64,000 nucleotides of DNA from Paracoccaceae bacterium (GTDB taxonomy: Bacteria; Pseudomonadota; Alphaproteobacteria; Rhodobacterales; Rhodobacteraceae). The notes under the pieces were generated by a model that saw only the letters and a program-made list of their open reading frames with translations, was not told where the DNA came from and did no database searches. This document shows, one piece after another, positions 1 through 64,000 of this stretch. A program made the translations under genes and the position numbers. Position 1 is the stretch's first letter; each line of letters starts with the position of its first letter. The stretch covers positions 1 through 64,000 of the forward strand of contig JAAELR010000071.1 of assembly GCA_024226455.1 (NCBI GenBank), written 5' to 3'.

Positions 1-768
1 GATGAGAACCCCATCCTGACCGTACTGACAACCTCCCCGGACCCAGATGTCCTGGCGCAGAAATGGATGCGCCTGGAACGCTACCTGCATTCGAAAAACC
101 GGGTGCAGATTGAGCCAGTTCACGACAAGGGCTGGAATTGTGAGAGGCTGAGCGCAAGCGGCCCGCCTCCGAGTCTCGCGGAGAACTGCCTCATCGCTGG
201 CCTGATGGTGGGCTTGCTGACCGAGATCGGAGCCACCGAGGCACACCTTGAGGTGAATGGCCAGAGCTTGGTTGGGTCCGACCTTCTCTCGGTTCAGTTG
301 CCTGCCGATGAACAACTCCTGGCGTTCCAGCTTCATTGGACCTCCGACCAATCGCAACCCGGTGTTGGAGAGGGTGGCGACTCCAAGCGCCCCTTGCGCG
401 ACCGCCTCGCCGATCTCCTGGCCTCCGACATCGCGCGGGGCTGGAAGCTCAAGGACGCGGCCCGATCGCTCGCCTATTCCGATAGGTCGCTTCAGCGCCG
501 ATTGTGGGAAGAGGGACGCAACTTCTCCTCCGTGCTGCGTAGAGCCAGAATGCGAGAGGCGACTGAACTTCTGACAGTCGGGTCGGCCTCGCTTGCCGAA
601 GTGGGTTATTGCTGCGGTTACGCGGACCAAGCGCATTTCCAACGCGACTTCCTGCGCGCGAAAACCCACAGGTCCCGAATAAGCGGTTTCGAACCAAGGC
701 TGGCCGATGTAGCGTCCGCCCAAAGCCACGACCCCAAGGGAGAACTACCACATGACCGGAACCATTGA
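1..768 (+). CDS. AraC-family transcriptional regulator (5' partial)
   Basis: The reading frame is open to the first base of the window, so the N-terminus lies upstream; an internal ATG at 67 is probably not the start. The C-terminal third looks like an AraC/XylS DNA-binding domain with two helix-turn-helix units: one around SLAYSDRSLQRRLWEEG and a second around SLAEVGYCCGYADQAHFQRD. The usual F-x-R-x-x-G-x-S-P-S-x-Y tail is diverged (FLRAKTHRSRIS). The upstream part would be an effector-binding domain. The 3' end overlaps the RidA start by 17 bp, so the two may be cotranscribed. Target genes are unknown. Confidence 0.8.
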   Translation, partial: DENPILTVLTTSPDPDVLAQKWMRLERYLHSKNRVQIEPVHDKGWNCERLSASGPPPSLAENCLIAGLMVGLLTEIGATEAHLEVNGQSLVGSDLLSVQLPADEQLLAFQLHWTSDQSQPGVGEGGDSKRPLRDRLADLLASDIARGWKLKDAARSLAYSDRSLQRRLWEEGRNFSSVLRRARMREATELLTVGSASLAEVGYCCGYADQAHFQRDFLRAKTHRSRISGFEPRLADVASAQSHDPKGELPHDRNH

Positions 769-1216
769 GACCCGCCTTGCGGAACTGGGCGTCACCCTTG
801 CCGACGCCCCCGCGCCAGCCGCCAACTACGTGCCCACCGCGCAGGTCGGCGATATCGTCTATGTCTCGGGCCAGATCAGCCAGAACGAATCCGGCCTGAT
901 CACGGGCAAGGTCGGCGCCGATCTGACGATCGAGGAAGGCGCCGCCGCCGCGCGCACCTGTGCCATCAGCCTGCTAGCCCAGGTCAAGGCGGCCTGTGGT
1001 GGCGATCTCGACCGGCTGGTGCGCGTGGTCAAGCTCACCGGCTTTGTTAATTCCACCCCCGACTTCGCCGACCAACCCAAGGTGGTGAACGGTTGCTCCG
1101 ACTTTCTGGTCAAAGCGCTGGGCGATGCTGGCCGGCACACCCGGTCCGCCGTCTCTGCCGGGGCGCTGCCGCTGAATGTCGCGGTCGAGATCGAGGGCAT
1201 TTTCCAGATCAGATGA
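752..1216 (+). CDS. RidA (YjgF/YER057c/UK114) family protein
   Basis: A 154-residue RidA-like protein. The family forms trimers and many members hydrolyse reactive enamine/imine intermediates made by PLP enzymes. The C-terminal signature HTRSAVSAGALP carries the conserved Arg (residue 131) that binds substrate carboxylate, followed by VAVEIEGIF. It is longer than the classical ~130-residue RidA, with an N-terminal extension typical of the TIGR/YjgF-like subgroup annotated as translation-initiation-inhibitor-like. The start at 752 lies inside the end of the AraC gene; the stop overlaps the next ATG (ATGA at 1213-1216). Substrate is not predictable. Confidence 0.9.
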   Translation: MTGTIETRLAELGVTLADAPAPAANYVPTAQVGDIVYVSGQISQNESGLITGKVGADLTIEEGAAAARTCAISLLAQVKAACGGDLDRLVRVVKLTGFVNSTPDFADQPKVVNGCSDFLVKALGDAGRHTRSAVSAGALPLNVAVEIEGIFQIR

Positions 1217-1761
1217 CCCTGCTTGCCCCTGCTTTTCAGAGCTGCCCTCTGGCGCATCGGGGGCACCACGACAAGGCTCGTGGCGTCCCCGAATACTTGC
1301 GCGCCGCATTCGAGGCAACCATAGGGCGCGCCCATGGGACAGAGCTGGACGTGCAACTCAGCCGCGATGAACACGCGATAGTGTTCCACGGCTATCACAT
1401 TGACCGGATGACCCCTGTAAGCGGATCGCTGGGCCGCCGCAGACGGGCCGAGCTTCGGTATATTGGGCTACCAGGCGGTCGCGAAAACATCCCCGATCTC
1501 GACGAGATCCTCGGACTGGTCGCCGGGCGGGTTCCGGTTCCTTTCCAAATCCAGGACCGGGATAGTGCGATGATGCGTGATGTCGGTCCGCCGGAACGCG
1601 ACACTGCCCGCGCCATAGTCGGCTTTGCAGGGATGTCCTTCAATCCATTCGCCGTCGAGACCTTTACTCAGGCCGCCCCGGACACCCCGCGTGACCTTGC
1701 AAGACGCGCGTGCCTCACAGCCCACAATCAGCCTCCATGCGCGAAACCCGCATTGAAATAG
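1213..1761 (+). pseudogene. Decayed, C-terminally truncated glycerophosphodiester phosphodiesterase
   Basis: The 182-residue product matches the N-terminal two thirds of a GDPD TIM-barrel enzyme (family usually about 240-260 residues). It keeps the HRG start (PLAHRGHHD), E-L-D (GTELDVQLS) and the second His (VFHG), but FHD has become FHG and the metal-ligand Glu of the E-I-K/D strand reads Gln (VPFQIQD). After AVETFTQAAPDTPRDLA the family resemblance stops and the frame runs out inside the following GNAT gene, 25 bp past its start. I infer a 3' deletion and loss of activity. It still overlaps RidA by ATGA, so it may survive as a translated relay between neighbours. Confidence 0.65.
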
Positions 1762-2921
1762 ACGCCGCTGGCCGGATGGCGGATATCGCACCCGCCGACT
1801 GGGACGCCTGCGCCTGCCCCGAGGCCGCTGGCGGTGGCCGCCCCATCGACCCGTTCACAACATGGCGATTTCTGAACGCGCTTGAGGTTTCGGGCAGCAC
1901 CGGCCCCGGTACCGGTTGGTCGCCACGCCACCTGACGGCGCATATGGACGGGCAGATCATTGCCGCCGCGCCGCTCTATGCCAAGGGCCACAGCCAGGGC
2001 GAGTATGTATTCGACCATAGCTGGGCGCATGCCTTTGAAAACGCAGGAGGGCAGTACTACCCGAAGCTGCAGATCGCAGTGCCCTTCACGCCCGCCACGG
2101 GCCGTCGCTTGCTGACCCGCCCGGGATTTGAGGAAGTGGGTCAGGCGGCCTTGGTGCAGGGCGCGGTGCAGATCGCATCGGAAAACAAACTCAGTTCGCT
2201 GCACATCACTTTTTGCACCCGGGCAGAGGCCGAAGCAGGCGTGAGCATGGGCTTGCTGCACCGGCTTGGCGACCAGTTTCATTGGGAAAACCGTGGCTAC
2301 GCGGATTTCGCTGCTTTCCTCGCCGCGCTGAACTCGCGCAAGCGCAAGAACATCCGCAAGGAACGCAGCCTCGCAAATGCCTTTGGCGGCACGATACACG
2401 AGCTGGCTGGCAACCGGATCGAACCGCGTCACTGGAACGCTTTTTGGCACTTCTATCAGGACACCGGATCACGAAAATGGGGCTCGCCGTACCTGACGCG
2501 CGAGTTCTTCGACGAGGCCCAGACCCATCTGCGCAATGACATCCTGCTGGTGCTGGCCGAACGCCAAGGCCGCTTCATCGCCGGGGCGCTGAACTTCATC
2601 GGTCGTGACACGCTCTATGGCCGCTACTGGGGCTGCACCGAGGACCACACCAACCTGCATTTCGAACTCTGCTACTACCGGGCCATCGACTATGCCATCC
2701 GCCACGGGCTGTCGCGGGTCGAGGCCGGCGCCCAGGGTGCCCACAAACTGGCCCGCGGCTACCTGCCCAGCCAATGCCACTCGTTGCACTGGGTCGCGGA
2801 TCCAGGTTTCAGGGGCGCGGTAGAGCAATTCCTGCGGGCCGAGCGCGATGCAGTGGGCGAGGAAATCGAGGTGATGACTGGTTACGGTCCGTTCCGCAGG
2901 ACGGAAAGGGAGGAGACATGA
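1737..2921 (+). CDS. GNAT-fold protein of the DUF482 (peptidogalycan biosynthesis-like) family
   Basis: A 394-residue protein starting at MRETRIEI; an upstream ATG at 1710 would add nine residues inside the remnant GDPD. It shows the typical DUF482/FemAB-like features: a W-S-W-A-like FDHSWAHAF segment, YYPKLQIAVPFTPATGRRLL, the basic SRKRKNIRKER stretch, and C-terminal GARGxHK-like GAQGAHKLARGY. Members are cytosolic predicted acyltransferases related to aminoacyl-transferases of cell-wall assembly, but no substrate is established. The stop overlaps a tiny downstream frame (ATGA at 2918). Confidence 0.85.
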   Translation: MRETRIEIDAAGRMADIAPADWDACACPEAAGGGRPIDPFTTWRFLNALEVSGSTGPGTGWSPRHLTAHMDGQIIAAAPLYAKGHSQGEYVFDHSWAHAFENAGGQYYPKLQIAVPFTPATGRRLLTRPGFEEVGQAALVQGAVQIASENKLSSLHITFCTRAEAEAGVSMGLLHRLGDQFHWENRGYADFAAFLAALNSRKRKNIRKERSLANAFGGTIHELAGNRIEPRHWNAFWHFYQDTGSRKWGSPYLTREFFDEAQTHLRNDILLVLAERQGRFIAGALNFIGRDTLYGRYWGCTEDHTNLHFELCYYRAIDYAIRHGLSRVEAGAQGAHKLARGYLPSQCHSLHWVADPGFRGAVEQFLRAERDAVGEEIEVMTGYGPFRRTEREET

Positions 2922-3001
2922 CCGGGTCACGCACCGGAAGACATCGCTCCAAGTTGGGGCGACCCATTTGGAGAGACGGCGGGCGGGTGGCCTACGGGTG
3001 A
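2918..3001 (+). CDS. Possible 27-residue peptide
   Basis: A very short frame that begins with an ATG overlapping the DUF482 stop (ATGA). The product is basic (MTGSRTGRHRSK..., ending GGRVAYG) and matches nothing I recognise. Position and overlap make translation possible, but length gives no statistical support; it could be the stump of a lost gene. The following 218 bases up to 3219 contain no other gene. Confidence 0.2.
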   Translation: MTGSRTGRHRSKLGRPIWRDGGRVAYG

Positions 3002-3219
3002 AGGGCCACGGCAGACCGAACGACACCACCCGCGGCCCGGAGAGCCGCTAGCCCGGTGCCACTGTCTTTTGGTCCGCTTTCGCCGATCCGAAACGGCTTC
3101 ACGTCGGGCACCCGGTCTCCGATCTCGACCGTCATTCGGCGCCTTCATCTTCAATTGCCTTCGTTCCGGCGGCGATATAGGTGATCCGACACCGCCCGAC
3201 CGGTGCAAAGGAGAGGAAC

Positions 3220-4431
3220 ATGAGCGATATCGTGGTCATCGGGGCCGGACAGGCCGGCGCCTCGCTGGTGGCCAGGCTGCGCAACCTCGGCCACACCGGA
3301 GCGATCTCTCTGATAGGCGAGGAGCCGGTGCTACCCTATCAGCGCCCGCCGCTTTCCAAGAAGTACCTGCTGGGCGAGATGGAGCTGGAGCGGCTCTACC
3401 TGCGTCCCAGGAGCTTTTATGAGGAAAACGGCATTGCGCTGTTGACCTCCTACACCGCCGTTTCCATAGATCGCAGCGGCAAGCAGGTCGTCGTCGATGA
3501 CCGGCAGATCTCCTATGATCAGTTGGCGATCTGCACCGGTTCGATCCCGCGGCACCTGCCCCAGGCCATCGGCGGCGGGCTTGCCGGGGTCCACGTTGTC
3601 CGCACGCTGGCCGATGTCGATGCCATGGCGCCCGGCTTCACCCAAGGTAGGCGGGTTCTGATCGTCGGTGGCGGCTATATCGGGCTCGAGGCTGCGGCGG
3701 TGGCGGCGCTGGGCGGCATGCATGTGACGTTGGTCGAGATGTCCGGGCGCATCCTGCAACGGGTGGCCTGCCCAGAGACCTCTGAGTATTTTCGCAAGCT
3801 GCATCAGGGCCACGGCGTCGATATCCGCGAACAATGCGGGCTGCAGCATCTCACGGGCGACGACAAAACCCGGGTCACCGGGGCGGTGCTGACCGATGGC
3901 ACCGAATTGCCAGCCGACATGGTTATTGTAGGTATCGGTGTCACCCCGGCGACCGAGCTTGCCGCACAGGCCGGTCTCGAGATCCAGAACGGCATCAAGA
4001 CCGACGCCCGGGGCCGTACCAGCGACCCATCGATCTGGGCCGCAGGCGATTGCGCCTCGTTCCCCTATCGGGGAGAGCGCATTCGGCTGGAGAGCGTCGG
4101 CAATGCCATCGATCAGGCAGAGATCGTGGCCGAAGACATGCTGGGGGCCGGAACCGACTATGTGGCGAAACCCTGGTTCTGGTCGGATCAGTATGACTGC
4201 AAGCTGCAGATCGCCGGTCTCAATGCCGGCTATACCCATGTCGTTACCCGGCGCGTCGGCGAGGCGGTGTCGTTCTGGTACTACGCGGGCGATAAACTGC
4301 TGGCCGTGGACGCGATGAACGACCCGCGCGCCTACATGATCGGCAAGCGGCTGATAGAAACGGGCAAGTCCCCCGACCCGTCGGAGGTCGCCGATGCCGG
4401 GGCCGACCTGAAACCGCTTCTCCGGGCCTGA
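3220..4431 (+). CDS. FAD-dependent pyridine-nucleotide oxidoreductase (ferredoxin/rhodocoxin reductase-like)
   Basis: 403 residues, preceded by a good ribosome site (AAAGGAGAGG, 3208-3217). Two dinucleotide folds are visible: the FAD motif VVIGAGQAG (residues 5-13) and the NAD(P)H motif LIVGGGYIGLEAA (residues 147-159), plus the second FAD contact DPSIWAAGDCA. The conserved PYQRPPLSKKYL segment and C-terminal reductase domain are those of single-component reductases feeding electrons to 2Fe-2S ferredoxins in P450 or dioxygenase systems. No P450, ferredoxin or oxygenase gene is adjacent, so the partner is unknown. Stop and rsmD start share one base (TGATG). Confidence 0.9.
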   Translation: MSDIVVIGAGQAGASLVARLRNLGHTGAISLIGEEPVLPYQRPPLSKKYLLGEMELERLYLRPRSFYEENGIALLTSYTAVSIDRSGKQVVVDDRQISYDQLAICTGSIPRHLPQAIGGGLAGVHVVRTLADVDAMAPGFTQGRRVLIVGGGYIGLEAAAVAALGGMHVTLVEMSGRILQRVACPETSEYFRKLHQGHGVDIREQCGLQHLTGDDKTRVTGAVLTDGTELPADMVIVGIGVTPATELAAQAGLEIQNGIKTDARGRTSDPSIWAAGDCASFPYRGERIRLESVGNAIDQAEIVAEDMLGAGTDYVAKPWFWSDQYDCKLQIAGLNAGYTHVVTRRVGEAVSFWYYAGDKLLAVDAMNDPRAYMIGKRLIETGKSPDPSEVADAGADLKPLLRA

Positions 4432-4997
4432 TGCGGATCATCGCCGGGTCAAAACGCGGCCTCAGGCTAGCCTCGGTCGGCAAGGGCGACACGGCAGCGC
4501 ATCTGCGCCCGACCTCGGACCGGGTGCGCGAGAGCCTGTTCAATGTGATCACAAGCGGTCGCCATGGTGATCCGGTAACCGGCGCCCGCGTGCTCGACCT
4601 TTTTGCCGGTACCGGAGCGTTGGGATTCGAGGCGCTTTCGCGGGGTGCATCGCAGGTAACCTTCGTGGATGACGGTAGCAAGGCAAGCGCGTTGCTGCGT
4701 GACAATACCATTTTGATGCAGGCGGGGGGGGCCGTGCGGGTTTTGCGCCGCGATGCTACCCGTCTTGGCCCCTGCACGGCAGACCCTTTCGATCTCATCT
4801 TTCTCGACCCCCCCTATGGCAAGGGGATGGGCGAGCGGGCACTGGTGGCGGCGAACGGTGGCGCGTGGCTCGCCCCGGGCGCGCTGGTTGTCTGGGAGGA
4901 GAACACCCCCCAGGCCGCGCCGCCGGGCTTTGCCTTGCTCAGCAGCCGCCGTTACGGCGACACTCATGTCACATTTCTTGAAAGGGACCCGGCATGA
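4431..4997 (+). CDS. rsmD: 16S rRNA (guanine-966-N2)-methyltransferase RsmD
   Basis: 188 residues, the usual length. Starts MRIIAGSKRGLRL, followed by the RPTSDRVRESLFNVI signature, the SAM-binding loop VLDLFAGTGALGFEALSRGA, and the N6/N2-methyltransferase catalytic motif DPPY in FDLIFLDPPYGKG. It methylates G966 of 16S rRNA during 30S assembly. The gene is coupled to the flavoprotein upstream (TGATG at 4429-4433) and to the HAD gene downstream (ATGA at 4994-4997). Confidence 0.95.
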   Translation: MRIIAGSKRGLRLASVGKGDTAAHLRPTSDRVRESLFNVITSGRHGDPVTGARVLDLFAGTGALGFEALSRGASQVTFVDDGSKASALLRDNTILMQAGGAVRVLRRDATRLGPCTADPFDLIFLDPPYGKGMGERALVAANGGAWLAPGALVVWEENTPQAAPPGFALLSSRRYGDTHVTFLERDPA

Positions 4998-5644
4998 CCC
5001 GCCCGGCACTTGTGATCTTTGACTGCGACGGGGTGCTGGTCGACAGTGAACCGGCCACCAACCGATTGCTGCGCGACGATCTCGCCGCCCGCGGTCTCGA
5101 CCTGACCCTGGATGACATCATGCGGCTTTTCGTCGGTGGCACCATGGGCAGCGTCAGCGTCCTGGCCGCCGAAATGGGCGCGGATATCCCCGAAGGCTGG
5201 GTCGCCGCGTTCTATGAGATCATGTACGCCGCGCTGGCCGAAGGCACCCCTCTGATCCCCGGTATCGAGACCGTTCTGGACAGGCTGGACGCCGCTGGCA
5301 TTCCCTATTGTGTCGGCTCCAACGGCAGCGACCGCAAGATGGGTATCACGCTGGGTCAGCATCCGTCGGTCATGCGGCGGGTCGACGGGCGGCTCTATTC
5401 TGCCCATCGGTTAGGCACCGCCAAACCCGAACCAGACCTCTATCTCGCCGCCGCGCATGATCAGGGCATTCCGCCCGACCTCTGCACGGTGATCGATGAC
5501 AGCCCCTCGGGTTGCACCGCCGGGGTACGTGCCGGAATGAGAACGCTGGGCTTTGCCGAGCACGATGACGGCGCACGGCTGGCCGAAGTCGGAGCAGAGG
5601 TGTTTCACTCGATGTCAGACCTTCCCGGTCTGCTGGACCTCTGA
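4994..5644 (+). CDS. HAD-IA phosphatase (beta-phosphoglucomutase/CbbY-like)
   Basis: 216 residues with all four HAD motifs: FDCDGVLVDSE (nucleophile Asp and acid/base Asp), SNGSDRK (motif II), the Lys of GTAKPEPDLY (motif III) and VIDDSPSGCTAG (motif IV). The helical cap lies between residues ~17 and 90. Family members dephosphorylate sugar phosphates or nucleotides; the specific substrate cannot be read from sequence. Coupled to rsmD by ATGA. The 121 bases downstream hold no gene I can support. Confidence 0.88.
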   Translation: MTRPALVIFDCDGVLVDSEPATNRLLRDDLAARGLDLTLDDIMRLFVGGTMGSVSVLAAEMGADIPEGWVAAFYEIMYAALAEGTPLIPGIETVLDRLDAAGIPYCVGSNGSDRKMGITLGQHPSVMRRVDGRLYSAHRLGTAKPEPDLYLAAAHDQGIPPDLCTVIDDSPSGCTAGVRAGMRTLGFAEHDDGARLAEVGAEVFHSMSDLPGLLDL

Positions 5645-5765
5645 TCACGATGCGCCAAGATCGGTAGGACGCCACCCCTTCCATCTTCCTCTTTGGCAGG
5701 AAATACTGCGGGGTTTCTTGGGGCTCTGGCCCCAAGCCGGTCGGGTTGCAAGCCGCGACCCGAAT

Positions 5766-6620
5766 TCACCCCCAGGTCGGGTGAAACTTGCCGGTTGGCG
5801 ACAGGGTAAAGAGTTCGTACCCACTCGCCGTCACGCCAACCGAATGCTCGAACTGTGCGCTCAGCGACTTGTCGTGGGTCACCGCTGTCCAGTTGTCTTT
5901 CAGCACCTTGGTCTCGGGCCGACCCAGATTGACCATCGGCTCGATGGTAAAGAACATGCCCTCTTCAAGCACCGCGCCGGTGCCGGGACGCCCGTAGTGA
6001 AGCACGTTGGGCGGGGCATGGAACACCCGGCCCAGCCCGTGACCGCAGAAATCCCGCACCACGCCCATCCGGCTGCCTTCGACAAAGTTCTGGATCGCAT
6101 GACCAATATCGCCGAAGGTGTTGCCGGGCCTGACTGCCTCGATGCCCTTGAACAGCGCCTCGTGGGTGATGTCGATCAGCCGCTCGGCGAAAGGTTTGAT
6201 CGTACCGGCCTTGTACATCCGGCTGGAATCGCCGAACCAGCCGTCGACGATCACGGTTACATCGATATTGACGATGTCTCCCTCGGTCAGTTCATCATGT
6301 CTCCGGACGGTTTTTTCATTCTTGCCCTTGGGGATTTTCGCACCCGGTATCCCGTGGCACACCACATGGTTAACACTGATGCACGAGGCATGCTGATAGC
6401 CCTTGTAGCCTATCGTGGCCGACTTGGCGCCAGCATCCTCGACCATACCTCGGATCGCATCGTCAAGCGCCCCGGTGGTCTGCCCGATCCGCACCATGGG
6501 CGCCACCGCATCGAGGATTTCCGCCGCCAGTTTCCCGGCGCGGTGCATGCCCTCGAAATCCGCCGGCTCATAGATGCGGATACCCTTTTTGGTCAGTCGT
6601 CCACGGTGTTTTTCGTCCAC
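5766..6620 (-). CDS. map: Type I methionine aminopeptidase
   Basis: Removes initiator Met from nascent proteins. The five metal ligands are visible in context: IVNIDVTVIVDGWFGDSS (two Asp), GHGLGRVFH (His), FFTIEPM (Glu) and SAQFEHSVGV (Glu). HASCISVNHVVCHGIP contains the conserved substrate-side His. I choose the GTG at 6620 because GGAG lies 8 nt upstream; the ATG at 6653 adds 11 residues and lacks a ribosome site. A short basic insertion (PKGKNEKTVRRHDEL) precedes the metal strand, making the protein slightly longer than the ~265-residue norm. Confidence 0.93.
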   Translation of the reverse strand: MDEKHRGRLTKKGIRIYEPADFEGMHRAGKLAAEILDAVAPMVRIGQTTGALDDAIRGMVEDAGAKSATIGYKGYQHASCISVNHVVCHGIPGAKIPKGKNEKTVRRHDELTEGDIVNIDVTVIVDGWFGDSSRMYKAGTIKPFAERLIDITHEALFKGIEAVRPGNTFGDIGHAIQNFVEGSRMGVVRDFCGHGLGRVFHAPPNVLHYGRPGTGAVLEEGMFFTIEPMVNLGRPETKVLKDNWTAVTHDKSLSAQFEHSVGVTASGYELFTLSPTGKFHPTWG

Positions 6621-6690
6621 CCGTGTATCTCCGTCTGGCAGGTTTCGCCCCATATAGGCGAGGCCGCACTAAAGGACCATAGCTCGCCTA

Positions 6691-7395
6691 TCAAGCCCCG
6701 GCGGGAATCGGACGGCCCAATGAAACCCCCTTGGGCGAAACCTTGCAGTCATAGCTCAGCAATTCGACTCCGGCGGCGCGGGCGCGGGTGAAGGCCGCAG
6801 CATAGGCCGGATCAATGTCTTCGGCCACCCGGACATGGGTGCAGTCGGCCCGCTGGACTAGGAAAAAGACGACGGCTCGATGGCCTTGGCTGGCCATGGC
6901 GGCAAGCTCGTCCATGTGGCGGGCGCCGCGTGTGGTGACCGAATCGGGGAACTCTGCCAGCCCGGGCGACCGGCTGAGCGTGACCGACTTCACTTCGACA
7001 TAGGCATCCGGCATTCCGTCGCCTGTCAGCAGGAAATCGACGCGGCTTTTTTGCCCGTATTTCACCTCTGGACGAACCACCGGCCAGGCGGCAAGTTCCG
7101 GCACCTGGTGGGCGGTCAGCGCCGCCCTCAGCATCCGGTTCGGTAACGTGGTGTCCACACCGGTGAAATGGCCGTTCTCGTGATCGATCAGGCGCCAGCC
7201 GAATTTCAATTTCTTCTTTGGATCGTCGTTGGGTTCCAGCCAGCAGCGCATCCCTGGCTGTTTCAGCCCAAGCATTGACCCCGGGTTGGCGCAATGAGCG
7301 GTCACCTCGTGCCCGCTCTCCAGTTCCATATCCGCCAGGAACCGCTTGTAGCGGCGGATCAGGCGGGCGGGGACAAGAGGGGTTGGAAAGCGCAT
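6691..7395 (-). CDS. sfsA: SfsA family DNA/RNA nuclease-like protein
   Basis: 234 residues starting MRFPTPLVPARLIRRYKRF. It shows the SfsA signatures AHCANPGSMLGL, LPNRMLRAAL, KYGQKSRVDFLL and YVEVKSVTL, the last two forming the PD-(D/E)XK-like site seen in SfsA structures. Originally described as a sugar fermentation stimulation protein in E. coli; biochemical role is poorly defined. It is divergent from the MoaB-domain gene at 7490, with 94 bases between starts that must hold both promoters. Confidence 0.93.
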   Translation of the reverse strand: MRFPTPLVPARLIRRYKRFLADMELESGHEVTAHCANPGSMLGLKQPGMRCWLEPNDDPKKKLKFGWRLIDHENGHFTGVDTTLPNRMLRAALTAHQVPELAAWPVVRPEVKYGQKSRVDFLLTGDGMPDAYVEVKSVTLSRSPGLAEFPDSVTTRGARHMDELAAMASQGHRAVVFFLVQRADCTHVRVAEDIDPAYAAAFTRARAAGVELLSYDCKVSPKGVSLGRPIPAGA

Positions 7396-7489
7396 GACGC
7401 CCGATCTATACGAGCTTGGCAGTACTTCTGAAAGAACTTGCCGCGTCAGGATTTTCAGGAAAGCCCTGACACCACGCTGGAGAGACGCG

Positions 7490-8221
7490 ATGCCCAACCC
7501 CACCGCCGCGATGCTTGTGATCGGCGACGAGATCCTCTCGGGCCGCACCCGCGACGCCAATACGCACCATCTGGCGGGTGAACTGATCAAGGTCGGCATC
7601 GACCTGAAAGAAGTGCGGGTGGTTAGCGATGACCGGGGCGCCATAATCAATGCCGTGAACGCGCTGCGAGCCGGGTTCGACCATGTTTTTACCAGCGGAG
7701 GCATCGGACCGACGCATGACGACATCACCGCCGATTGCGTCGCCGCCGCCTTTGGCTTGCCGCTGGACGTGCGCGACGATGCGCTGGCGATTCTGCAGGC
7801 TCATTATGACACCTGCGGTATAGAACTGAACACCGCACGGCTGCGCATGGCCCGCGTTCCCGAGGGCGCCCGGCTGATCGCCAACCCGATCTCTGCGGCC
7901 CCGGGGTTCTCGCTGGACAACGTGCATGTGATGGCAGGAGTTCCGTCGATCTTTCAGGCCATGGTGGCAGATCTGCGGCCCAATCTTACCGGCGGTGCGC
8001 CGGTGGCCAGCAAGACGGTGCGGCTGGAACTGCCCGAGGGCGAGATCGCCGGGCCGCTTGCTGCGCTGGCCGGACGGAACGGCGATATGTCCTTCGGCTC
8101 TTACCCGTTCAATCAGAAGGGAAGCTACGGCGCCAACATCGTGATCAGCGGCACGGACCCGGGCAAAATCGATGCCGCCGCCGCAGAGTTGCGGGCGCTA
8201 TTTGGGGGGGCTGACGCTTGA
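7490..8221 (+). CDS. Molybdopterin-binding (MoaB/CinA N-terminal) domain protein
   Basis: 243 residues beginning MPNPTAAMLVIGDEILSGR. The motifs IGDEILSGRTRDAN, TSGGIGPTHDD and VMAGVPSIFQ are those of the COG1058 competence/damage-inducible CinA N-terminal domain. The C-terminal nicotinamide-nucleotide amidase domain of full CinA is absent, which is the common stand-alone form in alphaproteobacteria. Its ligand is uncertain: a molybdopterin-like or ADP-ribose/NMN-type compound is possible. The TGA overlaps the TTG start of the next gene. Confidence 0.88.
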   Translation: MPNPTAAMLVIGDEILSGRTRDANTHHLAGELIKVGIDLKEVRVVSDDRGAIINAVNALRAGFDHVFTSGGIGPTHDDITADCVAAAFGLPLDVRDDALAILQAHYDTCGIELNTARLRMARVPEGARLIANPISAAPGFSLDNVHVMAGVPSIFQAMVADLRPNLTGGAPVASKTVRLELPEGEIAGPLAALAGRNGDMSFGSYPFNQKGSYGANIVISGTDPGKIDAAAAELRALFGGADA

Positions 8222-8967
8222 ACACGCCCGATGTCGGCACCCTCTACCGTGTGCTCGACGCCACCTGGCCCGCGGCGTCGGCTAGGCGTGCCGGCGTCTG
8301 GACGATTCGCGAGGGGCAAGGTGGCGGACAGCGGGTGTCTTCGGCGACCGCCGATGCACCGGTTCAGTACAACGACATAATGCAGGCAGAGGTGGCGATG
8401 GCGGCACTAGGCCAGACGCCGCTTTTTATGGTCCGCCCCGGCGAAGAGGCGCTCGACGGGATGCTTGAAGCCCGCGGCCACAAGATCAAGGACCCGGTGG
8501 CTCTGTATTGCGCCCTGGTGGAGCGGCTGACGCAAACGCCAGTGCCGTTGGTCAGCGCTTTCTACCTCCAGCCCCCGCTGGCGATTGTTACCGATATCTG
8601 GGAGGCTGGCGGCATCGGCTTGCCACGGCGGGCAGTGATGGACAGGGTCACCGGCCCGAAAACCGCGATTCTGGCACGCCATAGCGACCGGCCCGCCGGC
8701 GCTGCATTTGTGGGTATCTGCGACACTATAGCCATGGTCCATGCAATCGAAGTGGTTCCCGCCTTGCGCAAGCAGGGTGTAGGGGCCAACATCTTGCGGG
8801 CTGCAGCGCACTGGGCGCAAGATCGGGGCGCGACCCATCTGGCATTGGCGGTGACCCGCGCGAACAAGGCTGCCAACGCCCTATACACTTCCCAAGGCAT
8901 GACGGTTGTGGGAGACTACCATTACAGAATAATACAGGGGCGCCACAAACGCCCGGAGCAGCAATGA
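8218..8967 (+). CDS. GNAT family N-acetyltransferase
   Basis: 249 residues. Starts at a TTG that overlaps the previous stop (TTGA at 8218-8221). The catalytic domain is in the C-terminal half: MVHAIEVVPALRKQGVGA provides the acetyl-CoA pyrophosphate loop (R/Q-x-x-G-x-G/A), and LALAVTRANKAANALYTSQGM matches GNAT motif B. The N-terminal half (LYRVLDATWPAAS) is a substrate-side extension conserved with this architecture. Acceptor substrate unknown. It overlaps the next gene by ATGA. Confidence 0.85.
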   Translation: MNTPDVGTLYRVLDATWPAASARRAGVWTIREGQGGGQRVSSATADAPVQYNDIMQAEVAMAALGQTPLFMVRPGEEALDGMLEARGHKIKDPVALYCALVERLTQTPVPLVSAFYLQPPLAIVTDIWEAGGIGLPRRAVMDRVTGPKTAILARHSDRPAGAAFVGICDTIAMVHAIEVVPALRKQGVGANILRAAAHWAQDRGATHLALAVTRANKAANALYTSQGMTVVGDYHYRIIQGRHKRPEQQ

Positions 8968-9539
8968 CCGACAAACCCGCACAAGTGACGGCACTGGATC
9001 TGCCTATGGTCGATCCGTTACCAGAGGCAACGCAGAAATACTTCGACATCTGTCAGGACAAGCTTGGGCTGATCCCGAATGTGCTGCAGGCCTATGCGTT
9101 CGACATCGATAAGCTGAATTCGTTCACGACGCTCTATAATGACGTCATGCTGGCCGGCAGCGGGCTGAGCAAGCTGGAACGAGAGATGATTGCGGTGGTG
9201 GTGAGTTCCATCAACCGCTGCTGGTACTGCCAGGTGGCGCATGGTGCCGCGGTGAGGCAGCTTTCCGGTGACCCCAAGCTGGGCGAAGCGATGGTGATGA
9301 ACTACCGCGTTGCCGATCTTGACGCGCGACAACGGGCGATGCTGGATTTCTCGGTCAAGGTCACCAAGGCCAGTTCCGAGGTCGAGGAGGCCGACCGGCA
9401 GGCGCTGCGCGAGGTCGGCTTTTCCGACCGCGATATCTTTGACATCGCCAATGTGGTGGGGTTCTACAACATGTCGAACCGTGTCGCATCCGCAACCGGC
9501 ATGCTGCCCAACGACGACTATCACGCCGCCGCGAGATGA
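8964..9539 (+). CDS. Peroxidase-related enzyme, AhpD/carboxymuconolactone decarboxylase-like
   Basis: 191 residues. The CxxC-x3-H motif CWYCQVAH (Cys86, Cys89, His93) is the redox centre of AhpD-type proteins, and the surrounding helical sequence (LSKLEREMIAVVVSS) is typical of the peroxidase-related subfamily (TIGR01926-like). Likely a thiol peroxidase or its disulfide reductase in the cytosol. It lies in a run of four coupled genes (8218-10477), overlapping both neighbours by ATGA. Confidence 0.88.
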   Translation: MTDKPAQVTALDLPMVDPLPEATQKYFDICQDKLGLIPNVLQAYAFDIDKLNSFTTLYNDVMLAGSGLSKLEREMIAVVVSSINRCWYCQVAHGAAVRQLSGDPKLGEAMVMNYRVADLDARQRAMLDFSVKVTKASSEVEEADRQALREVGFSDRDIFDIANVVGFYNMSNRVASATGMLPNDDYHAAAR

Positions 9540-10477
9540 TCCCGCGCACCGCTATAACGGCGCTTGCGCTATGCATCTTTGGAGCCGCTGCGCAGGCGAT
9601 GACGTTGGACTTCCCTTCGCTCGCATCGCCTGTGGCAGAAAAGAGCGTGGCAAGCTCCAGCTATTTCGTGCCGACCGGGCCTTTTGCCGACGGTCCGCTG
9701 GACGGCGTCACCGCCGAGGGCGCGGTGCACCAGCAAAGCTGGAAACTGGGCGGCGGCGGACTGACCACGATGCAGATACTTGCGCCGCTTCGCGAGCAGC
9801 TTGAGGCGCAGGGGTTTTCGACTTTGTATGAGTGCGAGGCCAAGATCTGCGGTGGTTTCGATTTCCGTTATCAGGTCGATGTTCTGCCAGAGCCCGACAT
9901 GCACGTGAACCTGGGCGATTTCCGCTATCTCGCGGTAACGAAGGCGGCTGAAGGATATCCCGAATATGTCGCGCTGATCGTCAGCCGCAGCGCCAATGCC
10001 GGTTTTGTGCAGCTCACCAGTATCGGTAAGCCCAACGCCGCCGCAAACATCACCGCCTCGACCAAGGCGCCGCCCCCGCGCACCTCGCCGATCGCGGCTG
10101 GGCCGGTGGGTTCTCAGCTTGAGATAGCCGGGCACGCGACGCTGGACGATCTGTTGTTCCGTACCGGCTCGTCCGAGCTTGGCGTCGATCGCTTCGCCTC
10201 GCTGGATAACCTGGCCTCTTACCTGACGGCCCGCCCCGACCGGCAGGTCGTGCTGGTGGGCCATACCGATGCCGAGGGTGCGCTGGATACCAATGTCGTC
10301 CTGTCGCGCCGCCGCGCCGCGGCGGTGATGGACCGACTCGTTCATCAGTACGGGGTTAGCCCGGAACAAGTGTCTGCCGACGGCGTCGGCTATCTCTCGC
10401 CGCGCGCCAGCAACCTTACCGACGAAGGCCGCACTCAGAATCGGCGCGTCGAGGTGGTGCTGACTTCGACTGAATAA
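9536..10477 (+). CDS. OmpA-family envelope protein
   Basis: 313 residues. An N-terminal signal peptide (MIPRTAITALALCIFGAAAQA) is followed by a ~170-residue domain with no recognised relatives and a C-terminal OmpA/MotB peptidoglycan-binding domain (residues ~200-312). The latter shows TGSSELGVDR, VLVGHTDAEGALDTN, LSRRRAAAV and GRTQNRRVEV, the expected peptidoglycan-contacting Asp and Arg residues. Probably an outer-membrane or periplasmic protein anchored to murein. Last gene of the ATGA-linked run from 8218. Confidence 0.88.
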   Translation: MIPRTAITALALCIFGAAAQAMTLDFPSLASPVAEKSVASSSYFVPTGPFADGPLDGVTAEGAVHQQSWKLGGGGLTTMQILAPLREQLEAQGFSTLYECEAKICGGFDFRYQVDVLPEPDMHVNLGDFRYLAVTKAAEGYPEYVALIVSRSANAGFVQLTSIGKPNAAANITASTKAPPPRTSPIAAGPVGSQLEIAGHATLDDLLFRTGSSELGVDRFASLDNLASYLTARPDRQVVLVGHTDAEGALDTNVVLSRRRAAAVMDRLVHQYGVSPEQVSADGVGYLSPRASNLTDEGRTQNRRVEVVLTSTE

Positions 10478-10646
10478 CCGCAAGAATTCAGCATACTACA
10501 GGAAATGAGTCTGACGGAATGTGGGTGATTCTACCGCCCGGGACCGTTCGGTTTTGTCCTGCGTCAAAAAGGACACTTCCAAAACATAACAACATTTGAA
10601 TATATAGATACTTGTAAGAATGCACCGACACACGGGAGTTGACCTC

Positions 10647-11264
10647 ATGAACCGTCACATTAAAGGACTGGCCGCGGCAATCGCTCTCGTCGTGACCACC
10701 GGAACCACAACATTCGCAGCCGACACCGAGCACAAGTTTGAACTGGCCGCAGAGTTTTACGGCCAGTGCAACGACGTCACCAACGCCGACTTCACTAAGA
10801 TCCGGGAAGACGTCCGCGCTTTCACGGACATGGAGGTCATGGCCGAGACGCTGAACGATCCCAAGAAGTTCTTCCGCCTGATGGAGGTTGTGAACGATCC
10901 GGCGACCATCCATGTGATGATGAATTGTGCCACCGAGCCGGTGATGTGGGATACTTGGATGGCGGGCATGTTCGACATCGAGAAATGGGCCATGGCCTCG
11001 GCCAAGATGATGAACCCCGAAGGTATGTACGCGTGGATGCTGGCGCCGGTCGATCTGGATGTCTGGAGCTCGATCATCGCGCATGGCGACCCCAACAAAT
11101 ACGTCCGCTGGGGCACGGCGTTCATTACGGCCGATTTCTACAAGCCGGTGACCAACATGGTCGAGGTTGACTGGTGGGGTAAGCGCCTGGACTGGATGAC
11201 CACGCTGGACAGCTACAAACCGATGCTGGACATCACCGGCCTGAGCTACTTCACCCAATCCTAA
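10647..11264 (+). CDS. Exported protein of unknown function, Met/Trp-rich
   Basis: 205 residues from the chosen start MNRHIKGLA; an upstream in-frame ATG at 10620 would precede the hydrophobic core by nine more residues. A clear Sec signal (to about TTTFAAD) precedes a mature domain rich in Met and Trp (VMWDTWMAGMF, MYAWMLAPVDLDVW, VDWWGKRLDWM) with two Cys (GQCND, MNCATE) that could form a disulfide. I do not recognise the family. The 169-base upstream region is AT-rich just before the gene and should carry its own promoter; a strong hairpin follows at 11316, so this is probably a monocistronic, well-expressed gene. Confidence 0.75.
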   Translation: MNRHIKGLAAAIALVVTTGTTTFAADTEHKFELAAEFYGQCNDVTNADFTKIREDVRAFTDMEVMAETLNDPKKFFRLMEVVNDPATIHVMMNCATEPVMWDTWMAGMFDIEKWAMASAKMMNPEGMYAWMLAPVDLDVWSSIIAHGDPNKYVRWGTAFITADFYKPVTNMVEVDWWGKRLDWMTTLDSYKPMLDITGLSYFTQS

Positions 11265-11315
11265 TCGAGAGACCCTCGCGGACCCCTTTCGGGGGCTGCG
11301 GGACAAGGGACGTAC

Positions 11316-11343
11316 AAAGCCCGGGGGGGTCTCTCCGGGCTTT
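11316..11343 (+). terminator. Rho-independent terminator
   Basis: A perfect 9-bp stem (AAAGCCCGG 11316-11324 with CCGGGCTTT 11335-11343), 10-base loop, followed by T and GTAGTG. It lies 51 bases past the exported-protein stop. A second imperfect GC-rich hairpin (11274-11306) precedes it. Confidence 0.8.
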
Positions 11344-11567
11344 TGTAGTGCGGTAGTGTCATGTCCGCCGACAATGACACGCCAACCGCAAAGCGCCTCG
11401 GTTCATCCGCCTGCTCCGGTCGGGCGGGATTGGCGCTTGCCGGAACTATAGTGTCTCGTCGAGATGCCACCGCCTGCTTCAGTTGGTGAAACAGATTGGC
11501 GGAAGGCTTCGGGGCTATTGCTGCCGGTGCCTGATCCAGTCCTTTGGCAGGTGCGCCAAACAGGAGA

Positions 11568-11596
11568 AAGGCCGGTATGCCATGCATCCCGGCCTT
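11568..11596 (-). terminator. Probable terminator of the LysR gene
   Basis: An 8-bp stem AAGGCCGG/CCGGCCTT with a 13-base loop, 33 bases beyond the LysR stop. Read on the minus strand the distal arm runs into TTTCTCC. The rest of the 365-base gap 11265-11629 holds the plus-strand terminator and no supportable gene. Confidence 0.55.
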
Positions 11597-11629
11597 CCAG
11601 ATAGCTATAAGGTACTTGGGCGGAGTGAA

Positions 11630-12535
11630 CTACCAGCTATCGGGACCCTTGTCGGCAAAGTGATGTACCAGGAAGTCAATGAACGCACGCACCTTGGGCT
11701 GGGTAAACCGGCCCGGCGGATAGACCGCGTAGATGCCCTGCGTTTCAACCGGCAATTCCGGGATCGCCTCTTCCACCTGACCTGAGTCCAGCGCGTCAGC
11801 ATAGAGAAAGCTTGGCAGAAAAGCGATGCCGAGGCCCGAGATGGCGGCGTTCAGCAGAGACTGACCGTCATTGACCGATAGCCAGCCAGCCGTGCGGACC
11901 TGACGCTTTTCACCGGAAGGTGCAGTCAGTTTCCACAAATTGCCCGAGGACTGGCTGGAATAGTGCAAGAGCTTGTGTTCGTTCAGATCGTCGATCTTCA
12001 ACGGGTGGCCGTATTTCTGGAAATACTCGGGCGAGCCGATCATGCGTTTAGAGGTCTCGGTCAACTTTCGGGCGCGTAGGGTGCTGTCTTCCAGCTCACC
12101 GATGCGCACGGCCATGTCGAAGCCTTCGCTGATCAGTTCCACATAGCGGTTGTTGAGCACCATGTTGACCGTGATATCGGGGAATTCGGACAGGAATTCG
12201 CCCAACACAGGGGAAAGGTGATTGACGCCGAAGTCGGTGGCGACACTGATCCGCAGCAGCCCCGAGGGCGCGGATTGCATTGAGGTGACCAGGGCATCGG
12301 CCTCGCCGGCATCATTCAGAACCCGGCGGGCGCGGTCGTAATAGGCAAGCCCGATCTCGGTGGGACTGACCCGCCGCGTGGTGCGGTTCAGAAGCCGCGC
12401 GCCAAGGCGGGCCTCAAGCGAGGATACATGTTTCGAGACGGCGGATTTGGAGATCCCCATCTTCTTGGCAGCGTCGGTGAATCCCCCTTGGTCCACAACC
12501 GTCGCGAAAGCCTCCATTTCTGTCAGTCTATCCAT
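11630..12535 (-). CDS. LysR-type transcriptional regulator
   Basis: 301 residues, typical length. N-terminal winged helix-turn-helix at residues ~1-60 (MEAFATVVDQGGFTDAAKKM, ISKSAVSKHVSSLEARLG) then a periplasmic-binding-like effector domain (LLRISVATDFGVNHLSPVL). The sequence resembles the large CrgA/YafC-like group whose members often act on oxidoreductase or quinone-linked genes. The gene next upstream in the genome is a dienoyl-CoA reductase transcribed in the same direction, 491 bases away, so no divergent target is evident. Confidence 0.92.
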   Translation of the reverse strand: MDRLTEMEAFATVVDQGGFTDAAKKMGISKSAVSKHVSSLEARLGARLLNRTTRRVSPTEIGLAYYDRARRVLNDAGEADALVTSMQSAPSGLLRISVATDFGVNHLSPVLGEFLSEFPDITVNMVLNNRYVELISEGFDMAVRIGELEDSTLRARKLTETSKRMIGSPEYFQKYGHPLKIDDLNEHKLLHYSSQSSGNLWKLTAPSGEKRQVRTAGWLSVNDGQSLLNAAISGLGIAFLPSFLYADALDSGQVEEAIPELPVETQGIYAVYPPGRFTQPKVRAFIDFLVHHFADKGPDSW

Positions 12536-12982
12536 AATCTACTCGATTTCATCTCGGCCCCTCAGATTGGGTGTATCGCGGTGAAATCGGGCAGGAATGC
12601 GGAGGCGGCCTGACAATACTTGGGTTTTGCGGTGGATCGTCCCGTAAAGGGAAACATGGAAACGCTGTGTTGTAGGCGAAATGAACCGATCAATACCCCA
12701 GGCTTGCCTGAAGCCCGAAACCTGAATTTCAGAATGAGAATTTTGAAAAGCCCGGGAGGCACTCTCCCTATAAGAGAAATCTGGTAGAGGTTATAACCAA
12801 CCCAGTGAGGGGCACGGTATCCATCCGATCTACCCGGCGAAAGACATGGCCCGAACAGAGCCCGGTCCGGCTGGTCCGAGTCTATGCATACAATGTCGCA
12901 TCGGAAAGGTAGGCGATTGCGGTTCAAGAAATGCCAGGCGCCCGTCAGGCAAGGCAGGCTCACTTGGTGCTCTGCACATCTT
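12536..12982. other. Intergenic region without a supportable gene
   Basis: About 450 bases upstream of the LysR start. Lower in GC than the coding flanks, with no frame that resembles a protein on either strand, no tRNA-like fold noticed and no repeat shared with other parts of the window. It presumably holds the LysR promoter near 12540-12600. Possibly decayed sequence. Confidence 0.5.
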
Positions 12983-13012
12983 GGACAGCCGGTCAGAACC
13001 GACCGGCTGTCC
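12983..13012. terminator. Strong hairpin after the dienoyl-CoA reductase gene
   Basis: A perfect 12-bp inverted repeat (GGACAGCCGGTC / GACCGGCTGTCC) with a 6-base loop, 14 bases beyond the minus-strand stop at 13027. There is no T-run, so it may act as an mRNA 3'-end stabiliser or Rho-assisted terminator. Confidence 0.65.
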
Positions 13013-13026
13013 TGAGTTGCACCGGC

Positions 13027-15099
<2,073 letters not shown>

Positions 15100-15228
15100 T
15101 CACCTGCAAACGCAGCGTCACCGAGGCGCATCAACCGGAGGATTTGTCGACCATCAGCGGCATCAAGAAATACTGGTAGTGTCCCTGGGCGTGGTGTAAA
15201 TTGTTCTTCGGCTGGGTTTTGAGCCGGT

Positions 15229-15580
15229 TTACAGGGCGGCGATTTCGGCCGGGTCTATGGTGGCATCCTCGCAGATGGTGGCGACAGTTTCCAGCGTCAT
15301 GTATCGGCGTGTGACCGCCCATTCGTCGTTGTGCTCCAACATCAACGCTCCAACGAGACGCCTGATGGCCGCCTCGTTCGGGAGTAAGGGCCTGGCCGCC
15401 ACCGGTTCGAGGGAAGGACCGAACGCCCACCACATTGGTGCGGCGCTTGATTTCTTTGTTGAGGCGTTCAAGCGGATTGGTGGAGTGTATTTGCCACCAG
15501 TGGGCCTGCGGGAGTGAGCGCCGCCGCGGAAACCATCCGGGGGATCGTTTCAGGCGTGAACGGGCGGAGCCCTTGTAGGC
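15229..15580 (-). pseudogene. IS256-family transposase, C-terminal fragment
   Basis: Read on the minus strand the fragment starts near DVLAYKG and continues HSTNPLERLNKEIKRRTNVVGV, then shifts frame into AIRRLVGALMLEHNDEW and a normal C-terminus ending IAAL (stop at 15229). These are the signature blocks of mutator-type IS256 transposases. The N-terminal two thirds, including the first two catalytic Asp residues, are missing. Two extra sequences relative to family consensus (after LAYKG and after NVVGV) are shared with the plus-strand copy at 15682. Confidence 0.8.
15529..15551. repeat. Palindromic insert, copy 1
   Basis: GAAACCATCC-GGG-GGATCGTTTC: a 10-bp near-perfect palindrome at the core of a ~65-base sequence inserted in the transposase gene just after the LAYKG codons. 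The same insert occurs in inverted orientation at 16287-16309. Confidence 0.65.
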
Positions 15581-15681
15581 CAGCACGTCAGGCGAAGCCC
15601 GCGCGGGTTGCTGAGCGGTCATGGACGTTCTCCGGTAGGGTTTGGGTTGCAAACCAGATCTACCAATCAAGGAGATCACCC

Positions 15682-16609
15682 ATGCCCAAGGACACGATAG
15701 CACAAACAGTGGCCTTGAACGTGCTTCTTTCGGAGACGGCTGACCACCAAATCCTGTCCGGATGCTGGGCTTCGTTGCGAACCGTTTGATGGCGCTTGAT
15801 GCAGACCATCTGTGTGGTGCCCAAGCGCATGAACGGTCCATCAAGCGGGTAAACCGCCGGAATGGGTATCGTGAGCGCCGGTGGGAAACCCGCGCCGGGG
15901 CCGTCGGCGTTCAAATTCCTAAACTGCGCAAAGGGTCGTATTTCCCGAAATTCCTGGAGCCGCGCCGAGCCTCGCAAAAGGCCATGACCGCAGTCATTCA
16001 GGAAGCCGATATTCAAGGCGTCTCGACACGCTCGGTCGACGATCTGGTCAAAGCGATGGGCATGACCGGCATCTCCAAGAGCCAGGTCTCTCGCCTCTGT
16101 GTCGAGATCGATGAACGGGTTGATGCTTTCCTTGACCGGCCGCTGGAGGGCGAGTGGCCCTATCCATTGGCTGGCAGGTGAATGCGCAGCAATCACCGAG
16201 AAGCTCTCACACGACAAACTCGCCCAGTTGATGATCCGTGCCGAAGACGAGGTCTTGGCCTACAAGGGCTCGGTCGGTTCACGCCTGAAACGATCCCCCG
16301 GATGGTTTCCGCAGCGGCGCTCACTCCCGCAAAGCCACTGGCACCAGATCCATTCAACAAACCCATTGGAACGACTCAATAATGAGATCAAGCGTCGCGC
16401 CAATGTTGTCGGCGTTCGGACCTTCCCTCGAACCGGTGGCGGTCAGGCCCTCCCTCCCTGACGAGCCCGCCATCAGGCGCCTCGTCGGCGCACTGATGCT
16501 GGAGCACAACGACGAATGGGCGGTCACACGCCGTTACATGGCGCTGGAAACCGTCGCCGCCATCTGCGAGCATACCACCATGGACCCGGCGCAAATCGCC
16601 GCCCTGTAA
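15682..16609 (+). pseudogene. IS256-family transposase, internally deleted and frameshifted
   Basis: Starts MPKDTIAQTVALNVLL after a good ribosome site (AAGGAG), shifts frame near 15755 into MLGFVANRLMALDADHLCG, and continues through NGYRERRWETRAGAV and GISKSQVSRLC to RPLEGEWPYPL near 16170. The catalytic centre (WLDATYVK-like Asp block through the second Asp, about 150 residues in relatives) is gone; sequence resumes at AEDEVLAYKGS, continues HSTNPLERLNNEIKRRANVVGV, and after another frame change ends AIRRLVGALMLEHNDEW...IAAL. Non-functional. Confidence 0.82.
16287..16309. repeat. Palindromic insert, copy 2
   Basis: GAAACGATCC-CCC-GGATGGTTTC, 9 of 10 positions palindromic, embedded in the same flanking bases as copy 1 (GTTCACGCCT on one side, GCGGCGCTCACTCCCGCA on the other). 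Located after the LAYKG codons of the plus-strand transposase remnant. Confidence 0.65.
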
Positions 16610-16615
16610 ACCCGC

Positions 16616-17038
16616 TCAACACCAAGCAGGAGAACAAATAGCAACACGTATTGGGACACTACCCCCGGCGAATTCCCGGTCCGTCAGCAGGATTTCAATC
16701 TGGCCCGCACCAAACAGGCGCACAAACCGATCCATCAAGGCACAGCGCAGCCTATGATCGCGGCTACTGCCATGGGGTAGAAACGACCACATCAGGGGCA
16801 CCCGAAACCGCCGCGTGATTGCCGCCAGAACCAAAATGTTGGTATCGCTTTTGCCCAGCCTCCAATTGGTGCGATCCAGCGCCAAAACCAGCCGGCGCTT
16901 CTCCGGCCCCAGCATATTCACCGCCAGCCAGGCCACCAGGCCGGTCAGTATAACGCAGAACGTCACCAGACGCGACTTGCTGAGATCAAAGTGCGGGCGT
17001 AGCGTAGTCAGCAGAGAGGTGATTTGGAGATCTGTCAT
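16616..17038 (-). pseudogene. IS4-family transposase fragment
   Basis: Starts MTDLQITSLLTTLRPHFDLSKSR (ATG at 17038) and contains LALDRTNWRLGKSDTNILVLA, the first catalytic Asp block of IS4/DDE transposases, then LLTDREF with the second Asp. About 40 residues expected between FCVILTGL and WLAVNML are missing, and the gene is cut at about 16663 by the end of the IS256 remnant; the last ~15 codons read IS256 end sequence. The C-terminal half with the catalytic Glu is not found on the other side of the IS256 block. Confidence 0.78.
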
Positions 17039-17157
17039 TGGGTATAACCGCCATGCTGTTTGATATGGGGCGCGGGCGGGGCCGCCACAAGCCTTGATCC
17101 CCGGGAGCGGGTATTCCTGCGTTGAATCCGCCGGGGCCGCCGTCTAGCCTTTGCCAT

Positions 17158-18048
17158 ATGCCCAGTCGTTATCCAGCCGCATTCGAGGGTTTTGTCGCGC
17201 CGGCCCGTGCGCGTCCGCAGGTTTGGCGGCTGCTGGCCGGGCTGTGCTTGGCCGGGCTGGGGTATGCGCTCTGGTCGGCCGGGGCCGTCGCGCTCTATTG
17301 GGGGGCGCTGGGGCCGGAGCGGCCTGAAAGCTGGGCCTCGGCCCTGCCCGATGCCGAAACGCCCGCCGGCGCCTTTGTGATGCTTTCGACCGTCCTCGGT
17401 ATGGCGCTGGGCACGGTGCTGGCCGCGCGCCTGTTCCATGCCCGCCGTTCCGCGACGCTGTTCGGTCGCGCGCCCGTGGTGCCGCGCGATTTCGTCATAG
17501 CGGCAGGGCTGGTGGGCGTGATCTATGCGGCCTCATTGGCGCTGTGGTTTGCGCGCTTCGATCCGGTACCGCAGCTCGACCCCGGGCGCTGGCTAGCATT
17601 GCTGCCCTTTGCCTTGTTGGCGGTCCTGATCCAGACCGGGGCCGAGGAACTGGTGTTCCGCGGCTATCTGCAACAGCAACTCGCCGCGCGGTTCCGGTCG
17701 CCGCTTGTGTGGCTGCTGCTGCCCAGCCTCGGCTTCGGTCTGGCGCATTACGATCCGGGGGCCACAGGCGCAAACCTGTGGCTGGTAGTTGCCGCCACCG
17801 CCCTTTTTGGACTTGCCGCCGCCGATCTGACAGCGCGAAGTGGCAGTATCGGGGCCGCCTGGGGATTTCACTTTGCCAACAACACCGCTGCGCTGCTTGT
17901 GGTCGCTGTCAAGGGCACGATCCCCGGCCTTGCACTGTTCACAACGCCATACACCGCCGATGATCCGGCCATGGCACGGCTGCTGGCGATCGACATCGCC
18001 ACGCTCGGCATCGCCTGGTTTGTGGTACGCCGCGCACTGCAGCGCTGA
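17158..18048 (+). CDS. CPBP-family intramembrane metalloprotease
   Basis: 296 residues with about eight hydrophobic segments. The Abi/CPBP (CAAX-protease-like) motifs are [11 protein letters not shown] (Glu163-Glu164-xxx-Arg168), FGLAHYD (His197) and the later HFANN, which form the metal site. Start at ATG 17158 ([11 protein letters not shown]); an in-frame ATG at 17122 is less likely because conserved sequence begins later. Inner-membrane protein; substrates unknown. It sits between the IS4 fragment and accD, 65 bases before the latter. Confidence 0.9.
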
Positions 18049-18113
18049 TTGCATTTCACCGCGTCCGGGCTTATCTCAGCCGGATATCCGCCAAGGGAAG
18101 GCTGCAGCCCGCG

Positions 18114-19079
18114 ATGAACTGGATTTCCAACTACGTCCGCCCCAAGATAAACTCGCTGTTTTCACGCCGCGAGGTGCCAGAGAATCTTTGGTCGAAGTGC
18201 GAGGAATGCGGCACGATGCTGTTCCACCGAGAGCTTTCGGACAATCTTCATGTGTGCACCAGCTGCGATCACCACATGGCAATCTGCCCGCGCGAGCGCT
18301 TTGCGTCGCTGTTCGATGGTGGTGTCTTTGGCGAGATCGAGGTGCCGGAAACAAGGCCCGACCCGCTGCAGTTCCGCGATCAGAAGAAATACCCCGACCG
18401 GATGAAACTGGCGCAGCGAACCACCGGAGAGGCAGAGGCGATGATGGTGGTGCAGGGCGAGATCGGGCGCACGCCGATCATTGCCGCGGCGCAGGATTTC
18501 AGTTTCATGGGCGGCTCGATGGGCATGTTCGTCGGCAACGCGATCATCACCGCGGCACAGGCCGCCGTGCAGATGAAGCGCCCGCTGATCCTGTTTTCCG
18601 CCGCCGGTGGAGCACGGATGCAGGAGGGTATCCTGAGCCTGATGCAGATGCCGCGTACCACCGTCGCGGTGGAGATGCTGAAAGAGGCCGGGCTGCCCTA
18701 TATCGTCGTGCTGACCCATCCCACCACCGGCGGGGTGACCGCCAGCTACGCCATGCTGGGCGACGTGCATATCGCCGAGCCCAACGCGCTGATCTGCTTT
18801 GCCGGCCCGCGGGTTATCGAACAGACCATCCGCGAGAAGCTGCCAGAGGGTTTCCAGCGCGCCGAATACCTGCTCGACCACGGCATGCTCGACCGGGTCA
18901 CCCACCGCAAGAACATGCGCGATGAGCTGATCACCATCACCCGGATGCTGCTGGGTGAAGGTCCCGCGATCATGGGCGACCTGCCCGCGCCGTCGCCCGA
19001 GACAGAGCAGCAAGCGCCGCCACCCGCCGATACGGCGCCGACCGGTGCGGAAGGCTCCGCCGAGGCCGAAAAGGCGTGA
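18114..19079 (+). CDS. accD: Acetyl-CoA carboxylase carboxyltransferase subunit beta
   Basis: 321 residues. An N-terminal zinc ribbon (CEECG...CTSCDHH) precedes the crotonase-like carboxyltransferase domain with [12 protein letters not shown] and [14 protein letters not shown], the oxyanion and CoA-binding blocks. Pairs with AccA to transfer carboxyl from biotin to acetyl-CoA in fatty-acid synthesis. A ~35-residue Pro/Glu/Ala-rich tail follows the conserved domain. The stop overlaps the GTG start of folC (GTGA at 19076-19079), the common alphaproteobacterial accD-folC arrangement. Confidence 0.96.
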
Positions 19080-20350
19080 ACCGCGCCAGATCCGACATCA
19101 TCCTGGAACGGATGATGTCGCTGCATCCCAAGATCATCGACCTGACGCTTGACCGCGTATGGCGTCTACTGGAGGCGTTGGGCAATCCGCAGGACGGGCT
19201 GCCGCCGGTGATCCATATCGCCGGCACCAACGGCAAGGGTTCTGTCCAGGCGATGTTGCGTGCCGGGCTCGAAGGCGCGGGGCTGGCCGCGCATGCCTAT
19301 ATATCACCGCATCTGGTGCGGTTTCACGAACGTATCCGGCTCGCCGGAGAGCTGATATCCGAGGCGCATCTGACAAAGGTGCTTGACGAGTGCGAGGCCG
19401 CCAACGGTGGCGCGGGTATCACCTATTTCGAGATCACCACATGCGCCGCGCTCCTGGCCTTTTCCCGGGTACCGGCGGACTACACCCTGCTGGAGGTCGG
19501 TCTTGGCGGACGGCTGGATGCCACCAACGTCATCGACCGCCCCGCACTCTCGGTGATCACGCCGGTATCGGTCGATCACCAGCAGTTCCTCGGCGATACG
19601 CTGGCAGAGATCGCGTTCGAAAAGGCAGGCGTGCTGAAACGCGGCGTGGCTTGCGTCGTCGGACGGCAGAAGGATGCCGCGCTGGAAGTGATAGAGCGGC
19701 AGGCGACCCGGGTCGGTGCGCCGCTGCTGACACATGGCCAGCACTGGCATGTCTGGCAAGAACGCGGATGGCTGGTGTTTCAGGAGGAGACCGGGTTGCT
19801 GGATCTGCCGCTACCGGCGCTGAGGGGGGCGCATCAGATCGAGAATGCGGGCATCGCTCTCGCCGGATTGCGCGCGCTGGGCTTTGGCGAAACCGCCTGC
19901 GAGGCGGCACTGCGCGATGCCTGCTGGCCCGCCCGGACACAAAGGCTGACCACTGGCCCGCTGGCCGAGGCCGCACCCCAGGCCGAACTTGTTCTCGACG
20001 GAGGCCACAACCCGGCCGCGGGTCTGGCGTTGGCCGCCTGGCTTGGATCCCTGCCGCCGCGCCCGCTGCATCTGGTTGTCGGAATGCTCGACACCAAGGA
20101 TATCGGCGGCTACCTGCGCCCGCTGGCCGATCTGGCGCTGGGCTTGTATGGAGTTTCGATCCCCGGTCAGACCGCGACCCTTCAGGCGGCGCAAACCGTC
20201 GCCGCCGCCCGCGCCGAAGGGATGCGGGCAACAGAGGCAGAAAGCGTTGGGACCGCCGTGGCGGCGATTGCCACCGCTGAACCCGGGGCACGCATCGTAA
20301 TCTGCGGCTCGCTCTATCTCGCCGGAGAGGTGCTGCGCGACAATGGCTGA
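19076..20350 (+). CDS. folC: Bifunctional dihydrofolate/folylpolyglutamate synthase
   Basis: 424 residues from a GTG start overlapping accD. Mur-ligase-type ATPase: [16 protein letters not shown]-loop, [41 protein letters not shown], and the C-terminal [10 protein letters not shown] block that binds folate/glutamate. Adds glutamate to dihydropteroate and to folates. Convergent with the exported-protein gene at 20357, 6 bases away, with no obvious terminator. Confidence 0.95.
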
Positions 20351-20356
20351 TCCGGG

Positions 20357-21190
20357 TTAGTCCGGGTCGCTGGACTTGGCCGCGCGCACCGCATAGGGCC
20401 GTTCGGTGGTGTCGAAGGTAAAGGCGCGCCCGTGATTGCCGGGACCGGCCTTTGACACGGCTTCGCCGACCTTGGCGCCCTCGACGATGACCTCGATGGT
20501 ACATTCCACATCGCCGTCGCCCTCGTAATACTTGCAGCCGAACTCATAGACACCCTTGGGCGGTTCGGTGCTCCACAGTACCCGCTCGGGCCCGCCGCCC
20601 GAAGCGTCGTCGCCGACTTCGGCATAACCGCCCTCATCATCGCGGTCGACCTGACCACCTTCGTCGGTCGGCCCCCACATGCTCGTGCGTTCGGAACTGA
20701 GATAGTTGCCGGCGGGGTCCGAGACCCAGATATCCATGTCCGGCCCCTTGTCCTCGCTATCGCCAGACGAGGTCCAGGTCAGCACGAAGGTCAGTGCGCC
20801 GACCTCTTCTTCGCGCGCCTCGCATTGGGCGCTCAGGCCGGCGGCGCGGTCCTTGGCAAGCCCGGTCAGGTAGCCTTGCATGTCGTCGGCCTGTTCCAGG
20901 CGCATCTTTTTGGAGGCCAGCAACCGTGCCTGCACCCGTGGCCAAGCCGCGCCGTTGATGGCGCCGCGCAACTCGCTTTCGAGTTGGCCGTAGTCGCGCT
21001 CGTAATCGGCGTTGATCTGCAGAGTGCGACGTTCCTTCCACGCTTCGATATCGGCAAGACGGGTAACGATCCAGCTATTCGGATTCACCTCTACCGAGCC
21101 GAGATAGCGCACGAAACAGCTGTGGTCCTGCGCCCAAAGCGCCGTACCGGACAACAGCGCAGCCGCAAGTACGCCCAGTGAAAACCTCAT
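20357..21190 (-). CDS. Exported protein with DUF2135/YfaP-like domain
   Basis: 277 residues from MRFSLGVLAAALLSG, a Sec signal cleaved near LWAQ. Residues ~25-125 are charged and predicted helical. The C-terminal part has DMDIWVSDPAGNYL, a Gly/Asp-rich DRDDEGGYAEVGDD stretch and GVYEFGCKYYEGDGDVE, resembling the D-V-D-L-H-V-x-D-P...G-G motif of DUF2135 domains found in YfaP/alpha-2-macroglobulin-linked proteins; this assignment is tentative. Acidic and possibly Ca-binding. No operon partner: the next gene on this strand (thpR) is 122 bases upstream. Confidence 0.7.
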   Translation of the reverse strand: MRFSLGVLAAALLSGTALWAQDHSCFVRYLGSVEVNPNSWIVTRLADIEAWKERRTLQINADYERDYGQLESELRGAINGAAWPRVQARLLASKKMRLEQADDMQGYLTGLAKDRAAGLSAQCEAREEEVGALTFVLTWTSSGDSEDKGPDMDIWVSDPAGNYLSSERTSMWGPTDEGGQVDRDDEGGYAEVGDDASGGGPERVLWSTEPPKGVYEFGCKYYEGDGDVECTIEVIVEGAKVGEAVSKAGPGNHGRAFTFDTTERPYAVRAAKSSDPD

Positions 21191-21311
21191 GATCTCGTCC
21201 TCCATTGCTCTGCGGCTGGCCGGAAGAGGCGCCGGAGCCCCGATGCCGGAGAGCATCGGACAGATCGGCCCGAGGTTCCATGACTTGGGTCAATCGTCGG
21301 GCGGCGAGGGT

Positions 21312-21867
21312 TCAACCGGCAAGCGAATACTCGGCCAGAACCTCATGCACGGCGCCTTCGGGGTGCAGCCGGGAGCGGAACAGGCAGAACCGGTCGACGC
21401 TGAAAGGTTCGGTGCTGAACCCGTTGGTGCGGGCCAGGAACGCCGCCAGTTTTTCGGCCTCGTCCCCCCGCAGCTGCCCGCGAAACCGCGCCAGCTTCAC
21501 ATGCGGACGAAACCGCTCGCGGTGCAGCTCGATCCCTGCCTCGCCCGCCGCCCAGCGCACCTTGTCACGCAAGCCGGTCAGTGCGGGCTGCGGATCGATA
21601 CCGGCCCAGACGAGGCGCGGCTTGCTGCTTGCGAACACATCAATGCCGCGCAGGGTCAGGTCGAAAGGCGCCGTCTCTATTTCGCCCAGCGCATCGTGCA
21701 GCGTCTCGACGGTGGTCTGCGGCTGGTCGTCCAGAAATGCCAATGTCAGATGAAAGGTCCCGGGGGCCATCAACCGCCCCACCGGCAAATCGTCCTGCAG
21801 GCGCTACCAGGTCCGTGCGCACGGGTTCCGGCAGGTCTATGGCGACAAAGGCCCGAAATCCGTTCAT
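21312..21867 (-). pseudogene. thpR: RNA 2',3'-cyclic phosphodiesterase (ThpR/LigT) with frameshift
   Basis: The N-terminus MNGFRAFVAIDLPEPVRTDL is in one frame (ATG at 21867) and the rest, from RLQDDLPVGRLMAPGTFHLTLAFL, is in another. A single extra T on the plus strand at about 21805 explains the break; removing it restores a ~184-residue LigT protein with both H-x-T/K-L motifs (HLTL, HVKL). The ATG overlaps the zapE stop (ATGA at 21864-21867). It is a recent lesion or a sequencing error; everything else is intact. Confidence 0.8.
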
Positions 21868-22943
21868 GCACCCCCCCAGCCCGCACTTTGCATCTCGCGC
21901 AACCGGCTTGCCGTGCGCTCGAACTCAAAGGCGCCCGCCCCTTCGACGTACAGCCGCTCTGGGACGTCCGCGGCGCTGATGATCAACCGCACCTTCGCCT
22001 CGTATAACGCGTCGATCAGGGTCACAAACCGCCTGGCCTCGTTGAAGTTCGACCGGCCCAGCAGCGGTACGTCTTCGACGATCAGCACCCGCACCGCGTC
22101 GGCCACGGCCAGATAGTCCGCCGGACCCAGCGCGCGCCCGCAAAGCTCCCAGAATGCCACACGCGCGACGCCGTTCTGGAACCCAGGCAGCAACACCTCG
22201 CGGCCTTTGACGATCAGCGTCAGCGGACCCCAAGCGCCGCCGGTTAGATCGGTCCACAGCCGGTCGATGGCCTGACGTGCCTTGCCATCGGCAGGGGTGA
22301 AATAGGTGTCGGTCCCTTCCAGGCGATGCTGGCGGTAGTCGGTGGGGGATTCCAGATGGTGCGTCTGCATCCGCTCTTTAATCAGCGCGATGAAGGGTAA
22401 AAAGAGCTGCCGGTTCAACCCGTCCTTGTAAAGCTCGTCGGGCTCTCGGTTCGACGTGGTCACCACCACCACACCGGCGGCAAACAGCGCCTCGAAGAGC
22501 CGCCCGACGATCATCGCATCGGTGATGTCGCTGATCTGCATCTCGTCAAAGCACAACAGCCGCACCTCTGCCGCCACCGCCTCTGTCACCGGTTTCAGCG
22601 CATCATCGACGCCGCGTTGACGGGCGGCGTGCATGCCGGCATGGATCTCTTGCATGAAGGCGTGAAAATGCACCCGCCGCTTGGCCTCTCCGGGCACCGC
22701 GCCAAAAAACAGGTCCATCAGGAACGACTTGCCGCGCCCTACGCCGCCCCAGATATAGGCGCCCTTCGGGACCGCCGGGGGTTTGGCGAAGAGCCCGCTC
22801 AGCAGGCGTTTTTTGGCGGGCGCGGTTTTGAGGAATTCGCGGATCTCCTCCAACACCGGAAGAACGGCGTGCTGGGCCGGGTCGGCGGTAATCTCTCCGT
22901 CCGACACCATGTGGTCATAGATGGTCTGCAGTGGTTCGTTCAT
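21864..22943 (-). CDS. zapE: Cell division protein ZapE (AFG1-like ATPase)
   Basis: 359 residues starting MNEPLQTIYDHMV. P-loop GGVGRGKSFLMDLFF, Walker B LLCFDEMQISD, sensor TTSNREPDELY and a C-terminal LIDALYEAKVRLIISA block match the ZapE/AFG1 family, a divergent AAA ATPase that associates with the FtsZ ring in bacteria. An in-frame ATG ten codons upstream is possible. Divergent from the MFS gene, with 119 bases between starts. Confidence 0.92.
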   Translation of the reverse strand: MNEPLQTIYDHMVSDGEITADPAQHAVLPVLEEIREFLKTAPAKKRLLSGLFAKPPAVPKGAYIWGGVGRGKSFLMDLFFGAVPGEAKRRVHFHAFMQEIHAGMHAARQRGVDDALKPVTEAVAAEVRLLCFDEMQISDITDAMIVGRLFEALFAAGVVVVTTSNREPDELYKDGLNRQLFLPFIALIKERMQTHHLESPTDYRQHRLEGTDTYFTPADGKARQAIDRLWTDLTGGAWGPLTLIVKGREVLLPGFQNGVARVAFWELCGRALGPADYLAVADAVRVLIVEDVPLLGRSNFNEARRFVTLIDALYEAKVRLIISAADVPERLYVEGAGAFEFERTASRLREMQSAGWGGA

Positions 22944-23062
22944 ATCCTCCCCATAAGCCGCTGCGACCGACAATTAAAGCTGATGGCCGACGCCACGATA
23001 TTCGATTTGACGACACCGGCGAATTCACCCACCCTGCGCCGGATTTTCCCCCGGAGGCCCGA

Positions 23063-24310
23063 ATGGCGAATTCCCGTGCGCCCCTTGTCACGCCGGTGCT
23101 TGTTGGCGGTTGCGCCATCATCCTGATCAGCTTTGCGATCCGGGCGTCGTTCGGCGTGTTCCAGATACCGATTGCCAATGAATTCGGCTGGCTCCGGGCC
23201 GACTTCTCTATGGCGATCGCAATCCAGAACCTGGCCTGGGGCATCGGCCAGCCGTTCTTCGGCGCCTTTGCCGAACGGCTCGGCGACCGGCGCGCGCTGG
23301 TTTTCGGGGCGCTGCTTTACGCGGTCGGGCTGTCGGTGTCTTCGATAGCCGTAAGCCCCGAACAGCATTGGGCGCTGGAGGTTCTGGTGGGTTTCGGCGT
23401 CGCGGGCACCGGATTCGGCGTGCTGCTTGCGTCCGTGGGCCGGGCGGCCAGCGACGAGAACCGCTCGATGGCGCTGGCGATCCTGACCGCGGCCGGTTCC
23501 GGTGGGCAGGTGCTGGGCCCGCCGCTGGCGCAGTGGCTTTTGGGGTTCCTGGTCTGGCAGTCGGTGTTTTTGATCTTTGCGGCAATGATCCTGGCGGCGC
23601 TGCTGTTTCTGCCCTTGCTCCGCTCGTCGGAACCGACGACCAGAGCAGATCTGGAGGAGACACTTGCAGAGATCCTGCTAAAGGCGTTCCGCGATCCCTC
23701 TTTTGCGCTGATCTTCCTGGGGTTTTTCTCGTGTGGCTATCAGTTGAGCTTCGTCACTGCACATTTCCCGGCGCTGATCACCGAGATGTGCGGCGCAGTG
23801 GACCCGTCGGGTACGCTGGCCTCCATGGGCATTGCCAGCACTTCGGCACTGGGTGCGGTGGCGATCTCGCTGATCGGGCTGGCCAATATTGTCGGCACGC
23901 TGACGGCTGGCTGGCTGGGCAAGCGCTATTCCAAGAAATACCTGCTGTCGGCGATATATGCCGGGCGTACCATCGCGGCGGCGTTGTTCATCCTGTTGCC
24001 GATGACCCCGACGACTGTGGTGCTGTTCTCGGTCGCCATGGGTTCGCTATGGCTGGCGACAGTGCCGCTGACCAGTGGATTGGTGGCGCATATCTACGGG
24101 TTGCGCTATATGGGCACGCTTTACGGCATCATCTTTTTCAGCCACCAGCTGGGGTCTTTTCTGGGGGTCTGGCTGGGCGGGCGGATGTATGATGCCTATG
24201 GCGACTATACTGCGGTCTGGTGGGTCGGCGTCGCCATTGGTGCCTTCAGCGCCGTCGTGCATCTGCCGGTCAACGAACGCCCGCTGAAATCCCGGACGGC
24301 TGCCGCATGA
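23063..24310 (+). CDS. MFS transporter
   Basis: 415 residues, about 12 transmembrane helices. Start MANSRAPLV is preceded by CGGAGG at 23052-23057. The A-motif loop after helix 2 reads GAFAERLGDRRAL, and the equivalent in the second half is GWLGKRYSKKYLL. The overall sequence resembles the OFA/monocarboxylate-like MFS group (LNxxxR-like SFAIRASFGVF start). Direction and substrate cannot be assigned. The 168-base gap to prs holds nothing I recognise. Confidence 0.88.
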   Translation: MANSRAPLVTPVLVGGCAIILISFAIRASFGVFQIPIANEFGWLRADFSMAIAIQNLAWGIGQPFFGAFAERLGDRRALVFGALLYAVGLSVSSIAVSPEQHWALEVLVGFGVAGTGFGVLLASVGRAASDENRSMALAILTAAGSGGQVLGPPLAQWLLGFLVWQSVFLIFAAMILAALLFLPLLRSSEPTTRADLEETLAEILLKAFRDPSFALIFLGFFSCGYQLSFVTAHFPALITEMCGAVDPSGTLASMGIASTSALGAVAISLIGLANIVGTLTAGWLGKRYSKKYLLSAIYAGRTIAAALFILLPMTPTTVVLFSVAMGSLWLATVPLTSGLVAHIYGLRYMGTLYGIIFFSHQLGSFLGVWLGGRMYDAYGDYTAVWWVGVAIGAFSAVVHLPVNERPLKSRTAAA

Positions 24311-24478
24311 CCGGACCGCTCGCCAACCGCTTGCGCCAGTAGCGGCCCGTTGCCAAAATGTGCGCTACCGAGCGCTTTCATTCTGCAGGTTTCGAGGCGA
24401 CGTGCCATTGTCAACGCGCATCTGTTTGCTGCGGCGAGCGGTGAGTGTTTTCGCCAGGGTAAAGGAGCAGACCCGGGC

Positions 24479-25498
24479 CTAGCTTCGATTGTATGTGCCC
24501 TCGTAGATCGGTCCCAGCGTTTCGGTTTCAAATAACGAGCTGACGCTGGTGCCGTTCCAGACATTCAAGATCGCCTGGGCGAACACCGGGGCGGTGGGGA
24601 CAATGCGGATGTTGCCAGCATCCAGCACTGCCTGGGTCGGTTCGATCGTATCGGTGATCACCAAGCTCTTCATCGCCGAATTGGTGATGCGCTCTATGGC
24701 GGGGCCGGAAAGCACGCCGTGGGTGATGTAGCTGTGCACCTCCTTGGCGCCGTTCTGCATGATCACTTCGGCTGCCTTGCACAATGTGCCGGCGGTGTCG
24801 ACGATGTCGTCGATGATGATGCAGGTCTTGCCCTTCACGTCACCGATCACTTTCATTTCGGCGATCTCTCCGGCTTTCTCGCGGCGTTTGTCGACGATTG
24901 CCAGAGGGCTGCCAATGCGTTTGGCCAGGTCGCGGGCCCGGGCCACACCGCCCACATCCGGAGATATAATCGTAACGTCCTTCAGCTGGCCCTTGAACTG
25001 GTGCTCGACATCCAGTGCGAAGACCGGCGAGGCATAGAGGTTGTCGACGGGGATGTCGAAGAAACCCTGGATCTGCGCGGCGTGCAGATCCATGGTCAGC
25101 ACCCGCTCGATACCGGCGCCTACCAACATGTTGGCCACCAGCTTGGCGGTGATCGGTGTGCGGGCCTTGGTGCGGCGGTCCTGCCTTGCGTAGCCGAAAT
25201 AGGGGATGATGGCGGTGATGCGCGCTGCGCTCGACCGGCGCAGCGCGTCGGCCATGATCAGCAGTTCCATCAGGTTGTCGTTGGCGGGGTTCGAGGTCGG
25301 CTGGATGATGAACATGTCCTCGCCGCGCACGTTCTCGAACACCTCGACAAAGATCTCGCCGTCGTTGAACCGCTCGACCCGGGCATCGACCAGCCCGATA
25401 TTTATTCCCCTTTGCATCGACATGCGGCGGGCAACGGCTTTGGCAAGTGTGGGATTGGCGTTGCCCGATATCAGTTTGGGCTCGGTGACGTTCGGCAT
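24479..25498 (-). CDS. prs: Ribose-phosphate pyrophosphokinase
   Basis: 339 residues. Makes PRPP from ribose 5-phosphate and ATP. Conserved blocks: [18 protein letters not shown], the flexible-loop [34 protein letters not shown], and the PRPP loop [14 protein letters not shown]. About 20 residues longer than E. coli Prs. Divergent from the isomerase gene at 25605 with 106 bases between starts. Confidence 0.96.
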
Positions 25499-25604
25499 TG
25501 GCAGCGTTTCCCCAAGGCACCGTCAGATGACGGCTGTGTGACGTTGACACCCCCTAACATCCCGATACGATCTTGCAAACATTGTGCGGAACCGGAGAGG
25601 GCAA

Positions 25605-26204
25605 ATGCCACATATCGACTACTTTTTCTCGACCTTTTCACCATTCACATATCTGGCCGGAACCCGGCTGGAGGAGATTGCCACCCGGCACGGCGCTTCC
25701 ATTGCCTACAAGCCGTTCGACCTGTTCGCGGCATTCGCCAGAACCGGCGGTGCTCCTCCCAAGGAACGCCATCCCGCAAGGCTGGATTTGCGCGCGCAAG
25801 AGCTGCGGCGGCAGGCCAAGAAATCCGGCCTGCCCATCGACCTCGACCCGCCGTTCCGGGCGGTCAATCCGGCGCCGTCGTCCTATGCTCTGGTGGCGGC
25901 CATAGCGGCGGGCGGCGGCGATCTGGGCAAGCTGGTGCATGGGCTCACCGGCGCGGTCTGGGCCGAAACCCGCGACATCGGCGAAGATGCGGTGATCCGA
26001 GATTGCCTTGCGGCGGCGGGCTTTGACCCGGGGCTGGCCGACAGCGGGTTGCTGCAGGGGGCCGAGGCCTATACCGCCAACACCGAAGAGGCGGTGAGCC
26101 GAGGCGTCTTTGGCGCACCCTTCTACATCACGGATACAGACGAGCGGTTCTGGGGTCAGGACAAGCTTGGCGATCTCGACGCGCATCTGGCGGGCGACCT
26201 CTGA
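25605..26204 (+). CDS. DsbA-fold isomerase, 2-hydroxychromene-2-carboxylate isomerase-like
   Basis: 199 residues, start MPHIDYFFSTFSPFTYLAG. The SPFTYLA motif contains the Ser that binds glutathione in HCCA isomerases (kappa-class GST fold), and GVFGAPFYITDTDERFWGQDKL is the conserved C-terminal block. Characterised homologues act in naphthalene degradation, but stand-alone members like this are widespread and their substrate is unknown. Convergent with ltaE, 10 bases apart. Confidence 0.85.
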   Translation: MPHIDYFFSTFSPFTYLAGTRLEEIATRHGASIAYKPFDLFAAFARTGGAPPKERHPARLDLRAQELRRQAKKSGLPIDLDPPFRAVNPAPSSYALVAAIAAGGGDLGKLVHGLTGAVWAETRDIGEDAVIRDCLAAAGFDPGLADSGLLQGAEAYTANTEEAVSRGVFGAPFYITDTDERFWGQDKLGDLDAHLAGDL

Positions 26205-26214
26205 CGACCGGGGC

Positions 26215-27267
26215 CTAGCCGCGGGCGGCCTGCAGCAGCCGGTCGATATCCTCGCCTGTCGTCGACCAGCTGCAAACCAGTCGCGCCGTGAGCGGCTCGT
26301 CTTTCGGGCCGTTGGCGGGCCAGTCGCGCGGCCAGGGGTAGTAGACGGCGCCGGCTGACCGAGCCGCCATATGGGCGGCCCGGGCAAGAGCGGCGAAGAC
26401 CATATTTGCATCGGCAGGGTGCAGCAGCGCCCCCCCCGGCAGGCCCACGATTCCTTGCGCCAACCGGCCGCCCATGGCGTTGGCATGGCGCGCCATGGTC
26501 AGCCACAGATCGTCGGTGAGATAGGCCAGAAACTGCGCCGAGAGAAACCGGTGCTTGGAGAACAGATGCCCGCCGCGCTTGCGGCGAAGCTCGAACTCCC
26601 AGGCCTTCTCCGGATCGAAGATCACCACCGCCTCGACCCCCATCAGGCCGTTCTTGGTGCCGCCGAGGCTAAGCACGTCAATACCGGCTTTCCAGGTCAT
26701 CTCGGCCGGTGTGGCACCGCTGGCGACCAGCGCGTTGGCGAATCGCGCACCGTCCAGGTGGCAGGGCAGATCCCACTCTTTGGCAATGGCGCACAGCTTC
26801 GCCACCTCGGCGGGAGAGTAGACCGCTCCCAGTTCGGTCACGTTGGTTATCGACAGCGGCCCACGCTGCACCGCATGCACGTCGCCCTGAGCCGTTGCCC
26901 CGATCGTGGCGCGCAGCGCGTCGGGCGAGATCTTGCCATCGGCGCCATCGACCAGCGCCAGTTTTGCGCCACCGGTGTGGAATTCCGGCGCGCCGCATTC
27001 GTCGGTCGAGATATGCGCCAGAGGGTGGCAGTAGATTTTTTGCCACGGGGCGCAGAACGTCGCCAGCGATAAAACGTTCGCCGTCGAACCGGTAGAGACC
27101 AGAAAGACAGCGGCGTCGGGCGCCTCGAAGATATCACGCACCCGGGCACGCACCTCGTCCATGATCGGATCAGAGCCGTAGGACGGGGCAAAGCCGTCGT
27201 TGGCCTTGACCAGCGCCTGCATGACCTCGGGGTGTACCCCGCTGGTGTTGTCGGACCCAAAAAACAT
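26215..27267 (-). CDS. ltaE: Low-specificity L-threonine aldolase-type PLP enzyme
   Basis: 350 residues starting MFFGSDNTSGVHPEV. The PLP Lys is in LSLGGTKNG; other family blocks are FVSTGSTANVLSL (phosphate cup), DECGAPEFHTGGAK and CHLDGARFANAL. Cleaves L-threonine or other beta-hydroxy amino acids to glycine and aldehyde. The ATG shares one base with the upstream stop (TGATG), placing it last in a ribF-ycgN-ltaE minus-strand operon. The frame is open far upstream of this ATG but the ATG fits family length. Confidence 0.9.
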   Translation of the reverse strand: MFFGSDNTSGVHPEVMQALVKANDGFAPSYGSDPIMDEVRARVRDIFEAPDAAVFLVSTGSTANVLSLATFCAPWQKIYCHPLAHISTDECGAPEFHTGGAKLALVDGADGKISPDALRATIGATAQGDVHAVQRGPLSITNVTELGAVYSPAEVAKLCAIAKEWDLPCHLDGARFANALVASGATPAEMTWKAGIDVLSLGGTKNGLMGVEAVVIFDPEKAWEFELRRKRGGHLFSKHRFLSAQFLAYLTDDLWLTMARHANAMGGRLAQGIVGLPGGALLHPADANMVFAALARAAHMAARSAGAVYYPWPRDWPANGPKDEPLTARLVCSWSTTGEDIDRLLQAARG

Positions 27268-27728
27268 CAAAGCGGCTCCTCGATCAGGTAGTGTTCCCAG
27301 TCTTCCTCTGGCACCTCGAACTCGGGCACCGTCCAGCCCAGCACCGAAACGCCGGCCTCGTGTACGCTGTCGGCGCGGCCCGACACCAGCGGGTGCCAGT
27401 GATAAAGCGGCTTGCCCTCGTAGAGCAAGCGATAGGCGCAGGATGCGGGCATGAAATACGCCACATCGCCGATTGTCTTCGGCGTCAGCACCACGCAGTC
27501 GGGCACGAACTGAAGGCGGATGTCGTACTGCGCGCAGCGGCAGCTTTCGTTGTCGAGCAGGCGGCAGGCCACAGAGGTAAAGGCGACCTCGCCGGTGTCG
27601 GTGTCTTCCAGCTTGTTCAGGCAGCACTTGCCGCAACCGTCGCAGAGCGCCTCCCACTCCTGAGGTGACAGTGCCGAAAGCGCCTGTCTTTGCCAGAACC
27701 GGGACCGTAGCGCGGTTTGCGCCGTCAT
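27267..27728 (-). CDS. YcgN (UPF0260) cysteine-cluster family protein
   Basis: 153 residues from MTAQTALRS. The Cys pattern LCDGCGKCCLNKLED...CRLLD...CRCAQY...PDC matches the UPF0260/YcgN family, a CxxC(x)n zinc- or iron-sulfur-binding group of unknown function (related to YkgJ). Overlaps ribF by ATGA at 27725-27728 and ltaE by one base, so it is translationally embedded between them. Confidence 0.9.
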   Translation of the reverse strand: MTAQTALRSRFWQRQALSALSPQEWEALCDGCGKCCLNKLEDTDTGEVAFTSVACRLLDNESCRCAQYDIRLQFVPDCVVLTPKTIGDVAYFMPASCAYRLLYEGKPLYHWHPLVSGRADSVHEAGVSVLGWTVPEFEVPEEDWEHYLIEEPL

Positions 27729-28666
27729 GGTTCGGCAGCGAGGATCTTGCGGGCCTGCTCGCAATCGGCGGTTATCTGCGCGACCAGCCCGTCGAGGTGA
27801 TCGAATTTCATCTCAGGGCGCAGGTACTCGACCAGTGCGACCGAGATATGGGTGTCATAGAGGTTGCCGTCGAAATCGAAGATGAAGGTTTCCAGATTGG
27901 GCTGGTTGGTGCCGAACATCGGCCGAACGCCGATCGAAGAAGCGCCGTTATAACTGCCTTGGTGTGGCCCGCCCAGCACGTCGACCTTGACCGCGTATAC
28001 CCCGAATTTGGGCGCGTGCAGGTCGGTGATCGACATGTTGGCGGTGGGAAAGCCCAGATCCCTGCCGCGCTTTTCGCCATGCAGCACCGGGCCGTCGACT
28101 CGGTGCAGGTGGCCCAGCATGGCGGCGGCGTCGCGCGGGCGACCGTCGGCCAGGGCGCGGCGGATGTTGGTCGAACTGACTTCGACACTGTCGGTTTCGA
28201 CCAGCTCCGCGATGGTGACGCCAAAGCCCATTTCCTGGCCAAAGCGCCGCAGGTCGGCGGCGCCTCCAGCCCGACCCTTGCCAAAACAGAAGTCCTCCCC
28301 GACCACGACATGAGACAGGCCAAGGCCATCGGCGATCACGTCGCGGGCGAAACTCTCTGGCGAGAGGCCAAAAAGTTTCGGCGCGAATTCAAGCTGATAG
28401 AGGCGGTCGACGCCGAGCTTCTCCAGCCGGTGCGCCCGGGTCTCGGGGTTCATCAGCCGGAATGGCGGGGCGTCGGCGGCAAAGACCTGGCGGGGGTGCG
28501 GCTCGAAAGTGACGATACCCAACTGCGCGCCAGTCCTGGCGGCCTGGTCACGGGCGATGTCGATCACCGCCTGGTGGCCCAGATGCACGCCATCGAAATT
28601 GCCGATAGCGGCGGCGGCGCCCTTGTCTGAAGCGGCCAGATCGGTCCAGTCGGTGAAGGTCCTCAT
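27725..28666 (-). CDS. ribF: Bifunctional riboflavin kinase/FAD synthetase
   Basis: 313 residues. FAD synthetase domain at the N-terminus (AAIGNFDGVHLGHQAVI nucleotidyl-transferase motif, FEPHPRQVF, VVGEDFCFGKGRAG, SSTNIRRAL) and riboflavin kinase domain at the C-terminus (KRGRDLGFPTANM, YNGASSIGVRPMF, ETFIFDFDGNLYD). Converts riboflavin to FMN and FAD. Coupled to ycgN by ATGA. 34 bases separate it from the MaoC gene's stop region upstream on the same strand. Confidence 0.95.
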   Translation of the reverse strand: MRTFTDWTDLAASDKGAAAAIGNFDGVHLGHQAVIDIARDQAARTGAQLGIVTFEPHPRQVFAADAPPFRLMNPETRAHRLEKLGVDRLYQLEFAPKLFGLSPESFARDVIADGLGLSHVVVGEDFCFGKGRAGGAADLRRFGQEMGFGVTIAELVETDSVEVSSTNIRRALADGRPRDAAAMLGHLHRVDGPVLHGEKRGRDLGFPTANMSITDLHAPKFGVYAVKVDVLGGPHQGSYNGASSIGVRPMFGTNQPNLETFIFDFDGNLYDTHISVALVEYLRPEMKFDHLDGLVAQITADCEQARKILAAEP

Positions 28667-28700
28667 CGTCCCCCGGGGCGCGGGGGGCGGCCCCCGTCGA

Positions 28701-29144
28701 TCAGTCGAATTTCCGGCTTGGCGCCAGTACCAGCGCCTCGCCTTTCAGGACGACCGTATCGCCCACGGCGCAGTGACATTCAAGGGTCACGCGGCGGCGG
28801 GAATGATCGATTTCCTTGACCTCAACGACCGTATAAACCATGTCGCCGGGGCGCACCGGGGCCAGAAACCGCAGGTCCTGGCGAAGATAGACCGTGCCAT
28901 GGCCGGGCAGCTGTTCGCCTATGACCGCAGAGATCAGCGAGGCGGTCAGCATGCCATGCGCGATGCGGCCCTCGAATATCGTGTCCATGGCGTATTCGTC
29001 GTCCATATGCACCGGGTTGGCGTCGGTCGAGACCTCGGCGAACAGCTGGATGTCACGGTCCGTGACCTGCTTTTGCAAATAGCGGCGCATGCCGATTTCC
29101 AGATCTTCGATGCAGATCGTGCCGCGTTGCAGGTTGTCGAGCAT
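28701..29144 (-). CDS. MaoC-like (R)-specific enoyl-CoA hydratase family protein
   Basis: 147 residues from MLDNLQRGT; an alternative ATG at 29165 adds seven residues. The hot-dog fold hydratase motif is present: FAEVSTDANPVHMDDEYA with the catalytic Asp and His, followed by GRIAHGMLTASLIS. Family members hydrate enoyl-CoAs or act as thioester dehydratases in fatty-acid or PHA metabolism. It lies between ribF and a HAD gene, all on the minus strand, with no pathway partner beside it. Confidence 0.88.
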   Translation of the reverse strand: MLDNLQRGTICIEDLEIGMRRYLQKQVTDRDIQLFAEVSTDANPVHMDDEYAMDTIFEGRIAHGMLTASLISAVIGEQLPGHGTVYLRQDLRFLAPVRPGDMVYTVVEVKEIDHSRRRVTLECHCAVGDTVVLKGEALVLAPSRKFD

Positions 29145-29265
29145 GTCGCTGTTTCCCGGTTCCATGTTGCGGTGCAGCATAGTGGGGCACGGACAGGTAT
29201 GCAATCGGGAAAGTAATATTCGGGCAGATTAGGCGGCAAATTCGAAACAATCTTGCGTGAACGCT

Positions 29266-30138
29266 TCACATCAGGGCGTCGATGGAGTAGAGCGGATCAT
29301 AATTTTCCTTTTCAAGGTAAGCACTTAGCGCTTCGGGGTCAAGTTGCCCGTTAACCGTTGTTTCCCTGGCGGCCAAGCCACCTGTGACAAAAAGCACATC
29401 CATGTCTTCGCCTATGGCACCGGCGACGTCGGTCAGCATGCCGTCGCCGATGGCCAGCATACGCGAAACATGTGCATCTTTGCCTAACTCGGCGAGTCGC
29501 TGGCCGGCCAGATCGTAGATCGGCGGATGCGGCTTGCCGAAATACATCGATTGCCCGCCCATCTCTGTATAAAGCCGCGCCAGCGCCCCGGCGCACCATT
29601 GCCTGCTGTTGCCGTAGTCCACCTCGATATCGGGGTTGAAACACAAAAGCGGCAAACCCTTTTGCTTGGCATAAAGAAACTGCGGCCGGTACACCGCTGG
29701 GTCGGCATAGGGGTCTTCGGGACCGCAGCAGACGATGCCTTCGGCCTGGTCCAGCGGCACGCGGCAAAGCTCGACAGGGTTTTCAATGATATGAAGGGGT
29801 TCAAAGACGCTGAGGTCTTTCTCATACCCCAGAAACCAGACCTTCGAGCCCGCCGCCCCGGTGAACATCGCGGCCCGCGCGGCGTCGCCGGATGTGGTGA
29901 TCGTGTCCCAGGCATCGCGCGGCACACCAAGGCGGTCGAGCTGCTTTTCCACCTCATGGCGAGAGCGCGGCGCGTTGGTCAACAGCACCACGGTACCGCC
30001 CCGTTCGCGAAAGCCCTGCAGCGCGGCGACGGCGGCGGGAAAGGCTGTTTTGCCGTTATGCAGACAGCCCCAAAGGTCGCAGAGAACCACGTCGTAGCGG
30101 TGTGAAATCTCAGTGAGAGACGAAACGATCTGGGTCAT
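29266..30138 (-). CDS. HAD-IIA hydrolase (TIGR01459 type)
   Basis: 290 residues from MTQIVSSLTEISHRYD. HAD motif I is VVLCDLWGCLHNG (DxWG instead of the usual DxDG), motif II LLTNAPRS, Lys in YFGKPHPPIYD and motif IV MLAIGDGMLTDVAGA. The DLWG variant and length are characteristic of a proteobacterial NagD-like subfamily without an assigned substrate. The 192 bases upstream to the pyrophosphatase stop hold no gene. Confidence 0.88.
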   Translation of the reverse strand: MTQIVSSLTEISHRYDVVLCDLWGCLHNGKTAFPAAVAALQGFRERGGTVVLLTNAPRSRHEVEKQLDRLGVPRDAWDTITTSGDAARAAMFTGAAGSKVWFLGYEKDLSVFEPLHIIENPVELCRVPLDQAEGIVCCGPEDPYADPAVYRPQFLYAKQKGLPLLCFNPDIEVDYGNSRQWCAGALARLYTEMGGQSMYFGKPHPPIYDLAGQRLAELGKDAHVSRMLAIGDGMLTDVAGAIGEDMDVLFVTGGLAARETTVNGQLDPEALSAYLEKENYDPLYSIDALM

Positions 30139-30330
30139 GGGCGAGGCCTTTGGGGCAGCTGAAACGGCTGTCGGATTTGCGTCGGACTTTTGTCGGACTA
30201 TGGTCGGACCCCCGGTATGGCACCACCGGGAGGGCGTGACAATCATGCTGCGGCGCAGAAAGGCCGGCACCAGCCTGGCCGTCGCGCCGGGGCCGGGTGG
30301 TGCCTTTTGTACCGACTGGCCGGGTTCGGC

Positions 30331-31251
30331 CTAGACCTTGAGGTTGGGGATGATCTGCTTTTTGCGGCTGAGAATGCCGGGCAGGACGACGCTGTCTCCC
30401 TCGACGCTGGCGCCAAAGCTTTTCTCGGCGACGCCCCTGACCAGATCGTTCGGCACCAAAAGCGTGGCCTCTTCGTTCAGGATGTCGACCACGAACAGCA
30501 GCACCTGATCGACGCCGTCCTCGGCGGCGACGCCGGGCATCGCGGCGAGCAGATCGGCCTTGCGGTCCAGCACCATTTTGGGCGCGGTGGTTTCCAGCAC
30601 CGAGACGCGGAATTTGAGGCCATCGACGGCGTATTCCTTGCTGTCCATGCGCAGCAGCTCGACATCGGTGAAGGCAGAGACGTCGGACTTGGCGGCGAAC
30701 ATTTCAGCGGCGTAGTCAGCGACGGAGATACCCAGATCGGCGGCAAGCTGCTCGGCGATGGCCCGGTCCTGGCCGGTGGTGGTGGGGCTGCGGAACTCCA
30801 TGGTGTCGCTGATGATGCAAGATAGCATCGCGCCCTTGATGTTGGCGGGCATTTTCGCGGCATTGTCGCCCATTAGGTTGTGCATGATGGTGGCGGTGCA
30901 GGCCAGCGGCTTGATGGTGATGTCGATCGGGGCCTTGGTTTCCAGCCCGCCCACCAGCTTGTGGTGGTCGATGATCTGGATGATGTCGGCGTCGTTGATC
31001 GCGTCGGGCAGTTCGGCGGGGTTGTTGGTGTCGATGATCACCACCTTGTCGCCCGCCGCAACGCCGTCGATGATCGCCGGCTGGTCGAAACCCCAGCGGT
31101 TCAGCATGAACTTGGCCTCGGCGCTGGGCTCGCCCAGCAGTTTCGCCTCGGCGGGCTGGTCGCGGTGGTTCGAAAGGTACCAGGCCCAGATGATCGGCGA
31201 GCCGGTGCTGTCGGTGTCGGGGGATTTGTGCCCGAAAACTTGGATGGTCAT
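30331..31251 (-). CDS. ppaC: Manganese-dependent inorganic pyrophosphatase
   Basis: 306 residues from MTIQVFGHKSPDTDS. The DHH-family metal motifs are GHKSPDTDS (His and two Asp), VVIIDTNN, and IQIIDHHKLVGG, and the C-terminal DHHA2 substrate domain ends LSRKKQIIP. Family II pyrophosphatases hydrolyse PPi to drive biosynthesis. The frame extends upstream, but family N-terminus and length support the ATG at 31251. Divergent from the DUF2161 gene, 92 bases between starts. Confidence 0.95.
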   Translation of the reverse strand: MTIQVFGHKSPDTDSTGSPIIWAWYLSNHRDQPAEAKLLGEPSAEAKFMLNRWGFDQPAIIDGVAAGDKVVIIDTNNPAELPDAINDADIIQIIDHHKLVGGLETKAPIDITIKPLACTATIMHNLMGDNAAKMPANIKGAMLSCIISDTMEFRSPTTTGQDRAIAEQLAADLGISVADYAAEMFAAKSDVSAFTDVELLRMDSKEYAVDGLKFRVSVLETTAPKMVLDRKADLLAAMPGVAAEDGVDQVLLFVVDILNEEATLLVPNDLVRGVAEKSFGASVEGDSVVLPGILSRKKQIIPNLKV

Positions 31252-31343
31252 GTGCGCGTGTCCGTAAGCGAAGAGGTTGCGCGCCTCTATAGGGGGGCGG
31301 TGCGGGGTTGTCACGGGGCGCGACTTGCGATGCAGTGTCATGC

Positions 31344-32021
31344 ATGGCGGATATGCGTGAGACGGATCTGTACGCGCCGGTAAAGGCGTACCTGCAAGCC
31401 CAGGGCTACGAAGTGAAGGGCGAGGTTGGCCCGGCGGATGTCGTGGCCGTGCGCGATGGCGAGGACCTGGTGATCGTAGAGCTGAAGCTGGGCTTCTCGC
31501 TGGCGCTGTTGCAGCAGGGGGTGGCGCGGCTGGCGGTGACCGACGCGGTCTATCTGTGTGTGCCAAAGCCCGCCGCGCGTGGGGCCAGGGCGTTTGCCGG
31601 CAATGTCAGGATCTGCCGCCTTCTGGGGCTGGGGGTGATGACCGTGCGGGCGCGTGATGGGTTCGTCGAGGTGCAGTGCGATCCCTGCCCCTATGCCCCG
31701 CGCAAGAGCAAGGCCCGCAAGACCCGCCTGCTGCGCGAGTTCGAGCGTCGCCGGGGCGATCCGAACGACGGCGGCGCCACTCGGCACGGGCTGGTGACTG
31801 GCTATCGCCAGGACGCGCTGCGCTGTGCGGTGTATCTGGCGGAATACGGAGCCTCGCGCGGGGCGGCGGTCAAGCGCGACACCGGAGTTGCCACGGCAAC
31901 CCGCATCATGTCGGACAATCACTATGGCTGGTTCGAACGGGTCGAACGCGGTGTGTTCACGCTTGGCCCGCAAGGCCGGCGCGGGCTGGCGGACTGGGCC
32001 GATGCGCTGGGCGGCGACTGA
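31344..32021 (+). CDS. DUF2161 family, PD-(D/E)XK-type nuclease-like protein
   Basis: 225 residues from MADMRETDLYAPV; an ATG three codons later is equally plausible and neither has a ribosome site. ADVVAVRDGEDLVIVELKLG gives the Asp...Glu-x-Lys core of a PD-(D/E)XK fold. CDPCPYAPRKSKARKTRLL is a basic Cys-containing segment, and the C-terminal third (YGASRGAAVKRDTGVATATRI) looks like a helix-turn-helix. Described only as a putative phosphodiesterase. It opens a run of four plus-strand genes. Confidence 0.8.
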   Translation: MADMRETDLYAPVKAYLQAQGYEVKGEVGPADVVAVRDGEDLVIVELKLGFSLALLQQGVARLAVTDAVYLCVPKPAARGARAFAGNVRICRLLGLGVMTVRARDGFVEVQCDPCPYAPRKSKARKTRLLREFERRRGDPNDGGATRHGLVTGYRQDALRCAVYLAEYGASRGAAVKRDTGVATATRIMSDNHYGWFERVERGVFTLGPQGRRGLADWADALGGD

Positions 32022-32109
32022 GGGGCGGGGCTGACGCAGATCAAGGCGCATGGCGCTGTTTCGCGGCAGGATTACCGACAGTTTTGCGACAAGCTGACCC
32101 CGGGAGGGA

Positions 32110-32466
32110 ATGATGGAAGACGTTGAACGCCTGCTCAAGGGCACCGTGCTGGAACTGGAAAAACTGCTGAACGCCAAGAACGTGCTGGGCGATCCGATCG
32201 AACGCGAGGGTGCTACGGTGATCCCCATCGTCAGCTACGGCTTCGGCTTTGGCGCCGGTGGCGGCGGAGACGGCAAGGGCAATGGCGGCGGCACCGCGGC
32301 CGGTGGCGGCATCAAGCCGCTGGGCGCGATCATCATCGATGGCGAGGGCGCAAGGGTCGAGGCGGTGAAGGGTGCCGTGTCGAGCATCGCGGGCGTGCTG
32401 GGAACCGCGGCGGCGCGGGCGCTGGACCGCAAGACCGGCGGCGACGGCGACGAAGAAGAGGCGTGA
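32110..32466 (+). CDS. GerW/YtfJ family protein
   Basis: 118 residues, start at the first of two ATGs after GGGAGG. The family signature is DVERLLKGTVLELEKLLNAK, GDPI, VIPIVSYGFGFGAGGG, and a Gly-rich linker before GGIKPLGAIIIDGEGARVE. GerW is known from Bacillus spore germination, yet homologues occur in non-sporulating bacteria with no known role. It is followed 10 bases later by a DUF2953-like gene; in Bacillus ytfJ and ytfI (DUF2953) are also neighbours. Confidence 0.88.
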   Translation: MMEDVERLLKGTVLELEKLLNAKNVLGDPIEREGATVIPIVSYGFGFGAGGGGDGKGNGGGTAAGGGIKPLGAIIIDGEGARVEAVKGAVSSIAGVLGTAAARALDRKTGGDGDEEEA

Positions 32467-32476
32467 CGGTTTTTAG

Positions 32477-33046
32477 ATGATCCTGTCGGTCATCCTGTGG
32501 CTGCTGCTGGCGCTGGGGCTGGCAGTTGTGGCGGTGCTGGTTCTGCCGGTGCGGCTGCGGCTGCGGGCGCATGCCCGGCAGGACCGGCGGTTGCGGCTGG
32601 AACTGGGGCTGCTGGGCGGGTTGGTGCCGTGGATCATGGTGCTCGACACGGACCGGCCGAAAAAGCCCGAGCCCGTGGCGAGGAAGACCGCCGGCAAGAG
32701 CAAGGCCGGGCGCAAGCGGCGGCGCGGGTTCGGCCGGGCGCGCGGGATGCGGGCCGTGCGGGCGGTGCCAAAGCTGCTGGGCGGGCTGTTGCGCTGTGTC
32801 CGGGTGCAGCGGGCTTTGGTGGATTGCGTTTTCGGGTTGGACGACCCGGCGGAAACCGGGCAGGTCTTTGGCCAGATCGCGCCCGTGATCTACGCGATGC
32901 CCGGGCGGGAGCATGTGGCGCTGCGCCCGGATTTCACCGCCGCACGTCTGGAGGGCGAGGCGGAACTGGCGCTGGCCGTGGTGCCGGTCACCCTGCTGGG
33001 GCCGGTGGTGCGGTTTGCCTGGGCCGTGTTCGGGCCGCGGCGATGA
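32477..33046 (+). CDS. DUF2953-like membrane-anchored protein
   Basis: 189 residues. One N-terminal transmembrane segment (ILSVILWLLLALGLAVVAVLV) is followed by a very basic region (KTAGKSKAGRKRRRGFGRAR) and a domain with the late FGLDDPAETGQVFGQIAPVI block, characteristic of DUF2953 (YtfI). Probably inner-membrane with a cytoplasmic or periplasmic domain; function unknown. Coupled to the next gene by ATGA at 33043-33046. Confidence 0.75.
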   Translation: MILSVILWLLLALGLAVVAVLVLPVRLRLRAHARQDRRLRLELGLLGGLVPWIMVLDTDRPKKPEPVARKTAGKSKAGRKRRRGFGRARGMRAVRAVPKLLGGLLRCVRVQRALVDCVFGLDDPAETGQVFGQIAPVIYAMPGREHVALRPDFTAARLEGEAELALAVVPVTLLGPVVRFAWAVFGPRR

Positions 33047-33309
33047 GCCTGGTTCTGGACAGGCCGGTGCGCGTCGGGGCGGTGACGCTGGCGGCGCTGT
33101 GCCGGGTGCGGGTGGTGCCGCATGGCTGGCGCGGCGGGGCGGCGGTAGTGGCTTCGAAAGACCCGGTGGCGTTGTTGATCGGGTCGGGAGGCCAGGTTTC
33201 GGGGTTCGCGCCGGATGGCAGGGCGCTGGGGCCAGAGGCGCTAGAGGCCTTGTGCCCGGGGGCCGTGGCAGCTTTCGCGTCGTTTACGGGTGAAGCGGCA
33301 GGCGGGTGA
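33043..33309 (+). CDS. Small protein of unknown function in the GerW cassette
   Basis: 88 residues starting MSLVLDRPVRVGAVTL, overlapping the DUF2953-like stop by ATGA. The sequence GGAAVVASKDPVALLIGSGG suggests a small beta-rich fold. No signal peptide or membrane segment. I do not recognise a family. Its 3' end overlaps the convergent TraB/GumN gene by 26 bp. Confidence 0.65.
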   Translation: MSLVLDRPVRVGAVTLAALCRVRVVPHGWRGGAAVVASKDPVALLIGSGGQVSGFAPDGRALGPEALEALCPGAVAAFASFTGEAAGG

Positions 33310-34279
33310 TCCGGTAGCCTTCGGCGGCCAGCAGGTTCAGAAGGCCCGAGTTGCCCGGCAGGTGCATGGCGCCCACGGCGACCAGCACCTCGCCGGTCTC
33401 GGTGGCCTGCAGGATTAGCGGTAGCCAGTTGCGGTTGCGGGCGATGACCAGCACCTCTTCTAGCCGGGCCATCTCGGCCAGTACCTCGTCTTCGCCATAG
33501 CCGGGGTAGGCCAGCGCCTGGGCAATCGACCAATCCCAAAGCAGACGGATCTCGCCGCGGAAATAGGCCTCGGCCACGGTCGCGATCTGGTCGTCGGGGT
33601 TGTCGGGCAGTTGTGCCAGCGAAACGCGCAGCATCTCCAGCTGTTCGGCCTGCGAGTAAGTGGCGAAGAGGTTCAGCGCCGTGTCTATGGGTTCCAGCGC
33701 GGCGGGTGTCTTGCCCAGTTCCGTGGCGCGGGCGATGACGGCGTGGTCCAGCCCGCGCTCTCCCTGCTGCATCGATTGCATGGCGCATTCCGACAGCCCC
33801 AGGCTGAGCGCCGCCATCCAGGGCTTCATCTTGGCGGCCAGGAAACCGGGTGTGCCGCGCTCGGCCATCGCGGTGCGCAGACGGTCCCAGTCGGCGGGCG
33901 CCAGCAGGTCGGGCAGGGTCGGCCCGTCGGTGATGAAGGCAAGCTGCGGGTCGGCGGCGATCCGGCGCTGCAGCCGCGCCTCGTCGCCCTCGCCGAGTTC
34001 CCCGAATACGGTTTCGGCGGCGGCGATCATCGGCCCGATCCGGTGCAGAGTTATCTGGTGGCGGGGGTCAGGCAGATGCATGGTTCCGAGCAGGTGAACC
34101 ACACGCCCGGGCTTGTCGGCGCGCCACAGGATACCGTTGGGATAGGGGTGTTGCGCGGCGGTATCGCGCAGGGCGGCAAGCCGGTCTGGCGGCATGGCCG
34201 ACAGCAGGTCGGTGCCCGGGCAGCCTGCAAGGGCGAGGCCGGGCAAGAGCAGCAGGACGGCGACAACAAGACGTAACAT
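33284..34279 (-). CDS. TraB/GumN family lipoprotein
   Basis: 331 residues from MLRLVVAVLLLLPG. The lipobox LALAGC at the signal end predicts a lipid-anchored envelope protein. The TraB/GumN (COG3735) motifs are VHLLGTMHLPDPRH near the N-terminus and VAVGAMHLPGNSGLL at the C-terminus; paired Gly-x-x-His in these repeats suggests a Tiki/EreA-like metalloprotease fold. Physiological substrate unknown. Confidence 0.88.
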   Translation of the reverse strand: MLRLVVAVLLLLPGLALAGCPGTDLLSAMPPDRLAALRDTAAQHPYPNGILWRADKPGRVVHLLGTMHLPDPRHQITLHRIGPMIAAAETVFGELGEGDEARLQRRIAADPQLAFITDGPTLPDLLAPADWDRLRTAMAERGTPGFLAAKMKPWMAALSLGLSECAMQSMQQGERGLDHAVIARATELGKTPAALEPIDTALNLFATYSQAEQLEMLRVSLAQLPDNPDDQIATVAEAYFRGEIRLLWDWSIAQALAYPGYGEDEVLAEMARLEEVLVIARNRNWLPLILQATETGEVLVAVGAMHLPGNSGLLNLLAAEGYRITRLPLHP

Positions 34280-34611
34280 GGCGACCAGACTAGACGGTCG
34301 AAGAGGAGAGGCAAGGGCAATCGAGATGTTCGGTCCCAGTGACATCATCCGGGAAACCGCCACCAGACCCCGATTGTGGTTTCGATGGTGGTGATGCTAC
34401 ACCCGGGCGGAACGAGCTTCGCATGAGAGGCGTTCCAGGGAGTGTTTCCGGTGACTGCAAAGGCGGGTTTTTCTTGGTTTCTTCACAGTTTTCTGACGCG
34501 GCTGGTCCCGATTTTCCTTGTGGCTTGTCCTGGCAGCGGCGCTTGTCCGGGCTCGGCCCGGGGCTCGAATTCGACCCGACCCGGCAGATATTGGAGCGGT
34601 GGGAACTGGCG
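34280..34611. other. Intergenic region without a supportable gene
   Basis: 332 bases between the divergent lipoprotein and small exported-protein genes. It should contain both promoters. No convincing frame, repeat or structured RNA is visible. Confidence 0.5.
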
Positions 34612-34983
34612 ATGCTGATGCTGCGATCGACGATGACACTTGCCTTGTTTCTGGCCGCATTTCCTGCTTGGGCCGGGCTGCGTGACGGCGATGTGAAGCT
34701 GTCGCAGGTGGAGCTTGCGGACTATCTTTCGGGGCAGGTCTTGGAATTTCATGACGGGAGCCTGGCGAGCTATCATGCCGACGGGCGTTTCAGCTATCGC
34801 TATGCACCCGAGGCCGATGCGCATCCGGGGCGCTATGAGGTCATGCAGGACAGCACCTTCTGCACCCAGTTCGACAGCGGGTTCAAACGCTGCGATATGA
34901 TCGTGCAGAGCGGCGACCGTTTTGTAATGATCATCGCCAATGGCGACCGCTATCCGGTGAGGTCGATGACGCCGATGGAGTAG
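34612..34983 (+). CDS. Small exported protein of unknown function
   Basis: 123 residues from MLMLRSTMTLALFLAAFPAWA, a Sec signal; a second ATG two codons later is possible. The mature ~100 residues contain SYHADGRFSYRYAP and two Cys in FCTQFDSGFKRCDM that could form a disulfide. The pattern (small beta-sheet protein with G-x-W/Y-x-x-x-D) resembles short periplasmic proteins common in Rhodobacterales, but I cannot name it. Convergent with the transglycosylase, separated by the hairpin repeat at 34983. Confidence 0.65.
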   Translation: MLMLRSTMTLALFLAAFPAWAGLRDGDVKLSQVELADYLSGQVLEFHDGSLASYHADGRFSYRYAPEADAHPGRYEVMQDSTFCTQFDSGFKRCDMIVQSGDRFVMIIANGDRYPVRSMTPME

Positions 34984-35037
34984 GACGGTGGGTCGACGCT
35001 CGCGCTGCGCGCATCGCCCCGCCCACCGTCCCTTTGG
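34983..35037. repeat. Palindromic intergenic repeat, copy A
   Basis: A perfect 10-bp inverted repeat (GGACGGTGGG at 34983-34992 with CCCACCGTCC at 35022-35031) enclosing CGCTCGCGCTGCGCGCATCG, followed by CTTTGG. It sits between convergent genes and can serve as a bidirectional terminator. The inner and right-hand part recurs at 37278-37328. Confidence 0.7.
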
Positions 35038-35048
35038 TGGCCCTATGG

Positions 35049-36242
35049 TCAGAGCCGGGTGAGAAGCTCTCGGGTCGGCCAGGCATCCGCAGGCAGGCCC
35101 AGGCGTTTTTGTTCGGCCTGCACCGCGGCGCGGGTGCCGGCACCCAGGATGCCGTCGATCTTGCCGACATCGTAGCCGCGTTTGGCCAGCTTGGTCTGCA
35201 GCGCCTTCATTTGCCTGTCGCCGAGCATCGGGTCTGGGTTGCCGGCATTATAGACCGGCGCGCCCGAAAGCCGGGTGGCGAAGTAGGCCGCGGTGGCGAC
35301 ATAGACGAAGCTCTGGTTCCATTCGAACAGCGCGTGGTAGTTGGGATAGGCCATGAAGGCCGGGCCCTTGCGGCCCATGGGCAGCAGGATCGAGCCGCCA
35401 AGGCGCGGGCCCTCGAAGCTGCCCGAGCGTGGTTTTACGCCGAGCCGGGCCCATTCGCTGACCGGTTTGGACTGTGCCATGCCGGTTTCGTGCCAGGGCA
35501 GATCCGACGGTACTACAATCTCCTGCATCCAGGGCTCACCCGGGCGCCAGCCGAAGCCGCGCAGCATGTTGGCGCCCGAAAACAGCGCATCCGCCACCGA
35601 GTGATCCAGATCGATCTTGCCGTCGCCGTCGCCGTCATAGCCACGGTCGATGATGTCGCGGGGCAGCATTTGCACCTGGCCTACTTCGCCGGCCCAGGCG
35701 CCCTGGGTGGAAAGTGGGAAATTGCCGCGGCGGTAAAGCTCTAGCGCGGCAAAGACCTGGGGCTGGAACAGGTCGGGGCGGCGGCAGTCATGGCTGAGCG
35801 TCATCAGCGTGTCGACGGTGTTGAAGTCGCCGGTGAAGGCGCCGAAATCGGTCTCGAAGGCCCAAAACGACAGCAGGATGCCGCGCGGCACGCCGAGCTT
35901 GGCGTCGATGGCGTCGAAGATCCGGTCGTATTTTCTGGCGCTGGAACGGCCCTTGTCGATCCGGTACTGGGCGATCAGCTTGCGCGAGAAATCGATGAAA
36001 TTGGTTTTGAAGATGCCCTGGCGGCGGTCGGCGGACAGGGTCCGTTTCGACAGGCTGGCGGAGGCGAAGAAGGGCTGGGTGACGGCGGGCGCGAAGCCTT
36101 GCCGTTCGGCCTCTGCCTTCATCTTCTTCACGAAGCCGGAAAACGTGCCGCCGCATTGCACGTAAAGCTTCCTTTCGCCGCCGGCGGCCTGGGCGAAAGT
36201 TGCGGTCAGGAGCAGCAGTCCTGCGGAAAGGGTCAAACGCAT
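35049..36242 (-). CDS. Lytic murein transglycosylase (MltB type) with peptidoglycan-binding domain
   Basis: 397 residues. Signal peptide MRLTLSAGLLLLTATFAQA, then an SLT_2/MltB catalytic domain: SFWAFETDFGAFTGDFNT contains the catalytic Glu, and GEVGQVQMLPRDIIDRGYDG is the conserved substrate groove. A C-terminal peptidoglycan-binding type 1 domain (~residues 335-397; LQTKLAKRGYDVGKIDGILG) follows. Cleaves murein to 1,6-anhydromuramyl products in the periplasm. Confidence 0.92.
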   Translation of the reverse strand: MRLTLSAGLLLLTATFAQAAGGERKLYVQCGGTFSGFVKKMKAEAERQGFAPAVTQPFFASASLSKRTLSADRRQGIFKTNFIDFSRKLIAQYRIDKGRSSARKYDRIFDAIDAKLGVPRGILLSFWAFETDFGAFTGDFNTVDTLMTLSHDCRRPDLFQPQVFAALELYRRGNFPLSTQGAWAGEVGQVQMLPRDIIDRGYDGDGDGKIDLDHSVADALFSGANMLRGFGWRPGEPWMQEIVVPSDLPWHETGMAQSKPVSEWARLGVKPRSGSFEGPRLGGSILLPMGRKGPAFMAYPNYHALFEWNQSFVYVATAAYFATRLSGAPVYNAGNPDPMLGDRQMKALQTKLAKRGYDVGKIDGILGAGTRAAVQAEQKRLGLPADAWPTRELLTRL

Positions 36243-36353
36243 CGGGGTCCTCTTCTGTCGGTTTTGCAGGCAACCTAGCGGGAAATCTCGCGGCGGTGTA
36301 TCGGAATTGTGCCCCCGGGGCGGGGAAAATGCGGGCCGGGACGTCAGGCGGGG

Positions 36354-37268
36354 TCAGATTGCGGCCATCAGCAGGGTGACGCAGAGCAGTGCGCCCCAGA
36401 CCCGCCAGAGCGCGGCGGTGGCGGCGTCGATGTCGTGCGCGTCCGCGTTGTGGCGTCCTTTTGGGTGGACGAAGGGAAAGTCCAGCATCTGACCGTGATA
36501 GCTGCGCGGACCGCTGAGCGCGATGCCAAGGGCGCGCGCCATCGCCGCCTCGGGCCAGCCGGCATTGGGCGAGCGGTGCAGGGCGGCGTCGGATCTGATG
36601 TCGGCGAGCTTGCCGGTGCGGCGGTGGGTGACGCCGATCAGTGCGGTTGTCAGGCGGGCCGGGACCCAGTTCATCAGATCGTCGAAACGGGCGGCGGCCC
36701 AGCCGAACTCTGCATAGCGCGCGTTGCGGTAGCCGATCATGCTGTCGGCGGTGTTGGTGAGCTTGTAGAGCATCAGCCCGGGCAGACCGGCGACCAGGAA
36801 CCAAAAAGCCGGGGCGACGACGCCGTCAGAGAGGTTCTCTGCGGCGCTTTCGATGGCGGCGCGACTGATGGCGGGACCGTCCATCCCGGTGGTGTCGCGA
36901 CCGACGATTCGGGCCACGGCCAGCCGGGCGTCACCGGTGGACAGGCGCAGGGCGCGGGCGACGGCGGTGACGTGGTCGGCGAGGCTGCGCTGGGCCAGCA
37001 GGATGGCGGCGAGCAGGATCTCGACCAGCCAGCCGCCGGGCAGGGCGGTAAGTGCGGCGCCCGACGCGGTGGCCGCGGCCGCGAGCAGGGCGAAGCCAAG
37101 CGTTCCCCTGGCGCGGCGGTTGGTGCCGTGGTTGAGTTGCCGGTCGGTCCAGGCGACGGCCCGGCCCATCAATACCGCGGGGTGCGGCAGGCGCGACCAG
37201 AGCCAGCGCGGCTCTCCGAATACTGCATCGAGCAGCAGTGCGGCGGTGAGAACAGCGGCGCTGGTCAT
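36354..37268 (-). CDS. cbiB: Adenosylcobinamide-phosphate synthase CbiB/CobD
   Basis: 304 residues, multi-pass inner-membrane protein. Signatures: LLLDAVFGEPRWLWSRLPHP, HPAVLMGR, ESAAENLSDGVVAPAFWF, LYKLTNTADSMIGYRN and the C-terminal LHRSPNAGWPEAAMA. Attaches aminopropanol (or its phosphate) to adenosylcobyric acid. The ATG overlaps the stop of the DUF1636 frame by ATGA (37265-37268), and both lie opposite the plus-strand cobalamin operon. Confidence 0.95.
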   Translation of the reverse strand: MTSAAVLTAALLLDAVFGEPRWLWSRLPHPAVLMGRAVAWTDRQLNHGTNRRARGTLGFALLAAAATASGAALTALPGGWLVEILLAAILLAQRSLADHVTAVARALRLSTGDARLAVARIVGRDTTGMDGPAISRAAIESAAENLSDGVVAPAFWFLVAGLPGLMLYKLTNTADSMIGYRNARYAEFGWAAARFDDLMNWVPARLTTALIGVTHRRTGKLADIRSDAALHRSPNAGWPEAAMARALGIALSGPRSYHGQMLDFPFVHPKGRHNADAHDIDAATAALWRVWGALLCVTLLMAAI

Positions 37269-37714
37269 CGGGGCGCCGGACGGTCGCTCGCGCTGGCGCG
37301 CATCGCCCCGCCCGCCGTCCCTTGGGGGTGTGGGCCGCTGAATCGCCGGGCAGAGGCGGCTGGCGGGTGGCGGGTGTTGAAATGGCCCGTCACCCTATGT
37401 GGCCACTGTCGGCAGGGCACCCGGCTGCCAGGGCTTTCGCCGTGCAGGCCGGCACAGGTGGTCGCATCGGCGGTATATGCATCGGGGGTGAAGTCGCCCG
37501 GCGCAAAGGCCAGCCCGCCGCGGCCCTGGATCGCCACGGGCCGGCCCCCGTCACAGCCCATCACGCAGCTTTGCCTCTGGGTCCGCACCGCACCGTTGCC
37601 ATTCACCCAAGGCCCGGCCAGCGCGGCCAGCCGTTCGCCATCGGCCCCGCTGGCGCCACTGTCGTCCCGGCCCTGGCGCCTGCAGGGGTCGCAGATTGTG
37701 ATCCGGATGGTCAT
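37265..37714 (-). CDS. DUF1636 family Cys-rich protein linked to cobalamin genes
   Basis: 149 residues from MTIRITICDPCRR; an ATG at 37732 adds six. Four Cys fall in a thioredoxin-like 2Fe-2S-ferredoxin pattern (CDPC, then SCVMGCDGG), and YTADATTCAGLH and RQWPHRVTGHF match this family, which is repeatedly found beside B12 genes. A metal- or Fe-S-binding role in cobalamin synthesis is inferred. The last ~24 codons (after RHPPA) are read through repeat copy B and look non-native; the resulting stop overlaps cbiB. Confidence 0.78.
   Translation of the reverse strand: MTIRITICDPCRRQGRDDSGASGADGERLAALAGPWVNGNGAVRTQRQSCVMGCDGGRPVAIQGRGGLAFAPGDFTPDAYTADATTCAGLHGESPGSRVPCRQWPHRVTGHFNTRHPPAASARRFSGPHPQGTAGGAMRASASDRPAPR
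37278..37328. repeat. Palindromic repeat, copy B
   Basis: Shares GCTCGCGCTG(G)CGCGCATCG and CCCCGCCC-N-CCGTCCCTT with copy A at 34983 and has the outer pair GGACGG/CCGTCC. Here it lies inside the 3' end of the DUF1636 reading frame, immediately before cbiB. Confidence 0.65.
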
Positions 37715-37771
37715 GGAATGCCTCGTTGCCATGCCTCGCTCTTCAAGCTGATTTACCTGCCATGAGCAAGA

Positions 37772-37809
37772 TGCCACAATTATTAACCGGTTTTGTGGCA
37801 GCGTTAACC
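37772..37809. promoter_or_regulatory. Candidate operator between DUF1636-cbiB and the response regulator
   Basis: A perfect 8-bp inverted repeat TGCCACAA (37772-37779) / TTGTGGCA (37793-37800) with a 13-base AT-rich centre containing TTAACC (37783). A second TTAACC follows at 37804, exactly 21 bases (two helical turns) on. TTAACC is also the CtrA half-site in alphaproteobacteria, but the classical 7-base spacing is absent. Position between divergent starts suits a shared operator; the regulator is unknown. Confidence 0.45.
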
Positions 37810-37893
37810 AACTGTTAGGGATTTCGTCAGAAATTGGGCACGTTGGGACTGTTTTGCCGGAGCCCAGGGGTGGGTCCGGTCCCGGAGGTAGAA

Positions 37894-38253
37894 ATGAGAG
37901 TGTTGATTGTCGAGGGCAATCCAGAGTTGGCACGGCTATGGTCGGGGCATCTGGAACGCCAGGGTGGCGAGGTTGTGTTGGCCGTTAACGAGTATGACGC
38001 CATCGAAACGCTGCGATACCAGGATGTCGATGTGATTGTGCTGGATCTAGTGCTGACCGCTGGCAGTGCCTTTGCGGTGGCCGATTTCGCCAGCTACAGC
38101 CATCCGGCGGCGCGGGTGGTCTTTGTCACCAATACCTCGTTCTTTTCGGACGGGTCGATCTTTCGCCATATCCCCAACGCCTGCGCCTTTCTGCCCAGCG
38201 CCATGGAGCCAGAGGACCTGGCCGCCGTCATCGACCATTACAGCATGGCCTGA
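37894..38253 (+). CDS. Single-domain response-regulator-like protein
   Basis: 119 residues from MRVLIVEGNPELARLW, with GGAGGT 7 nt upstream. A REC fold with phospho-acceptor Asp51 in VIVLDLVLTAGS and a Thr at the end of strand 4 (VVFVTNTSFF). The acidic pocket is reduced to one Glu (VEGNP) and the conserved Lys-Pro after strand 5 reads Leu-Pro (AFLPSAME), so phosphorylation chemistry may be impaired. No output domain and no kinase nearby. The 3' end overlaps the decayed GHR gene on the other strand by 16 bp. Confidence 0.8.
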   Translation: MRVLIVEGNPELARLWSGHLERQGGEVVLAVNEYDAIETLRYQDVDVIVLDLVLTAGSAFAVADFASYSHPAARVVFVTNTSFFSDGSIFRHIPNACAFLPSAMEPEDLAAVIDHYSMA

Positions 38254-39204
38254 CCCCTGCCGCCGCGGCCATGGGTTGCGTGCCAGTCGATGTCGGGGCC
38301 GTCGACGATGCCGCGCGGATTGACGCAGTGGTGGTTGAAATGCACGGTCTGCGCCACGCCGGGCCACTGAAAAAGCTTGCGGGTGTAGGCTCAGAGGTTT
38401 GGGTAACCCACGATTCGGCGCCGGTTGCATTTGAAATGCCCGTGATAGATCAGATCAAAGCGGACAAGGGTGGTGAACAGGCGCCAGCCGGCCTTTGTGA
38501 TCCGGTCGCCATCAGGTAGCGACGCGCGGCCAGCCAAGCCTTGAGCCAGTCGAGCGTACTGAAGAACGCGGTGACGGCCTCATCATAGGCCGCCCCAGGC
38601 GGCGGCGAAACCGGCCCGGTAGACGCTGTTGTTTACCCGGGTCGTAGATGCACCGGTTCACCACCTTGATGTCTGTCCGCATCGTGGCGGGCCAGTAGTC
38701 ATCGCTATTGCCGGTGATCGCGTCGAAGCCCGAATTGGGCATCCGGATGATCTGTGTCGATTCGCTCGAGACGATGGTTTCGCGGGTCTTGTCCCACAGA
38801 ATCGGCACCGTGACCCGGCCCGACATGCCGCGATCGGCCTTCAGGTAGATGTCTCGCGCAAAGGGCAGGCTATAAAGCGTGCCACCGGTGGCACCGGGGA
38901 ACCCGGTGGCAAAGCTTCAGCCGTCGCCCGGCATGCCGGGATGCACCACCGAAATGCCCATATGGGGTGCCAGCCCCTTTGGTTGGCAGAAGATCGTTGT
39001 GCGGTGCGCCCAGGGGCAGGCATAGGAAACCCAGAGATGATAGCGGCCGCTGTCGGCGGAAAAGACTGCCTGACCGGACGGTCCGGCACCGCCGTCCGGG
39101 GTGATCCAGTTGCGAAAACCCGCCGTCCCGCGCACGAACCTGCCGCCGGTGGATTTAGTGTGGTACCAGATGCCCTGCCAGACGCCGTCTATCAGTTGGC
39201 CCAT
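38238..39204 (-). pseudogene. Glutathionyl-hydroquinone reductase (YqjG/GHR-type GST), multiply broken
   Basis: The start MGQLIDGVWQGIWYHTKSTG and active-site VSYACPWAHRT (catalytic Cys) are intact. Then come an in-frame TGA at 38917-38919, sequence resuming at FPGATGGTLYSLPFARDIYL and VTVPILWDKTRETIVSSES, frameshifts near 38636, 38588 and 38515, and a second in-frame TGA at 38391-38393 in NL-stop-AYTRKLFQ. The family C-terminus (HFKCNRRR, NPRGIVDGPDIDWHATHGR) is still readable to a TAA at 38238. Both TGAs sit where relatives have Trp. Clearly a decayed gene. Confidence 0.88.
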
Positions 39205-39515
39205 GGTGTTGCCCCCGGTTGCCTGTCGACAGTGCAGATAGCTCTGCCCGGCTGTGACGCAAGCCCGCGGGACCGCGCAGCCGGTCTGCATCGGCGCACA
39301 GGTCCGGTCGCAATTGCGCCGACCGGTGCCGCAATACCGATTGCCTGCGCCCCGGTGCCCGCCTATAGGGGAAAGCGACGAAGCCCCATGGATGGGGCCG
39401 GAGAGGTGTGCGTGGCAAGGCTGACCCAATCAGGGGGCCGGAATACGCGTCGTCGGGGGCCGGGTGACCGGTGCCGTTTGCCCTCTCCCATGCATCGAAG
39501 CGAAAGGGGCCTGCC
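39205..39515. other. Leader region of the cobalamin operon
   Basis: 311 bases with no gene on either strand. It must hold the promoter for the 39516-46888 operon. A small hairpin GCCCCAT-GG-ATGGGGC lies at 39383-39398. I looked for a cobalamin riboswitch (GCTGCCCCCGCAACTG core, GCCACTG, and the AGCCAGGAGACC-type B12 box) and did not find it, so B12 control, if any, uses another mechanism. Confidence 0.5.
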
Positions 39516-39740
39516 ATGAAATACCTTGTTGCCATTGTCTGCCTTGCCGCCGGCCCGGCGCTGGCCGATCCCGGTCATCTGGCCGAGGTTGCCGGCCATG
39601 GCCACTGGCTGGGCGCCGCCGCCGCGGGCGCCGCGATTGCCATTGCGGTCTGGGCCGGCCTGAAAGCGCGTGGCAAGGACGCGACCGAAGCCGAGGCCGA
39701 AACCGATGCGGGCGGCGACGATGAGCTGCAGGAGACCTGA
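39516..39740 (+). CDS. Small membrane protein, DUF6732-like, first gene of the cobalamin operon
   Basis: 74 residues. A signal-like N-terminus (MKYLVAIVCLAAGPALADPG) is followed by His-rich HLAEVAGHGHW, a second hydrophobic segment (GAAAAGAAIAIAVWAGL) and an acidic tail (EAEAETDAGGDDE). The His residues in the periplasmic loop suggest cobalt or other metal contact, by analogy with the HxxxxH loops of CbtB/HupE-like transport accessory proteins; this is inference. Three bases separate it from cbiX. Confidence 0.7.
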   Translation: MKYLVAIVCLAAGPALADPGHLAEVAGHGHWLGAAAAGAAIAIAVWAGLKARGKDATEAEAETDAGGDDELQET

Positions 39741-39743
39741 GCC

Positions 39744-40970
39744 ATGGCAACGACTGCGGGTGGCAGAACCGGCGTGATGATCTGCGGCCACGGCTCTCGC
39801 AGCCAGGCTGCCGTCGATGAATTCAAGGTGCTGGCAGAAAAGCTGCCGGCCTACCTGCCCGATGACTGGCTGACCGATTACGGCTATCTGGAGTTTGCCA
39901 ACCCGGTGATTCGCGACGGGCTCGACCGGCTGCGCAAGGCGGGCTGCGACAGGATCCTGGCGGTGCCGGGCATGCTGTTTGCGGCGATGCATGCCAAGAA
40001 CGACATCCCCACGGTGCTGAACACCTATGCCGCGACGCATGGTATAGAGGTCAGCTATGGCCGCGAGCTTGGGGTCGACCCCAGGATGATTGCCGCCGCC
40101 GGGGCACGGGTGCAACAGGCGGTGGATCGCGCCAATGCCGAACTGGGCGAGATGCCGCTGCACCAGACCTGCCTGGTGGTCATCGGCCGCGGCGCCAGCG
40201 ATCCGGATGCCAATGCCAATGTCAGCAAGATCGCCCGAATGCTGTGGGAGGGCATGGGCTTCGGCTGGTGCGAGACTGGCTATAGCGGCGTCACCTTCCC
40301 GCTGGTCGAACCCTGCCTCGCCCATGTGGCAAAGCTGGGCTACAGGCGGGTCATCGTGTTTCCCTATTTCCTGTTCACCGGCATCCTGATCGACCGCATC
40401 TATGGTTTCACCGACAAGGTCGCCGCGGCGCACCCGCAGATCCAGTTCGTCAAGGCCGGTTACCTCAACGACCACGACAAGGTGCTGGAAACCTTCGCCG
40501 AACGCATTACCGAGCAGGTCGGACAGACACCGCCGCCCAATTGCGGCACCTGCCGGTACCGCACCCAGATCCTGGCCGTCGAAGGCCAAGAGGTGCGGCA
40601 GGTCGCCCCCGACCAGAGCGCCGTGCACCCCGCCTGTGGCGACGTCCCGCCGCCCACCTGCGTGATGTGCAAATACCGGGTACAGGTGCTGGGGTTCGAG
40701 GCCGAGGTCGGTGCGGCGCAGGAAAGCCATCATCACCATGTTGAGGGCCAGGGCGCTTCTGCCCCCGGCTCGAACGTCGCCGACTGCGCCCTCTGCGACA
40801 CGTTCTGCACCGGCGAATGCCGCCTTGACATGGACCACCACCACCATCACCACCACCGTCACCACGGCGATGACCACCACCGCGATCATCACCACCATCA
40901 TCACCACGCGCTCTATCCGCACACGGACCACCCGCTCGGCCCTGAAAGCGCGCGCAGGCCAAGGGACTGA
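39744..40970 (+). CDS. cbiX: Long-form sirohydrochlorin chelatase CbiX with Cys motifs and His-rich tail
   Basis: 408 residues. Two CbiX-like halves fill residues 1-~260: ICGHGSRSQAAVDEF with His16 and GMLFAAMHAKND with His83 form the metal/tetrapyrrole site, and the second half has PYFLFTGILIDRI. The tail holds a direct repeat, PPPNCGTCRYRTQIL (264-278) and PPPTCVMCKYRVQVL (303-317), then CALCDTFCTGEC (348-359) and two poly-His tracts (365-375 and 382-388). The family inserts Co2+ into sirohydrochlorin; Cys motifs in long forms bind Fe-S, and His tracts likely store cobalt or nickel. The tail length and number of Cys pairs are unusual. Confidence 0.9.
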   Translation: MATTAGGRTGVMICGHGSRSQAAVDEFKVLAEKLPAYLPDDWLTDYGYLEFANPVIRDGLDRLRKAGCDRILAVPGMLFAAMHAKNDIPTVLNTYAATHGIEVSYGRELGVDPRMIAAAGARVQQAVDRANAELGEMPLHQTCLVVIGRGASDPDANANVSKIARMLWEGMGFGWCETGYSGVTFPLVEPCLAHVAKLGYRRVIVFPYFLFTGILIDRIYGFTDKVAAAHPQIQFVKAGYLNDHDKVLETFAERITEQVGQTPPPNCGTCRYRTQILAVEGQEVRQVAPDQSAVHPACGDVPPPTCVMCKYRVQVLGFEAEVGAAQESHHHHVEGQGASAPGSNVADCALCDTFCTGECRLDMDHHHHHHHRHHGDDHHRDHHHHHHHALYPHTDHPLGPESARRPRD

Positions 40971-41007
40971 CATGGCACTTCATCCGGCTGAAAAACTCCC
41001 GGAGGGT

Positions 41008-41027
41008 CCGGGGGGCTGACCCCCCGG
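41008..41027. terminator. GC hairpin between cbiX and cobH
   Basis: A perfect 8-bp stem CCGGGGGG/CCCCCCGG with CTGA loop. No T-run, so it is more likely an mRNA-stability or attenuating element inside the operon. A 15-residue frame (ATG 40972, MALHPAEKLPEGPGG) ends in the loop and may be chance. Confidence 0.4.
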
Positions 41028-41037
41028 GCATGACCGC

Positions 41038-41676
41038 ATGCGCCCATATCTGAAGGATCCTTCTGCCATCTACGCCGAAAGCTTCGCCACCGTCCGGGCA
41101 GAGGCGCGGCTCGACCGGTTCGACCCGGGCATGGCAGAGCTTGCCACAAGAGTGATCCATGCCTGCGGCATGGTCGAGGTCGCCGACCGCCTGGCCTATT
41201 CGCCCGATGCCAGCGAGAAAGCCCGGTACGGGCTGACGAGCGGCGCGCCGGTGCTCTGCGATTGCGAAATGGTCGCCGCCGGCATCATCCGCCGCCTGCT
41301 GCCGGCCGCCAACCAGGTCATCGTCACCCTGAACGACCCGGCCGTGCCCGACATGGCACAGACAATAGCCACCACGCGCTCGGCGGCGGCGGTCGAGTTG
41401 TGGCGCGACCGCATCGAGGGCGCCGTCGTCGCCATCGGCAACGCCCCCACGGCGCTGTTTCACCTGCTGGAACGGCTCGACGAGGGCTGGCCCAGGCCCG
41501 CCGTCATCCTCGGCTTTCCGGTCGGGTTCGTCGGGGCGGCGGAATCCAAGGCGGAACTTGCCGCCAACCCGCGCGGCTGCGACTTCGTCGCGCTCCGCGG
41601 TCGACGCGGCGGCTCTGCCATGGCCTCTGCGGCGGTAAACGCCCTGGCCGCGGGCCTGCCCGGAGAGAGCCAGTGA
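41038..41676 (+). CDS. cobH: Precorrin-8X methylmutase
   Basis: 212 residues. Moves a methyl from C11 to C12 giving hydrogenobyrinic acid or its cobalt form. Family blocks: DPSAIYAESFATVRAEA, RVIHACGMVEVADRL with the catalytic His, GAPVLCDCEMVAAGI, IGNAPTALFHLLE and FPVGFVGAAESKAEL. Starts at ATG 41038, 11 bases past the upstream hairpin with no clear ribosome site. 33 bases before cobL. Confidence 0.95.
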   Translation: MRPYLKDPSAIYAESFATVRAEARLDRFDPGMAELATRVIHACGMVEVADRLAYSPDASEKARYGLTSGAPVLCDCEMVAAGIIRRLLPAANQVIVTLNDPAVPDMAQTIATTRSAAAVELWRDRIEGAVVAIGNAPTALFHLLERLDEGWPRPAVILGFPVGFVGAAESKAELAANPRGCDFVALRGRRGGSAMASAAVNALAAGLPGESQ

Positions 41677-41709
41677 CCAGCCCGCAACAAAGACGCACCA
41701 GAGCAACCG

Positions 41710-42912
41710 ATGAGTGATCGCTGGCTGCATATCGTGGGTATCGGCGAGGACGGCATCGACGGCCTCACCCCCGCCACGCGCGCCGTTGTCGAGGCCGCAG
41801 AGATCATCGTCGGCGGTGACCGCCACCACGATCTCAGCGGCAATGTCACCGCCGAACGGCTGGCATGGCCGTCGCCCTTCGATGCCCTGATCGGGCAGTT
41901 GCAGGACCATCGCGGCAGGCGTGTCGTGGTGCTGGCCACCGGCGACCCCTTATGGTTCAGCGTCGGCGCCCGCATCGGCCGCACCATCCCGCCCGCCGAG
42001 ATCACCTATCATCCGCAGGTCTCGGCCTTCCAGCTTGCCGCCGCGCGCATGGGTTGGTCCATGGCCGATCTCGAAACCCTCACCGTGCATGGCCGCCCGG
42101 TCGAGCAGATGATCGCCTTCATCCAGCCCGACCAGCGCCTGCTGATCCTGACCACCGGAGAGGACACGCCCGGCCAGATCGCCAGGTTCCTCGGCAGCCG
42201 CGGCTTCGGCGCCTCGCGCATGACGGTGCTTTCCAGCATGGGCAGCGACGATGAGCGCCGCTTCGAGGCAACCGCCGAAAGCTGGGCCCACACTGTTCCG
42301 GCCTTCAACACCCTGGCGGTCGAGTGCATCGCCGCGCCCGACGCTGCGCTTCTGCCACGCGTGCCCGGCCTCTCCGATGATCTGTTCCACAGCGACGGCA
42401 CCATGACCAAGCAAGAGGTCCGCGCCGTCACGCTGGCGAAACTGATGCCGATGCGCGGCGCGCTGCTGTGGGATATCGGCACTGGCTGCGGTTCGGTCGC
42501 GGTCGAATGGATGCGCGCGGCGCGCTACGCCCGCGCCATCGGTATCGAGCCGCGCGCCGACCGCCGCGCCATGGCCGCCGAGAACGCGCTGGCGCTGGGC
42601 ACGCCGCGGCTGCAGCTGATCGATGGCAAGGCGCCCGCCGCGCTGCACGGGCTGGCGCCGCCCGACGCGGTCTTCATCGGCGGCGGGCTCGAACCGGGGG
42701 TGTTCGAGGCTGCCTGGACCGCGCTGCGTCCGCTGGGGCGGTTGGTGGCCAACGCGGTAACGCTGGAAAGCGAAGCGCAACTGATGGCGCTGCATGAGAG
42801 CCATGGCGGCCAGCTGACAAAGCTTTCGGTAGAGCGCGCAGAACCGCTGGGCGGGCTGACCGGCTGGCGCCCGCAGATGCCGGTGACGCAATGGAGCCTG
42901 GTGAAACGATGA
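41710..42912 (+). CDS. cobL: Precorrin-6Y C5,15-methyltransferase (decarboxylating), CbiE-CbiT fusion
   Basis: 400 residues. The N-terminal tetrapyrrole-methylase domain CbiE (1-~200) shows WLHIVGIGEDGIDGL and VVVLATGDPLWFSVG; the C-terminal CbiT Rossmann methyltransferase (~205-400) shows TKQEVRAVTLAKL, LLWDIGTGCGSVAVEW and IGGGLEPGVFEA. Methylates C5 and C15 and removes the C12 acetate carboxyl. The stop is followed by a 160-base spacer before cobI, the only sizeable gap inside the operon. Confidence 0.95.
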   Translation: MSDRWLHIVGIGEDGIDGLTPATRAVVEAAEIIVGGDRHHDLSGNVTAERLAWPSPFDALIGQLQDHRGRRVVVLATGDPLWFSVGARIGRTIPPAEITYHPQVSAFQLAAARMGWSMADLETLTVHGRPVEQMIAFIQPDQRLLILTTGEDTPGQIARFLGSRGFGASRMTVLSSMGSDDERRFEATAESWAHTVPAFNTLAVECIAAPDAALLPRVPGLSDDLFHSDGTMTKQEVRAVTLAKLMPMRGALLWDIGTGCGSVAVEWMRAARYARAIGIEPRADRRAMAAENALALGTPRLQLIDGKAPAALHGLAPPDAVFIGGGLEPGVFEAAWTALRPLGRLVANAVTLESEAQLMALHESHGGQLTKLSVERAEPLGGLTGWRPQMPVTQWSLVKR

Positions 42913-42972
42913 TCCGGAACACGGCGAACCTCGCCCAACACTGCTGGGGCTGGGTCGGCCAGCCCCATGGTG

Positions 42973-42996
42973 CCTCCCCCCGGTTACGGGGGGAGG
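42973..42996. repeat. Hairpin in the cobL-cobI spacer
   Basis: A perfect 9-bp stem CCTCCCCCC/GGGGGGAGG with a 6-base loop. The rest of the spacer (42913-43072) is G/C-rich and contains only a 55-residue low-complexity frame from ATG 42909, which I do not support as a gene. Likely an intergenic repeat or operon processing site. Confidence 0.5.
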
Positions 42997-43072
42997 ACAG
43001 GAGGGGGGCCGGGGCGAACTGCGCGGGCTTGGCCCGCTCCGCCGGATCACGCCAGGCCCGGCGGGCCGCACC

Positions 43073-43774
43073 ATGACCGGCACGCTATACGGTGTCGGGC
43101 TTGGCCCCGGCGACCCCGATCTGATCACCCGCAAGGCGGCGCGGCTGATTGAAACCGCCCGTGTCGTCGCCTATCCCGCGCTGGCCGGCGGCAACAGTTT
43201 TGCCCGCTCGATCGCCGCTGGTCTGATCCCCGCCACGGCGCGCGAGATTGTCATGGACGTGCCGATGACCTCCGCGCGCGAACCGGCCCAGGCCGCCTAT
43301 GACAAGGGCGCGGCCAGCATCGCCATGGCGCTGGAGCAGGGCGAGGACGTGATCTGTCTCTGCGAGGGCGATCCGTTCCTTTTCGGCTCTTTCATGTATC
43401 TGCACGCCCGCCTGGCGCCGCGATTCGCGGTTCAGGTGGTGCCCGGCGTGTCGTCGCTGACGGCGTCGGCGGCCCGCGCCGGCCTGCCGCTGGCGGCGCG
43501 CAACGAGCGGCTCACCGTGCTGCCGGCACCGCTGCCCGAAGACGAACTAACCGCCCGGATCGAGGGCGCCGACAGCGTCGTGGTGCTGAAGCTCGGGCGC
43601 CATCTGGCCAAGCTGCGCCGGGTCATCGACCGGCTCGGGCTGCTCGACCGCGCCACATATGTCGAACGCGCCACACTGGAAGGTGAACGCATCTGCCCGC
43701 TGGCCGATGCGCCGGCCACCGCGCCCTACTTCTCGATGATCATACTGACGAAAGGCGCAGACCCATGGCTCTGA
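43073..43774 (+). CDS. cobI: Precorrin-2 C20-methyltransferase
   Basis: 233 residues. SAM-dependent tetrapyrrole methylase: GTLYGVGLGPGDPDLIT (SAM loop), VICLCEGDPFLFGSFMYL, VVPGVSSLTASAARAGLPLA and the C-terminal FSMIILTKG. Methylates C20 of precorrin-2 or its cobalt form. Its last 10 bases overlap the CbiG-CobJ start. Confidence 0.95.
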   Translation: MTGTLYGVGLGPGDPDLITRKAARLIETARVVAYPALAGGNSFARSIAAGLIPATAREIVMDVPMTSAREPAQAAYDKGAASIAMALEQGEDVICLCEGDPFLFGSFMYLHARLAPRFAVQVVPGVSSLTASAARAGLPLAARNERLTVLPAPLPEDELTARIEGADSVVVLKLGRHLAKLRRVIDRLGLLDRATYVERATLEGERICPLADAPATAPYFSMIILTKGADPWL

Positions 43775-45597
43775 CCCCGGTTGTTCTGGCCCTTTCGCGC
43801 TCTGGCGAGGCCACCGCGCACCGAGTCGCCGCCGCGCTTGGCGCCTCGGTGCATGGCCGAGAGGGCCGGGTGGAAAAGGCCGATGCCTTCTTTACCGACG
43901 CGCTGCGGCACACCCGCGATCTCTTTGGCGCCGGTATCCCTGTGGTGGGGGTCTGCGCCAGCGGCATCCTGATCCGCGCCGTGGCGCCTCTGCTGCATGA
44001 CAAACGTGCCGAGCCGCCGGTGGTGTCGGTGGCCGACGATGGCAGCGTGGTGGTGCCGCTTCTGGGCGGGCATCGCGGTGCCAACCGGCTGGCTCGGCAG
44101 GTGGCCGAGGCGCTGCGCGGCAAGGCGGCGGTAACCACGGCCGGCGACGTGGCCCTGGGCGTGGCGCTCGATGAGCCGCCCGGCGGCTGGGTGCTGGAGA
44201 ACCCGGAAAATGCCAAGGCGGCCATGGCCGCACTGCTGGGCGGCGCAAAGGCGAATGTGGATGGCGAGGAGGCCGCAAAGGCCGACTGGCTGGCCGGGCT
44301 CGCCACCTCCTCGCCCGGCTACGAAACCGTCGACCTAATCTGCACCACAGAGCCCCGGCCGCTGTCCGACACCACCACGCTGATCTACCGTCCGCAACGC
44401 GCGGTGCTGGGGGTCGGCTGCGCCCGCAACTGCCCGCCCGCAGAGTTGATCGGGCTGGTCGACGGGCTGTTGGCCAAGGCAAAGCTTGCCCCCGCCGCGC
44501 TGGCGGCGATCGCCACCATCGACCTCAAGGCCGACGAGCCCGCGATGCTGGAGCTGTCGCGCCACCTATGCGTGCCGCTGCGGTATTTCACTGCCGCCGA
44601 ACTGGAAACCCTGACACCGCGCACCGAGACCCCTTCAAAGGTGGTCTTTGCCGAGATCGGCAGCCATGGCGTGGCCGAGAACGCCTCGCTGGCGGCGGCG
44701 GGAGCGGATGCGATTTTGGGGTATCCAAAGGTCAAGACGGCGATGGCGACGGCGGCCCTTGCGATAGCGCCGCATCCCATCAAGGCGCCCGCGGGCCGGG
44801 CGCGGGGCCGGGTGGCGCTGGTGGGGATCGGGCCGGGGCAGGCGGCGTGGCGCACGCCAGAGGCCAGCCGGCTGATCGCCGAAGCCGATGAACTGGTGGG
44901 CTATGGGCTCTATATCGACCTGCTGGGACCGCTGGCGGCGGGCAAACCGCGCCGGGATTTCCCGCTGGGCGGCGAAGAGGCGCGCTGCCGCCATGCGCTG
45001 GAACGCGCCGGCGAGGGCCGCAACGTGGCGCTGATCTGTTCCGGCGATGCGGGCATCTATGCCATGGGCGCGCTGGTCTTCGAACTGCTCGACCGCGGGC
45101 TCGAGGAACTGGGCGTTTGCGACGCCGCGCGCCGGGTCGAGGTGATCTCTGCCCCCGGCATCTCGGCGCTGCAGGCGGCGGCGGCGCGGGCCGGGGCGCC
45201 TTTGGGGCATGATTTCTGCGCCATCAGCCTGAGCGATCTGCTGACCCCGCGCGACGATATCTTGCGCCGGGTCCGGGCGGCGGCAGAGGGGGATTTCGTA
45301 ATTGCCTTTTACAATCCGGTGTCGAAACGGCGCCGCGAATTGCTGGCGCTGGCCCGCGACATCCTGCTGCAACACCGCCCGGCCGATTGCCCGGTGCTGC
45401 TGGCCTCATCGCTGGGGCGCCCGGAAGAGAAGCTGCGCTATCGAAGGCTTGACGCGTTGCAGGTCGATGAGGTCGATATGCTGACGGTGGTGCTGATCGG
45501 TTCCAGCCACTCGAAACTGGCCGGGCTGGGCGAGGGCCCGCGCATGTACACCCCGCGCGGCTATGCGCGGCGCATCGACGGAGATCTTGCGCTATGA
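43765..45597 (+). CDS. cobJ: CbiG-CobJ fusion: cobalt-precorrin-5A hydrolase-like domain plus precorrin-3B C17-methyltransferase
   Basis: 610 residues. Residues 1-~340 are CbiG-like: N-terminal VVGVCASGILIRAVAPLL and PLLGGHRGANRLAR, then the C-terminal CbiG/CobE block VLGVGCARNCPPAEL and GVAENASLAAAG. From ~349 the CobJ/CbiH methylase starts (VALVGIGPGQAAWRTPEA), with GDAGIYAMGALVFEL, SAPGISALQAAAARAGAPLGHDF and FYNPVSKRRREL. CobJ contracts the ring by C17 methylation; CbiG opens the delta-lactone and expels acetaldehyde in the anaerobic route. Overlaps cobI and the next gene (ATGA at 45594). Confidence 0.92.
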   Translation: MALTPVVLALSRSGEATAHRVAAALGASVHGREGRVEKADAFFTDALRHTRDLFGAGIPVVGVCASGILIRAVAPLLHDKRAEPPVVSVADDGSVVVPLLGGHRGANRLARQVAEALRGKAAVTTAGDVALGVALDEPPGGWVLENPENAKAAMAALLGGAKANVDGEEAAKADWLAGLATSSPGYETVDLICTTEPRPLSDTTTLIYRPQRAVLGVGCARNCPPAELIGLVDGLLAKAKLAPAALAAIATIDLKADEPAMLELSRHLCVPLRYFTAAELETLTPRTETPSKVVFAEIGSHGVAENASLAAAGADAILGYPKVKTAMATAALAIAPHPIKAPAGRARGRVALVGIGPGQAAWRTPEASRLIAEADELVGYGLYIDLLGPLAAGKPRRDFPLGGEEARCRHALERAGEGRNVALICSGDAGIYAMGALVFELLDRGLEELGVCDAARRVEVISAPGISALQAAAARAGAPLGHDFCAISLSDLLTPRDDILRRVRAAAEGDFVIAFYNPVSKRRRELLALARDILLQHRPADCPVLLASSLGRPEEKLRYRRLDALQVDEVDMLTVVLIGSSHSKLAGLGEGPRMYTPRGYARRIDGDLAL

Positions 45598-46121
45598 ACG
45601 GTCTGCTTTTGGAATTCGCCGGCCGCATGGCCGACAGCGGCGCCAGACAACTGCCGGAAAACTTTCAGCAATTGGCGGTGAACGCGCAGTTCTTCGTGAA
45701 AACCCGGATGGCGGGCAGCGATCTTGGCAAGGCGCTGGGCCTGGTGAAGAACTATCGGGTGAACCTGAAAAAGGGCCGCATCACGCTGGAATTCGAAACC
45801 CGCCCCGACATTTCGGCCGACGCCCAGATCGCCGGCACCTATTCCGACGACGGCACTTTCATGTGGGGCTGGAGCCACCCGGAGGTGCCCGAGCCGATGC
45901 AGGCCGCCGCCTGGGCGGTGCAGCAATTCGGCGACCGGCAGGAGATCGAGCAACTGCTGACCCGCGGCGGTCAGACCGATGCCGGTCTGCTGGACAAATA
46001 CCTTGCCATCTGTGCCTACATATCGAACGCCGACGGTGTGTTCCTGGGCGACCATGGCGGCGGCGGCAAGGTGTGTGTCTGCATCTATCAGGGCGATCAG
46101 TTGAAGGCGCTTGCCCAATGA
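45594..46121 (+). CDS. DUF6882-like protein embedded in the cobalamin operon
   Basis: 175 residues, overlapping cobJ (ATGA at 45594-45597) and cobM (ATGA at 46118-46121). No signal or membrane segment. The FMWGWSHPEVPEPMQAAAWA block is the best family match (DUF6882-like), and GKVCVCIYQGD at the C-terminus has a C-x-C pair. No enzymatic motif is visible. Double coupling to B12 genes argues for expression in step with CobJ and CobM, but not for a specific reaction. Confidence 0.72.
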   Translation: MNGLLLEFAGRMADSGARQLPENFQQLAVNAQFFVKTRMAGSDLGKALGLVKNYRVNLKKGRITLEFETRPDISADAQIAGTYSDDGTFMWGWSHPEVPEPMQAAAWAVQQFGDRQEIEQLLTRGGQTDAGLLDKYLAICAYISNADGVFLGDHGGGGKVCVCIYQGDQLKALAQ

Positions 46122-46888
46122 CCGTCTATTTCATCGGGGCGGGGCCGGGGGATCCGGAGCTTTTGACGCTGAAGGCGGCGCGGCTGATCGGCGCCTGCCC
46201 GGTCTGTCTTTATGCCGGATCCCTGGTTCCGGTCGGGGTGGTGGCGCGGGCGCCTGCGGGTGCGCGGGTAATGGATACCGCGACGATGACGCTGGACCAG
46301 ACCCATGCCGAGATCGTGGCGGCGCAGTCGCGGGGCCAGGACGTGGCACGGGTGCATTCGGGCGACCCGTCGCTATATGGCGCGATCGCCGAGCAGATAC
46401 GTTTGCTGGAGGCCGCCGGTATCGGGTTCGAGATCGTGCCGGGCGTGCCCGCCTATGCCGCCGCCGCCGCCGCGCTGGGGCAGGAGCTGACCATTCCGGA
46501 GGTGGCGCAATCGATCGTGCTGACGCGGATGTCGATGAAATCGACCTCGATGCCTGCCGGCGAGACGCTGGAGAACTTCGCCCGTACCGGAGCGACCCTG
46601 GCCATCCATCTGGGCGTCAGGGCGCTGCGTGAGATCGAGCGCCGCCTGAGCCCGTATTACGGGGCCGAGTGTCCCGTCGTGGTGGCCTACCGTGTCGGCT
46701 GGCCGGACCAGATGTTGATTCGCGGCACCCTGGCGGATATCCACCCCAAGGTACGGGCCGAAAAGATCACCCGCACCGCGCTGATCCTGATCGGACCGGC
46801 ACTGGGGCGGCTGCGCGATTTCCGCGACAGCGCGCTTTATGACCCGGCCCAGCCGCATGTTCTGCGCCCGAAAGCCGCCCCGCGTTAG
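46118..46888 (+). CDS. cobM: Precorrin-4 C11-methyltransferase
   Basis: 256 residues. TVYFIGAGPGDPELLTLKAARL, YAGSLVP, VHSGDPSLYGAIAEQIRLL, VPGVPAYAAAAAALGQELT and MPAGETL identify CobM/CbiF. Methylates C11 of precorrin-4. Last gene of the operon in this window; precorrin-6A reductase, a,c-diamide synthase and cobaltochelatase are absent and must lie elsewhere if the pathway is complete. Confidence 0.95.
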   Translation: MTVYFIGAGPGDPELLTLKAARLIGACPVCLYAGSLVPVGVVARAPAGARVMDTATMTLDQTHAEIVAAQSRGQDVARVHSGDPSLYGAIAEQIRLLEAAGIGFEIVPGVPAYAAAAAALGQELTIPEVAQSIVLTRMSMKSTSMPAGETLENFARTGATLAIHLGVRALREIERRLSPYYGAECPVVVAYRVGWPDQMLIRGTLADIHPKVRAEKITRTALILIGPALGRLRDFRDSALYDPAQPHVLRPKAAPR

Positions 46889-46996
46889 CCGTGCGGCGGT
46901 GCATGCCGGGGCTCGCAAACGCCATATTAAGGAAGGTGAGGTTGACTGGCGGGGTTTTTGCACCCGATAGTTACCGGGGAACGAGGGGAATGCATC

Positions 46997-47344
46997 ATGT
47001 CGGAGTTTCTGCCCAAAGAGGTTCGTGAGGGGCTGGAGGCGGCGCGCAAGGCCGCGCTGCGCCGCCGCAGCCGCCTGCGGGTGATGGCAGGCGAGACCAG
47101 TCATCCGGTGCTGCGGTTCTGGGAGGACGGCTTTGCCCTGGATGCCGCGGACGCGCCACATCTGCGCGGGCTGGTCGATCTGTTCAATGGCGGGGTGCAT
47201 CTTTACCAGTGCCTGATCGTCGCCAGTTCCGAAGAGAACGGCGAGATGATCTATGAGTTCAAGCGCGCCACAGAGGCGGTGGACAAGGCGCCGCTGGATT
47301 TCTATCGCGACGAAAACGCGCCGATCGCGCTGTTGCCAGGGTAG
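46997..47344 (+). CDS. Conserved small protein of unknown function
   Basis: 115 residues from MSEFLPKEVREGLEAARK; an in-frame ATG at 46958 is less likely. Basic N-terminal helix (RKAALRRRSRLRVMAGE), then LRFWEDGFALDAADAPHLRGLVDLFNG and YQCLIVASSEENGEMIYEFKR. No transmembrane segment. The layout (helix, then a short beta-sandwich with LRGLVDLYDG-like block) resembles a Rhodobacterales-specific family, without function. A hairpin terminator follows at 47376. Confidence 0.75.
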   Translation: MSEFLPKEVREGLEAARKAALRRRSRLRVMAGETSHPVLRFWEDGFALDAADAPHLRGLVDLFNGGVHLYQCLIVASSEENGEMIYEFKRATEAVDKAPLDFYRDENAPIALLPG

Positions 47345-47375
47345 GAATCGAACCGGCTTGGCCGGTCCGACGGTG

Positions 47376-47394
47376 TCGGGGGCCTTGCCCCCGA
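47376..47394. terminator. Hairpin between convergent genes
   Basis: A perfect 8-bp stem TCGGGGGC/GCCCCCGA with a 3-base loop, between the stops of the gene at 46997 (+) and the L,D-transpeptidase gene (-). A plausible bidirectional terminator, though without a T-run. Confidence 0.5.
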
Positions 47395-47445
47395 ACCCCC
47401 ACCCCGTATTCGAAACCAATAATCAAGACCTTGGCTGGCTCCGGG

Positions 47446-47988
47446 TCAGGGGCGGATTTCAACCTGGGTACCGGTCGGCGCGATGCGCCAGAGCGCCTCG
47501 ATTTCGGCGTTCGAGACGGCGATGCAGCCGGCTGTCCAGTCCCATGGAAGGGTAGTCAGGCGCCCGGCGCCGTTCGGCTGGCCGTGGATGAAGATGTCGC
47601 CGCCCGGATCGCTGCCTTCGGCCCGGGCCCGGGCGATGTCGGCGGGGTGGGGATAGTCGAGGCCCAGCGATAGGTGATAGGCGCTGGCCGGGTTGCGACG
47701 GTCGATGCGGAAATGCCCCTCGGGGGTTTTGCCGTCGCCTTCTTGGCGCTTGTCGCCCTGGGGCGCGAAGCCCAGCGCGATGTCGACCCGCAGCAGTTCG
47801 TCGCCGTTGCGAAAGGCGGTCAGGAGGCGGGCGGATTTCTCTATCACCAGCAGGTCGGCCCGTTCGGCTGCGGGGGCCAGACCGGGCACAGAAGGGCGCG
47901 GGCCAAAGCGGTCATGGAGGACGAGGGCGACGACCCCCGCGGCAGCGGTCAGCGCCGCCAGCAAGATCCACCTGAGCGCCGGCCTCAT
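47446..47988 (-). CDS. L,D-transpeptidase (YkuD) family protein
   Basis: 180 residues. An N-terminal membrane anchor (LRWILLAALTAAAGVVALVL) precedes a YkuD domain: KTPEGHFRI, FIHGQPN (His) and DWTAGCIAVSNAEIE with the catalytic Cys. Cross-links or trims peptidoglycan, or attaches protein to it. Starts at ATG 47988, overlapping the PatB stop (ATGA). Confidence 0.9.
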   Translation of the reverse strand: MRPALRWILLAALTAAAGVVALVLHDRFGPRPSVPGLAPAAERADLLVIEKSARLLTAFRNGDELLRVDIALGFAPQGDKRQEGDGKTPEGHFRIDRRNPASAYHLSLGLDYPHPADIARARAEGSDPGGDIFIHGQPNGAGRLTTLPWDWTAGCIAVSNAEIEALWRIAPTGTQVEIRP

Positions 47989-49157
47989 TGCAGGTCGGCG
48001 AACGCGCCCTGCAATCGTTCGACCGCCTCAACCACCAGCGACCGCGAGGCGGCAAGGTTGAACCGCATGAAGCTTTCGCCGCCGCTGCCAAAGCTGGGGC
48101 CCGGCGAGGCGGCGATTTTGGCGGTGTCGCGGATGCGGGCCTGGAATTCCTCTGGCGCCATGCCGGTGCCGGAGAAATCGACCCAGGCGAGATAGGTGGA
48201 CTGCAGCGGCATCGACCAGACACCGGGGATGGCGTTCACGCCGGAGTCAAAGATCTGCCGGTTGCCGTCGAGATGGGTGATCTGCTCATCGGCCCAGGCC
48301 GCGCCTTGGGGCGAATAGGCGGCGTGGATCATGGTGACGCCCATGGACGATGCGCCATAGTCGATCTGGCGCTGGCACTGCTGCATGGTGGCGCGCAGGT
48401 CCGGATCGGGAATGATCATGTTGCCGGTGCGCAGCCCTGCGATATTGAAGGTCTTGGAGGCCGCGGTCAGATAGACGGTGCGGGCGCGGCCTTCGGGCAC
48501 AGCGACGTCCGTCGGGACAAAGCTGTTGCCGGGCAGTATCAGGTCGTGGTGGATCTCGTCAGAGATCAGCAGCAGCCCGTTGCGTTCGGCGAACCGGGAC
48601 ACTTCGCGCAATTCCTGCGCGGTCCAGATCCGGCCCGAAGGGTTCTGCGGCGAGCACCAGATCAGGATCTTTTCGCGCCCGGTCAGGCATTTCTGCGCCT
48701 CGTCCAGATCGAGCGCATAGGTCTCGCCGTCGCGCACCAGCGGGCACTCGGTGACCACGCGGCCGGTCTTTTTGATCTTGTTGGCGAACTCGTGGTAAAC
48801 CGGCGGGAAGATCGCCACGGCGTCGCCCGGTTCGCTCCAGGCGCCGATGGACAGGGCGATGGCGTTGCCCAGGCCTTGCGAGGTCAGCACCCAGTCGGGA
48901 TCGACCTGCCAACCGTGGCGGGTCTGCATCCACCAGGCGACGGCGTCCTTGTATTCGGGGTAATCCCAGGAGTAGCCGAACACGCCATGTTCGGCGGCGG
49001 CGCGCACCGCAGCGCGCACGCAAGGCGCGGTGGCATAGTCGGAATCGGCGGTCCACATGGCCAACCCGTCCTGCGGCGAGACGCCGAACAGGTCTTGCAT
49101 CTTGTCCCATTTCGCCGATTGGGTTCCGCGGCGGTCGATACGTTCGAACAGGCTCAT
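47985..49157 (-). CDS. MalY/PatB-type PLP-dependent C-S lyase/aminotransferase
   Basis: 390 residues from MSLFERIDRRGTQSAKWD. PLP Lys in TAASKTFNIAGLR; IWCSPQNPSGRIW, LLISDEIHHDLI and the C-terminal Arg region FMRFNLA complete the fold-type I site. PatB/MalY enzymes cleave cystathionine or cysteine conjugates. Coupled to the L,D-transpeptidase by ATGA. Divergent from def at 49259, with 101 bases between starts. Confidence 0.9.
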   Translation of the reverse strand: MSLFERIDRRGTQSAKWDKMQDLFGVSPQDGLAMWTADSDYATAPCVRAAVRAAAEHGVFGYSWDYPEYKDAVAWWMQTRHGWQVDPDWVLTSQGLGNAIALSIGAWSEPGDAVAIFPPVYHEFANKIKKTGRVVTECPLVRDGETYALDLDEAQKCLTGREKILIWCSPQNPSGRIWTAQELREVSRFAERNGLLLISDEIHHDLILPGNSFVPTDVAVPEGRARTVYLTAASKTFNIAGLRTGNMIIPDPDLRATMQQCQRQIDYGASSMGVTMIHAAYSPQGAAWADEQITHLDGNRQIFDSGVNAIPGVWSMPLQSTYLAWVDFSGTGMAPEEFQARIRDTAKIAASPGPSFGSGGESFMRFNLAASRSLVVEAVERLQGAFADLQ

Positions 49158-49258
49158 GAATGTCGTCCTTGGGCTATGTCGCGGTGAAACGGTAACGAAA
49201 CTGTCGGCAGGCGCAAGGCACATTGCGTCGCGAGCGGGCATGACCTACATGCAGCCCC

Positions 49259-49780
49259 ATGACGCTGAGAAACATCATCATTCACCCCGATCCACGGTTG
49301 AAAAAGCACTGCGCGCAAGTGCCAGAGATCTCTGCCGGGTTGCGCAAGCTGGCCGACGACATGCTGCAGACCATGTATGACGCGCCGGGCATCGGGCTGG
49401 CGGCGCCGCAGGTGGGCGAACTGATCCGGCTGATCGTGATGGATGCGGTCAAGGAAGAGGGCGCCGCGGCGCGGCCGATGGCGCTGTTCAACCCCGAGGT
49501 CACCTGGGTCTCGGAGGAAATGAACACCTACGAAGAGGGCTGCCTGTCCATCCCCGAGCAGTTCGCCGAGGTCGAGCGCCCCGCCGAGGTGCGGGTGCGC
49601 TGGACGAATGTCGACGGCAAACAACAGCAAGAGCAATTCGGCGGGCTGTGGGCCACCTGCGTGCAGCACGAGATCGACCATTTGGATGGCAAGCTATTCA
49701 TCGACTATCTCAAGCCTCTGCGCCGCCAGATGATCACCCGCAGGATGGTCAAGCTGAAACGGGAACGGGCCCGGGCTTGA
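49259..49780 (+). CDS. def: Peptide deformylase, canonical copy
   Basis: 173 residues. All three motifs are intact: GIGLAAPQ (44-51), EGCLS (93-97, metal Cys95) and HEIDH (137-141, two metal His and catalytic Glu). Removes the formyl group from N-formyl-Met. The stop overlaps the TTG start of a second copy (TTGA at 49777-49780). It heads three tandem coupled paralogues. Confidence 0.95.
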   Translation: MTLRNIIIHPDPRLKKHCAQVPEISAGLRKLADDMLQTMYDAPGIGLAAPQVGELIRLIVMDAVKEEGAAARPMALFNPEVTWVSEEMNTYEEGCLSIPEQFAEVERPAEVRVRWTNVDGKQQQEQFGGLWATCVQHEIDHLDGKLFIDYLKPLRRQMITRRMVKLKRERARA

Positions 49781-50238
49781 GCGTGCTGCCGATCTTGCAG
49801 CATCCGCATGCGACCCTGCGCAAGACCTGCGAACGGGTAGACCGGTTTGATTCGGAAATCCGGGATTTGGCCGCGCATATGCTGGAGACAATGTATGCCG
49901 CCAAGGGCCGGGGACTGGCCGCGCCGCAGGTGGATGTGCCGATCCGGCTTTTTGTCATGGATGCCGGGTGGAAAGACGGAGAGCGCACGCCGCTGATCTG
50001 TGCAAACCCGTCTGTCGTCGCGCTGGGCGCCGAGGTTCGGACCTGCGAGGAACAATGCCTGTCCATCCCCGACCATCCCGTTGGCGTGACGCGCCCGGCC
50101 CGGGTTGTGATGCGCTGGCACGATCTGCATGCCAGGGCACATGAAGCCGAACTGAGCGGAGCCGCCGCGGTGATTGCCCGGCATGAGGCCGATCATCTTG
50201 AGGGCCGGCAGATCCTTGACTTCATCGGTGAACCATGA
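49777..50238 (+). CDS. Peptide deformylase paralogue 2
   Basis: 153 residues from TTG 49777 (GTG at 49783 possible). Motif I GRGLAAPQ (44-51) and motif III HEADH (136-140) are intact; motif II reads EQCLS rather than EGCLS, keeping the metal Cys. Probably active but with altered pocket, as in other type-3-like deformylases where the Gly is replaced. The stop overlaps the third copy (ATGA at 50235-50238). Confidence 0.85.
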   Translation: MSVLPILQHPHATLRKTCERVDRFDSEIRDLAAHMLETMYAAKGRGLAAPQVDVPIRLFVMDAGWKDGERTPLICANPSVVALGAEVRTCEEQCLSIPDHPVGVTRPARVVMRWHDLHARAHEAELSGAAAVIARHEADHLEGRQILDFIGEP

Positions 50239-50729
50239 CCGTCCGCCCCTGCATTGCGTGGCCCGACAAGCGGTTACGCAGCCCGGCGGAACCCATCGAG
50301 ACGATCACAGACAAGATCCGCGCCATCTGGGACGACATGATCGACACCATGGAGGCGATGCCCGGCGTCGGGCTTGCCGCGCCGCAGATCGGGGTGATGC
50401 TGCGGCTGGCTGTGGTGGACGCCTCGGACCAACGCGGCAAGGCGGTGCGCATGGCCAATCCCGAACTGATCGACATGTCCGACGAGCTGCGCGCGCATGA
50501 GGAAGCCAGCCCCAACCTGCCCGGCACCTCGGCCCGGCTGGAACGCCCCGCCAGAGTGATGGTGCGCTATCTCAATCCGCAAGGCATGATCGACAGACGT
50601 GAATTCGAGGGGCTCTGGGCGACAAGCGTGCAACACCAGATCGACCATCTGAACGGGCGCATGTTCTTCGACAATCTCAGCCGTACCAAACGCGCCATGC
50701 TGCTGAAGAAGGCCGCCAAGCGGCGCTAG
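50235..50729 (+). CDS. Peptide deformylase-like paralogue 3, metal site lost
   Basis: 164 residues. Motif I GVGLAAPQ is perfect, but motif II has become EEASPNLPG, without the metal Cys, and motif III reads HQIDH, with the catalytic Glu replaced by Gln. The fold should persist; deformylase activity should not. The frame is intact and well preserved, which suggests a retained non-enzymatic role (binding the ribosome or nascent chain) rather than decay. Coupled to copy 2 by ATGA. Confidence 0.85.
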   Translation: MTVRPCIAWPDKRLRSPAEPIETITDKIRAIWDDMIDTMEAMPGVGLAAPQIGVMLRLAVVDASDQRGKAVRMANPELIDMSDELRAHEEASPNLPGTSARLERPARVMVRYLNPQGMIDRREFEGLWATSVQHQIDHLNGRMFFDNLSRTKRAMLLKKAAKRR

Positions 50730-50850
50730 GACAGGCCCGCTCGCCCCCGGGGCCGCGAGATCTTGACGCCGCCTGCGGTTTTCGTTGGCGTTCGGGCGGG
50801 TCTGTTGGCAGGGTTTGCCCGAGATCGGGGGACCGGGAGGAGAGATCAAA

Positions 50851-52074
50851 ATGGCGTTCGAATTCGGCTCATTCCTGTCACAGGTCGCAAGCGGCGAGGC
50901 GAAACCCTTTGTCGGCTACCCGCCCTTTCATTTCGTAGGCGGCAATATCGATGAACCGACGGTTCCGGCCGATGCGCTGGCCGACGCGCTGGGCGATGTG
51001 ATCAGAAAGCACGGGGCTTCGATGGGCAAATACGGGATGGAATGCGGCCCGCAGGGTTATCTGCCGCTGCGCGAATTCATCTGCGGCATGCTGCGGCGCC
51101 GCGCCGGCATGACCGTGGCGCCCGGCGAGGTTCTGATCGCCACCGGATCGCTGCAGGCCATGGACCTGGTCAACGCGGCCTTGCTGGACAAGGGCGACGT
51201 GGTGCTGCTGGAGGCGGGCAATTACTCTGGCGCGCTCAGCCGGTTTCGGGCGCTGGGGGTGGACTATGTCGGGGTAGAGCTTGACCGGGACGGCATGCGC
51301 ATGGACGCGCTGGAGAGGGCGCTTTCGGATCTGGCCGGGCAGGGGCGCAAGCCAAAGTTCATCTACACGATCCCGACCATCCAGAACCCGACCGGGTCAG
51401 TCATGCCTATCGCGCGGCGGCACCAGATGCTGGCGCTGGCCCGTAAATTCGGCGTGCCGATCTTCGAGGACGATTGTTATGCCGATCTGGTGTTCTCGGG
51501 CAGCCGCCCGCCGGCGATCCATGGGCTCGACGACGGGGGGCAGGTGATTTACTGCGGCACCTTTTCCAAGACCGTCGCCCCGGCGCTGCGCGTCGGCTAT
51601 CTGGTGGCGCCCTGGCCACTGATGGGCCGCATCCTGCCGCTAAAGACCGACGCGGGCAGCGGGGCGCTGGAACAGCTGGTGCTGGCCGAGTATCTGCCGG
51701 CGCATTTCGACGCGCATGTCGCCGAATTGCTGCCGATGCTGCAGCAGAAGGCCGACACGCTGTGCGCCGCGCTGGATGAGCATTTCGGGGCCAGCGTGGA
51801 ATACGACCGCCCTGTCGGCGGCATTTATCTGTGGGTGACCCTGCCCGAAAACGTCGATACTGACGGGCTGTTTCAGGTGGCGCTGGAACAGGGGGTAGAG
51901 ATCAACCCCGGATCGCAATGGACAACCGATGGCGCGGCGAACCGGCACCGCATGCGGCTTTGTTTCGGCCACGCGCCGGTCGAGACCATCAAGGACGGTA
52001 TCGCCCGGCTGGCGGATGCCTGTTTTGCAGAGTTCGGGGTGCCGGTGCGCAGCGGCAACGTCGGGCGGGATTAG
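50851..52074 (+). CDS. PLP-dependent aminotransferase, fold type I (LysN/2-aminoadipate-type)
   Basis: 407 residues from MAFEFGSFLSQVAS; ribosome site GGAGGAG upstream. Family blocks: YGMECGPQGYLPLREFI, LIATGSLQAMDLVNAAL, PTIQNPTGSVMP, FEDDCYADL and the PLP Lys in YCGTFSKTVAPALRVGY. This is the domain of MocR/LysN aminotransferases without the GntR DNA-binding part. Substrate unknown. Convergent with the SDR gene. Confidence 0.9.
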   Translation: MAFEFGSFLSQVASGEAKPFVGYPPFHFVGGNIDEPTVPADALADALGDVIRKHGASMGKYGMECGPQGYLPLREFICGMLRRRAGMTVAPGEVLIATGSLQAMDLVNAALLDKGDVVLLEAGNYSGALSRFRALGVDYVGVELDRDGMRMDALERALSDLAGQGRKPKFIYTIPTIQNPTGSVMPIARRHQMLALARKFGVPIFEDDCYADLVFSGSRPPAIHGLDDGGQVIYCGTFSKTVAPALRVGYLVAPWPLMGRILPLKTDAGSGALEQLVLAEYLPAHFDAHVAELLPMLQQKADTLCAALDEHFGASVEYDRPVGGIYLWVTLPENVDTDGLFQVALEQGVEINPGSQWTTDGAANRHRMRLCFGHAPVETIKDGIARLADACFAEFGVPVRSGNVGRD

Positions 52075-52097
52075 CCCGCGCCGGCGTCAGGCGGGTG

Positions 52098-52910
52098 TCA
52101 GTGAACCGGTGCCCCCACCGTATCGATCAGGCTGCGCCCGCCATCCACCGTGACGATCTGACCGGTCATGAAGCCAGAGCCATCGGAAGTCAGGAACTGC
52201 ACCGTCTCGGCAACCTCGCTGGCGCTGGCGATGCGGCCCAGCGGCGTGTTGCCGATGATCTTGTCGCGTTTGGTCTCGTCGGCTTTCAGCGAGTCCTTCA
52301 GGCTGGCGCTCATCACGCTGCCGAAGGCAACCGCGTTTACCCTGATCCGGTGCGGAGCCAGCGCCACCGCCATGGACCGTGTCATCTGGTCCAGCGCGGC
52401 ACAACTGACCGAATAGGCCAGCAGTTCGGGATGCGTGCGCCGCGCCGCTATCGAGCTGAGATTGACGATCGAACCCACCGGGCCCTCGGTGCGGCCGTCC
52501 TTTTCGGCCTGCTTGATCATCCGCCGCGCCACCATCTGGGTCAGCCGCAGGCTGGTGATCAGGTTCTGGTTCAGCAGCATCGTCACGGCGTCGTCATCCG
52601 GGTTCAGAGGGTCCGACGGGGCCACCTGACGGCAGGCATTGATCAGTATGTCGACCCCGTCGAAAGCGTCGATGGTGGCCGACAGCAAGTTGGCGATGGT
52701 CAGCTTTTCGCGCAGGTCGCCCGCGAAATAGCGCCTGTTCGAGCCGTCTTTCGCCGCCGCCTTGCCGACCTCCTTGACCAGCCGCTTTTCATCCATATCG
52801 GCAAACACCACATTGGCATCGTGATCGGCGAAATGCCGGGCGATGGCGAGGCCGACACCGTTGGCGGCACCGGTGACGATGGCGGTCTTTCCAGCAATCG
52901 AGAACGACAT
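52098..52910 (-). CDS. Short-chain dehydrogenase/reductase-like protein lacking catalytic Lys
   Basis: 270 residues with a normal NAD(P) loop (TGAANGVGLA, residues 13-22) and the Ser/Tyr pair (NLSS, Tyr166), but the YxxxK motif reads YSVSC (Cys170 for Lys) and the NNAG motif reads INAC. VAFGSVMSASLKDSL and FMTGQIVTVDGG at the C-terminus are typical. With the Lys missing, classical hydride transfer is doubtful. A coordinated change at two sites in an otherwise clean gene suggests a specialised rather than damaged protein. Confidence 0.85.
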   Translation of the reverse strand: MSFSIAGKTAIVTGAANGVGLAIARHFADHDANVVFADMDEKRLVKEVGKAAAKDGSNRRYFAGDLREKLTIANLLSATIDAFDGVDILINACRQVAPSDPLNPDDDAVTMLLNQNLITSLRLTQMVARRMIKQAEKDGRTEGPVGSIVNLSSIAARRTHPELLAYSVSCAALDQMTRSMAVALAPHRIRVNAVAFGSVMSASLKDSLKADETKRDKIIGNTPLGRIASASEVAETVQFLTSDGSGFMTGQIVTVDGGRSLIDTVGAPVH

Positions 52911-52955
52911 TGGGTGTTCAGCCTCCTGATTCCGTTTGGGTGAGGTTAGTCGGTT

Positions 52956-53936
52956 TCAGCGCCTGCCGCGACGGGGCTTTGCCGCGGCGATGATCTTGAA
53001 CCTTGTGTCGCCGGCGATCTCTGCGACCTCGTGGAAACGCAATGCCGCCTCGGTCTCGTAGGGCAGGTGTCGGTTGGCGACCAGCCAGAGCCGGCCATGC
53101 GGTTTCAGCATGGCCGCCGCCGCTGCGATGAAGCCGCGGCCGATATCCGGTTCGGCGGCGCGGGAATTGTGGAAAGGCGGGTTCATCACCACCGCGTCCA
53201 GCAACGTGCCGGGGCGAAAGCACGCAGCATCGGCCCAGTGAAATCGGGCCCGAGGATCGGTGACGTTGCGGCGCGCACAGTCCAGCGCGGCGTGCTCTGC
53301 CTCGACCAGATGCAGCTCTGTAACGCCCTCACGGGTCAGAATCTCCCGGCTCAGATAGCCCCAGCCTGCCCCCAGATCGGCGATACCGCCCGGCAGCTTC
53401 GCGGGTAGCGCGCCGACCAGCAGCGCCGAGCCCGGGTCGATGCCATCGGCGGAAAACAAGCCCGGGCGGGTGACGAAGCCGCCGATATCGCGCTCTTCGG
53501 CCAGCCAGTCGGTGAAATCGCCACCCTGAAAGGCAAAGATCTTGCCATGGGCCTTTGAGATTACCTCTGCCACCGTGGCGCGCTTGCGGATGTCGCGCAG
53601 CAGGCTTTCGACCCCGTGGGTCTTGACCCCGTCGATCACCACCGGTCCCACAGTCAGCGCCCGGGCCCGCGCCACCAGATGCCGCGCCTCGGCCTTGGCG
53701 CGGGGCAGGCAGATCACGGCCATGGCATAGACGTCCTGCGGCGCGGTGCCGGTGTCATATCCTTGCGCGGCGAATGCGTCGTGATCGGGCCGGAAGCCCT
53801 GGATCACATGAACCCGCTCCCGCGGCAGGGCCGACAGATCGGCCCCGGCACGCGGGCGGAACACCGCGATGCGACCCTCGGGCGGGATCGTGACGGCGCC
53901 GCTTTCGATGGCGGATGTCAGGCGTGGAGAGGACAT
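52956..53936 (-). CDS. rsmC: Class I SAM-dependent methyltransferase, RsmC-like
   Basis: 326 residues. An N-terminal degenerate half (1-~155) precedes a C-terminal Rossmann methyltransferase: GGIADLGAGWGYLSREIL (SAM loop) and the VVMNPPFHNSR catalytic motif, as in RsmC, which methylates G1207 of 16S rRNA. Overall architecture (two methyltransferase-like halves) matches the family. 45 bases upstream of the SDR start on the same strand; 19 bases from clpS. Confidence 0.85.
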   Translation of the reverse strand: MSSPRLTSAIESGAVTIPPEGRIAVFRPRAGADLSALPRERVHVIQGFRPDHDAFAAQGYDTGTAPQDVYAMAVICLPRAKAEARHLVARARALTVGPVVIDGVKTHGVESLLRDIRKRATVAEVISKAHGKIFAFQGGDFTDWLAEERDIGGFVTRPGLFSADGIDPGSALLVGALPAKLPGGIADLGAGWGYLSREILTREGVTELHLVEAEHAALDCARRNVTDPRARFHWADAACFRPGTLLDAVVMNPPFHNSRAAEPDIGRGFIAAAAAMLKPHGRLWLVANRHLPYETEAALRFHEVAEIAGDTRFKIIAAAKPRRGRR

Positions 53937-53955
53937 GGGATACCGGGCCTTTGCC

Positions 53956-54297
53956 CTATTCCCTTTCCATGGTGCATTGCAGCGGATGCTGGTGGCGGCG
54001 GGCCAAGTCCATCACCTGGCCCACCTTGGTCTCGGCAATCTCGAAGGCAAAGACGCCGACCACGGCGACGCCCTTCTTGTGCACAGTCAGCATAAGCTCG
54101 AAGGCCTGGGCATGGTTCATGCCGAAAAACCGCTCCAGCACAAGCACCACGAACTCCATCGGCGTGAAGTCGTCGTTCAGCAACATCACCTTGTAAAGCG
54201 GCGGGCGCCTGGTTTTGGTGCGGGTTTCGACCGCGACGCCGGTGCCGCCATCCTCGCGGTCGTGTTTGTCCGACATGGATGTGGGAAAGGTCATCAT
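53956..54297 (-). CDS. clpS: ATP-dependent Clp protease adaptor ClpS
   Basis: 113 residues. [20 protein letters not shown] holds the N-degron pocket, and [21 protein letters not shown] the rest of the domain. Delivers N-end-rule substrates to ClpAP. Start at ATG 54297, with GGAG 9 nt upstream; a later ATG at 54276 is possible. clpA is not in the window. Divergent from the HAD gene at 54428. Confidence 0.93.
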
Positions 54298-54427
54298 GCC
54301 CGGCTACTCCGAAATACCGACTCTGCTAGTACTGAAGGCGACTATATAAGCGGTTGGTTCCGTGTGAAAAGGGGTGGATGGCAGGCGGGGCGATTCGCGC
54401 CTGGCGGAATGCACGGAAAGATCTGCG

Positions 54428-55129
54428 ATGAGCGCTCGACTGACGACGGTCGGATTCGATGCCGACGATACCCTTTGGCACAACGAACAGTTCTACCGCA
54501 TCACCCAGGATCGATTCTGCGACCTGCTGCGCGAATTCACCGAATCCGATCACCTGATGCAACGCCTGCTAGAGGCCGAGCGCCGCAATATCGGGCATTA
54601 TGGCTTTGGTATCAAAGGCTTCGTGCTGTCGATGATCGAAACCGCCATCGAGGTGACCGAAGAACGCGTGCCCGCGGGCGTGATCAGGGAACTGATCGCC
54701 GCCGGGCAGGACATGCTGCAGCACCCGATAGAATTGCTGCCCTTTGCCCGCGAGGCGGTCGAGGCGATGGCCGGGCGTTACCGGGTGCTGCTGATCACCA
54801 AGGGCGACCTGCTGGATCAGGAACGCAAGTTGGCGCAGTCCGGGCTGGGAGAGCTTTTTGACGGGGTCGAGATCGTCTCTGCCAAGACGCCGGCGGTCTA
54901 TCGCGACATCTTCAGCCGCCACTCGCAGGGACCGGAACATGCGATGATGGTCGGCAATTCGATGAAATCCGATGTGGTGCCGGTGATCGAGGCGGGTGGC
55001 TGGGGGGTCTATGTGCCGCACGGGCTGGTCTGGGCGCTGGAACACCAGGACCCGCCGCAGGGGCATGCCCGCTATCGCGAGATTGCCGACCTTGGCGGGC
55101 TGACCGCGCTGATCGCCGATCTGACCTGA
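54428..55129 (+). CDS. HAD family hydrolase
   Basis: 233 residues from MSARLTTVGFDADDTLWH; ribosome site GGAAAG. Motif I FDADDTLWHNE, motif II LLITKGDLLDQE, the motif III Lys in VSAKTPAVYRDI, and motif IV MMVGNSMKSDVVPVIEAG. The D-x-D-D-T-L-W nucleophile motif is that of the phosphatase subfamily with FMN or sugar phosphate substrates. 204 bases follow before dacA, containing its promoter and a TGCCACAA motif at 55147. Confidence 0.87.
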   Translation: MSARLTTVGFDADDTLWHNEQFYRITQDRFCDLLREFTESDHLMQRLLEAERRNIGHYGFGIKGFVLSMIETAIEVTEERVPAGVIRELIAAGQDMLQHPIELLPFAREAVEAMAGRYRVLLITKGDLLDQERKLAQSGLGELFDGVEIVSAKTPAVYRDIFSRHSQGPEHAMMVGNSMKSDVVPVIEAGGWGVYVPHGLVWALEHQDPPQGHARYREIADLGGLTALIADLT

Positions 55130-55333
55130 GCCCGGCGCCACACTCTTGCCACAATGAAACATATTGGGGCGCGGCGCGCGTCGGCACCCATATCTTGAGA
55201 AACAGATTAACAACTTTCTCAAAGCCATTGAAAATTCGCTGTTTTCCGATTCGAAATGCTGTGCTAGCTTGGCGCCAACAAAGCACCCGGGCGCCAAGTT
55301 CCGGGGCATGAGAGGCAGAGCAGGATTTTCAAG

Positions 55334-56812
55334 GTGCGTTCGCGTCTGAAAGACCGGGCCCGTTTGGGCCTGATAGTCATTGGATTGTTGCTGGTGGCGT
55401 TGCTGCCTGCTGGGGCCGCGCCCTATGCGGCGATGGTGATGGACGCGCGCACTGGCGAAATACTGCATGCCCGCAATGCCGATACCCGGCTGCATCCCGC
55501 CTCGCTGACCAAGATGATGACGCTCTACGTGGTGTTCGACGCGGTGGAGCGCGGCGAGATCAGCCTCGACACCATCGTGAAGATCTCCAAGAAGGCCGCC
55601 GCCGAGCCGCCCTCGAAACTGGGGCTGAAACCGGGCCAGCGAATCAAGCTGCGGTTCCTGATCCGTGCCGCGGCAGTGAAATCGGCCAACGATGCGGCCA
55701 CCGCGCTGGCCGAGGTGATCAGCGGGTCCGAGGCCGCCTTTGCCCGCCGCATGAACCGCACCGCCAAGGCGCTGGGCATGACGCGCTCGACCTTCAAGAA
55801 CGCCCATGGTCTGACCGAGACCGGGCACCTTTCCACCGCCCGCGACATGACGATCCTCGGGCGGAGCCTGTTCTACAACCACCCCCAATACTATAACATC
55901 TTCTCGCGTCTCACGACGGATGCCGGCGTGCGCGACGTGGCAAGCACCAACAGACGATTCCTGAACGCCTACAAGGGCGCCGACGGGATCAAGACAGGCT
56001 ATACCCGGGCCGCCGGGTTCAACCTGGTGGCCTCTGCCGAGCGCGGGCAAGAACGCATCATCGCCACCATGTTTGGCGGGCGCTCGTCGGCGCAGCGCAA
56101 TGCCAAGGTGACGGAACTGCTTAACATGGGGTTCCGCCGCGCGCCGTCCCGGGTGACGGTGCGTGCGCCCTCCAAGCCGAATGTCGGGTCCGCGCCAGAG
56201 CCGGGCACCGCCGGCAAGACCATCCGGGTGATACGTGCGGTATCGCGCAGCCCCTATCCGGTACCGCGCCCAGGCACTGGGCTGGCGCCCCCCGACGAGA
56301 TGCTGGTGGCGATGGCCGAGACCATCGAAGAGGCGGTGACCGCAGCCCAGCTTGACCCAATTTCTGCCCCGGGTGCCGAAGAACTGGCGGCACTGGTTTC
56401 GCCCCTGCCCAGCGTCAAACCCCTGCCATCGCCGGAAGCCCCCGCCGCTCCGGCGGCAAAGCCCGCCCCCTCTGTCGCGCCCACGCCGCGGCCTCGGCCG
56501 GTGCAGACCGCGACCGCACCCCCGGCCCTGGAAGAGCCAGAGCGTATCGTGGTGACCCGGCTCTCAACCTCTGGCGACCGGCACTGGGGCATCAATATCG
56601 GTCGCTTCACCTCCCGCAACCAGGCCGAACGGGTGCTGCTGAAGACCGCGCTGGCAGAGCTTGGCACGCTGGATACCGCGCTGCGCAAGGTAGCCAGTAG
56701 CGCCCAGGGCCATGACGCCAACTTCGTCGGCATGACCCGCGAAGGCGCCGCGATGGCCTGCCGGCGTCTGCAGGCACGCAACATCGCCTGTTCGACAATC
56801 GGTCCGGGTTGA
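55334..56812 (+). CDS. D-alanyl-D-alanine carboxypeptidase with C-terminal SPOR domain
   Basis: 492 residues from a GTG start. Signal/anchor (LGLIVIGLLLVALLPAGA), then a PBP5-type domain with SLTK (Ser57-x-x-Lys60), SAN (117-119) and KTG (220-222). A ~130-residue Pro/Ala-rich linker follows, and a C-terminal SPOR domain (~residues 415-490; WGINIGRFTSRNQAERVLL) that binds denuded glycan strands at division sites. Trims pentapeptides. The DacA-SPOR fusion is typical of alphaproteobacteria. Confidence 0.92.
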   Translation: MRSRLKDRARLGLIVIGLLLVALLPAGAAPYAAMVMDARTGEILHARNADTRLHPASLTKMMTLYVVFDAVERGEISLDTIVKISKKAAAEPPSKLGLKPGQRIKLRFLIRAAAVKSANDAATALAEVISGSEAAFARRMNRTAKALGMTRSTFKNAHGLTETGHLSTARDMTILGRSLFYNHPQYYNIFSRLTTDAGVRDVASTNRRFLNAYKGADGIKTGYTRAAGFNLVASAERGQERIIATMFGGRSSAQRNAKVTELLNMGFRRAPSRVTVRAPSKPNVGSAPEPGTAGKTIRVIRAVSRSPYPVPRPGTGLAPPDEMLVAMAETIEEAVTAAQLDPISAPGAEELAALVSPLPSVKPLPSPEAPAAPAAKPAPSVAPTPRPRPVQTATAPPALEEPERIVVTRLSTSGDRHWGINIGRFTSRNQAERVLLKTALAELGTLDTALRKVASSAQGHDANFVGMTREGAAMACRRLQARNIACSTIGPG

Positions 56813-56873
56813 CCGCAACAGGCCCTTGCTGCACGACCGACCCGTAACGCGAAGATACCTGCCCCCCGCTCGG

Positions 56874-58616
56874 TCAGGCCGCCGACCCGCCGGCGCTGTG
56901 CATGTCGAACGCCGCCGCCATCAGTTCGCGCGTATAGGCGGTCTGCGGGTCGTTGAACACCGCGTCCGCATCGCCCGCCTCGACGATATCGCCGCGCTTC
57001 ATCACGATAACCTTGTGGGCCAGCGCCCGCACCACCTTCAGGTCGTGGCTGATGAAAAGATAGGCCAGTCCGTGGCGGCGCTGCAGGTCGCGCAGCAACT
57101 CGACGATTTGCACCTGCACCGTCATGTCCAGCGCCGATGTCGGCTCGTCCAGAACCAGCAGCCGGGGGCGCAGGATCATGGCGCGGGCAATGGCGACGCG
57201 CTGGCGCTGGCCGCCGGAAAACTCGTGTGGATAGCGGTGCATCATGGCGGGATCCAGCCCCACTTCGTGCATGATAGCGGCCACCAGTTGGCGCTGCGAC
57301 TTGTCGGTGTCGATCTTGTGCACGCCCAGCCCCTCGGCAATGATCTCTTCCACCGTCATCCGCGGGGAAAGCGAGCCATAGGGATCCTGAAACACGATCT
57401 GCATGTGGCGCCTCAGCCCCCGCAGCATGCGCCGTTCGGTCCATTTGCGGATGATGCGCCCGAAGAACAGCACATCAAAACCCGCCCCCGATTGCCCGCA
57501 CGGGATGGCGCTGGCGGTGGTCTCTGCCTTGGCCAGACCGCTTTGCGACAGTCGCGATATGCCCTTGTGCGACGAAGAGATATCGCGGCCCAGGAACACG
57601 ATCCGCCCCTCTGACCGGATCAGCCTCGTCATCGCCAGCGCCAGCGTGGTCTTGCCCGATCCGCTCTCGCCGACGATGCCCAGGGTTTCGCCCTCGCGCA
57701 CGCTGACGGTGGCCTCGTTCACGGCCTTGATATGGCCGACGACCCGGCGCATCAGCCCGCGGTATATCGGGAACCAGATGCGCAGCCTGTCTGTCTCTGC
57801 CACCACCTCTGCGTCGCCGGGCACCGGCCCGGGCAGGCCGGCGGTCTCGGCGCCCAGCAACATTCTGGTATAGGCGTGCTGCGGGTTGTCGAAGATCTCT
57901 TTTGTGGCGCCCTGTTCGACGATCTCGCCGTTCTGCATAACGCAGACCCGGTCGGCGATGCGGCGCACGACGCCCAGGTCATGGGTGATGAACAGCAGGC
58001 TCATGTCCTCGGTCTGTTTCAGGTCGTATAGCAGGTCGAGGATTTGTGCCTGAATGGTCACGTCGAGCGCCGTTGTAGGCTCGTCCGCGATCAGCAGATC
58101 CGGCCCGTTGGCCAGCGCCATGGCGATCATCACCCGCTGCCGCTGGCCGCCGCTCAGCTGGTGCGGATAGGCTTTCAGCCGCGCTTCGGGATCGTGGATG
58201 CCGACCTTTATCAGCAGTTCGATGATCCTCGCCCGCGCCGGTTCTCCGACCAGCCCCTGGTGCAGCGCGATGCTCTCCAGGATCTGCTTTTCCAGCGTGT
58301 GCAGCGGGTTCAGCGAGGTCATCGGCTCTTGAAAGATGAAACTGATGTCGTTGCCGCGCACCCGCTGCAGTTCGGCCTCGCGGGCGCCGACCATCTGGAC
58401 GCCATCATAGGTTATCGAGCCGCTGACAGAGGCGCTGTCGGGCAGCAGAGACACGGTGGACAGCGCGGTAACCGACTTGCCCGATCCGCTTTCGCCCACC
58501 AGCGCCACGGTCTCGCCCCTGGCCACGTCGAAACTGACGCCCCTGACCGCCTCGATGATCTTGCCATCCTGACGAAAGCTGACGCTCAGGTCGCGGACTT
58601 CGAGTGTCGCGCTCAT
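56874..58616 (-). CDS. yejF: Peptide ABC transporter ATPase with two nucleotide-binding domains (YejF-like)
   Basis: 580 residues with tandem ABC domains. Domain 1: GESGSGKS (41-48), LSGGQ (154-158), DLLIADEP. Domain 2: GESGSGKT (317-324), Q-loop VFQDPYGS (~409), [17 protein letters not shown]. Between Walker A and the Q-loop of domain 2, residues ~347-399 form an in-frame insert (starts SSSHKG, includes [18 protein letters not shown]) absent from family members I know. Energises import of oligopeptides; last gene of a YejABE-F operon. Confidence 0.9.
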
Positions 58617-58670
58617 AACGCTGGAACCTTCTGTGAGGTGGTGTTGCGCCTTGAGCGGCGGAAACGGAGA

Positions 58671-59006
58671 CTACAGCGAGTACAAAACATGAAGCGCTCC
58701 CGTGGTCCAAAGTGCCGCCGGAAGTGCCACGGTTTCAAAAACCGCCGACCGCGCGCCTCGCGGCAACGCCTGGCTGAGATAGAAGGCCGATCCAATGACG
58801 ACCCAAGTGCCCGGGCCAAGCACAACGAAGAGAATGAAGGCTAGGGCTTTGAAGACACTTCCCGTCGGTGCAGAGGTGGCGGACACACCATGAAGAACAA
58901 GAAAGTCGAACACTACGAAGCCGACGCTCACGGCGCAGACGGCCAGGCTGGCAAGATATAGCCAAAGCCGGAGCGATGGCCATGTCTTTGTGCCAAGCCC
59001 GCTCAC
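58671..59006 (-). CDS. Small membrane protein within the Yej operon
   Basis: 111 residues from a GTG start overlapping the yejE stop (GTGA at 59003-59006). Three to four hydrophobic segments (LWLYLASLAVCAVSVGFVVF, FILFVVLGPGTWVVIG, FETVALPAALW). No recognised family. Coupling to yejE and a 54-base gap to yejF place it in the transporter operon, where it could be an accessory or simply a passenger. Confidence 0.65.
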   Translation of the reverse strand: MSGLGTKTWPSLRLWLYLASLAVCAVSVGFVVFDFLVLHGVSATSAPTGSVFKALAFILFVVLGPGTWVVIGSAFYLSQALPRGARSAVFETVALPAALWTTGALHVLYSL

Positions 59007-60187
59007 TGGAACGTCTTTCTTGGGTCAAAGGCGTCGCGGATGCCCTCGAAGATGAACACCAGAAGCGACAGCATGACGGCGAAGGTGATGAAGGCGGTAA
59101 AGCCCAGCCACGGCGCCTGCAGGTTCTGTTTCGCCTGCAGTGTCAACTCTCCCAGCGACGGCGCCGAAGAGGGCAACCCGTAACCCAGAAAATCGAGCAC
59201 TGCCAGTGTGCTGATGGTGCCGGTGATGATGAAGGGCAGCATGGTCAGCGTCGCCACCATGGCGTTGGGCAGCATGTGGCGGAACATGATCTTCCAGTTC
59301 GACACGCCCAGCGCCTTTGCGGCCCGCACATACTCAAAGTTGCGCGCCCGCAGGAACTCTGCGCGCACCACGCCGACCAGTGCTGTCCAGCCAAAGAGCG
59401 CGGTCAGGAAGACCAGCAGCCAGAATGACCGACCGAAGATCGCGAACATGATGATGATGATGTACAGTGACGGGCTCGACGACCATATCTCGATGATGCG
59501 CTGGAATATCAGGTCGACCCAGCCGCCAAAGAACCCCTGAACTGCGCCTGCGATGATGCCGATCGCGCTGGCCACGGTGGTGACGATGATGGTGAAAAGG
59601 ATCGATAACCGAAAGCCGTAGATCACGCGGGCCACCACGTCGCGGCTGGTGTCGTCGGTGCCCAGCCAGTTCTGCGCCGTGGGCGGCCCCGGCGCCACGC
59701 CGCCGGTATCGACGATGCTGTCGTACGTGTAAGGCACCAGCGGCCACAGCAGCCAGCCCTTCTCGATATCCGCCCCGTTCACCACCCCGTCACCGGCATC
59801 CTCGATGATGCCCTCTGGGTTGTCGAAGCAGTCCTGCAGCCCGCCGGAGACGATCAGGCATTGGGTCTCTATATCGTGGTACGGCGCCTCGACCCTGAAA
59901 TCGCCTCCGAATGCCGTCTCTGGATAGAACCGGAAGATCGGCATGTAATAGCCATCGTGATACTTAACCAGGATCGGCCGCTCGTTGGCGACGAACTCGG
60001 CGCAAAGCGACAACCCGAACAGCACCGCAAAGATGATCAGCGACCAGAAGGCGCGGCGGTTGCGGGTGAAGTTGCGCCAGCGGCGCTGGTTCAGCGGTGA
60101 CAGCGCAAAGTAGCATCTGGGCCGCGTCGGGACGAGCACTTGCGTCGACAACGCGTCGGGCGGGATTTCGGGGTCTCGCCGTGGCAT
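59003..60187 (-). CDS. yejE: Peptide ABC transporter permease (YejE-like)
   Basis: 394 residues from MPRRDPEIP. About six membrane helices, with one large periplasmic loop after helix 1 (YHDGYYMPIFRFYPET, IETQCLIVSGGLQDC). The EAA loop is EYVRAAKALGVSNWKIM. It carries the LGTDDTSRDVVARVIYGFR motif of Opp/Dpp-type inner permeases. One base separates its start from the yejB stop. Confidence 0.93.
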   Translation of the reverse strand: MPRRDPEIPPDALSTQVLVPTRPRCYFALSPLNQRRWRNFTRNRRAFWSLIIFAVLFGLSLCAEFVANERPILVKYHDGYYMPIFRFYPETAFGGDFRVEAPYHDIETQCLIVSGGLQDCFDNPEGIIEDAGDGVVNGADIEKGWLLWPLVPYTYDSIVDTGGVAPGPPTAQNWLGTDDTSRDVVARVIYGFRLSILFTIIVTTVASAIGIIAGAVQGFFGGWVDLIFQRIIEIWSSSPSLYIIIIMFAIFGRSFWLLVFLTALFGWTALVGVVRAEFLRARNFEYVRAAKALGVSNWKIMFRHMLPNAMVATLTMLPFIITGTISTLAVLDFLGYGLPSSAPSLGELTLQAKQNLQAPWLGFTAFITFAVMLSLLVFIFEGIRDAFDPRKTFQ

Positions 60188-60188
60188 C

Positions 60189-61340
60189 TCAGGTGGCCCT
60201 CGTCTCGAAATCGATGCGCGGATCGACGAAGACATACATCAGGTCGCTCAGGACCCCGACGACCAGCCCGATGATCCCGAAGAAGAACAGCGTGCCGAAG
60301 ATCACGGGATAGTCCCGCGCCACCGCAGCCTCGAAGCCCAGCCGCCCCAGCCCATCGAGCGAAAAGATCGTCTCGATGATCAGGGAACCCGCGAAGAATA
60401 CAGATATGAACACCTGCGGGAATCCGGCAATCACGATCAGCATCGCGTTGCGGAACACGTGACCGTACAGCACCCGGGCTTCGCTCAGCCCCTTGGCCTT
60501 GGCGGTGATCACGTATTGCTTCTTGATCTCGTCGAGAAAGCTGTTCTTGGTCAGAAGCGTCAGCGTGGCAAAGCTGGCGATGGTCGAGGCCAGCACCGGC
60601 AGCGTGATATGCCAGAAGTAATCGGCGACCTTGCCGATCATCGTCAGGTCGTCCCAGTTGTCGGATGTCAGGCCGCGCAATGGGAAGATCTTGAAATACG
60701 ACCCACCCGCAAAGACCACCATCAGCAGGATCGCGAACAAAAAGCCCGGGATCGCATAGCCCACGATGATCATGCTGGATGTCCATGTGTCGAACGGTGA
60801 TCCATCGCGCACCGCCTTTCTCACCCCCAGCGGGATCGAGATCATATAGGCGATCAGCGTCGACCACAGCCCCAGCGAGATCGAGACCGGCATCTTTTCC
60901 AGCACCAAGCCGGTTACTGTGACCGACCGGAAATGGCTCTCGCCGAAATCGAACCTGATATAGTCCCACATCATGCGCAGGAACCGTTCCAGCCCGGGGA
61001 TCGGCACGGCCTGACATTCCTCGGCGCCAATCTCGGGTTCGCCCTCATACCCTTCGGCACAGACGATCTCGGCGAATTTGAACTGCACCCGCAATTCGTC
61101 CAGAAAATCGGGAGGCAATCCGCGGGCGCCGATATACCCGGTCTCCCTTTCCAGCGAGGTGTCGGTCTCTGAACCGCCGCCAGAGATCCCCTCGAACACG
61201 TCGCCCTCGCCTTCGAGCTGCGCGATGATCTGTTCGATCGGGCCGCCCGGCACGAACTGGATGAGCGTGAAGTTGACGATCATGATGCCGATCAGGGTCG
61301 GAATGACCAGCAACAGCCGTCTCAGGATATAGGCGCCCAT
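60189..61340 (-). CDS. yejB: Peptide ABC transporter permease (YejB-like)
   Basis: 383 residues. [19 protein letters not shown] is the typical OppB/YejB start; the large periplasmic loop (residues ~50-130) contains [13 protein letters not shown] and a Cys pair. EAA loop: [17 protein letters not shown]. Pairs with YejE to form the channel. Confidence 0.93.
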
Positions 61341-61352
61341 GCGGCGGCGGCC

Positions 61353-63257
61353 CTACAATGCGCCGGCGGCTTTCAGTGCCGCCTCCTTGTCGGCGTTCCA
61401 CCACCAGAAATCGAGGAACCCCAGCGCATAGCGCGGCAGCGGGTCGGGATGTTCGTACATGTCATAGTAAGCCACCCAGTGGTTGGGGTTGTACCATTGC
61501 GGAACGCGGAACCGCTCCCATCTCAGCACCCGGTCCAGCGCCTTGACGGCGTTGATCATGGCGTCCTTGGTCTCGGCGTTGATCACGGCGTCGATTAGCA
61601 CGTCGATGGTTTCGCTACCGACGCCCGAGGGGTTGAAGACAGAGGCATCCTTGGACTCAGAGCCGAAGTACTGGCGCAGGCCCGATCCGGGCTCATAGCC
61701 CATGGGCACATGATCGGTGATGATGTCGAAATCATAGTCGCGCTCGCGCTGGATGATCTCGGCATTGTCGACCCTGGCCATCTCGGCGTTGATACCGATC
61801 GCCTGCAGGTTGGCCACGTAAGGGTTGATGATCCGGTCAAAAAGCGGGCCGGCGTTCAGGAATTCCACATCCAGCGTCTCGCCGTCCTTGCGCAGTATGC
61901 CGTGGTCGTCAGGCTCGTATCCGGCCTCTCGCAGCCGCCGCAGCGCGACCCGCGCCTTGCGCCGGTCGAAGTCGTCATCGGGGTCCGACGGGGTCAGCGA
62001 AAAGACCTCTTCGGCGAACACCTCGGGCGGCAGGCTGTCGCGCAGGGGTTCCAGGATCGCCAGTTCTCCCTCGCTCGGCAGCCCGGTCGCGGCAAGGTCG
62101 GTGTTCTGCCAAAAGCTGGACCCCTGGCTGTAGAGGCCGAAGAACAGATGCTTGTTTGTCCAATCGAAATTGAACATCAGCGCCAGCGCCTCGCGCACCC
62201 GCACGTCCTGGAATTTCTCGCGCCGCAGGTTGAACATGAAGGACTGGCCGGATGTGATGGTATCGTCGGGCAGTTCCTTTTTCACCACATGACCGTCGTC
62301 GAGGCCGGGGAAGTCATACGCGGTGGCCCAGGTCTTGGAACTGTTTTCCTGCCGGAACGTGTAGTTACCGGCCTTGAAGCCTTCGAATGCCGCGATGGCG
62401 TCGCCGTAATACTCGACGCGAATCGTGTCGAAATTGTTACGCCCCTTCATCAGCGGCAGATCGGTACCCCAATAGTCGGGGTTGCGTTGGTAAACGATGC
62501 GCTTGCCCACGTCGAGCTCTCCCAGCACATAGGCGCCGGAGCCCATCAGCGGCTCCAGCCGGGTATCCTCGAACGCCAGCCCGCTGGCCTCGTGGTTGGC
62601 GCGGCTGAACACCGGCAGCCCGCCGGCGCTTTCGATGCGCCCGCGCATCGGCGCGTCCTCGGTAAAGGTGAACTTCACCCGCTTGGCGCCCAGCGCTTCG
62701 GCGCCGGCGATGGTCTTGACGATCGAGGCGCGAAAGCTGGGAAGCCCCTCGTCACGCAGAATCTCATAGCTGAACACCGCGTCGTCGGCGGTCAGGTCGG
62801 ACCCGTCAGAGAATTTCGCCTCGTCGCGGATCTTGAAGATCACCCATTCCTTGCCCTCGGGATACTCCATGTATTCGCAAAGCAGGCAGTAGCTTTCGCC
62901 GATCTCGTGGCTGGGGCTTTCCAGCATCGCCTCGAAAAACACGCTCGACAGGGTCCCCGGGCGGCCCTTGCGGGTGTAGGGCTGCATCGAGTCGAACGAG
63001 CCCGACGACCACGAAAACGACATCTCGCCGCCCTTGGGGGCGTCGGGGTTGACGTAGGGCAGGTGTGGGAAATCGGCCGCCAGCGACAGCTCTCCAAAGG
63101 TCGAGATGCCGTGCGACCTGATGGTTTCCGCACGCGCCATGACGACCGTCAGCGCCAGCACCAGCACGGTGAAAGGCACCGCCAGCAGCAGTTTCCACCT
63201 GTAACGCTCGGCCACGCTGCGGGTTACGGCAAGGGTCCGGGCCCGGCGATCATGCAT
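61353..63257 (-). CDS. yejA: Extracellular solute-binding protein of a YejA-type peptide ABC transporter
   Basis: 634 residues, SBP family 5. An N-terminal hydrophobic stretch (WKLLLAVPFTVLVLALTVVM) is a signal anchor or long signal peptide ending near ARAET. HGISTFGELSLAADFPHLPYVNPDAPKGG is characteristic of YejA-like proteins. First gene of the minus-strand operon; a 185-base region upstream to 63442 should hold its promoter. In other bacteria YejABEF imports peptides such as microcin C. Confidence 0.92.
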   Translation of the reverse strand: MHDRRARTLAVTRSVAERYRWKLLLAVPFTVLVLALTVVMARAETIRSHGISTFGELSLAADFPHLPYVNPDAPKGGEMSFSWSSGSFDSMQPYTRKGRPGTLSSVFFEAMLESPSHEIGESYCLLCEYMEYPEGKEWVIFKIRDEAKFSDGSDLTADDAVFSYEILRDEGLPSFRASIVKTIAGAEALGAKRVKFTFTEDAPMRGRIESAGGLPVFSRANHEASGLAFEDTRLEPLMGSGAYVLGELDVGKRIVYQRNPDYWGTDLPLMKGRNNFDTIRVEYYGDAIAAFEGFKAGNYTFRQENSSKTWATAYDFPGLDDGHVVKKELPDDTITSGQSFMFNLRREKFQDVRVREALALMFNFDWTNKHLFFGLYSQGSSFWQNTDLAATGLPSEGELAILEPLRDSLPPEVFAEEVFSLTPSDPDDDFDRRKARVALRRLREAGYEPDDHGILRKDGETLDVEFLNAGPLFDRIINPYVANLQAIGINAEMARVDNAEIIQRERDYDFDIITDHVPMGYEPGSGLRQYFGSESKDASVFNPSGVGSETIDVLIDAVINAETKDAMINAVKALDRVLRWERFRVPQWYNPNHWVAYYDMYEHPDPLPRYALGFLDFWWWNADKEAALKAAGAL

Positions 63258-63391
63258 GTCATCTCCTCCGCTCTCACGGTATTTCTATCCCAGTCTGGGC
63301 GCTGTTGCCTAAGATTAGACTAAAAATGCAATTGTCGATGCTTCAACGCCAATTCCCAAGACTTCACAAGCGTTTGAGTCCCAAATACCAC

Positions 63392-63420
63392 GCAGGCCGC
63401 CCCCGTTGGGAGCGGCCTGC
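63392..63420. terminator. Rho-independent-like terminator of cycM
   Basis: A perfect 9-bp stem GCAGGCCGC/GCGGCCTGC with an 11-base loop, 22 bases beyond the cycM stop. Read on the minus strand, TATTT follows after a few bases. Confidence 0.65.
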
Positions 63421-63442
63421 TTGATGAATTCATTGAGAATTG

Positions 63443-63976
63443 TCAGCCGTCGAGCGAATCGAGCCAGGCGATCAAATTCGCGCGATCCTCGACATCCTTC
63501 ATGCCCTTGTAGGTCATCTTGGTGCCCGGGGCGTATTCCTTGGGGTTTTCCAGGTAGGCGTTCAGCGCGTCGGCGTCCCAGGTCTCGACCACGGCGACCA
63601 GGCTGCCAGAGTACTTGAACCCGTCGACCGAACCGACCGAACGGTTGACTACGCCATAAAGATGCGGACCGACGCCATTCTTGCCGTCCTCGACCTTGTG
63701 GCAGGCCTTGCAGGCCTTGAACAGTTTCTCGCCCGCGGCCGCATCGGCCGAGGCCAATAGGGCGCCAAAATCGACCGCGTCCCCGGTCGGCTCTTGCTCG
63801 GCAGGTTCCTCGTCGACAGGGGCGTCTTCCTCGCCGGTGTCGATGACATAGGCCTGATCGTGCCCGTCGCCGCCAACCTGATAGAGCGATCCTGCCACAA
63901 AGTTGCCGAGCAGGAGGACCAGAAGCGAGCCGCAGAGGCTGCCCACGATCTTGATCATGGTGGTTGTGTCGAACAT
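63443..63976 (-). CDS. cycM: Membrane-anchored cytochrome c (CycM/c552-like)
   Basis: 177 residues. One N-terminal transmembrane anchor (MIKIVGSLCGSLLVLLLGNFV), an acidic Pro/Glu linker (GEEDAPVDEEPAEQEP), then a class I cytochrome c domain with heme motif CKACH and axial Met in GTKMTYKG. Carries electrons from the bc1 complex to cytochrome c oxidase on the periplasmic face. Start MFDTTTMIKIVG at 63976; the end of the window cuts 24 bases upstream. Confidence 0.94.
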   Translation of the reverse strand: MFDTTTMIKIVGSLCGSLLVLLLGNFVAGSLYQVGGDGHDQAYVIDTGEEDAPVDEEPAEQEPTGDAVDFGALLASADAAAGEKLFKACKACHKVEDGKNGVGPHLYGVVNRSVGSVDGFKYSGSLVAVVETWDADALNAYLENPKEYAPGTKMTYKGMKDVEDRANLIAWLDSLDG

Positions 63977-64000
63977 GTCGCGCTTCGTCCTGTCCAGATT

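Follow-up and report, generated by a model that had tools for sequence, protein, structure and literature searches.

Three overlapping genes for homologues of peptide deformylase (PDF) lie in the window analysed here (the whole 64,000-nucleotide stretch of DNA), and in the product of the third gene, def3, residues of the deformylase active site have been replaced (Table 1). The question raised by this locus is whether Def3 is a copy in decay, an enzyme of altered chemistry, or a protein maintained for something other than deformylation. An earlier note on this DNA had described three coupled def paralogues, of which the last, intact and joined to the second by ATGA, reads GVGLAAPQ, EEASPNLPG and HQIDH at its motifs. 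This description held throughout: each neighbouring pair of genes overlaps by 4 bp, with TTGA at the junction of the def1 stop and the def2 start, the altered motifs lie in an intact ORF, and all three products match PF01327, at 173.9 bits (def1), 151.1 bits (def2) and 137.6 bits (def3) against a curated Pfam cut-off of 22.8. By that cut-off Def3 is a PDF homologue. The TTG start of def2 is a putative one; the ORF listing has a longer GTG ORF from 49648. Def3 also scores 134 bits with TIGR00079 (‘peptide deformylase’; cut-off 103.95), so genes of its type are likely to be named as active enzymes. No PDF beyond the three was found in the genome (3 matches in an assembly of 487 contigs, 98% complete). 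The gene fmt is absent after def3 in the window (50730–50850); the fmt of this genome is on contig C404, and the def-fmt cluster seems to be split in the source genome.

Table 1. Features of the def cluster and of def3 in the window
Feature	Position	Strand	Description
def1	49259..49780	+	canonical active-site PDF (GIGLAAPQ, EEGCLSIP, QHEIDH) with a basic C-terminal helix
def2	49777..50238	+	PDF paralogue (GRGLAAPQ, EEQCLSIP, RHEADH) without the basic C-terminal helix; fast-evolving
def3	50235..50729	+	164-aa ORF; putative PDF-fold pseudoenzyme (GVGLAAPQ, EEASPNLPG, VQHQIDHLNG)
ATGA, overlap of def3 start and def2 stop	50235..50238	+	putative coupling of translation
Motif I, GVGLAAPQ, residues 44–51	50364..50387	+	kept in Def3
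Motif II, EASPNLPG, residues 90–97	50502..50525	+	altered: Cys to Ser 92, Leu to Pro 93, Ser to Asn 94
Motif III, QHQIDHLNG, residues 133–141	50631..50657	+	altered: Glu to Gln 135; His134 and His138 kept
Basic C-terminal helix	50682..50726	+	candidate for ribosome docking: K152, R153, K159, K162; AlphaFold helix 150–163

The general base of PDF is a Glu and one of its metal ligands is a Cys, and E. coli PDF needs both residues. Across 119 aligned Def3 proteins the Cys position is occupied by Ser in 118 and by Pro in one, and never by Cys, while the position of the catalytic Glu is Gln in all 119. The canonical Leu of motif II is Pro without exception (119/119), the canonical Ser of the same motif is Asn in 115 proteins and Cys in four, and a Cys located three residues ahead of HxxxH is replaced by Ser in 117 of the 119. 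Invariant in the same alignment are both His of the metal-ligand pair (HxxxH), Glu90 and the motif-I Gln (119/119 each). Held against active PDFs, Def3 agrees at the motif-I Gln and departs at the Cys of motif II and the Glu of motif III. The earlier note had spoken of a lost metal site, which is correct for the Cys ligand, and the catalytic Glu is gone as well, but two of the three metal ligands, the His pair, are invariant. It had also proposed that orthologues of the third copy be aligned for consistent loss of the Cys and the Glu, and had named orthologues with a retained active site as evidence to the contrary; the loss was found to be consistent, and none of the 119 aligned orthologues retains the active site. 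Because Ser, Pro and Gln are fixed at these positions and an additional Cys has given way to Ser ahead of HxxxH, the picture suggested by the alignment is of an active-site pocket that has been re-set, not decayed. Deformylation by the canonical chemistry has probably been lost in Def3, although with its His pair and motif-I Gln kept the protein could still bind a metal and carry out some residual or new chemistry.

The two paralogues encoded upstream are built differently. All 118 Def1 orthologues have the Cys, the Glu and both His, and 117 have the motif-I Gln, the exception being a row truncated at that point. Def2 orthologues have the Cys in 54/54 and the Glu in 53/54, with an Arg in motif I (GRGLAAPQ type) in 53 of the 54. 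Columns conserved at ≥95% number 45 in Def3 versus 68 in Def1 (of 164), and W9, W32, M42, A59 and A74 are among the residues conserved in Def3 only. The PDF sequence of locus L129 is canonical.

Relatives of Def3 were confirmed at 248 places in a scan of GTDB genomes, and the best 80 of 248 by similarity to Def3 were used. In this first set (the best 80 of 248 and the window) motif II opens with EASP in 81/81, as EASPNLP in 79 and EASPCLP in two, and motif III has HQ in 81/81; the 119-protein alignment is a larger set that includes this one. Sequencing error was ruled out as the cause of the altered motifs, the same change being present in independent genomes, and chance was ruled out by the EASP and HQ counts together with the Ser and Gln counts of the 119-protein alignment. 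When the family was sampled at one genome per genus, PF01327 was matched in 287 of 295 genomes and the DNA pattern EASP...HQxDH in 218 of the 295. We then took 40 family loci, 20 of them from genomes without a match to the EASP pattern (two chosen because they had one PDF) and 20 hand-picked among the matched genomes, a sample that is not random. Def3 was present in 38 of the 40, including 18 of the 20 from pattern-missed genomes, where it reads EGSP in 16, EAPP in one and EASP with a degenerate motif III in one. The two loci without Def3 are those chosen for their single PDF. Allowing Gly as well as Ala in the pattern (E[AG]SP) brought matches in 146 of the 149 genomes drawn from the order, all 149 of which fall within one family, and in 70 of the 73 genera sampled; the remaining 3/149 genomes gave no match to the Def3-site pattern. 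The widened pattern matched 147 places, the second place in G693 being an apparent chance match. These DNA patterns write Ser as WSN, which lets codons for Cys, Thr, Arg and Trp through as well, and the Ser count for Def3 is that of the 119 aligned proteins, not of the patterns. Judged by sequence, the Rhodobacteraceae-type family has in Def3 a clade-wide pseudo-deformylase.

A number of individual loci stood apart. L106 and L107 have def1 and no def3 within the fetched 5 kb. L100 (genome G604, on the (−) strand) has a Def3 that looks degenerate, with SVGLAAPQ, EASPNLQG and QHQANH. L077, titled Nocardioides marinus, has a def cluster of the Rhodobacteraceae type and is perhaps mislabelled or a mixed assembly. 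Of 385 genomes sampled across the class, 14 matched the single-motif pattern QHQ[IVM]DHL, four of them in Def3’s own family (5 sampled) and 10 outside it. A spread of Def3 outside the family was considered and rejected on the loci from four of these 10 genomes: L084–L087 are without any ORF that matches a PDF profile, and the control, L003, has one. In five more of the 10 (G033, G056, G162, G260 and G351) the pattern lies away from the PDF places among the matches listed.

Selection on the three genes was compared through median pairwise dN/dS (NG86; 150 pairs each for def1 and def3 and 27 pairs for def2, with dS filtered to 0.1–1.5 for def3, to 1.8 for def1 and to 2.5 for def2), which came to 0.145 for Def1, 0.176 for Def3 and 0.44 for Def2. 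Def3 is under purifying selection. Its new Ser is encoded by AGY in 108 rows and by TCN in 10, and at least 10 switches between AGY and TCN with Ser kept were counted on a FastTree phylogeny. Since AGY and TCN codons are not one step apart, yet Ser was kept, this points to selection on the serine itself. The loss of catalytic residues in Def3 is fixed and the rest of the protein is under purifying selection, a combination looked for in a selected pseudoenzyme. We place the probability that Def3 is without canonical activity and under selection at about 90%, and the conserved pseudoenzyme that the earlier note had proposed finds its sequence support in the family-wide fixed substitutions and in this purifying selection.

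The AlphaFold model of Def3 (pLDDT 96.0, pTM 0.91) has the PDF fold and aligns with E. coli PDF (1bsj) at a TM of 0.93 and an rmsd of 1.3 Å with 37% identity, so the fold, which had been claimed to be kept, is predicted to be that of a normal PDF. The folds closest to it are those of bacterial PDFs whose C-terminus is helical, its best PDB sequence match is 5j46, and the model has the C-terminal helix of type 1 PDFs, at residues 150–163. Def3 therefore resembles type 1 PDF (PF01327; E. coli Def, 1bsj) in fold, motif I, metal His pair and helical basic C-terminus, and differs from it in having Ser for the Cys ligand, Pro-Asn for Leu-Ser, Gln for Glu and Ser for the Cys ahead of HxxxH. The median net charge of the tail after motif III is +8 in Def1, +7 in Def3 and −1 in Def2. 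The positions of K152, R153, K159 and K162 in Def3 are basic in Def1 too. In Def2, 42 of 54 sequences have R153, while the basic residues at 152, 159 and 162 are mostly gone.

Passages of PMC8712518 place the ribosome contact of the C-terminal helix of E. coli PDF at L22, on a site that overlaps the one of Met aminopeptidase, and put the affinity of PDF for the ribosome in the range of 2 µM. Passages of PMC5591237 describe the E. coli helix as crucial in vivo and report in vivo activity for a phage PDF that has no ribosome-binding region; not every PDF, then, depends on the helix. That a basic helix is present in Def1 and Def3 and absent in Def2 lends indirect support to a possible role at the ribosome exit. 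By such a mechanism, Def3 would be made in step with Def1 through coupled translation and would dock through its C-terminal helix near the exit tunnel, at the site that E. coli PDF uses at L22 and that overlaps the one of Met aminopeptidase. There it would either hold the formyl-Met N-terminus uncleaved or limit the access of Def1 and Met aminopeptidase, and the outcome would be that Def3 times or selects N-terminal processing. We advance this ribosome-exit mechanism tentatively, at somewhat less than even odds. Its narrower form, in which Def3 is a reader of formyl-Met, that is, a non-cleaving binder at the ribosome exit that delays or selects deformylation and Met removal, is rather unlikely to be correct as it stands. 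Against the ribosome-exit mechanism in general, the basic helix may serve another contact, R153 of the helix pattern is kept even in Def2, and helix positions 150, 157, 160 and 164 of Def3 differ from those of Def1. The activity of the phage PDF, the lower number of highly conserved columns in Def3 than in Def1 and the genomes that lack Def3 also count against it.

Gene order bears both on this mechanism and on a rival to it. In 117 of 118 loci the gene immediately ahead of def3 encodes another PDF. Of the 80 named loci, L042 breaks off at a contig end just short of def3; in the other 79, which have a PDF gene upstream, the overlap with that gene is exactly 4 bp in 65 and def3 begins ATGA in 68. 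All 38 family loci that carry def3 have the upstream PDF gene in the same orientation, −11 to 65 bases away as reckoned from profile starts. A downstream fmt in the same orientation accompanies the cluster in 79 of 80 named loci, and fmt was found in 40 of 40 family loci. The translation of Def3 is thus probably coupled to that of the upstream PDF gene, and the suggestion that it is co-translated with a deformylase is well served by the overlaps and the shared strand. The second copy is not favoured as its specific partner, as the earlier note would have had it: def2 was found in 35/80 named loci and 18/40 family loci, and in the 45/80 named clusters where it was not found (one of them, L042, cut by the contig end) Def1 and Def3 stay. 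An upstream PDF gene that is adjacent and coupled by 4 bp is also what would be seen if Def3 were a regulatory subunit that forms a heteromer with Def1, the usual cluster partner, and stabilises or tunes it, a role taken by certain other pseudoenzymes, and W9, W32, M42, A59 and A74 could make the interface. The same five residues could, however, be core and not surface, and E. coli-type PDFs are usually monomeric; we consider a regulatory subunit unlikely.

Def3 may instead still be a catalyst. It could be a deformylase of weak or conditional activity that perhaps uses a different metal, or a new Ser-Pro-Asn/His-Gln enzyme with another substrate. The invariance of the metal His pair, Glu90 and the motif-I Gln goes beyond the need of a pure scaffold, and the new motif is itself invariant and not drifting. 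Passages of PMC12690207 and PMC5591237 describe these as PDFs with substituted catalytic motifs that are weakly active or inactive, and the conserved motifs of Def3 are substituted in this sense. In the relevant passages of PMC12690207, inactive accessory type 3 PDFs in S. aureus and S. pneumoniae are discussed, while type 3 PDFs of T. brucei are cited as active, PDFs without the exact motifs are argued to be possibly still active, and conditional activity is proposed for type 3 PDFs. Set against all of these, the general base is Gln in every aligned Def3 and the Cys ligand is Ser in all but one, and a catalytic Def3 seems to us improbable. By published description, as given in those passages, type 3 or accessory PDFs are like Def3 in their substituted motifs and in standing, in some species, beside an active PDF, and Def3 is unlike them in extending through a whole family, in its overlapping cluster with def1, in its one defined set of substitutions and in having its fold matches among bacterial PDFs of the helical C-terminal kind.

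The kept frame of the pocket would also suit a decoy, in which Def3 binds natural PDF inhibitors and spares Def1. Hydroxamate inhibitors chelate the PDF metal, but the Def3 site is without the Cys ligand. Moreover, Def3 is present in 70 of the 73 sampled genera, a distribution that does not resemble that of a resistance gene, and a decoy function is very improbable even with natural PDF inhibitors being held, in a passage of PMC12690207, to be more widespread than thought. A reading of Def3 as a duplicate in decay that travels with the operon, as the degenerate-looking copy of L100 and the genomes without def3 might suggest, is rejected by the selection and fixation data, namely a dN/dS of 0.18, near-invariant substitutions in 119 proteins, a Ser kept across codon-family switches and retention across the family-wide sample.

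The clustering of def genes in these bacteria has been reported before. According to a passage of PMC12690207 (2025), the reference species of Rhodobacterales show clustered PDFs in 98.1% of cases and three genes in 62.5%; the rationale of this clustering is called elusive. The published cluster is very probably the same gene cluster as the one described here. All four mentions of Rhodobacterales in the main text of PMC12690207 fall in that one passage, which counts copies and states no catalytic substitution, and in PMC3024229, on gene duplications in R. sphaeroides, the word ‘deformylase’ occurs in two passages, one on B. subtilis and the other a reference. A full-text literature search found no paper that describes a def copy of Rhodobacterales as catalytically dead. 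The def cluster was already known; within the reach of the literature search, what appears to be new is that it includes a pseudoenzyme fixed clade-wide. A fixed and selected pseudoenzyme with a ribosome-type helix makes the unexplained clustering of def genes a testable question. If it is true that Def3 binds formyl-Met or the exit site, these bacteria have an extra regulator of N-terminal processing; to our knowledge, E. coli is without such a regulator.

The origin of Def3 was addressed with a mixture-model tree from which the motif columns had been removed. In this tree Def3 forms one clade (100/100), nearest to Def1 of its own family with weak support (51/69). Other substituted PDF homologues were seen in other alphaproteobacterial families (L168 and L179–L184), with GIGITAPH, EGS[VLI]SMPG and HE[IV]DQ at the motifs; in this GIT type the motif-I Gln, the Cys and the second His are replaced and the Glu is kept. 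The GIT genes in G040 and G033 lie apart from other PDF genes among the matches listed. The GIT type is like Def3 in its Cys to Ser change, its PDF homology and its basic tail, and unlike it in keeping the Glu, in losing the second His (DQ for DH) and in losing the motif-I Gln (GIGITAPH). The common Cys to Ser change would fit an origin of Def3 and the GIT type as one ancient pseudo-PDF lineage, in place of a duplication of def1 within the family, and a joint clade was not rejected by the AU test (p 0.248). However, the best tree has Def3 beside Def1 and the GIT type among other alphaproteobacterial PDFs, and a homologue that keeps the Glu and loses the second His is the reverse of Def3, leaving the single ancient lineage a doubtful proposition. 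A third kind of substituted homologue is found at L159:109-621, which has GIGIGANM, EEASLSYPG and QHEMDY at the motifs and a basic tail like that of Def3.
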